Positions 1 to 32,886 of a stretch of DNA of 32,886 nucleotides are shown here, in pieces. Every line of letters starts with the position of its first letter. The first letter of the stretch is position 1. The notes beneath the pieces are model-generated. The model saw only the letters and a list, made by a program, of their open reading frames with translations, had not been told where the DNA came from and did no database searches. Location of the stretch: the NCBI GenBank assembly GCA_031181105.1, contig JAPSLD010000010.1, positions 1-32,886 of the forward strand, given 5' to 3'. This DNA comes from Isoptericola sp. Lineage in GTDB: Bacteria > Actinomycetota > Actinomycetes > Actinomycetales > Cellulomonadaceae. Made by a program: the position numbers and the translations under genes.

Positions 1-299
1 ACGTGCGCGACGGCGACCTCAGCACGTTCTGGTCGCCGACCGGCTCGACGGGCCGCATCTCGATCAAGTGGGGGTCGGACACCACGGTGTCCACGATCGT
101 CATCCGCGAGGCGGCCGGCGCCGTCGGGAACATCGGGTCCTGGCGGGTCGTGAACCACGACGACGGCGCGGTCCTGGCCACCGGCAGCGGTGCCGGCGTC
201 ATCAGCTTCCCCACGACGACGCTGCGCAAGATCACCTTCGAGATCACCGGGTCGAGCGGGACGCCCCGGGTCGCCGAGTTCGAGACCTACGCGGGATAG
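1..299 (+). CDS. C-terminal fragment of a discoidin-like (F5/8 type C) carbohydrate-binding domain protein; truncated by the left window edge
   Basis: Open frame from the window edge to a stop at 299; 'DGDLSTFWSP...GRISIKWG...TVSTIVIREA...SWRV..' resembles the F5/8-type C fold. The GTG at position 3 is probably internal. Confidence 0.6.
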   Translation, partial: VRDGDLSTFWSPTGSTGRISIKWGSDTTVSTIVIREAAGAVGNIGSWRVVNHDDGAVLATGSGAGVISFPTTTLRKITFEITGSSGTPRVAEFETYAG

Positions 300-313
300 C
301 GACCGCCGACGTG

Positions 314-354
314 GCGGCTGGTCGGCCGTGAGCGGACGACGGCCGGCCAGCCGC
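314..354. terminator. GC-rich hairpin between convergent genes (candidate bidirectional terminator)
   Basis: GCGGCTGG-T-CGGCCGT (314-329) / ACGGCCG-G-CCAGCCGC (339-354), 9-nt loop; 16-bp stem with one T/G (wobble) pair. Confidence 0.7.
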
Positions 355-372
355 TGCAGCGCGACTCACCGT

Positions 373-1149
373 CTACCCGACGCGTGGCCGGACGACCAGC
401 ACCTGCGCGACGGTGCCGAGCGGCCCGTGCTGGTCGTGCAGCACCGTGCTGCTCAGCCCGACGCCGGTCGGCCCGAACGAGACGGTCGTGTCGAAACCGA
501 GCCACTCGCTCTCCGGCAGCCGGTACAGGTGGGCGGCGAGGTCGAGGTTAGGGAAGACGACCTCGCGCGGGTCCCGGCGCACGGTCAGCCCGTTGGCGAC
601 GTCGAGCAGCCCGGCGGCGCGGGCGAGCGGGCTGACCTTCTCGTCCTCGACCAGCGGCACGTCGGTGCGGAGCCACGCCGTCGCGCGCCCGGGCTCGGCC
701 TGGTCCCGGCGGGCCTCGACCGTCGTGATGAAGCCGCCAGGCCAGTCCTTCGCGAGGTCGACCGGCGGGGTCTCCTCGGGCGCCGGGATCCGGGGAAGCG
801 GGTCGGCGGCGAACGCCGCGGTGTCGCCGGGGCGCGCGAGCCAGGCGCGCAGCGTGACGGCGCGCCGCCCGCCGCACGACACGGTCGCCTCGACCAGCTC
901 GACCCCCTTGCCGGGGCGCACGACCTGCACGTCGGTGTGCATGGTCTCCAGCCGGTAGGTGCCCCAGATGTCGTACGACAACCGCGTGACGACGAGGTCG
1001 TCCCGGCCGCGCTCGTCGCGGTCGACCTCGACCAGGTGCGCGAGCAGTCCCAGCGTCGGTGCGACGTGCTGCTCGTCGGTCCTCCAGGCGCCCGAGACGT
1101 GCTCGGTGGGCTCGAACGTCGTCGCGCCGGTGCGGCGGAAGTAGGCCAT
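373..1149 (-). CDS. Acyl-CoA thioesterase family protein (TesB-like double hotdog)
   Basis: 258-aa ORF MAYFRRTGATTFEPTEHVSGAWRTDEQHVAPTLGLLAHLVE...; thioesterase-like motifs such as FPNLDLAAHLYR..EWLGFDTTVSFGPTGVGLSSTVLHD; GGAG upstream of ATG. Confidence 0.75.
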   Translation of the reverse strand: MAYFRRTGATTFEPTEHVSGAWRTDEQHVAPTLGLLAHLVEVDRDERGRDDLVVTRLSYDIWGTYRLETMHTDVQVVRPGKGVELVEATVSCGGRRAVTLRAWLARPGDTAAFAADPLPRIPAPEETPPVDLAKDWPGGFITTVEARRDQAEPGRATAWLRTDVPLVEDEKVSPLARAAGLLDVANGLTVRRDPREVVFPNLDLAAHLYRLPESEWLGFDTTVSFGPTGVGLSSTVLHDQHGPLGTVAQVLVVRPRVG

Positions 1150-1224
1150 GGCTCTCCTCGTCGTGTCCGTGGGGTGGTGGACGCACCGCCGTGTCTACCA
1201 GGATCCGGCGACGAGGGCAGGAAA

Positions 1225-1289
1225 GAGCCCGCGGGCTGCAGGGTGACTCCTGCTGCCGTGCTGGACGAGGGCACGGCACCCGCGGGCTC
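1225..1289 (-). ncRNA. Perfect three-way-junction RNA element / terminator-like structure in the leader of the thioesterase gene
   Basis: P1 GAGCCCGCGGG/CCCGCGGGCTC (1225-1235/1279-1289), P2 TGCCGTGC/GCACGGCA (1254-1261/1271-1278), P3 GCAGG/CCTGC (1238-1242/1249-1253); minus strand continues CTCTTTCC. Confidence 0.6.
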
Positions 1290-1356
1290 CGGTGGTCGCG
1301 TGGGAATCGCAACCGGTCCACGCGCCTGGTGGCGCGAAGTCAGTCAGACGCGCGAC

Positions 1357-1395
1357 CTAGCGCGCGACCACCTCATGGGTCCGAAGAGTCTTCAC
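1357..1395 (-). CDS. Candidate leader peptide (uORF), VKTLRTHEVVAR, 12 codons + stop
   Basis: GTG AAG ACT CTT CGG ACC CAT GAG GTG GTC GCG CGC TAG on the minus strand, preceded by AGAAGGGAGGTGATCC (1416-1401), complementary at 15/16 positions to the 16S 3' end. Confidence 0.5.
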   Translation of the reverse strand: MKTLRTHEVVAR

Positions 1396-1428
1396 TGCTC
1401 GGATCACCTCCCTTCTCATGTGCCGACG

Positions 1429-1465
1429 ACGCTACGCCCGCCCGCGCTGCCGCGCCAAGGTTTTT
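1429..1465 (-). promoter_or_regulatory. Candidate sigma70-type promoter for the leader: AAAAACC-TTGGCG-N18-TAGCGT
   Basis: Minus strand: AAAAA 1465-1461, -35 TTGGCG 1458-1453, 18-nt spacer, -10 TAGCGT 1434-1429; predicted start about 1422, just before the extended SD. Confidence 0.5.
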
Positions 1466-1475
1466 CGCCCTCGGC

Positions 1476-2396
1476 TCAGCCGTCGCCGGTGGCGAGGAGG
1501 TGCGCCCACTCGGCCGGGTAGTCGTCGAGCCACTGGACCAGCGACCGGGCCGGCCTGCCGACGAGCCGGGGGACGTCGTCGGACACGTGCTCCAGCACGC
1601 CGGCGGCGATGGCCTCGTAGGACGAGACCCACCCCTGCACGACGTCGTCCTCGGCCCCGAGGTCCGCGCGCGAGGCGTACGCCTCCTCGACGGTCTGCGG
1701 CTCGTAGACGATCGTGCGCCCGGCGGCCTCGGACAGCAGGTGCGCGACCTCGTGCAGGGTCAGCGCCTCCGGTCCCGTCACCTCGTACGTGGCGCCGTCG
1801 TGGCGCCGCGGCTTCTCGTCGAGGATGACGGCGGTCGCGACGTCGGCGACGTCGTCGTGCGAGACCGACGCCACGCGCCCCTGGCCGGCGGGGCCGCGGA
1901 TGACGCCGTCCGGCCCGACGAACGTGGTCAGCGCGTGGTGGTAGACGTTGTCGCGCAGCACGGTCCAGCGCAGCCCCGAGGACCGCAGGTGCTCCTCGGT
2001 GTGCCAGTGGTGCCGTGCGAACGTGAACACGGCGTCGGGCGCCGCACCGACGAACGACGCGTACACGAGCCGTTCGACGCCGGCCGCGACGGCGGCGTCG
2101 ATCGCCGCGGTGTGCTGCTCGACCCGGTCCGCGGTCTCGGCCGCGCTCACGAGGAACGCCGTGCGCACGCCGTCGAACGCGCGCCGCATGCCCTCGGCGT
2201 CGTCGTACCCGCCGACGGCGACGACCTGGGACTCCGGCAGCGGGCGCCCGTCGTCGAGCCGCGGCACGTGGTCGGGGTTGCGCGTCACGAGCTTCTGCCG
2301 CGCTCCCTCGGCGGCCAGGCGGAACGCGAGCCGCGACCCCAGCCGCCCGGCGGCGCCCGTGACCGCGACCACCCCGTCGGCGGACCACCTCACCAT
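1476..2396 (-). CDS. NmrA-like / SDR family NAD(P)-binding oxidoreductase
   Basis: 306-aa ORF with N-terminal VAVTGAAGRLGSRLA Rossmann motif and NmrA-like architecture (GVERLVYASFVGAAPDAVFTFARHHWHTEEHLRSSGLRWTVLRDNVYH). Confidence 0.85.
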   Translation of the reverse strand: MVRWSADGVVAVTGAAGRLGSRLAFRLAAEGARQKLVTRNPDHVPRLDDGRPLPESQVVAVGGYDDAEGMRRAFDGVRTAFLVSAAETADRVEQHTAAIDAAVAAGVERLVYASFVGAAPDAVFTFARHHWHTEEHLRSSGLRWTVLRDNVYHHALTTFVGPDGVIRGPAGQGRVASVSHDDVADVATAVILDEKPRRHDGATYEVTGPEALTLHEVAHLLSEAAGRTIVYEPQTVEEAYASRADLGAEDDVVQGWVSSYEAIAAGVLEHVSDDVPRLVGRPARSLVQWLDDYPAEWAHLLATGDG

Positions 2397-2455
2397 GGCC
2401 CCTACGCTAGGGCGGCCGGCCGCCCCCGGCCCGCCGGGAGGGACACAATGGGCGG

Positions 2456-2980
2456 GTGACCTCCGAGACGTACCGCGTGATGACCGTCTGCACCGGCAAC
2501 ATCTGCCGGTCCCCCATGGCCGAGATCGTGCTCCGTGACCGGCTCGAGGCCGCGGGCCTCGCCGACCGCGTCGCGGTCGACTCGACCGGTGTCAGCGACG
2601 AGGAGCACGGCAACCCGGTGGACCCGCGCGCCGTGCGCGTCCTGGCCGCGCACGGCTACCCGACGGGCGAGGGGCACCGCGCCCGGCAGGCGCGCGCCGA
2701 GGACCTGCGCGAGCGCGACCTCGTCCTTGCGATGACCGCGCAGCACGCCCGGGTGCTGCGCCGGCTCGCGCCCGACGCCGACGTCCGCATGTACCGGTCG
2801 TTCGACCCGGCCGCGCCCCGGGTGGCGCCCGGGGAGAGCGAGCACGTGCTCGACGTCGACGACCCGTGGTACGGCGATCAGGCCGGCTTCGAGACGACCC
2901 TGTCGGAGATCGAGTCCGCCGCCGACGGCGTCGTCGAGCACGTGCGGGCCCGCCTCGCCGGCCGCGAGGGCGCCGCGTGA
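2456..2980 (+). CDS. Low molecular weight protein-tyrosine phosphatase
   Basis: MTSETYRVMTVCTGNICRSPMAE: canonical CX5R(S) P-loop VCTGNICRSPMAE; C-terminal D-P-W motif DVDDPWYGD. Confidence 0.93.
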   Translation: MTSETYRVMTVCTGNICRSPMAEIVLRDRLEAAGLADRVAVDSTGVSDEEHGNPVDPRAVRVLAAHGYPTGEGHRARQARAEDLRERDLVLAMTAQHARVLRRLAPDADVRMYRSFDPAAPRVAPGESEHVLDVDDPWYGDQAGFETTLSEIESAADGVVEHVRARLAGREGAA

Positions 2981-3522
2981 CGGCGGACGACCCGTACGAG
3001 GTGCGCCGCGTCCGCGCGGACGAGTGGCGCCGGGCCCGCGAGCTGCGGCTCGAGGCGCTCGCCGACCCGGTCGCCCCGCTCGCGTTCCTCGAGACGCTCG
3101 AGACGGCGACGTCGCGCCCCGCGGAGTTCTGGCGCGCACGCACGCGGAACGCGGCCCGGGGCGACGACGTCGTGCAGGTCGTCGCGGTGGCGCGCGAGGG
3201 CGACCGGTGGGTCGGCACCGTGACCGGGCTGCTCGAGGAGCCCGGGAGCGCGGACCTCGCCGGCGGACAGGTCGAGCGGCGCCAGGCGCACCTCGTCGGG
3301 GTGTACGTCAACCCGGGGCACCGCGGCCACGGGCTGCTCGGGCGGCTCGCCGACGCCACGCTCGCGTGGGCGCGCGGGCGCGGCGTCGAGCACGCGCGGC
3401 TGTTCGTGCACGTCGACAACGCCCGGGCGCGGGCGGCCTACGTCGGGCTCGGGTTCGCCCCGACCGGCCGGGGCTTCAGGAGCGACGCGGGCGAGGAGCT
3501 GGAGATGACGCGCGCCCTGTGA
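2977..3522 (+). CDS. GNAT family N-acetyltransferase
   Basis: GTG start overlaps the upstream TGA (GTGA); VGVYVNPGHRGHGLLGRLADATLAWARGRGVEHARLFVHVDNARARAAYVGLGF motif A/B. Confidence 0.9.
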   Translation: MTADDPYEVRRVRADEWRRARELRLEALADPVAPLAFLETLETATSRPAEFWRARTRNAARGDDVVQVVAVAREGDRWVGTVTGLLEEPGSADLAGGQVERRQAHLVGVYVNPGHRGHGLLGRLADATLAWARGRGVEHARLFVHVDNARARAAYVGLGFAPTGRGFRSDAGEELEMTRAL

Positions 3523-4639
3523 GCCACGCGCGCAGACGCACGAGCCACTCGGGCCCGGCCCCGGCGCCGCTGTCGGCGGCCGGGACTCGTCGGGCGCCCA
3601 CGTAGCCGTGGAACCAGCGCGCGGTCTCGCGCCACAGCGCGTCGCGCACGTCGGGCGCCGAGAGCGTGACGTCGTGCAGCGCGCCCTCCAGGCGCACGAG
3701 CGTGACGACGCCGCCCAGCGCGGGCACGCGGCGGGCGACCCCCACGACGTCGAGCACCGTGTCGGTGCGCCGCATCGCCTCGCTCCACCGCACCGGCGGC
3801 GTCGACGCCGCCGAGAGCAGCACGAGCACGGGCGCCTCGATCCCCAGCCCGCGCGCGACACGTTCCTGACCGCGGAAGATCGCGGCGAGCCAGGCGGGCG
3901 TCGCGCGCCAGCCGGCGTCGGGCCGGAAGGCCGGGTCGATGTCCCACTCGCCCTCGAGGCGGGACGAGATGGTGCGCACGTAGTAGCCCAGGTCGACGTT
4001 GACCAGGTGGCTGCGCGGGGCGAGCGCGGCCTGGGCGCGCACGCCCGGCTCGAGCATCCGCCGGCCCACCTGACGGGTCTGGAACTCGAGCCACGGGCTG
4101 TTCAGCACGAGCCCGGCGACCCGGCCCGGGTGGTACGCCGTCCACAGGCTCAGCACCAGACCGCCCGTCGAGTGGCCCATGAGCACGAGCCGCCGGTCCG
4201 TCGTCGGCTCCGGGCCGTGGCCCAGCACGGCCAGGGCCGCCTCGACGTCCTCGTCGTACGTCCGCAGCGACAGCACGAACCCCGGCGTCTGGTGCTCGCG
4301 CAGGCTCCGCCCGAACTTGCGGAGGTCCAGCGCGTGGAAGCGGACGCCGAGCGACTCCCAGAACTCCGCGAGGTGGGTCTGGAAGAAGTAGTCGGTCCAC
4401 CCGTGCACGTACAGGACGTCGACGCCGGCGTCCGGCACGTCCGTGCGGGCCGCGGCGGGTGCGCGGCGCACGAGCGTGGCGACGACCGGGCCCTCGAAGT
4501 CCTCGGCGAGCTCGAGCGTGCGCCGCTCGAAGCCGGGCAGGAGGTCGGCGACCCACTCCCCGGCGCTCGCCGGCCGTCCCCCGGTCGGCCCGTCGGGCGG
4601 TGCGTCGGTCGGTGCGTCGGTGGGTGCGGCGTCGCTCAC
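3476..4639 (-). CDS. Alpha/beta hydrolase (lysophospholipase/monoacylglycerol lipase-like)
   Basis: DVLYVHGWTDYFFQTHLAEFW; LVLMGHSTGGLVLSLWT nucleophile elbow; GALHDVTLS catalytic His region. Confidence 0.85.
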   Translation of the reverse strand: MSDAAPTDAPTDAPPDGPTGGRPASAGEWVADLLPGFERRTLELAEDFEGPVVATLVRRAPAAARTDVPDAGVDVLYVHGWTDYFFQTHLAEFWESLGVRFHALDLRKFGRSLREHQTPGFVLSLRTYDEDVEAALAVLGHGPEPTTDRRLVLMGHSTGGLVLSLWTAYHPGRVAGLVLNSPWLEFQTRQVGRRMLEPGVRAQAALAPRSHLVNVDLGYYVRTISSRLEGEWDIDPAFRPDAGWRATPAWLAAIFRGQERVARGLGIEAPVLVLLSAASTPPVRWSEAMRRTDTVLDVVGVARRVPALGGVVTLVRLEGALHDVTLSAPDVRDALWRETARWFHGYVGARRVPAADSGAGAGPEWLVRLRAWLTGRASSPAPRPRRS

Positions 4640-4688
4640 GCCCTGACCGTATTCCCCGACGACGACGGTGCGCGCCCAGGTGGGCGCG

Positions 4689-5249
4689 TCAGTCGAGGTC
4701 GATGGCGCTCGCGGAGGGCTCGTTGCGCCGCATCGTCAGGTGGCTGCCCAGGTAGCCGCTGACCATCACGACGGCGTTGCCCAGCAGGCCCGCCATCACG
4801 CCCGCGCGCACGTGGCCCGTCCGGCGCAGCACCCACGAGGTGGCGAAGACGCTCCCGCCGACCACGTTGAGCATCGCGTGCGTCACGCCGACCCGACGCG
4901 AGGCGGTGCTGCGCAGGCCGACCCAGTCCGCGAGGCCCGAGAGCGCGGTCGGCGCCACGAGCATCACGCCCGTGCCGACGAGCCGGCGCGCCGCGTCCGC
5001 GTGCTTCTCCGCGCCGGTGAGGTCGAGCACCGTCGCGGCGGTCCAGCAGCCGAGGGGCAGGTCTGTCAGGACGGGGTGCAGCGCGTGCCCGATCGAGCGT
5101 CCGCGCAGCTCCTCGAGCAGGCGCCCGCCCGGCAGGATCTTCCCGGCGATGCGCTCGAGGCGGTCGGCGATCGGGTCGAGGCCGTGCTCCTCCTCGATCG
5201 CCTCGGCGCGCCGCTCCAGCATGGGCGTGGGCATCGGTTCGACGGTCAT
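4689..5249 (-). CDS. DUF2231-type membrane protein
   Basis: ATG at 5249; GHALHPVLTDLPLGCWTAATVLDLTG motif, several TM segments, terminal GSHLT. Confidence 0.8.
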   Translation of the reverse strand: MTVEPMPTPMLERRAEAIEEEHGLDPIADRLERIAGKILPGGRLLEELRGRSIGHALHPVLTDLPLGCWTAATVLDLTGAEKHADAARRLVGTGVMLVAPTALSGLADWVGLRSTASRRVGVTHAMLNVVGGSVFATSWVLRRTGHVRAGVMAGLLGNAVVMVSGYLGSHLTMRRNEPSASAIDLD

Positions 5250-5377
5250 GGTGTCCTCCTTGGTTCGCCTCGTCGCGGGGGACTCGTGCACCGCGTCGCG
5301 GGGCGTCCTCCCCCGTCCGGACGTCCGGGGTGTGCGCCTCACGCTAGGTGGGGGCGAGGCCACTCGCAGCGGTCCGG

Positions 5378-6229
5378 TCAGACGGCGGTGTAGGCGTCCG
5401 GCGTGGGGACGAACGTGACGTCGACGCCGGGGGCGTGGCGGCCGACGACGTCGCGCAGCCAGTTCGCGAAGAGGCGCATCCCGGCCTGCTCGGAGGGCAC
5501 GTGACCGACGACGACGAGACCCGTCCCGCCCAGGTGCGCGGCGTCGGCCGCGTAGGAGCCGGACTCCCACTCGTGCGCCTCCCCCACCAGCACCGCGTCG
5601 AGGTCGCCGCGGCGCAGCAGGCGCCGGTTGCGGCCGAAGCCGCGGAACCCGAGGTCCAGGCCGACCCGCCGCACCGGCAGCTCCGGGTCTCCCACGTAGC
5701 GCAGGGCGCGGGCGCCCAGCGTGGTGGCGACGTGCGCGGCGAGCGCGGCGAGCGTGGTGGGCGCGACCTCGGCGACGGACGTGCCGGCGGCCGCCTCGCC
5801 GGGCTCGAGCGTCCATCCGAGCGCGCGGGCCGCGCCCTCGTCGATCCCGTCCGGCCGCCGGTCGTGCCAGGCGTCGTGCTGGCGCCACACGACGAGGCCG
5901 TGCTCGCGCACGAACGCGTGCTTCGCGCGGTGCACGGGGTCGTCCTCCGCCTCGAGCTCCGCTTCCGCGCCGCCGAGGTGGTCGTAGCAGAGCGGCTCGT
6001 GCGTGACCACCACGTTCGCCCGGGCGCGCGCGGCTTGCTCGAGGACCTCGAGGGTCGCGAGCGTCGTGACCGCGACGCCGCGCACGACGGCGGACGGGTC
6101 GCCCGCGACGATGCCGTCGACCGTCGCGGAGCGCGCCGGCACGCCGAGCTCGGCGGTGGCCAGGTCGACCAGGGCGCGCGCCGTGGGCGCGGCCCGGCCG
6201 GTCCCGGGCACCGTCCCGCGCGCCGTCAC
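5378..6229 (-). CDS. NIF3-like dinuclear metal center protein (GTP cyclohydrolase I type 2 homolog)
   Basis: DGIVAGDPSAVVRGVAVTTLATLEVLEQAARARANVVVTHEPLCYDHLGG; GTG start overlaps the upstream TGA at 6226. Confidence 0.8.
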   Translation of the reverse strand: MTARGTVPGTGRAAPTARALVDLATAELGVPARSATVDGIVAGDPSAVVRGVAVTTLATLEVLEQAARARANVVVTHEPLCYDHLGGAEAELEAEDDPVHRAKHAFVREHGLVVWRQHDAWHDRRPDGIDEGAARALGWTLEPGEAAAGTSVAEVAPTTLAALAAHVATTLGARALRYVGDPELPVRRVGLDLGFRGFGRNRRLLRRGDLDAVLVGEAHEWESGSYAADAAHLGGTGLVVVGHVPSEQAGMRLFANWLRDVVGRHAPGVDVTFVPTPDAYTAV

Positions 6230-6885
6230 GAGCGCCGCCACCAGCGGCGGCGCGGTGCGCTGCCGCGGTCCGGTCCGTCCTCGGCACGCCCGGGACGGTC
6301 CGCGGTGGTCCCGCCCGCCCCGTCCGTGCCGGACCGGCCCGACGGGCGGATGCCGAGCGCGGCCCGGCGCTCGCGCCACCGCTCGACCTCCCGCTCGACG
6401 TCGCGCGTCGGCGTGACGACCGGCGGGCCGCCCAGGAGCTGGCGCCGGGCGTCGACCACCCGCGCGTTGAAGTCCTCGACGACCTGGCGGACACGGTCCT
6501 CGGACGACTCGCGGTCGAGCGTCGCGTCGAGCTCGGCGTCGTCCTTGCGCAGCTGCGCCGGCGGCAGCACACCCGTGATCTGCTCGCGCTCGACGAGCCT
6601 CTTGAGCCACCAGTCCGGGTCGTAGGTGCCGGTCAGCCCGGGGATCGGCTTGCCCTGGAGCGGGAGGTCGTCGAACTCGCCACGGCGGATCGCCTGGTCG
6701 ACGACCGTGTCGACCCACAGCGCCCGGTCGTCCATGCGGCGCTGCCTGCGGTCGCGCTCGTCCTCCTCCTGCGCGACGTCGCCGCTCGCCCCGGCGTGGC
6801 CCGCGCGCTCGCGCTCGGCCTCGCGGTCGACGCGGTACTGCGCGGCCCGGCGCAGCGGGTCGTCGTCGTGGTCTTCGCCTCCCAT
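6226..6885 (-). CDS. DUF1992 (DnaJ homolog subfamily C member 28-like) domain protein
   Basis: ALWVDTVVDQAIRRGEFDDLPLQGKPIPGLTGTYDPDWWLKRLVERE is the diagnostic DUF1992 core. Confidence 0.88.
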   Translation of the reverse strand: MGGEDHDDDPLRRAAQYRVDREAERERAGHAGASGDVAQEEDERDRRQRRMDDRALWVDTVVDQAIRRGEFDDLPLQGKPIPGLTGTYDPDWWLKRLVEREQITGVLPPAQLRKDDAELDATLDRESSEDRVRQVVEDFNARVVDARRQLLGGPPVVTPTRDVEREVERWRERRAALGIRPSGRSGTDGAGGTTADRPGRAEDGPDRGSAPRRRWWRRS

Positions 6886-6965
6886 GGGTCCACGCTAGCG
6901 ACCCGTCGCGGCACCAGCACCGCCGCACCAGCACCGGACAGGCGTCGCCCGGGCATGATGGGCGC

Positions 6966-8147
6966 ATGAAGGTGTCGCGCCGCAGCCACGTCCCCCCGTT
7001 CGCCGTCATGGAGATCCTCGCCGCGGCGAACGCCCGTCGGGCGGCCGGCAACGACGTGCTGAGCCTCTGCGCGGGGGAACCCTCGACCGGGGCGTCCGAC
7101 GTCGTGCGGTCGCGCGCGGCGGAGCTGCTGCGGACCGCCGACCTCGGGTACACCGAGGCGATGGGCGTGCCGGCCCTGCGCGCGGAGATCGCGGCGCACT
7201 ACGACCGGTGGTACGGCCTGGGCGTCGATCCCGGCCGGATCGCGGTCACCACCGGCTCCAGCGGCGGGTTCGTCCTGGCGTTCCTCGCGGCGTTCGACGT
7301 CGGCGACCGGGTCGCGCTCGCACGCCCGGGGTACCCGGCGTACAAGAACATCCTCGCCGCTCTCGGCTGCGAGGTCGTCGAGCTCGACTGCGGGCCCGAG
7401 ACGCGCTACCAGCCGACCGTCTCGCAGCTCATGGAGGCGTACTACGGGGGCGGCCTCGACGGGGTGATCGTCGCGTCGCCGGCCAACCCGACCGGCACGA
7501 TGATCGCCCCCGCCGAGCTCGCGGCCGTCGCGACCTGGTGCGGCGAGCACGGCGTGCGGCTCATCAGCGACGAGATCTACCACGGGATCTCGTACGGCGA
7601 CGACGTACAACAGGCCACCGCGGCGATGTACACGGACGCGGGCGCCGTGGTCGTGAACTCGTTCTCCAAGTACTGGGCCATGACGGGGTGGCGGCTCGGG
7701 TGGCTCGTGCTGCCCGAGGAGCTCGTGGCCCCGGTGGGGGCGCTGGCCGGGAACGTCGCGCTGTCACCGCCCGCGCTCGCGCAGCACGCGGGCATCGCCG
7801 CGTTCAGCCCCGAGGGCTACGCCGCGGCGGCCGAGAACGTGGCGCGGTACGCCGTCTCCCGCCAGGCGCTGCTCGACCGCGCGCCCGAGCTGGGGTGGCG
7901 GCCCGTCGCGCCCGCCGACGGCGCGTTCTACCTGTACGGCAACGTCGCGTCGTACTGCGAGCGGATCGGTGGCGACTCGGTCGAGTACTGCGCCCGCCTC
8001 CTCGCCGAGGCCGACGTCGCGATCACGCCGGGGAGCGACTTCGACGGCGTCGGCGGGCGCGACTGGGTACGGCTGTCGTTCGCCGCGGCGCCCGAGGTCG
8101 TCGCGCGCGCGGTCGACCGCATCATCGCCTGGCAGCAGACGCTCTGA
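6966..8147 (+). CDS. Pyridoxal-phosphate-dependent class I/II aminotransferase
   Basis: TTGSSGGFVLAFLAAF, ASPANPTGTMI, SDEIYHGISYG, NSFSKYWAMTGWRLGW (PLP lysine). Confidence 0.93.
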   Translation: MKVSRRSHVPPFAVMEILAAANARRAAGNDVLSLCAGEPSTGASDVVRSRAAELLRTADLGYTEAMGVPALRAEIAAHYDRWYGLGVDPGRIAVTTGSSGGFVLAFLAAFDVGDRVALARPGYPAYKNILAALGCEVVELDCGPETRYQPTVSQLMEAYYGGGLDGVIVASPANPTGTMIAPAELAAVATWCGEHGVRLISDEIYHGISYGDDVQQATAAMYTDAGAVVVNSFSKYWAMTGWRLGWLVLPEELVAPVGALAGNVALSPPALAQHAGIAAFSPEGYAAAAENVARYAVSRQALLDRAPELGWRPVAPADGAFYLYGNVASYCERIGGDSVEYCARLLAEADVAITPGSDFDGVGGRDWVRLSFAAAPEVVARAVDRIIAWQQTL

Positions 8148-8160
8148 CCTGCGCGACGGG

Positions 8161-8877
8161 TCAGCCCGCCGCGAGCACCCCGCGACCGGTGCCGGCACCG
8201 TCCTCCGGCCCGGACGGCGCGGGCACGGGTGCGGCGAGGAACTCGTCGATCTCGGCCGCGGAGGGGAACGCGGTGAGCTCTGGCCGGCTGAACCAGTGGA
8301 CGAGCCACACGGAGAGCTCGCGCACCGGGACGTTCAGCTGGTTCGACGCGGCGCGGAGGCGGTCGAACGCGCCCTCGGCGTCGACGCCGAACGCGACCAT
8401 GAGCACGCCCTTGGCCTGCTCGATGGCGGCGCGCCGCTCCGCGGACGCCCGGATCGACTCCGTCGCCTGACGCTGCGCGGCCTCGCGGTTCGCCTCCGTC
8501 ACGTCGATGAAGTAGCCGACCAGCTCGGTGACCTCGCCGCTCTCCGCGTCCTGGCGACCCTGGCCGGTCACCGCGAGCGTGCGGATCTCGCCGTGGGCGT
8601 CGTAGATGCGGTGGACCGAGCTGAAGGGCTCCCCCGTCGCCGCCGCCGTGCGCAGCACGCCGTCCACGCGGGCGCGGTCCTCCGGGTGCTTGTGGGAGAG
8701 CATCATCTCCGTCGTCGGGACGATCTCGCCGGGCTGGAACCCGTGCATCACGTAGACCTCGTCCGACCACGCCCACCGGCCCGTCCGCAGGTCGAGCCGG
8801 TACCGGCCGACGGGCGGCTTCGCACCGGACGCGAGCGCGGCCTCCACGGCCTCGTCGAAGGGGGCACTCTCGTTCAC
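8161..8877 (-). CDS. PAS + ANTAR domain protein (putative RNA-binding antiterminator)
   Basis: GTG start VNESAPFDEAVEAAL; PAS region GRWAWSDEVYVMHGFQPGEI; ANTAR region RRAAIEQAKGVLMVAFGVDAEGAFDRLRAASNQLNVPVRELS. Confidence 0.85.
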   Translation of the reverse strand: MNESAPFDEAVEAALASGAKPPVGRYRLDLRTGRWAWSDEVYVMHGFQPGEIVPTTEMMLSHKHPEDRARVDGVLRTAAATGEPFSSVHRIYDAHGEIRTLAVTGQGRQDAESGEVTELVGYFIDVTEANREAAQRQATESIRASAERRAAIEQAKGVLMVAFGVDAEGAFDRLRAASNQLNVPVRELSVWLVHWFSRPELTAFPSAAEIDEFLAAPVPAPSGPEDGAGTGRGVLAAG

Positions 8878-9113
8878 AGTCGTCTCCCTCGGCGGGTCGC
8901 GATCGAGGAACCGGGGCTTCGGCTCCGTGCGGGGGGCAGGCTGCCGAGCCTCGGCGCGCCGGACCCGGTGGGGTGCCCGAACAGTAACCGATGCGTGCAC
9001 CGCACACCTGAACGGGCGTCCAGAAGGTACCTCGTGCGAGCGGGTGCCCGCCCTCCTAGCGTGAACCTGCGTTCGAGGAACGGCCACTCGACGTCGCGCT
9101 CCTGGAGGATGAG

Positions 9114-9986
9114 ATGTCAACGCAGCCCGGTGACCAGCAGGGATTCCCCGCCCAGCAGCAGGAGCCCCCGGGGCTCACGGGACCCATGGACCCCCAGCCC
9201 GACCACGGCGAGTCGTCGTACCAGGGGTCCGGCAAGCTCACCGGACGCCGCGCGCTCGTCACGGGAGGGGACTCCGGCATCGGCCGCGCGGTCGCCATCG
9301 CGTTCGCCCGCGAGGGCGCCGACGTGGCGATCAGCTACCTGCCCGAGGAGCAGACCGACGCGGAGACCACGGCCCGCTGGGTCGAGGAGGCGGGCTGCCG
9401 GTGCGTCCTGCTCCCCGGCGACATCACGTCCGAGCAGACGGCGCGCGAGACCGTCCGCCGGGCGGTGAGCGAGCTCGGCGGCCTCGACGTCCTGGTCAAC
9501 AACGCGGGCTTCCAGATGGCGCGCCGCGAGTCGATCGCCGACATCACGACCGACGACCTGGACCGGGTGCTCAAGACCAACCTCTACGCGCTGTTCTGGA
9601 TCACGCAGGAGGCGCTCGAGCACATGGGCGAGGGCGGCGCGATCGTCAACAACTCGTCGATCCAGGCGTACGAGCCGTCGACCACCCTGCTCGACTACGC
9701 CTCGACCAAGGCGGCCATCAACAACTTCACCGTCAACCTGGCGGCCGAGGTCGGGGCGCGCGGCATCCGCGTGAACGCGGTCGCGCCGGGCCCGATCTGG
9801 ACGCCGCTGCAGCCCGCCACGCAGAACCCGGAGAAGATCGAGAAGTTCGGCTCCGACACCCCGCTCGGGCGTGCGGGGCAGCCGGCCGAGCTCGCGCCGG
9901 CGTTCGTGTTCCTCGCCTCGAACGTCACGGCGTCGTACGTCTCGGCCACGGTGCTGGGCGTGACCGGCGGCAAGCCGGTCTTCTGA
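9114..9986 (+). CDS. SDR family oxidoreductase (glucose/ribitol dehydrogenase-like)
   Basis: GRRALVTGGDSGIGRAVAIAFAREGADVAISYLPEE; NNAG; YASTKAAINNFT; GPIWTPLQPA. Confidence 0.92.
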   Translation: MSTQPGDQQGFPAQQQEPPGLTGPMDPQPDHGESSYQGSGKLTGRRALVTGGDSGIGRAVAIAFAREGADVAISYLPEEQTDAETTARWVEEAGCRCVLLPGDITSEQTARETVRRAVSELGGLDVLVNNAGFQMARRESIADITTDDLDRVLKTNLYALFWITQEALEHMGEGGAIVNNSSIQAYEPSTTLLDYASTKAAINNFTVNLAAEVGARGIRVNAVAPGPIWTPLQPATQNPEKIEKFGSDTPLGRAGQPAELAPAFVFLASNVTASYVSATVLGVTGGKPVF

Positions 9987-9998
9987 CGGGCCGCCGCC

Positions 9999-10403
9999 GT
10001 GGACACCGTGGGGTCGCTCGGGGAGGTGGCCGAGCTGGCCACCTCCCGGGCGCCGCTGTACGTGCGGTTCAGCGCCGGCCCGGAGGCCGACGCCTCCGAG
10101 GCGAGCCGCGACCACGAGTCGGGCTGCGAGCTGCCCGGCCTGTCGGTGAACCCGCTCAACCCGGAACCGTGGTTCGACCGTCCCGTGCTGCACTGGGTCG
10201 CTCGCCAGCTCGTGCAGTACGCGCACCTCGGCGAGGAGGGCCGGTACGCGTGGGTGCTCGTGGGGCGCGAGGTCGGCCGCGGCCCGGACTGCGAGCCGCT
10301 CCTGGCCGACGTCGAGCCGGTCGCGCAGGTCCCCGACGACGTCGTGCGCGAGGCGCGGGACCTCTACGAGGAGGTCTTCGACGCCGGCCAGGACGGGACG
10401 TAG
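9999..10403 (+). CDS. Conserved hypothetical protein (possibly DUF6098 family)
   Basis: GTG start; VDTVGSLGEVAELATSRAPLYVRFSAGPEADASEASRDHESGCELPGLSVNPLNPEPWF...RYAWVLVGREVGRGPDCEPLL; family name from memory. Confidence 0.65.
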   Translation: MDTVGSLGEVAELATSRAPLYVRFSAGPEADASEASRDHESGCELPGLSVNPLNPEPWFDRPVLHWVARQLVQYAHLGEEGRYAWVLVGREVGRGPDCEPLLADVEPVAQVPDDVVREARDLYEEVFDAGQDGT

Positions 10404-10437
10404 GCGGCGCGGGGCGGGCCGTCGATCAGCCCGTGGG

Positions 10438-11046
10438 TCAGCGCTGGCGGTCGGGCGGGACCGGCGTCCCGGGCTCCGGCACCGGGAGCGAGGTCACGCC
10501 CAGGCGGTCGGTGAGGTAGAGGAACGCCTCGGCGTACGGGTTGCCGTCGACGCGGCGCCGGACGTACTCCCAGTCCACCTGCTCGCGCAGCGCGCGCACG
10601 ATCGGCAGCAGGTGGCTGTAGTCGCAGTCGTGCTCCGCGAGGCACGCGATCTTGCTGGCGACCACGTCCGTGGCGCGGAGCACCGGCATGCGCACCGCGA
10701 GCACCTCGATCTGCTCGGCGGAGGCGAGCAGCTCCTCGTCGACGGGCTCGCCCCCGAGCACGTAGATGATGTCGACGAGCGCCTCGTGGTGGTAGGCCTT
10801 GAACAGCCAGTCCTCCGCGGGCTCGCGCAGCTCCAGGCCCGCCTTCGACAGCGCCTCGCGGGCCTGGTCGGCGTCGCGGGGCCGGATCACGAAGTCGGCG
10901 TCGTGGTGCGGTTCCGGGCCGCCGCGGGCGAACGCGGCGTACCCGCCGCACAGGGCGTACGGGATGCCGGCCTCGCGCAGGGCGACCGCGCCGAGGCGCA
11001 CCGCGTCGCGCAGGTGCTCGCGCTCTTCCAGGCTCAGGTGGGCCAT
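10438..11046 (-). CDS. Nucleotidyltransferase family protein
   Basis: ATG at 11046; YALCGGYAAFARGGPEPHHDADFVIRPRDAD resembles the nucleotidyltransferase GG...D(x)D signature. Confidence 0.75.
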   Translation of the reverse strand: MAHLSLEEREHLRDAVRLGAVALREAGIPYALCGGYAAFARGGPEPHHDADFVIRPRDADQAREALSKAGLELREPAEDWLFKAYHHEALVDIIYVLGGEPVDEELLASAEQIEVLAVRMPVLRATDVVASKIACLAEHDCDYSHLLPIVRALREQVDWEYVRRRVDGNPYAEAFLYLTDRLGVTSLPVPEPGTPVPPDRQR

Positions 11047-11159
11047 GTGTGCTCCCTGGTCACCGATCCATGGTGCACGGGATCGTCCGCGCTCGCCGCG
11101 TGCCGTCCGGCGGCCGCGATCGGGTGCGACGACGTGCGGTCCCACCCAGAATCGCAGTG

Positions 11160-11942
11160 ATGACCACGAGCCTGCGGATCGCGACGTTCAACATCCTCCA
11201 CGGCCGGTCCCTGTCCGACGGCGAGGTGCACCTCCGGCGGTTCGGCAGGGCCGTCGCGGGGCTCGACGCGGACATCCTGGCCATGCAGGAGGTCGACCGG
11301 GACCAGCCTCGCTCGACGGGGGCGGACCTGACGTCGGTCGCCGCGGACGCCGCCGGCGCCCCGTACCACCACTTCGCGGCCACGCTGCACGGCGAGCCCG
11401 GCGTCTGGGACGCCGCGACCGGTGAGGCGCAGCCGGGCGTGTCCGAGTACGGCATCGCGATCGTGAGCCGGTACCCCGTGCTGCGCTGGCGCCGCCTCGC
11501 GCTGCCCGCGCTGCCGGTGCGCTGGCCGCTCATGGTCAAGGACGGGCCGCCGGTCCTGGTCAAGGACGAGCCGCGGGCCGCGCTCGCCGCGACGATCGAC
11601 GTGCCGGGCGGACCGCTGACGGTCGTCTCGACGCACCTGACGTTCCTGCCGGGCTGGAACGCGGTCCAGATCCGCCGCCTCCGGTGGGCGTGCCGCCACC
11701 TGCCGCGCCCGCTCGTCGTCGCCGGCGACCTCAACCTGCGCGGCGGCCTGCCCGCGCTCCTGACCGGCTGGCGGCCGCTCGCCGAGGACGCGACCTTCCC
11801 CCTCGAGGACCCGCGGCACCAGATCGACCACATCCTCGGCACCGGGCCCGTGCACGCCGTGGTCCCGGGCCGCGCGGTGCACACGGGCACGTCCGACCAC
11901 CGGGCGCTCGTGGCCGAGGTCGCCTGCGGGGACCCGTCGTGA
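11160..11942 (+). CDS. Endonuclease/exonuclease/phosphatase (EEP) family protein, copy 1
   Basis: LRIATFNILHGRSL; DILAMQEVDRDQPRS; GDLNLRGGLP; HQIDHILGTG; TSDHRALVAEV. Confidence 0.92.
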   Translation: MTTSLRIATFNILHGRSLSDGEVHLRRFGRAVAGLDADILAMQEVDRDQPRSTGADLTSVAADAAGAPYHHFAATLHGEPGVWDAATGEAQPGVSEYGIAIVSRYPVLRWRRLALPALPVRWPLMVKDGPPVLVKDEPRAALAATIDVPGGPLTVVSTHLTFLPGWNAVQIRRLRWACRHLPRPLVVAGDLNLRGGLPALLTGWRPLAEDATFPLEDPRHQIDHILGTGPVHAVVPGRAVHTGTSDHRALVAEVACGDPS

Positions 11943-12763
11943 TCCGGCTCGTCACGTTCAACGTCCGGCACGGCCGGGACGACGACGGCCGTGTCGACGC
12001 CGAGCGGCTCGCCGGCGCCGTCGCGGCGCTCGCCCCCGACGTCGTCGCCCTCCAGGAGGTGGACCGCGGTCAGGACCGGTCCGGCGGCACCGACCTGCTG
12101 CAGGCCGTCCGGCAGGCGCTCGGGACCGCGGAGGCCCGGTTCGTGCCCACGCTCACGGGGCAGGTGGGGCTGCGCGCGCCGGAGGACGGGCAGGCCCGCC
12201 CGGCGGCGTCCCGGGTGCTCGGTGCGTGGTCCGGACGACGGCGGGCCCGCGGCGACGAGACGGGCGAGCCCGGGTACGGCATCGCGGTCCTGTCGCGGCA
12301 CCCCGTGAGCGCGTGGCGACGGCTGCGCCTGCCCGCCGCGTCGCCGTTCCTCGCGGGCCGGCAGCTCGGGCCCGACGAGCCGCGCGCGGCGCTCGCGGCC
12401 GTCGTCGAGACCCCCGAGGGGCCGCTCACCGTGGTGGGCACGCACCTGTCGTCGTGGCGGCGCTGGAACCGGGCGCAGCTGTGGACGCTCCGCCACCGCC
12501 TCCGGGCGGCGCCCCGCCCGCTCGTCCTCGCCGGCGACCTCAACGTGCGCGGCCAGCTCCCCGCCCGCATCACCGGGTGGCGCGAGCTCGTGCACGTGCC
12601 GACCTATCCCCGGACGCGGCCGTTCCTGCGGATCGACCACGTGCTGGCCGACGGCGACGTCGACGCCGCGGCCCCGGCGCGGGCGCTCGACCTGGGTCTG
12701 AGCGACCACCGCGCGGTGGTCGTCGACCTGACGCTCACGCCCAGGGGTCGAGCACGACCTTGA
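11939..12763 (+). CDS. Endonuclease/exonuclease/phosphatase (EEP) family protein, copy 2
   Basis: GTG start overlaps copy 1 TGA; IRLVTFNVRHGRDDDG; DVVALQEVDRGQDRS; GDLNVRGQLPARITGW; RIDHVLADGD; LSDHRAVVVDL. Confidence 0.92.
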   Translation: MIRLVTFNVRHGRDDDGRVDAERLAGAVAALAPDVVALQEVDRGQDRSGGTDLLQAVRQALGTAEARFVPTLTGQVGLRAPEDGQARPAASRVLGAWSGRRRARGDETGEPGYGIAVLSRHPVSAWRRLRLPAASPFLAGRQLGPDEPRAALAAVVETPEGPLTVVGTHLSSWRRWNRAQLWTLRHRLRAAPRPLVLAGDLNVRGQLPARITGWRELVHVPTYPRTRPFLRIDHVLADGDVDAAAPARALDLGLSDHRAVVVDLTLTPRGRARP

Positions 12764-13934
12764 TGCAGCCGTCCTCCTTCTTCTGGAACATGCGGTAGGC
12801 CTCGGGCGCCTGCTCGAGGGGCATCCGGTGCGTGCGCAGGTCGAGCACGCCCAGCGGGTCGGACGGGTCCTGCACCAGCGGCAGCACGTCGGGCAGCCAG
12901 CGGCGCACGTTCGCCTGGCCCATCCGCACGGTGACCTGCTTGTCGAACAGCTGCAGGAGCGGCAGCGGGTCCTTCGCTCCCCCGTACACGCCGCTGACCG
13001 ACACCGTGCCGCCACGCCGGACCACGTCGATCGCGGTGTAGAGCGCGGCGAGGCGGTCGCCCCCGGCCTTGCCGACCAGAGGCGCCGCCACGGCGTCGGG
13101 CAGGAACCCGACGGCCTTCTGGGTCAGCTCCGCGAGCGGCGACCCGTGCGCCTCCATGCCGACGGCGTCGATGACGCAGTCCGCGCCGCGCCCGTCGGTC
13201 ACCGCGCGGACGGCCTCCAGCAGGTCACCGTCGCCGGTGCGGTTCAGGTCGAGCACCTCGATGCCGTGGCGCGCCGCCATGGCGATGCGCTCGGGCACCT
13301 GGTCGACCCCGACGACGTGCCCGGCGCCGCGGTGCAGCGCGATCCGGGCGCTCATCTGGCCGACCGGCCCGAGCCCGAGCACGACGACGGTCGAGCCAGG
13401 GGTCACGTCGGCGTACTCGACGGCCTGCCACGCCGTCGGCACCACGTCGGACAGGTAGAGCCACTGCTCGTCCGGGCTGCCGTCGTCGGGCACGACGATC
13501 GGTCCGTAGTGGGCCTGCGGGACCCGCAGGTACTGCGCCTGGCCGCCCGGCACGGAGCCGTACAGGCGGGTGTAGCCGAACAGCGCGCCGCCCTTGTCGT
13601 GCTCGTGCACCTGCGTGGTCTCGCACTGCGACTGGAGCCCGCGCGAGCACATGAAGCACGCGCCGCACGCGATGTTGAACGGCACGACGACGCGGTCGCC
13701 GACGCGCAGGTCTCCCGCCTCGGGCCCGACCTCCTCGACGACGCCCATCGCCTCGTGGCCCAGCACGTCGCCGGGGTCGAGGAACATCCCCAGGACCCCG
13801 TACAGGTGCAGGTCCGACCCGCAGATCGCCGTCGACGTGACCCGCACGACCGCGTCGTCCGGCGCGACGACGCGGGGGTCCGGCACGTCCTCGACCGAGA
13901 CGTGCTCCCGGCCCTGCCACGTCAGCGCGCGCAT
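12735..13934 (-). CDS. Zinc-dependent alcohol dehydrogenase (formaldehyde dehydrogenase-like MDR family)
   Basis: MRALTWQGREHVSVEDVPDPRV; STAICGSDLHLYG; LGHEAMGVVEEVGPE; GACFMCSRGLQSQCE; VLGLGPVGQMSAR. Alternative ATG at 13940 overlaps the upstream stop. Confidence 0.9.
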   Translation of the reverse strand: MRALTWQGREHVSVEDVPDPRVVAPDDAVVRVTSTAICGSDLHLYGVLGMFLDPGDVLGHEAMGVVEEVGPEAGDLRVGDRVVVPFNIACGACFMCSRGLQSQCETTQVHEHDKGGALFGYTRLYGSVPGGQAQYLRVPQAHYGPIVVPDDGSPDEQWLYLSDVVPTAWQAVEYADVTPGSTVVVLGLGPVGQMSARIALHRGAGHVVGVDQVPERIAMAARHGIEVLDLNRTGDGDLLEAVRAVTDGRGADCVIDAVGMEAHGSPLAELTQKAVGFLPDAVAAPLVGKAGGDRLAALYTAIDVVRRGGTVSVSGVYGGAKDPLPLLQLFDKQVTVRMGQANVRRWLPDVLPLVQDPSDPLGVLDLRTHRMPLEQAPEAYRMFQKKEDGCIKVVLDPWA

Positions 13935-13936
13935 GG

Positions 13937-14854
13937 TCATCCCTTCGATCCGGTGGTGGAGATGCCCTGGACGAAGTGCCGCTGGCCCAGGAAGAACAGC
14001 ACGATCATCGGGACGGTCGTGATGACCGAGGCCGTGACCACGACCTCCCACTGCGACTCGCCGCCCGGCCCGAACTGGTCGATCAGCGCCTTGAGGCCGC
14101 GCGGGATGGTGTACGTGGACGAGTCCTGGAGGTAGACGAGCGGGCGCATGAGGTCGGTCCAGGACGCCTGCGCCTCGAACAGGAACGTGAGGACGATCGC
14201 CGGACGGCACAGCGGCACGGCGATCCGCCAGAACATCACCCAGTTGTTCGCGCCGTCGAGCTTGGCCGCCTCGAACGGCTCGCGCGGCAGCCCCAGGAAG
14301 AACTGCCGCAGCAGGAAGATGTAGAACGCCGAGCCGAACATGTTGCCCGCCCACAGCGGCACGTTCGTGCCCACGAGGCCGAGCGCGTTCCAGATGAGGA
14401 ACGTGGGGATCAGCGTGACCGCGCCGGGGAGCATCATCGTGGCGAGCACCAGCCCGAACAGCGCGCCGCGGCCGCGGAAGCGGAAGTAGGCGAAGCCCCA
14501 CGCCACGAGCGCCGAGGACAGCGTGACCGTCCCGGCGGCGAGAGCCGTGACGACGAGCGTGTTGACCAGCCAGAGCGCGAGCGGCGCCTCCTGCCAGACG
14601 GTCACGTAGTTCTCGAGCGTCGGCGTGGCGGGGATCAGCCGGTTGTCGAACACCTCGGCGCGCGGCTTGAACGACGCCGAGAGCAGCCAGATCAGCGGAT
14701 AGATGAAGACGACCGTGAGCGCGACGAGCGTGGTGACGACGATCGCGCGGGTCCACCGGCGGCGGGCAGGCTGCGTCCGGCGCGGACCGGCGCCCTCGGC
14801 GGCGCCGGGCGCCACGGCGACCTCGGGGGTGGCGGCGGCCGGGACGGCGGTCAT
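13937..14854 (-). CDS. Carbohydrate ABC transporter permease (MalG-type)
   Basis: IVVTTLVALTVVFIYPLIWLLSASFK; EAAKLDGANNWVMFWRIAVPLCRPAI EAA loop; C-terminal GQRHFVQGISTTGSKG. Confidence 0.93.
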   Translation of the reverse strand: MTAVPAAATPEVAVAPGAAEGAGPRRTQPARRRWTRAIVVTTLVALTVVFIYPLIWLLSASFKPRAEVFDNRLIPATPTLENYVTVWQEAPLALWLVNTLVVTALAAGTVTLSSALVAWGFAYFRFRGRGALFGLVLATMMLPGAVTLIPTFLIWNALGLVGTNVPLWAGNMFGSAFYIFLLRQFFLGLPREPFEAAKLDGANNWVMFWRIAVPLCRPAIVLTFLFEAQASWTDLMRPLVYLQDSSTYTIPRGLKALIDQFGPGGESQWEVVVTASVITTVPMIVLFFLGQRHFVQGISTTGSKG

Positions 14855-15813
14855 CGCTGCTCCCCCTCGTAGTAGACGAGCCGGCGCGACACGACCAGCT
14901 GCACGGCCGTGACCAGCATGATGACGACGAAGAGCAACCACGCCAGCGCCGACGCGTACCCCATGTGGAGCTGCTCGAAGCCCTCGCGGAACAGGTAGAT
15001 CACGTAGAACAGCGCGGCGTCGTTCGAGTACGTCGAGTTGCCCGCGCCGAAGTACGCCGAGTAGGCCTCGGTGAACATCTGGAAGGCGGCGATGGTGTTG
15101 ACCACGGTGACGAAGAACAGCGCGCCGCTGATCATCGGCAGCGTGACCGTGCGCGTGCGGCGCCACCAGCCGGCGCCGTCGACGCGCGCGGCGTCGTACA
15201 GCTCGGCGGGCACGTCGCGCAGGGCGGCGAGCAGGATGATGACCGACGACCCGACGCTCCACAGGCTGATGAGCGCGAGGCCGGGCTTGATCCACGCCGC
15301 GTCGGTGGTCCACGAGGGCCCGTCGATGCCGAAGACCCCGAGCACCTCGTTGACCAGGCCGTACTGGCCGTTGAACAGCAGGAGCAGCAGCACGCCGACC
15401 GCGACCGGGGGCGTCATCTTCGGGATGAAGAACGCGGTGCGGAAGAAGCCGGCGGAGCGGCCCGCCTGGTTGAGCAGCAGCGCGAGCGCCAGCGCGACGA
15501 CGACGTAGAGCGGCACCTGGATGATCGTGTACTGCAGCGTGTTCCACAGGGCGAGCCGCACCTTCGGGTCGGTGGCCATGCGCTCGTAGTTCTCGGTCCC
15601 GACGAACGTCGGGTCGGTCAGCACGTCGTAGTCGGTGAGCGACAGGTACGCGCTGTACAGGATCGGCCACGCGGTGAACACGAGGAACCCGACGATCCAG
15701 GGGCTGATGAACCGCAGCCCCGCGTTGCGCTCGCGGCGTGCGCTCGGGGACGCCCTGCGGCGGCGCGACGGCGGTGCGGGCGCCGCCGCCGGAGCGGCGG
15801 CGGCCGACGTCAC
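14851..15813 (-). CDS. Sugar ABC transporter permease (MalF-type)
   Basis: GTG start overlaps the upstream TGA; FISPWIVGFLVFTAWPILYSAYLSLTDYDVL; ELYDAARVDGAGWWRRTRTVTLPMIS EAA loop. Confidence 0.92.
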   Translation of the reverse strand: MTSAAAAPAAAPAPPSRRRRASPSARRERNAGLRFISPWIVGFLVFTAWPILYSAYLSLTDYDVLTDPTFVGTENYERMATDPKVRLALWNTLQYTIIQVPLYVVVALALALLLNQAGRSAGFFRTAFFIPKMTPPVAVGVLLLLLFNGQYGLVNEVLGVFGIDGPSWTTDAAWIKPGLALISLWSVGSSVIILLAALRDVPAELYDAARVDGAGWWRRTRTVTLPMISGALFFVTVVNTIAAFQMFTEAYSAYFGAGNSTYSNDAALFYVIYLFREGFEQLHMGYASALAWLLFVVIMLVTAVQLVVSRRLVYYEGEQR

Positions 15814-17192
15814 GAGGCGTCCTCCTCCCACTTCGCCCAGGCGGCGTCGAGGGCGGACTGGGCCTCCTCCTGCGCCTGGGCGAGCGCCTCGGCCGGCTCC
15901 TGCTGACCGTTGAGCACGCGGTTGACGGCGTCCTGCCACGCCGTCTCGAACTCGGCGTCGGCCGGGTTCGCGGGGAGGGTGAACGCGGCGTCGTTGGCCT
16001 CGTACATCGCGTCGATCGCGTCGGCCCACGGCTGCGGCGCGTCCGACGGCACGAGCTCGTCCCGGATGCGCTGGTCGGCCTCCTCGTTGCCGGTCAGGAC
16101 GCCGGTGAACACCAGGCCGTCCTGCTCGCGGTCGGCCGCACGCGCCTCGGCGGCCGCCAGCCAGGACTCCGTCTCGGTCATGGTCTTGGCGAACGCGCAC
16201 GCCGCCTGCGGGTTGGCGCTGCCGCGCGGGATCGCCCAGGCGGAACCGGTCGCGTAGGCGATCGCCTCGCCGTCGGGCCCGCGGAACGCGTCGAACGCGA
16301 GCGGGGCGTCCGGCGAGACCTCGTTGAGCACGTTGATGTACCACTGCTCCATGGGCATGGCGCCCAGCGCGCCGGAGGCGAACTGGTTCCCCGCGCCGAA
16401 GAAGTCGGCCGAGTCGCGGAACGTCTTGACGGCCGGGAACCCGCCCTGGGCGTCGTAGATGCCGACCGCGAACTCGAGCGCCTCGACGACGTCGGGGTCG
16501 TCGAGCTGCGCGGTCCGGCCGTCCTGCGAGAGCAGCTCCTTGCCGGCCGTCTTGGCCCACAGGGGCAGGAACTCGGGGAGCTTGGAGTCGTAGCCGATGA
16601 CGCTGAGCCGGCCGCCGTCGTCCTGCGCGATCGCCTCGCTCGCCGCCTGGATCGCCTCGCGGTCGGAGCCGTTGACGTCCTCGACGGTGAAGCCGGCGGC
16701 CTCGAGGAGGTCGGCGTTCGCCATCGTGACCTGGATCTGGTTGAACTCCGGGATGCCGAAGACCTGGTCGTCGAAGGTGACCTGGGCGAGCGCGGCGTCG
16801 CGGTAGGCGTCGACGTCGACGTCGTGGGCCTCGACGCACTCGTCGAGCGGGATGATCGCGCCGCGCGAGGCGAAGGTGCCGATCTGGTCGCGGTTCGCGT
16901 ACACGACGTCCGGCGGGTTCCCGGACGCGACGGCCGAGAGGAAGGCCTGGATGTCCAGCTCCCCCTCGGCGAGCCGGACGTCGACGTCGCCCAGCGCCTC
17001 GACCGCGCGGTCGTACCGGACCTGCGCGATCTCGTCCCCGGTGCCGAACCCCATGATCGACAGGCGGTCACCCGGGTCCGCCGCGAAGTCGACCCCCTCG
17101 GCGTCGTCCTCGGCCTGCGTGCCCTGCGCGCAGGCGGCGAGGGCGAGCGCCGCCGTGGCGGCGACGACGGTCGACGGCAGTGATCTGCGCAC
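15810..17192 (-). CDS. ABC transporter extracellular solute-binding lipoprotein
   Basis: N-terminal lipoprotein signal MRRSLPSTVVAATAALALAACAQ (lipobox LAAC); SBP family-1 features GNPPDVVYANRDQIGTFASRGAIIPLDE. Confidence 0.92.
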   Translation of the reverse strand: MRRSLPSTVVAATAALALAACAQGTQAEDDAEGVDFAADPGDRLSIMGFGTGDEIAQVRYDRAVEALGDVDVRLAEGELDIQAFLSAVASGNPPDVVYANRDQIGTFASRGAIIPLDECVEAHDVDVDAYRDAALAQVTFDDQVFGIPEFNQIQVTMANADLLEAAGFTVEDVNGSDREAIQAASEAIAQDDGGRLSVIGYDSKLPEFLPLWAKTAGKELLSQDGRTAQLDDPDVVEALEFAVGIYDAQGGFPAVKTFRDSADFFGAGNQFASGALGAMPMEQWYINVLNEVSPDAPLAFDAFRGPDGEAIAYATGSAWAIPRGSANPQAACAFAKTMTETESWLAAAEARAADREQDGLVFTGVLTGNEEADQRIRDELVPSDAPQPWADAIDAMYEANDAAFTLPANPADAEFETAWQDAVNRVLNGQQEPAEALAQAQEEAQSALDAAWAKWEEDAS

Positions 17193-17271
17193 GGTACCGC
17201 TCCTTCGAGACGCTCGCCGGCCGGATCTCGACCGGCAGAGTCACTCTCGGCCCGCTCCTGCCCACTCGCAC

Positions 17272-17285
17272 GAGAAGCGCTTCTC
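17272..17285. promoter_or_regulatory. Perfect 14-bp palindrome GAGAAGCGCTTCTC, candidate LacI-family operator of the ABC operon
   Basis: Central CG and perfect dyad, 80 bp upstream of the SBP start codon; resembles LacI/GalR-type operators, e.g. actinobacterial CelR-like GAGCGCTC cores. Confidence 0.7.
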
Positions 17286-17382
17286 CCGGCGCGCGTGCGG
17301 GACGAGGTGGGTGCACCATGCACTCTCGGACCGGCACCCCCGGGACCGGCGGTCGGCCGGTGACGACGACGGAAGGAGCCCG

Positions 17383-17880
17383 ATGGCGGACGACGTGGCG
17401 GGGACGGGCGGGCCCTCGCACCGGCAGGGCAGGCGGGAGACCGTCGAGGAGCGCTCGGACCGCAACTGGGTCGAGCTGCTCCAGGAGCTGCGGGTCATGC
17501 AGACCGGCGTGCAGATCCTGACGGGCTTCCTGCTGACGCTGCCCTTCCAGCCCCGCTTCACGGACCTGGACTCCTACCAGCGCTCGGTCTACCTGGTGCT
17601 CGTGGTCCTGTCCGTGGGGACGACCGGCATGCTCGTCTCCCCCGTCGCGCTGCACCGGGCGCTCTTCCGCAAGCACCTCAAGCCCCAGACCGTCACGGGC
17701 GGGGACCGCATGACGCGCGTGGCGATCGTGCTCCTCGCCTTCGTGATGACCGGCACGGTGCTGCTGATCTTCGACGTCGTCGTCGACCGCACGGCGGGGC
17801 TGGTCGTGGGGGCGTCGGTGCTCGGGGTCCTGCTGTTCCTGTGGGCGGTCGTGCCCGTCCTGGTGCGCCGGCGCAGCTGA
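17383..17880 (+). CDS. Membrane protein, DUF6328-like
   Basis: ELLQELRVMQTGVQILTGFLLTLPFQPRFTDLDSYQRSVYLVLVVLSVGTTGMLVSPVALHRALFR; GAAGGAGCCCG RBS; 4 TM segments. Confidence 0.75.
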   Translation: MADDVAGTGGPSHRQGRRETVEERSDRNWVELLQELRVMQTGVQILTGFLLTLPFQPRFTDLDSYQRSVYLVLVVLSVGTTGMLVSPVALHRALFRKHLKPQTVTGGDRMTRVAIVLLAFVMTGTVLLIFDVVVDRTAGLVVGASVLGVLLFLWAVVPVLVRRRS

Positions 17881-17932
17881 GCCGCGCCCGGCGCGCCGCC
17901 GCACCAGGACGGTGCGGCGTCGTCAGGCGGCG

Positions 17933-18331
17933 TCAGGCGGCGAGGTCGACCGGAGCCGGTGCGGCGTCGTCGCGCCGGCCCAGCTCCGTCACGGGCAGCG
18001 GTCGCTGCTCCGACGGGTGCTCCGGCCGGTCCTCCGAGGGGTGCTCCGGCCGCTCGGTCGTCCGCGCGCGGGTCTCGCGCTGGGCGCGGGCGATGGCGAC
18101 GAGCGCCTGGGTGCCGATGAGCATCCACGCCGCGTTCGCCGCCGCGGACGGCCACACGCCGTTGACCGCCGCGACGAGGAACATCAGCGTCGCGCCGCAC
18201 ATGTTCGCGACCTGGAACGGCAGCGAGCTGGGCGACCACCGGCCCCGGGTGACCATGCCGTAGGCGACGAGCCCGGCGACCGCACCGAGCCAGCCGAGGG
18301 CGGTGACCAGGGTCAGCATCGTGAACGACAT
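17933..18331 (-). CDS. Small membrane protein (CBU_0592-like fold suspected) with short C-terminal repeat
   Basis: LVTALGWLGAVAGLVAYGMVTRGRWSPSSLPFQVANMCGATLMFLVAAVNG; C-terminal RPEHPSEDRPEHPSEQRP repeat. Confidence 0.6.
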   Translation of the reverse strand: MSFTMLTLVTALGWLGAVAGLVAYGMVTRGRWSPSSLPFQVANMCGATLMFLVAAVNGVWPSAAANAAWMLIGTQALVAIARAQRETRARTTERPEHPSEDRPEHPSEQRPLPVTELGRRDDAAPAPVDLAA

Positions 18332-18513
18332 GCGAGCCTCCTGGCAGCACGACGTCGTGGCGCGCCTGCGCGCGTCACGGGGAGGAACGGGATGAGGTGA
18401 CGCCGTCGGACCCTGTGGGTGGTGGACCCCGGGCGGCGCCACGACCATGGTGCGGCACACGATCGCTTCAGCGCAATCGAATCCTTCTGCATCCAGCCAG
18501 TTAGCATTGCTAC

Positions 18514-19422
18514 ATGGCAACCGACCCACGCAGACTTGCCTTCCTCCTTGCCGTGCACCGCGCCGGAGGCGTGCTCGCGGCAGCAGATCTTCTGCATGTC
18601 ACCCCGTCCGCGGTGTCGCAGCAGATCGCTCGGCTCGAGGCCGAGGAGGGGTACGCCGTCCTCGACCGCGGGCCGCGCGGCGTGACCCTGACCGCCGCCG
18701 GCCGGGTGCTCGCCGACGTGGCCGAGCGCATCGAGGCGGAGCTCATCGAGGCACGGCAGGCGATCGCCGCGCTCGGCGAGGGGGTGACGGGCCGCGTCAC
18801 CCTGGGCGCGTTCCAGACGGCGATCCGGGCGGTCGTCGCGCCCACCCTGACCGGTCTGGCCGAGGTGCACCCCGGCGTCGAGGTCGACGTCCGCGAGCAC
18901 GAGCCCGCGGAGGCGCAGCGCATGCTCCGTGCCGGCGACCTCGACGTCGTGCTGCTCGAGCGCGACGTGGACGTGGACGCGCCGGCGCCGCGAGGGGCGC
19001 ACGACGTGCCGCTGCTCGACGAGCCGTGGCGGCTCGTGATCCCGGCCTCCATGCCGACCCCGGAGCGCATCGACGACCTGCGGGACGCGACGTGGCTCGG
19101 GCCGGAGGCCGGTACGGCGGCCGACCGTGCGCTCCGCCGCCTCTCGCGCACGCTCGGGACGACGCTCGCGACGCGTCACGCCTACTTCGACTTCGACACC
19201 GCGCTCGCGCTGGTCGCCGCGGGCCAGGGCGTGGCCATGCTGCCCGCGCTCGCCCTGCAGGGCGGTGAGAGCCTCGAGGGCGTCGAGGTCGTCGGCCTCG
19301 CCGGCCTCGGCACCCGGCGTCTCGTCGTGCGGCACCGTGCCACCCGGCACGAGCCCAGCCGCGCGGTGCGCGCCGTCGTCGACGCGATGCTCGACGTCGC
19401 ACGCAACCTCGAGCTGGTCTAG
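18514..19422 (+). CDS. LysR family transcriptional regulator
   Basis: RRLAFLLAVHRAGGVLAAADLLHVTPSAVSQQIARLEAEEGYAVLDRGPRGVTLTAAGRVL: classic LTTR wHTH. Confidence 0.95.
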   Translation: MATDPRRLAFLLAVHRAGGVLAAADLLHVTPSAVSQQIARLEAEEGYAVLDRGPRGVTLTAAGRVLADVAERIEAELIEARQAIAALGEGVTGRVTLGAFQTAIRAVVAPTLTGLAEVHPGVEVDVREHEPAEAQRMLRAGDLDVVLLERDVDVDAPAPRGAHDVPLLDEPWRLVIPASMPTPERIDDLRDATWLGPEAGTAADRALRRLSRTLGTTLATRHAYFDFDTALALVAAGQGVAMLPALALQGGESLEGVEVVGLAGLGTRRLVVRHRATRHEPSRAVRAVVDAMLDVARNLELV

Positions 19423-19589
19423 CGGACCCGTGACGCCGGGGTGAACTTCCCGGGCGGGCGGGGTGAAAGGGGTCGCCGGCCGCCCCGGAGCGGCCCGCGC
19501 GGGCGTACGTTCACGGACGAGGGACGGACCGGCTCGACCGACTCGCCGGGCCGCCCCGCCCGACCGCCCCGCCCGACGAGGAGGTGCAC

Positions 19590-19703
19590 GTGGGAGCAAC
19601 GCTCGAGAACCAGCCCGCCGTGCCGGACGCCACGAGCGGGTCCCAGCAGCTCTTCCCCCGCCCTGGCGACGCCTGTCGGGGTACCGTCGAGCTCGAGGAG
19701 TAG
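19590..19703 (+). CDS. Candidate small ORF, 37 aa: VGATLENQPAVPDATSGSQQLFPRPGDACRGTVELEE
   Basis: GTG start 5 nt after AGGAGG (19579-19584); TAG at 19701-19703; below the size cut-off of the supplied ORF track. Confidence 0.4.
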   Translation: MGATLENQPAVPDATSGSQQLFPRPGDACRGTVELEE

Positions 19704-19760
19704 CGCCTCGCTCGGCCCAAGGTCGGCGGACCGGCCCCCGGTCGGTCCGCGCGGTGGGGG

Positions 19761-19793
19761 CACCCCGCGCGCCCGCCCCCGGTGCGCGGGGTG
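19761..19793. terminator. Perfect 10-bp GC hairpin, candidate terminator before the gcv transcription unit
   Basis: CACCCCGCGC (19761-19770) / GCGCGGGGTG (19784-19793), 13-nt loop. Confidence 0.6.
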
Positions 19794-19830
19794 TACCCAT
19801 GCCCGGGCCCTTCCCCGGCCGGCGGGCGGG

Positions 19831-19836
19831 TAGGAT
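19831..19836 (+). promoter_or_regulatory. Candidate -10 element (TAGGAT) of the gcv operon
   Basis: TAGGAT about 35 nt upstream of the first glycine aptamer; no clear -35 recognised. Confidence 0.4.
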
Positions 19837-19870
19837 CCACCTCACAACGCAACACGCCGCTCGAACCGCG

Positions 19871-20122
19871 ACGGGAGAGTCCGGCGGACCTGGCAGCAGG
19901 GCCGTCGGCGCCGAAGGAGCAAGCCCCTCCCCGGGAATCTCTCAGGCCCCCGTACCGTCGTGGCGAGGCAACTCTGGAAAGCGGCCCGTCCGACGTCGTA
20001 CGACGCCGGCGGGCCCACCGACGGTGCAAGTCGGCGCGCCCCGTCCAGGCGGACCGACAAATCTCTCAGGTCGACGTGCGACCCGGGCTCCCGCCCGGCG
20101 CGGTCCGATGACAGAGCGGGGA
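19871..20122 (+). ncRNA. Tandem glycine riboswitch (two aptamers)
   Basis: Aptamer I: ACGGGAGAGTCC...GCGCCGAAGGAGCAAGCCC...GGGAATCTCTCAGGCCC...CAACTCTGGAAAGC. Aptamer II: CCCACCGACGGTGCAAGTCGG...GACAAATCTCTCAGGT...GATGACAGAGCGGGG. Directly upstream of gcvP. Confidence 0.93.
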
Positions 20123-20175
20123 GGGACTGCTCGTCCCCGCCCGCCTGCCGGCCCGACCCACACGGAGCGCTCGAC

Positions 20176-23088
20176 GTGACCCACTCCCCCGCGGGACCCT
20201 CCGCGTACGACCCCGACGTCTTCGCCGACCGTCACGTCGGTCCGCGCGGACGCGAGGTCCGCACGATGCTCGACCAGCTCGGCTACGAGAGCCTCGACGA
20301 CCTGGTCGACGCGGCGGTGCCCACGACCATCCGCACCGACCGCCCGCTCGACCTGCCCGCGGCGCGCAGCGAGGCCGAGGTCCTCGACCACCTGCGTGAC
20401 ATCGCGGCGAAGAACCAGGTGAAGAGGCAGATGATCGGCCTCGGGTACTACGGCACGGTCACTCCCCCGGTCATCCGCCGCAACGTCCTCGAGTCCCCCG
20501 CCTGGTACACCGCGTACACCCCGTACCAGCCCGAGATCTCGCAGGGCCGGCTCGAGGCGCTGCTCAACTTCCAGCAGGTCGTCGAGGACCTGACCGGCCT
20601 CGAGATCGCGGGCGCCTCGCTGCTCGACGAGGCCACCGCGGTCGCCGAGGCCGTCGCGCTCATGTGGCGCGCGTCGCGCGCCAGGAGCGGCTACGTCGTG
20701 CTCGACACCGAGCTGTTCGGCCAGAGCCTCGCCGTCACGCGCGGCCGCGCCGAGGCGATCGGGCTCCCCGTGGTCGTCACGTCTCTCGACGACGGTCTCG
20801 CCGCCGGCCTCGAGGCGTTCGTGGCCGGTGGCGGAGAGCTCCCGGAGGGCGACCTCGTCGGCGTCGTGCTCCAGCAGACCGGCGCGTCCGGGCGCGTCCT
20901 CGACGCGCGGGCCGTGGTCGCCGAGGCCAAGGAGCGCGGCGCGCTCGTCACCATGGCGACCGACCCGCTCGCGCTGACGCTCCTCGTCTCGCCGGGCGAG
21001 CTCGGGGCGGACGTCGCCGTCGGGTCCGCGCAGCGGTTCGGTGTCCCGCTGTTCTACGGCGGACCGCACGCGGCCTACATGGCCGTGCGCAAGGGCCTCG
21101 AGCGGCAGCTGCCCGGCCGGCTCGTGGGCGTGTCGGTCGACGCCGACGGCGCCACGGCCTACCGCCTCGCGCTCGCCACGCGGGAGCAGCACATCCGGCG
21201 CGAGAAGGCGACGAGCAACATCTGCACCGCCCAGGCGCTCCTGGCGATCGTCGCGTCGATGTACGCGGTCTACCACGGCCCCGAGGGCCTCCGCGCGATC
21301 GGCGAGCGCGTGCACGGGCACGCGGTGACGATCGCCGCGGGCCTGCGGGCCGCGGGCACCGCCGTCGAGCACGACGTCTTCTTCGACACCGTCCGCGTCG
21401 CCGTCCCCGGCCGCGCCGCCGCGATCGGCGCGGCGGCCGTCGAGGCGGGGTACAACCTGTACATCGCCGACGCTGATCATGTACAGATCGCGTGCGACGA
21501 GACGACCACCAGCGCCGACGTCGAGGCCGTCCTCGCGCTCTTCGGCGCCGCGGCGGGCGACGCCGCGGAGGACCTCGGCCTGCCCGAGGCGCTCCTGCGG
21601 ACCACGGGCTACCTGACCCACCCGGTCTTCCACCAGCACCGCTCCGAGACGTCGATGCTGCGCTACCTGCGCTCCCTCAGCGACAAGGACCTGGCGCTCG
21701 ACCGCACGATGATCCCGCTCGGCTCGTGCACCATGAAGCTCAACGCGACCGCGGAGATGGAGCCCATCAGCTGGCCCCAGCTCGCCGACATCCATCCCTA
21801 CGCGCCGGCCGACCAGACGCGCGGCTACGCCGAGCTCGTCGAGCGGCTCGAGGCGCAGCTGGCCGAGATCACGGGCTACGCGGCCGTGTCGGTGCAGCCG
21901 AACGCCGGCTCGCAGGGCGAGCTCGCGGGGCTGCTCGCGATCAAGGCCTACCACGCGTCGCGGGGCGAGTCCGCACGCGACATCGTCCTCATCCCGGCCT
22001 CCGCGCACGGCACCAACGCGGCGTCGGCCGCCCTGGCGGGCCTGCGGGTCGAGGTGGTCGCCACGGCGGACGACGGCGAGATCCTGCTCGACGACCTGCG
22101 CGCCAAGCTGGACCAGCACGGTGAGCTGGTGGCCGGGATCATGATCACCTACCCCTCGACACACGGGGTCTACGAGGAGCACGTGCGCGAGGTCTGCGAC
22201 CTTGTACACGCCGCAGGCGGTCAGGTGTACATCGACGGCGCGAACCTCAACGCGCTCGTGGGCCTGGCGCGGCCGGGAGAGTTCGGGGGCGACGTCTCGC
22301 ACCTCAACCTGCACAAGACGTTCTGCATCCCGCACGGCGGCGGTGGCCCGGGCGTGGGCCCGGTCGCGGTGGCCGAGCACCTGGTCCCGTTCCTCCCCGG
22401 CGACCCGACGCCGGGGGCCGGCGACCCCGCGCCGGGGAGCACGCCGCCGGTCTCGGCGGCGCCGCACGGCTCGGCAGGCATCCTGCCGATCTCTTACGCG
22501 TACCTGGCGCTCATGGGCCCGGACGGCCTGACCGAGGCGTCCAAGGCCGCGGTCCTCACCGCCAACTACGTCGCGTCGCGCCTGGACGGGCACTTCCCCG
22601 TGCTCTACTCGGGCGCGAACGGCCTCGTGGCGCACGAGTGCATCCTCGACCTGCGCCAGATCACGGCCGAGACCGGCGTGACCGCCGAGGACGTGGCGAA
22701 GCGGCTCATCGACTACGGCTTCCACGCCCCGACGATGTCGTTCCCCGTCGCGGGCACCCTCATGGTCGAGCCGACCGAGAGCGAGGACCTCGCGGAGCTC
22801 GACCGCTTCGTCGATGCGATGATCGCCATCCGCGGCGAGATCGACGCCGTCGCGGCCGGCCGCTGGCCACTGGAGGACTCGCCCCTGCGCAACGCCCCGC
22901 ACACCGCGGCGTCGGTCATGGCGGACGAGTGGACCCGGCCCTACCCGCGCGAGCTCGCCGCGTTCCCCGTCGCGAGCCTGCGCCGGGCCAAGTACTGGTC
23001 GCCGGTGCGTCGCATCGACGGCGCGAAGGGCGACCGCAACCTCGTGTGCGCCTGCCCGCCGCCCGAGGCCTTCGCCGAGACCCGCTGA
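20176..23088 (+). CDS. gcvP: Glycine dehydrogenase (aminomethyl-transferring), P protein
   Basis: GTG start; [84 protein letters not shown]. Confidence 0.97.
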
Positions 23089-23110
23089 TCCCGACGAGCA
23101 GACTGGAGCC

Positions 23111-24268
23111 GTGTTGTCCGAGGACCCGCAGCAGAAGAAGACCCCGCTCCACGACGAGCACGTGGCGCTCGGCGCCAGCCTCACGGGGTTCGGCGGCTGG
23201 CTCATGCCGCTGCGCTACACGTCCGACCTCGCCGAGCACCGTGCCGTGCGCGAGGCAGCGGGCCTGTTCGACCTGTCGCACATGGGGGAGATCCACCTCG
23301 TCGGCCCGGAGGCCGCGACGGCGCTCGACCACGCGATCGTCGGCAACGCGACGGCGATCGGCGTGGGGCGCGCGCGGTACTCGATGCTGTGCGCCGAGGA
23401 CGGGTCGGTGCTCGACGACCTCATCGTCTACCGCCTGGCCGACGAGCACTTCCTCGTGGTGGCGAACGCGGGCAACGCACCGTTGGTCGCGCGCGAGCTC
23501 ACCGAGCGCGCGGCGAGGTTCGACGTCGTCGTCGACGACCGCTCCGACGCCACCGCGCTGGTCGCGGTGCAGGGCCCGCGCGCCGAGGAGATTGTCGCGT
23601 CGCTCACCGACGACGCGGACGTCGAGGCCGTCCGGACCCTGAGGTACTACGCCTCGACCCGGGCCACGGTCGCCGGGGTCGAGACGCTCGTGGCGCGCAC
23701 GGGCTACACGGGGGAGGACGGCTTCGAGCTCTTCGTCCCCGCCGAGCGCGCGGCCGAGCTGTGGAAGGCGGCGCTGGCGGCGGGGGAGGGGCACGGCCTC
23801 GTGCCGGCCGGCCTGTCCGCACGCGACTCGCTGCGGCTCGAGGCGGGCATGCCGCTCTACGGCCACGAGCTCGACACCACCACGACGCCCTACGAGGCCG
23901 GGCTCGGGCGCGTGGTCAAGCTCGACAAGGTGTCCGACGACGGCACCCCGATCGAGTTCGTCGGCCGCGCCGCGCTGAAGGCCCGGAGCGAGAGCCAGCC
24001 CGCCCGGGTCCTGGTCGGGCTCAGGGGCGAGGGCCGGCGCCCGGCCCGCGCGGGCTACGACGTCGTGGTCCGCCGCCCCGACGGCTCGGCCGGCGTCGAG
24101 GTCGGCACCGTGACGTCCGGCGCGCCGTCGCCGACGCTCGGGTGCCCGGTCGCGATGGCCTACGTGACGCCCGAGGTGTCGGCCGAGGGGACCGAGCTCG
24201 CGGTCGACGTCCGTGGGCGCGCGGAACCGTTCGTCGTCGTCCCCCTGCCCTTCTACACCCGTTCGTAG
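23111..24268 (+). CDS. gcvT: Aminomethyltransferase (glycine cleavage T protein)
   Basis: KTPLHDEHVALGASLTGFGGWLMPLRY; GLFDLSHMGEIHL; ARTGYTGEDGFELF; GLSARDSLRLEAGMPLYGHELD. Confidence 0.97.
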   Translation: MLSEDPQQKKTPLHDEHVALGASLTGFGGWLMPLRYTSDLAEHRAVREAAGLFDLSHMGEIHLVGPEAATALDHAIVGNATAIGVGRARYSMLCAEDGSVLDDLIVYRLADEHFLVVANAGNAPLVARELTERAARFDVVVDDRSDATALVAVQGPRAEEIVASLTDDADVEAVRTLRYYASTRATVAGVETLVARTGYTGEDGFELFVPAERAAELWKAALAAGEGHGLVPAGLSARDSLRLEAGMPLYGHELDTTTTPYEAGLGRVVKLDKVSDDGTPIEFVGRAALKARSESQPARVLVGLRGEGRRPARAGYDVVVRRPDGSAGVEVGTVTSGAPSPTLGCPVAMAYVTPEVSAEGTELAVDVRGRAEPFVVVPLPFYTRS

Positions 24269-24287
24269 GACGATCGTCCGACGAACG
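24260..24287. repeat. 28-bp near-perfect palindrome overlapping the gcvT stop codon
   Basis: CGTTCGTAGGACGATCGTCCGACGAACG, one mismatched pair (the A of TAG opposite G); followed by CCGACG-ATTC-CGTCGG (24289-24304) and two further GGACGATC copies. Confidence 0.8.
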
Positions 24288-24385
24288 ACCGACGATTCCG
24301 TCGGACGATCACCGGACGATCGCGACAGCCCGCCCGCACGGCGACCCGCCGCACGCGGCGACCCACCTCACGAAGGAGAGATCCC

Positions 24386-24754
24386 ATGGCCGACTTCCCC
24401 GCCACCCTGCGCTACTCCGTCGAGCACGAGTGGGTCGACGACGGAACCCCGGCGACGGTCGGCGTCACGTCCGTCGCCGCCGACGCGCTCGGCGACGTCG
24501 TCTACCTCGAGCTGCCCGAGGTCGGCTCGACGATCGAGGCGGGCGCCGTCGTGGGGGAGATCGAGTCCACCAAGTCGGTCTCCGAGCTCTACTCGCCCGT
24601 CACGGGGACGGTCGTCGAGGTCAACCAGGCCGCCGTCGACGAACCGGCCCTGGTCAACTCGGACCCGTTCGGCGCCGGGTGGCTCTTCAAGGTCGACGTG
24701 ACCGGGACGGGAGACCTCCTCAGCGCCGAGGAGTACGCGGCCCACACCGGCTGA
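24386..24754 (+). CDS. gcvH: Glycine cleavage system H protein
   Basis: [58 protein letters not shown] (lipoyl-lysine ESTKS). Confidence 0.97.
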
Positions 24755-24781
24755 GGGAGCCCGGGCCGACCGTTATCACAT

Positions 24782-24817
24782 TGTGACCTTTGCTGCAGCG
24801 CGGCAGCCAGGGTCACA
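24782..24817 (+). terminator. Two-part hairpin downstream of gcvH, candidate operon terminator
   Basis: TGTGACC...GCTGC-AGCGCG-GCAGC...GGTCACA (7 bp + 5 bp stem), 27 nt after the gcvH stop; no U-tract. Confidence 0.55.
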
Positions 24818-25010
24818 CCGCAGGTCCCTGACCTGCGCAAACGTTCCTCCGCGCGTGCCGATCGCCGTGCGCACCGTCCGCGCGGCTGCGTCGCACCGTG
24901 AAAGGTCGGCGTGACGGGCGTCATGAATCCGTGACCTCGCCGTCCCCACTCGTAGCGGCAGTCCCCAGGCCGGCCACGTCACGGTCGGCGGCCGCGAGGA
25001 GGAACGAGAC

Positions 25011-25253
25011 ATGAGCATCATGGATCTGGACACTCTGTCGCCCGTGCACCCGGGCATGATCCTGACCCGGAGGGAGCAGATCGTCCTGTCGAACCTGTCC
25101 GAGGACGTCACCCTCGAGCAGATCGCCACGAAGCTGTTCGTCACCCGCAACACCGTCAAGTCGCAGGTACGCAGCGTCTACCGGAAGCTCGGAGTCTCCA
25201 ACCGCGCCGAAGCGGTGGCCTGGGCTCGCCGGGCGGGGCTCTACACCGGCTGA
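25011..25253 (+). CDS. Stand-alone LuxR-type HTH transcriptional regulator (80 aa)
   Basis: LTRREQIVLSNLSEDVTLEQIATKLFVTRNTVKSQVRSVYRKLGVSNRAEAVAWARRAGL; RBS AGGAGGAACGAGAC-ATG. Confidence 0.92.
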   Translation: MSIMDLDTLSPVHPGMILTRREQIVLSNLSEDVTLEQIATKLFVTRNTVKSQVRSVYRKLGVSNRAEAVAWARRAGLYTG

Positions 25254-25266
25254 CGACGAGCGCTGA

Positions 25267-25312
25267 CGAGGCCCCGTCGGCCGGCAGGGGGGCTGCCGGC
25301 GGCGGGGCCTCG
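25267..25312 (+). terminator. Strong GC hairpin terminator after the LuxR-type gene
   Basis: CGAGGCCCCG/CGGGGCCTCG (25267-25276/25303-25312) with inner CCGGCAG/CTGCCGG (25281-25287/25293-25299). Confidence 0.75.
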
Positions 25313-25399
25313 CCGTGCGTGCAGGGGGCACCGGTCGGCGCGCGCCGCCGGACACGTGCGCGACACGGCCCGGTCACCTCGGGATGGCAGACTCGCGGC

Positions 25400-25828
25400 A
25401 TGACGGACCGCCGCCTCGTGGTCGCAGCCGCGATCGTCGACGACCTCGCCCGGCCGGCCGTGCTGCTCGCCGCGCGGCGCAGCCGCCCGGCCGCGCTGGC
25501 CGGGCGCTGGGAGTTCCCCGGCGGGAAGGTCGACCCGGGGGAGGAGCCGCTCGAGGCGCTCCATCGCGAGCTCGACGAGGAGCTCGGTGTCGGGGTGGAG
25601 CTCGGGCACGAGCTCGTCGGACCCGACGACGGGGGCTGGAACATCACCGACCGCCACGTGCTGCGCCTGTGGTTCGCGCGCGTCACGCGGGGCGAGCCGC
25701 GGCCGCTCGTCGAGCACGACCGGCTGCGGTGGCTGCCGGTCGCCTCCTCGCCCGCGCTCGACTGGCTCGAGGGCGACGTCCGCATCGTCGAGGCCCTGGT
25801 CGAGCACGTCGCCGCGCCCGGGCGGTGA
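25400..25828 (+). CDS. NUDIX hydrolase (MutT/8-oxo-dGTP-type pyrophosphohydrolase)
   Basis: GRWEFPGGKVDPGEEPLEALHRELDEELGV Nudix box. Confidence 0.95.
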   Translation: MTDRRLVVAAAIVDDLARPAVLLAARRSRPAALAGRWEFPGGKVDPGEEPLEALHRELDEELGVGVELGHELVGPDDGGWNITDRHVLRLWFARVTRGEPRPLVEHDRLRWLPVASSPALDWLEGDVRIVEALVEHVAAPGR

Positions 25829-25854
25829 ACCGCCGGACGGGCTGCAACTTTTGA

Positions 25855-25882
25855 TTGACAGCCGTCAGAAGTGACGTAGGAT
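25855..25882 (+). promoter_or_regulatory. Strong sigma70-type promoter TTGACA-N16-TAGGAT
   Basis: TTGACA 25855-25860, TAGGAT 25877-25882; upstream of the sugar dehydrogenase gene with a ~270-nt leader. Confidence 0.75.
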
Positions 25883-26157
25883 GCGGAACGACGGCTCGAA
25901 CGGCACCGGCGCCGACGACGGCGACGACTGCTCCGGGCCCGTCGCACCTGACTGCACCACACGCAGACTGCACCACAAGCACCGCGCGATGCGCCGCTGA
26001 GCGGCGACGCCGGCTCGACGACGAGCGAGGAGGTGGCGGCGCGCGCCGAGCGCGCGAAAGACGACCGGGCCACCGCGTGCCGTCGTTGCCGCGACGGCGG
26101 GTGACCCGGTCCGTGATGAACCCTGACAGGCGGTCAACCGGACAGGAGCACCACAGA

Positions 26158-28716
26158 ATGAAGCGTACCCAGCGGCATTCCCGAGGGGGCAGGCCGATCG
26201 CGGGCGCGATCGCGGCTTTCACCCTCGTCGGGTCGGGGCTGGCGGCTGTCGCCGGCCCGGCCCAGGCGGCCGAAGAACCCGCGCTCGACTGGACCAACTA
26301 CGAGCGCACCACGGTCACGACGGACGTCGGCGAGCCGATCGACATGGCGATCCTCCCCGACAACCGCATCCTGCACACGGCCCGCAACGGCGAGGTCCGG
26401 CTCACGGACCCGGCCACGGGCATCACCGAGATCGTCAACAAGCTCGACGTCTACGCCAACTCCGAGGACGGCCTGCAGGGGATCGGCATCGACCCCGACT
26501 TCGAGCAGAACGGCTGGGTCTACCTCGTGTACTCGCCGCGCGACGCGGACGGCGACGGCGTGGCCGACACCCCGACCGGCTCGGCGCCGAACACGCTCCC
26601 CGCGGGCGAGGACGAGAGCTACTGGGACCGGTGGGTCGGCGTCAACCGGCTCGCGCGCTTCCAGTGGACCGGTGAGGCACTCGACCTCTCGACCGAGCAG
26701 GCGATCCTCGACGTCGAGGTGCAGCGCGGGCAGTGCTGCCACGTCGGCGCGGACATGGACTGGGACGCCGACGGCAACCTGTACCTGTCGACCGGTGACA
26801 ACACCCCCGCGGGCACCCCGGGGGCGAACGGCTACGCGCCGAACAACGACGCGCCGGGGATGAACCCGGGCTTCGACGCGCGCCGCGGTGCGGGCAGCAC
26901 GAACGACCTGCGGGGCAAGATCCTGCGGATCCACGTCGAGGAGGACGGCAGCTACACCATCCCGGAGGGGAACCTCTTCGAGCCGGGGACGCCAGGGACG
27001 CGGCCCGAGATCTTCGTCATGGGCGTGCGCAACCCGTTCCGCATCGACGTCGACCCGGAGACGAACAGCCTCTCGTGGGGCGACTACGGCCCGGACGCGG
27101 GACAGCCGAACCCGCAGCGCGGCCCGATGGGTTACGTCGAGTGGAACGTCGTGAGCCTCGACGACCCGCACAACGCCGGCTGGCCGTACTGCCACGGGCC
27201 CAACGCCGCGTACAACGAGTGGGACTTCGCGACGGCGACCCCGGGCGAGTTCTTCGACTGCGACGCCCCGGTCAACAACTCGCGCTGGAACACCGGGCTG
27301 ACCGAGCTCCCGCCTGCGCGGGCCGCCACCGTCTACTACGGCGACGAGCCGGGGCAGCAGGAGTGGGACGAGCTCGTGAACTTCGGCTCGGGCCGCGGCC
27401 AGGGTCCGATGGGCGGACCGGTCTACCACTACGACGCCGCCAACCCGTCGACCGCCAAGCTCCCGGAGTACTGGGACGGCAAGGCGTTCTTCGGCGAGTT
27501 CTCGCAGGACTACATCGCCGCCTTCACGGTCGACTGGTCGACCTACGACGTCACGGCGATCGAGGACTTCATGCCGAACGCGGTGATCGAGCCGGCCGGG
27601 CTGCCGCGCATCGACAACCCGATCGACCTCGAGTTCGGTCCTGACGGCGCGCTGTACGTCCTCGAGTACGGCGACGGCTTCTTCCGGCCGAACCCGGACG
27701 CCGGCCTGCACCGCATCGCCTACGCGCAGGACAACCGCAGCCCGCAGGCGGCCTTCACGGCGTCCGCGATCTCGTCGTCGTCGGCCCCGCTCACGGTGAC
27801 CTTCGACGCCTCCCGGTCGAGCGACCCCGAGGGTTCGGAGCTCACCTACGACTGGGACTTCGACGGTGACGGCCGGTTCGACGCCACGGGCGTCGAGGCC
27901 GAGCACACCTACACCGAGCTCGGCGTCTACACGGCCCGGCTCCGTGTGACGGACCCGCAGGGCAAGTTCTCGCTGAGCACGCAGCAGATCTCCGTCGGCA
28001 ACACCGCGCCGGAGGTCACCATCGAGTTCCCGGCGAACGGCGGGTTCTTCCAGTGGGGCGACCAGGTCCCGTTCGAGATCACGACGCACGACGCCGAGGA
28101 CGGGGACGAGACGGTGTGCTCGCGGGTCCGGTGGACGTACGGCCTCGGGCACGACGAGCACGCGCACCCCGAGGTCTCGGGCACCGGCTGCACCGGCGTG
28201 TTCCCGACCGACCCGAACTCCCCGCAGCACGGTGACGGCGCCGACCTGTACGGCGCGGTCGTCGTGACCTACACCGACGAGGGTGCCAACGGGCTGCCCC
28301 CGGCCACGGGCGAGGCCACGGCGCGCCTCAACCCGTTCCTCCAGGAGGCGGAGTTCGCGACCGACCTGGGTGGCGGAGAGGTGGTCGAGGACGCGGAGGC
28401 GAGCGCGGGCCGCGTGGTCGAGCTCGGCTCGGGCGACACCCTGCGGTGGGACCCGGTGAGCTTCGAGAACATCGACGACGTCGTGGTCCGCACCTCCGGC
28501 AAGGGGCGCCTCGAGCTGCGGTTCGGCTCGCGGACCGCCAAGCCGTTCGCCGCGGTCACCCTCCGGCCGAACCAGGGCTGGCAGGACGTGGTGGCGCAGA
28601 TCGCCGGCGCCGCACCGACCGAGACCGGCGCGCTCTACGTCACGTCTCGCGGCGGCGCGACGATCGACAGCCTCACCTTCCGCGGTGCGGGTGTCGGGCA
28701 GGCCCCGCAGGGCTGA
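26158..28716 (+). CDS. Secreted PQQ-dependent sugar (glucose/sorbosone) dehydrogenase-like protein with PKD domain
   Basis: Signal peptide MKRTQRHSRGGRPIAGAIAAFTLVGSGLAAVAGPAQAA; GLQGIGIDPDFEQNGWVYLVYSP, LYLSTGDN, GKILRIHVEEDGSYTIPEGNLF, VMGVRNPFRIDVDP, PIDLEFGPDGALYVLEYGDGF; PKD PQAAFTAS...SSDPEGSELTYDWDFDGDG. Confidence 0.92.
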   Translation: MKRTQRHSRGGRPIAGAIAAFTLVGSGLAAVAGPAQAAEEPALDWTNYERTTVTTDVGEPIDMAILPDNRILHTARNGEVRLTDPATGITEIVNKLDVYANSEDGLQGIGIDPDFEQNGWVYLVYSPRDADGDGVADTPTGSAPNTLPAGEDESYWDRWVGVNRLARFQWTGEALDLSTEQAILDVEVQRGQCCHVGADMDWDADGNLYLSTGDNTPAGTPGANGYAPNNDAPGMNPGFDARRGAGSTNDLRGKILRIHVEEDGSYTIPEGNLFEPGTPGTRPEIFVMGVRNPFRIDVDPETNSLSWGDYGPDAGQPNPQRGPMGYVEWNVVSLDDPHNAGWPYCHGPNAAYNEWDFATATPGEFFDCDAPVNNSRWNTGLTELPPARAATVYYGDEPGQQEWDELVNFGSGRGQGPMGGPVYHYDAANPSTAKLPEYWDGKAFFGEFSQDYIAAFTVDWSTYDVTAIEDFMPNAVIEPAGLPRIDNPIDLEFGPDGALYVLEYGDGFFRPNPDAGLHRIAYAQDNRSPQAAFTASAISSSSAPLTVTFDASRSSDPEGSELTYDWDFDGDGRFDATGVEAEHTYTELGVYTARLRVTDPQGKFSLSTQQISVGNTAPEVTIEFPANGGFFQWGDQVPFEITTHDAEDGDETVCSRVRWTYGLGHDEHAHPEVSGTGCTGVFPTDPNSPQHGDGADLYGAVVVTYTDEGANGLPPATGEATARLNPFLQEAEFATDLGGGEVVEDAEASAGRVVELGSGDTLRWDPVSFENIDDVVVRTSGKGRLELRFGSRTAKPFAAVTLRPNQGWQDVVAQIAGAAPTETGALYVTSRGGATIDSLTFRGAGVGQAPQG

Positions 28717-28778
28717 CCGGCTGACGGTCGGCTGACGACCGGCTGAGCGGCCGGCTGACAGCCTGTCGAGGCAGCACG

Positions 28779-28837
28779 GCAGGACGACGGCGGTACGCAT
28801 CTCGGTGCGTACCGCCGTCGTCGTGCCGTCGTCCTGC
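28779..28837. terminator. Very strong bidirectional hairpin between convergent genes, with an alternative pairing register
   Basis: GACGACGGCGGTACGCA (28783-28799)/TGCGTACCGCCGTCGTC (28806-28822): 17 bp, 6-nt loop. Alternative GCAGGACGACGGC (28779-28791)/GCCGTCGTCCTGC (28825-28837): 13 bp. Confidence 0.85.
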
Positions 28838-28852
28838 TCGGAGCGTGAGCCG

Positions 28853-30721
28853 TCAGGGCGCGACCGGCTCCAGGACCATGGCGGCGCCGCCGCCGCGCCG
28901 CCGGGGCTCCGACACCGCGGTGAGCAGGCCGTCCGGGCCGATCTCGATCGCCGTCGCGGCACCGATCTCGGCGGCGCTGGTGAACTGGTCGCCGGAGGGC
29001 ACGAGCGTGTGCCCGTACTCCTCGAGGGCATCGCCGTAGAGCTCGATGAACTCCGGCTCCGCGAGCACCGTGGCGGTGTTGCGCTGGGTCGCGCGCGGGG
29101 CGGAGAGCGCCTCGGCGATGTCCATGCCCCGGTCGAGCCGGTTGACCAGCGTCTGCAGGACGGTCGTGATGATGGTCGACCCGCCCGGCGAGCCGAGGGC
29201 GAGGACGGGCTCGCCGTCGCGCAGCACGAGCGTGGGCGCCATCGACGAGCGCGGGCGCTTGCCCGGCTCGATCCGGTTCGGGTCGTCCGCGTCCCAGACG
29301 AGCGAGAAGTCGGTGAGCTCGTTGTTCAGCAGGAACCCGCGGCCCGGCACCACGATGCCCGAGCCGCCCGTCTGCTCGATCGTGAGCGTGTACTCGACGA
29401 CGTTCCCCTCGCCGTCGACGACGGTGAGGTTCGTCGTCGAGATGTTCTCGGTGTCCGCCTCCACGAGCGGGACGGTCTCGCCGCACGCGCTCGAGCCGGC
29501 GTCGACGTCGCCGGGCGCGACCGGCTTGGGCAGGGCCGTCGTCGGGTCGATCAGGCAGGCGCGCTCGGCGGCGAAGTCGTCCGAGAGCAGGGTCTCGAGC
29601 GGGACGTCGACGTACGCCGCGTCACCCAGGTACGCACCGCGGTCGGCGAACGCCAGCGCGCTCGCCTCGAGGTAGTGGTGGAGGTAGTCGGCCTCCGACA
29701 TGCCCGGCAGGTCGAAGGTCTCGAGGATGTTGAGCGCCTCGCCGACCGTGGAGCCGCCGCTCGACGGCGGGGCCATGCCGTACACGTCGTAGCCGCGGTA
29801 CCGCACGTGCGTCGGGTCCTGGAGCAGCGCCTCGTAGCCCGCGAGGTCCTCGAGCGCCAGGAAGCCGGGCGGGACGGGCAGGTCGGTCCGCGGGTCGGTG
29901 ACCGGGTCCGTGACCGCGCTGACGATCTCTGCGGCGAGGTCGCCCGTGTAGAAGGCGTCGGTGCCGTGCTTGGCGAGCAGGTCGTAGGTGTCGGCCAGGT
30001 CGCGGTTCCGGAAGATCGTCCCGACGGCGGGCGCGTCGCCGCCGGGCAGGAACAGGTCGGCCGTCGCCGGGAACGCGGCGAAGCGCTCGGCGTTGTCGAG
30101 GGTCTGGCTCCGGAACGTCTCGTCGACGACGAAGCCGCGGCGAGCGAGCTGGGTCGCGGGCTTGAGGGCCTCCTTGAGGGACAGCGTGCCCCACTCCTCG
30201 AGCGCGAGCTCCCACGTCGCGGGGGTGCCCGGCGTGCCGACCGAGACCCCGCTCGTCACGAGGTCGGGGGAGAAGCGGTAGGGCGCGCCGGTGGCCGGGT
30301 CGATGAACGCGTCGGTCGGCATCGCCGCGGGCGCGGTCTCGCGGCCGTCGATCGTCGCGACCTCGCCCGTGGTGGCGTCGTGGTGCACGAGGAACCCGCC
30401 CCCGCCGATGCCTGCGCTGTAGGGCTCCGTGACGCCCAGCGCCGCGGCGGCGGCGATCGCGGCGTCGACGGCGTTGCCGCCCTTGCGCAGGACCTCGAGC
30501 CCGATGCGGCTCGCCTCGGGGTCGACGGTGCTGATCGCGCCCCCGTAGCCGACCGCCATGGGGATCTTGTCCTCGTGGCGTGGTGCCGCGGCCGCGGGGC
30601 CGGTGGCGGGTGCGAGGCCGGGCGCGACGGCGGTCGTCACGGCGAGACCGGCGGTCAGCGTGGCCGCGAGGGCCGCCGTGAGCGGCCTGCGGGCGGAGCG
30701 GGTGGAGCTGCGGTGATCCAT
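28853..30721 (-). CDS. ggt: Gamma-glutamyltransferase (secreted)
   Basis: Signal peptide; GGNAVDAAIAAAAALGVTEPYSAGIGGGGFLVHHD; STTNLTVVDGEGNVVEYT processing/catalytic Thr region; LGSPGGSTIITTVLQ. Confidence 0.93.
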   Translation of the reverse strand: MDHRSSTRSARRPLTAALAATLTAGLAVTTAVAPGLAPATGPAAAAPRHEDKIPMAVGYGGAISTVDPEASRIGLEVLRKGGNAVDAAIAAAAALGVTEPYSAGIGGGGFLVHHDATTGEVATIDGRETAPAAMPTDAFIDPATGAPYRFSPDLVTSGVSVGTPGTPATWELALEEWGTLSLKEALKPATQLARRGFVVDETFRSQTLDNAERFAAFPATADLFLPGGDAPAVGTIFRNRDLADTYDLLAKHGTDAFYTGDLAAEIVSAVTDPVTDPRTDLPVPPGFLALEDLAGYEALLQDPTHVRYRGYDVYGMAPPSSGGSTVGEALNILETFDLPGMSEADYLHHYLEASALAFADRGAYLGDAAYVDVPLETLLSDDFAAERACLIDPTTALPKPVAPGDVDAGSSACGETVPLVEADTENISTTNLTVVDGEGNVVEYTLTIEQTGGSGIVVPGRGFLLNNELTDFSLVWDADDPNRIEPGKRPRSSMAPTLVLRDGEPVLALGSPGGSTIITTVLQTLVNRLDRGMDIAEALSAPRATQRNTATVLAEPEFIELYGDALEEYGHTLVPSGDQFTSAAEIGAATAIEIGPDGLLTAVSEPRRRGGGAAMVLEPVAP

Positions 30722-30794
30722 AGCCTTCTCCTCGGACCGGGATGTCGGTGTACACCACGGTCACCCGGAGCGACGGATTTGGCTAGGGGGATCT

Positions 30795-31391
30795 TCACGC
30801 CCGGGGCGCGCGGTCCCGGTCCGGGGCCTGCGTCGCGAGCCAGCGCTCGACGTCGTGGCGGCTGCGCAGGCGCACGACGAGGAGACCGGGCGCGACGTCG
30901 GCGAGCCTGGCGTCGAGCCCGTCGAGCTTCCGCCGCGTCCGCCACGCCCACCGCACGATGTGGTCCGCGTCGCCGAAGACCGACCACAACGGCGGCTCGA
31001 CGTTGCCGTTCCACAGCTCGATCCTGCCCAGGCGCCGGCGCAGGGTGCGGACGACGACCTGCCGCATCACGACGACGGTCGGCAGGTCGAGCCACACGAG
31101 GACCTCCGCGCGCTCGAGCAGGAGTCGGCGCACCTCGCGGTACTGCCACTCGGTGACCCACGCGTCGGTCGCGACGAGCGCGCGGACGTCGTCGGCGAAC
31201 TGCGGGCGCGACGTCCAGCCCGGCCCCCAGTGGAGCGCGTCGATCTCGGTGTGCGGCAGGGCCCAGAGCGCACCGACGCGGCCGGCGAGGGTCGTCTTGC
31301 CCGATCCGGAGGTTCCCGCGACCAGGACGCGGCGCGGCCGTCGTCCGAGCACCTGGGCGACGTCGTCGTGGGGACCGAGGAGCGGGGGCAC
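30795..31391 (-). CDS. P-loop NTPase / adenylate kinase-like (topology modulator-type) protein
   Basis: GTG start VPPLLGPHDDVAQVLGRRPRRVLVAGTSGSGKTTLAGRVGALWALPHTEIDALHWGPGW (Walker A GTSGSGKTT); LVWLDLP Walker B-like. Confidence 0.85.
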   Translation of the reverse strand: MPPLLGPHDDVAQVLGRRPRRVLVAGTSGSGKTTLAGRVGALWALPHTEIDALHWGPGWTSRPQFADDVRALVATDAWVTEWQYREVRRLLLERAEVLVWLDLPTVVVMRQVVVRTLRRRLGRIELWNGNVEPPLWSVFGDADHIVRWAWRTRRKLDGLDARLADVAPGLLVVRLRSRHDVERWLATQAPDRDRAPRA

Positions 31392-31443
31392 CCCGGGATC
31401 GTAGTCGTCGACCCCGTGCCGTGGAGAGAAGTTTCCCTGACGG

Positions 31444-31471
31444 TTGACATCCGGAAAGTTCCTGGCAACCT
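31444..31471 (+). promoter_or_regulatory. Candidate promoter (TTGACA, weak -10 CAACCT) flanked by AAGTTTCC / GGAAAGTTCC motifs
   Basis: TTGACA 31444-31449; N16; CAACCT 31466-31471; AAGTTTCC 31429-31436 and GGAAAGTTCC 31453-31462. Confidence 0.4.
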
Positions 31472-31525
31472 GGCGACGGGAGGCTGACGACGGCGTCCGC
31501 CCCATCCTGCCCTGGAGGAACACCC

Positions 31526-32886
31526 ATGCGCCGAGCAGTGCCGCCCGTCCGCAGACTCGCCGTCGCGCTGCCCGCCGGCGTGCTGGCCCTGGCGCTCGCG
31601 GCGCTCGCGGCGCCCGCGGCGTCCGCGGCGTCCGCCGCCGCGGCCCCGAGCGCCGCCGGGGCGCCGTCGAGCGCGCTCGCGCTGTCCGACGACGTCGCCG
31701 ACCTCCCGCTGGACGACGCCGGCGCGGCGATCGTCACGCGCCACGAGGAGCGGCTGATCGCCCCCGGGCTCGAGCACACGTCGTTCGCCCGGGTGTCCGC
31801 CGACGGCTGGCTCAGCGGCGAGGTGCTCGTCGTCGACCTGGACGACGGCGCCGCGCGGTTCGGCTACGTCGGTGCCCCGGACGTCGCGGGCAACGCCACG
31901 GTCACCGAGATGGCCGAGGCGCGCGGCGCCGTCGCCGCCGTCAACGGCGACTTCTTCGACATCAACAACTCGGGCGCCGCGCTGGGCGCCGCCGTCGACG
32001 ACGGGCGGCTGCTCAAGTCCCCCGCGCCCGGCCGGAACAAGGCGGTCGTGTTCGGCTCGGACGGCATGGGCCGGCTGGCCCAGCTCTTCCTGAGCGGCTC
32101 GATCACGATCCCGTCCGGCGGCGCGAGCCGCGAGATCGCCGTGGACGGCCTCAACGTCACGGGCGTCCCGGCGGGCGGCGTCGCCGTCTTCGACGCGGCC
32201 TGGGGCGACGTCGCGCGCACCCGCCCGCTCGCCGCGGGCGAGCAGGGCGTCGAGGTGCAGGTCGAGATGGCCGGCGACGGCACGTCCGGCACGGTCGTCG
32301 GCGTCGGGGAGCCGGGGGAGGGGCGGCTGCCCGACGGCGTGCGCGCCGTCGTGGCCCGTCCCGGTGCGGCCGCCGACGCGCTCGCCGCCCTGGCGCCCGG
32401 CGACGAGGTCACGCTCGCGTACGGGCTGCGCGAGGACGCCGGCGACGTCGCGGTGGCGATCGGCGGCGACCCCGCCGACTGGCTGCTCGAGGACGGTGAC
32501 GTCACCACGGCGACCGGCGACTTCGCCCGGCTGCGCCACCCGCGCACGGCGATCGGCTTCGACGCGTCGGGGACCACGGCGTACCTGGTCGTGGTCGACG
32601 GACGCCAGGCGCAGAGCATCGGCATGAGCCTGCCCGAGCTCGGCCGGTTCATGGCGCAGATCGGGGCCGACGACGCGCTCAACCTCGACGGCGGCGGCTC
32701 GTCGCAGATGAACGCCCGCCTGCCGGGCGACGCCGCGACGTCGGTGCTCAACAACCCGTCCGACGGCGTCGAGCGGCGTGACGCCAACGGGCTCGGCCTC
32801 TTCGTGGACGCCGGGTCGGGCGAGGTGCACGCCTACGACGTGCGCACGGCCACGGCCTCCGGCGACGCGCTGCGCGTCTTCCCGGG
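31526..32886 (+). CDS. Secreted phosphodiester glycosidase (NAGPA-like) domain protein, truncated by the right window edge
   Basis: ATG CGC CGA GCA GTG CCG... frame stays open to 32886; signal peptide MRRAVPPVRRLAVALPAGVLALALAALAAPAASA; VAAVNGDFFDINNSGAALGAAVDDGRLLKSP; HPRTAIGFDASGTTAYLVVVDGRQAQSIGMSLPELGRFMAQIGADDALNLDGGGSSQM (NAGPA signature). Confidence 0.92.
   Translation, partial: MRRAVPPVRRLAVALPAGVLALALAALAAPAASAASAAAAPSAAGAPSSALALSDDVADLPLDDAGAAIVTRHEERLIAPGLEHTSFARVSADGWLSGEVLVVDLDDGAARFGYVGAPDVAGNATVTEMAEARGAVAAVNGDFFDINNSGAALGAAVDDGRLLKSPAPGRNKAVVFGSDGMGRLAQLFLSGSITIPSGGASREIAVDGLNVTGVPAGGVAVFDAAWGDVARTRPLAAGEQGVEVQVEMAGDGTSGTVVGVGEPGEGRLPDGVRAVVARPGAAADALAALAPGDEVTLAYGLREDAGDVAVAIGGDPADWLLEDGDVTTATGDFARLRHPRTAIGFDASGTTAYLVVVDGRQAQSIGMSLPELGRFMAQIGADDALNLDGGGSSQMNARLPGDAATSVLNNPSDGVERRDANGLGLFVDAGSGEVHAYDVRTATASGDALRVFP

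Follow-up and report, generated by a model that had tools for sequence, protein, structure and literature searches.

A member of the Ms_IGR-5 RNA family with a conserved short ORF and a WhiB7-type promoter beside an acyl-CoA thioesterase gene

On the minus strand of the window (the whole 32,886-nucleotide stretch of Isoptericola sp. DNA analyzed here), an acyl-CoA thioesterase gene is preceded by a promoter, a 12-codon ORF, and a series of RNA hairpins. The initial annotation took these parts for a candidate ribosome-stalling attenuator of the thioesterase gene. The question raised by this locus is, then, whether the RNA serves the gene that happens to follow it or is a unit of its own.

Identity and surroundings of the element

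An Rfam scan matched positions 1421–1218 to RF02471 (Ms_IGR-5) over model positions 1–184 of 184, with 67.8 bits where the gathering score is 45. With this full-length match above the curated cut-off, the element is a clear member of the family and the only copy in its genome. Ms_IGR-5 is already known to Rfam, without an assigned function, and the window supplies a new member. The parts of the element and its two neighbors are as follows.

1218–1421, minus strand: Ms_IGR-5 RNA (RF02471), ~204 nt
1429–1466, minus strand: WhiB7/WblC-type promoter, GAAAAA-CCT-TGGCGC-N17-TAGCGT, 12/13 to the published WblC consensus
1401–1416, minus strand: extended Shine-Dalgarno (SD) sequence AGAAGGGAGGTGATCC
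1357–1395, minus strand: 12-codon ORF, VKTLRTHEVVAR*
1379–1382, minus strand: GGAC, 5' strand of a probable pseudoknot (GGAC/GUCC and GGAU/AUCC covariation)
1363–1372, minus strand: 5' strand of P1, GGTGGTCGCG, within the ORF (comparison and fold)
1301–1356, minus strand: central region containing local hairpins; differs in length among relatives, some of which lack it
1291–1300, minus strand: 3' strand of P1, CGCGACCACC, adjoining the 3' domain (comparison and fold)
1225–1289, minus strand: three-way junction, a terminator-like 3' domain (model match and fold)
1263–1266, minus strand: GUCC loop, 3' strand of the probable pseudoknot (covariation with the ORF tetramer)
373–1149, minus strand: acyl-CoA thioesterase gene (4HBT_3/4HBT_3C, Pfam), downstream neighbor outside the element
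1476–2396, minus strand: NmrA-like gene (Pfam), upstream neighbor, conserved in the genus only

When the 204-nt RNA was folded, its minimum-energy structure (−108.9 kcal/mol; z = −5.4 versus 200 dinucleotide shuffles) included both the 10-nt P1 pairing and the three-way junction, the latter followed by CUCUUUCC on the minus strand, as the initial annotation had described. The other parts that it had listed were likewise present on the minus strand where it had placed them, i.e., the promoter (AAAAACC at 1465–1459, TTGGCG at 1458–1453, an 18-nt spacer, and TAGCGT at 1434–1429), the extended SD sequence, the ORF, and the perfect complementarity between the end of the ORF and 1300–1291.

The RNA is widespread. 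Every one of the 18 genomes of the window's genus has an RF02471 match, as do 193 of 297 genomes sampled from the class; among mycobacterial genomes the count is 270 of 298, and in one Nocardioidaceae-like genus it is 147 of 150. The genera of the comparison genomes are judged from named loci and sequence likeness. There was usually one copy per genome, with at least two in a few genomes. Most of the 28 mycobacterial genomes without a match (e.g., G326, G331, and G377) still matched the genes that flank the RNA in M. chelonae, which suggests lineage-specific loss. The family has been validated by RNA-seq in S. lividans (PMC8079986) and goes under the name ncMSMEG15794c in M. smegmatis (PMC10454040). 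Elsewhere in the window, a glycine riboswitch aptamer (RF00504, 61.8 bits, cut-off 32) was found at 19862–19967 on the plus strand.

The genes around the RNA are far less constant. The NmrA-like gene upstream is retained through the window's genus, but the thioesterase gene lies directly behind the RNA in only 2 of the 18 genus genomes, namely the window's own and that of the close relative L036; in a third (L039) it is ~1 kb away, and in the remaining genomes it is replaced by other genes, mostly convergent. When 124 loci were examined, the next gene was convergent in 66 of the 103 that could be assessed and on the same strand in 37. The same-strand genes are mutually unrelated (an MFS transporter, a phosphoglycerate-mutase type, a 2OG oxygenase, and a solute-binding protein), and a convergent THAP4/nitrobindin-type protein is among the neighbors. 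Of 43 Nocardioidaceae loci examined, 26 have an MFS transporter gene behind the RNA on the same strand, 23 of them within ~420 nt, and operator-like GTTG/CAAC repeats precede the transporter in several Nocardioidaceae-like loci (L026, L032, L035, L063, L065, and L073). A cis leader of this drug exporter was considered and rejected, since these repeats, which look like an operator and a separate promoter, lie past the 3' domain of the RNA and the MFS neighbor is not conserved outside Nocardioidaceae. Because the downstream gene is not conserved across genomes, we regard the RNA as a unit of its own. At the window it has its own promoter, its own 3' domain, and nonconserved neighbors, and transcript ends have been mapped in other species; in S. 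avermitilis, Ms_IGR-5 is an independent sRNA transcript with mapped start and end (PMC8780764).

Convergent neighbors are nevertheless common, and the RNA might act in cis as an antisense transcript that overlaps the 3' end of the convergent gene and stabilizes or silences it. Such a model was proposed for ncRNA1 and MAB_0732c of M. abscessus, where ncRNA1 falls ~100-fold and MAB_0732c ~10-fold in a whiB7 mutant (PMC10727445). In M. chelonae, we found Ms_IGR-5 behind a WhiB7-type promoter, flanked by a class IV aminotransferase gene on one side and a convergent gene on the other; this gene order matches the one described for ncRNA1, which on this ground is probably an Ms_IGR-5 homologue. However, different families have different convergent genes and many loci, including the window, have none, and antisense action would leave the conserved ORF, P1, and the pseudoknot unexplained. 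We therefore consider antisense action unlikely.

The ORF and the pairings that enclose it

We compared the ORF across 390 distinct loci. In 388 of them there is an in-frame start with no stop before an invariant GAG codon, the start codon being TTG in 190 cases, ATG in 160, and GTG in 38, and in 386 of the 390 the stop falls exactly five codons past this GAG; the frame found in the window is thus kept across the class. In the other two frames, open starts numbered 27 and 0, and the stop was not fixed. The SD sequence in front is identical at 15 of 16 positions to the full complement of the 16S rRNA 3' tail, and its core GGAGGTG[AG]T is present in all 127 recognized loci. It is difficult to account for interchangeable start codons at one place and an unvarying stop unless the ORF is translated, and ribosome footprints on Ms_IGR-5 have been reported in M. 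abscessus and M. smegmatis (PMC4974804). Judged by this conservation, the ORF is almost certainly translated.

The encoded peptide is a different matter. Across the 390 loci, GAG GTG (Glu-Val) is invariant with almost no synonymous change, and the other residues vary (R/W/G, T/M/I, C/R/S/H). No conserved arrest motif or regulatory codon run was found across the ORF loci, and residues vary wherever the RNA allows, which argues against a sequence-specific stalling peptide. An Erm-type +X+ stalling motif was rejected because R-T-R occurs in many members but W-T-C in mycobacteria, and none of the papers searched for the ORF peptide sequences contained them. On comparative grounds, then, the ORF is constrained as RNA and for being translated, not as a peptide.

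What constrains the second half of the ORF is its pairing with the segment adjoining the 3' domain, GGTGGTCGCG:CGCGACCACC in the window. The 3' strand of this P1 helix was located via the neighboring stem of the 3' domain and an ACC anchor rather than via complementarity. Among 371 loci, 95.3% of cells were paired, compared to 89.8% after shuffling (maximum 90.4%). In 44 composites, which are mostly one per genus plus a few extra variants picked because they vary, 6 of the 10 pairs were changed on both sides, and the covariation score was 0.243 versus 0.135 ± 0.011 (0/500 shuffles). Sliding the P1 partner destroyed the covariation signal. The window's pair is replaced in mycobacteria by GGTGGCTACG:CGTAGCCACC, and further examples are GGTGACCATC:GATGGTCACC and GGTGTCCGTC:GACGGACACC. 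Tests inside single genera were underpowered, with too few changes for significance, and none was opposite on average. Both the ORF and the arms of P1 are therefore conserved across the class, and the comparison indicates that the end of the ORF pairs with the segment adjoining the 3' domain, with compensatory changes across genera.

Between the arms of P1, the central region ranges from a few nt to ~100 nt among relatives. In one sub-clade of the window's genus (L043 and L046–L052, around position 1510), it is gone altogether, leaving P1 as a short hairpin that encloses the stop codon, with a compensated change of its own (GGTCGCGGG:CCCGCGACC versus GGTCACGGG:CCCGTGACC). The competing central hairpins to which the initial annotation had drawn attention (1336–1318; 1303–1297) are present in the window but not conserved, and since this region can be lost while P1 is kept, they are not essential. 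What endures of that proposal is that ORF codons take part in a conserved RNA pairing, such that translation and folding must interact; the mutually exclusive hairpins do not.

A second contact probably links the ORF to the 3' domain, where GGAC (1382–1379) can pair with the GUCC loop (1266–1263) of the first hairpin. GUCC was found in the 3'-domain stretch of 318 of 322 usable GGAC loci, and none of these 322 carried AUCC alone. Conversely, 47 of 49 GGAU loci had AUCC and the other 2 GUCC, a G-U pair. A fold-based loop caller, for which at least one exception is a mis-called loop, gave 309 GUCC versus 3 AUCC for GGAC and 41 AUCC versus 4 GUCC for GGAU. The GGAU/AUCC version is found in Nocardioidaceae, and in the GGAU loci inspected (L053, L060, L065, and L073) the SD end stays GGTCC, so the change in the ORF tracks the loop and not the SD sequence. 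On the Nocardioidaceae-like tree, the ORF base changes at least five times, with two independent, well-supported comparisons, usually in the expected direction. The covariation is suggestive, as the independent changes are too few for significance, and we consider a pseudoknot probable as a physical contact. The window's minimum-energy fold also pairs the SD sequence with the 3' tail of the RNA; such tails vary among relatives, most of which have a 3' domain without a long U-tract.

With these constraints in hand, three other roles for the RNA can be weighed. Were it a small mRNA with the 12-residue peptide as its product, the strong SD sequence, the conserved frame and length, and the ribosome footprints (PMC4974804) would be accounted for; however, the invariant Glu-Val stems from an invariant GAGGTG, and the constraint follows base pairing, which makes this role quite improbable. 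We place even less weight on a ribosome or anti-SD decoy, in which the full-length SD sequence would titrate 30S subunits during drug stress and the ORF would only hold the ribosome; its extended and nearly invariant complementarity fits this idea, but the fixed stop codon and the covariation of P1 would not be needed, and one RNA species would need to reach extreme abundance. Least credible of all is the attenuator of the initial annotation, in which stalling on the ORF would alter termination or translation of the thioesterase gene and which we reject on gene order, for although an ORF, the pairing of its codons, and a terminator-like domain lie ~75 nt before the ATG on the same strand and L036 has the same neighbor, the downstream gene changes between genomes and in most lies on the other strand, the ORF is not conserved at the peptide level, and no terminator/anti-terminator switch is visible, the 3' strand of P1 ending before the outer stem of 1289–1225, which it adjoins without overlap.

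The promoter and its relation to whiB7

In S. coelicolor, promoters activated by WblC carry GAAAWY three bases upstream of TKGMNN, followed by a spacer of 16–19 (best 17–18) and TANNNT (PMC7157823), and in M. abscessus the WhiB7 sites show an AT-rich motif that lies 3 bp before the −35 (PMC10727445). The consensus with which the window promoter agrees at 12 of 13 positions is that of S. coelicolor. From this promoter, transcription is expected to start near 1422, a few nt upstream of the near-perfect SD sequence. Among 126 loci, 99 scored at least 11/13 versus 0.2 expected from dinucleotide shuffles, a score that comes partly from −35 and −10 elements common to any promoter; the WhiB7-specific part is the A-tract, whose columns are 64–92% A compared to 7–18% just upstream. 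In these loci the A-tract is restricted to the expected columns, and the spacing between the −10 and the SD sequence hardly varies.

The window's genome itself carries whiB7, encoding a protein with EPWGVWGG and RGRGRPRK, on another contig (G000:C248), and the promoter of this gene is comparable to that of Ms_IGR-5. The leader of that whiB7 gene (L004) is long, with an A-tract promoter, an ORF beginning MDTMNLVTMVNASSGHVPG..., and GC-rich inverted-repeat-like sequence before the gene. We also asked how often the RNA and the regulator occur together. Among the 297 class genomes, for which whiB7 presence was called from a bimodal score, the RNA was found in 188 of 247 genomes with whiB7 but in only 5 of 50 without it (Fisher p = 8e-19, counting genomes as independent and ignoring kinship), and both are jointly absent in several families of the class, some in the window's own order. 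As 59 of the 247 whiB7-bearing genomes had no RF02471 match, the WhiB7 response need not include the RNA. In S. coelicolor, WblC controls four independent intergenic ncRNAs (PMC7157823). Judged by its promoter and co-occurrence, Ms_IGR-5 would be under WhiB7 control in the window organism, and a link of the element to translation-inhibitor stress is plausible via this type of promoter.

A possible mode of action and its relation to known systems

Together, these results are best explained, with a probability that we put at roughly 0.6, by a stand-alone, WhiB7-controlled, translated Ms_IGR-5 RNA whose fold ribosomes would open. Comparison supplies the family membership, the conservation of the ORF and its frame, the covariation of P1, the promoter motif, the co-occurrence with whiB7, and the lack of a conserved downstream gene; from these we infer that the RNA depends on WhiB7 in this organism, that the pseudoknot physically forms, that the fold switches between open and closed forms, and that there is an output in trans. 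Unstressed cells would make little of the RNA, and under translation-inhibitor stress WhiB7 would raise it, the promoter placing its start just ahead of the SD sequence. In the absence of ribosomes, the second half of the ORF would be tied up by P1 with the stretch that immediately precedes the terminator-like 3' domain, and the GUCC loop of this domain would hold the GGAC of the ORF. A ribosome loaded on the ORF, whether running or stalling toward the stop, would have to open both of these contacts, and how far the RNA is open or closed would depend on run-off, stalling, or scarcity of ribosomes. By this switch, the RNA would report ribosome occupancy in translation-inhibitor stress. Once open, the RNA would present its 3' arm and GUCC loop for action in trans, or its stability would change; candidate outputs are thus a trans-pairing segment, protein binding, or altered stability, with the freed 3' arm and GUCC loop as candidate parts.

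More tentative, and in our judgment somewhat doubtful, is the bolder version of an "attenuator without a gene," in which ribosome occupancy, not the peptide, would open the pseudoknotted fold of a WhiB7-driven RNA and free a trans-acting segment. If true, Ms_IGR-5 would be a class-wide RNA sensor of ribosome stalling in actinomycetes. The family spans mycobacteria, Streptomyces-type genomes, Nocardioidaceae, and the window's genus, and it has been catalogued without a function and named in few of the papers searched. Under the stand-alone reading, the RNA would be translated, would fold around this ORF, and would be governed by the master regulator of intrinsic antibiotic resistance, which bears on how actinomycetes sense drug-stalled ribosomes. 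The locus also carries a caution, in that what looks like the leader of one particular gene can be an independent RNA next to a gene unrelated to it.

Several known systems share parts of this design. Translation-coupled attenuators (erm, ABC-F, and amino-acid leaders) likewise have a short ORF with codons engaged in RNA pairing. Unlike these, Ms_IGR-5 has no conserved cis-regulated gene and no conserved arrest motif or regulatory codon run, and the segment that pairs with its ORF overlaps neither a terminator nor the next SD sequence. The whiB7/wblC leader, described as subject to attenuation mediated by its upstream ORF (Lee 2022, as cited in PMC13236596), has the same promoter type, an upstream ORF, and a link to translation inhibitors; in the window's genome, however, whiB7 lies elsewhere and its ORF is different and much longer, which rules out Ms_IGR-5 as the whiB7 leader, and no conserved gene follows Ms_IGR-5. 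M. abscessus ncRNA1 is intergenic like Ms_IGR-5, with a WhiB7-type promoter and a convergent neighbor, but it was proposed to stabilize a neighboring mRNA (PMC10727445), unlike what we envisage here. Finally, the RF02471 model and the window element agree in being one family, intergenic, with their own promoter and a terminator-like end. Rfam treats it as a noncoding sRNA and pairs the SD region with the GGAC of the ORF, and its model is without P1, the probable pseudoknot, the ORF, and the WhiB7-type promoter, all of which we describe for the window element. On our best reading of the compared loci, what is new about Ms_IGR-5 would be this translated, translation-gated, and WhiB7-linked architecture.
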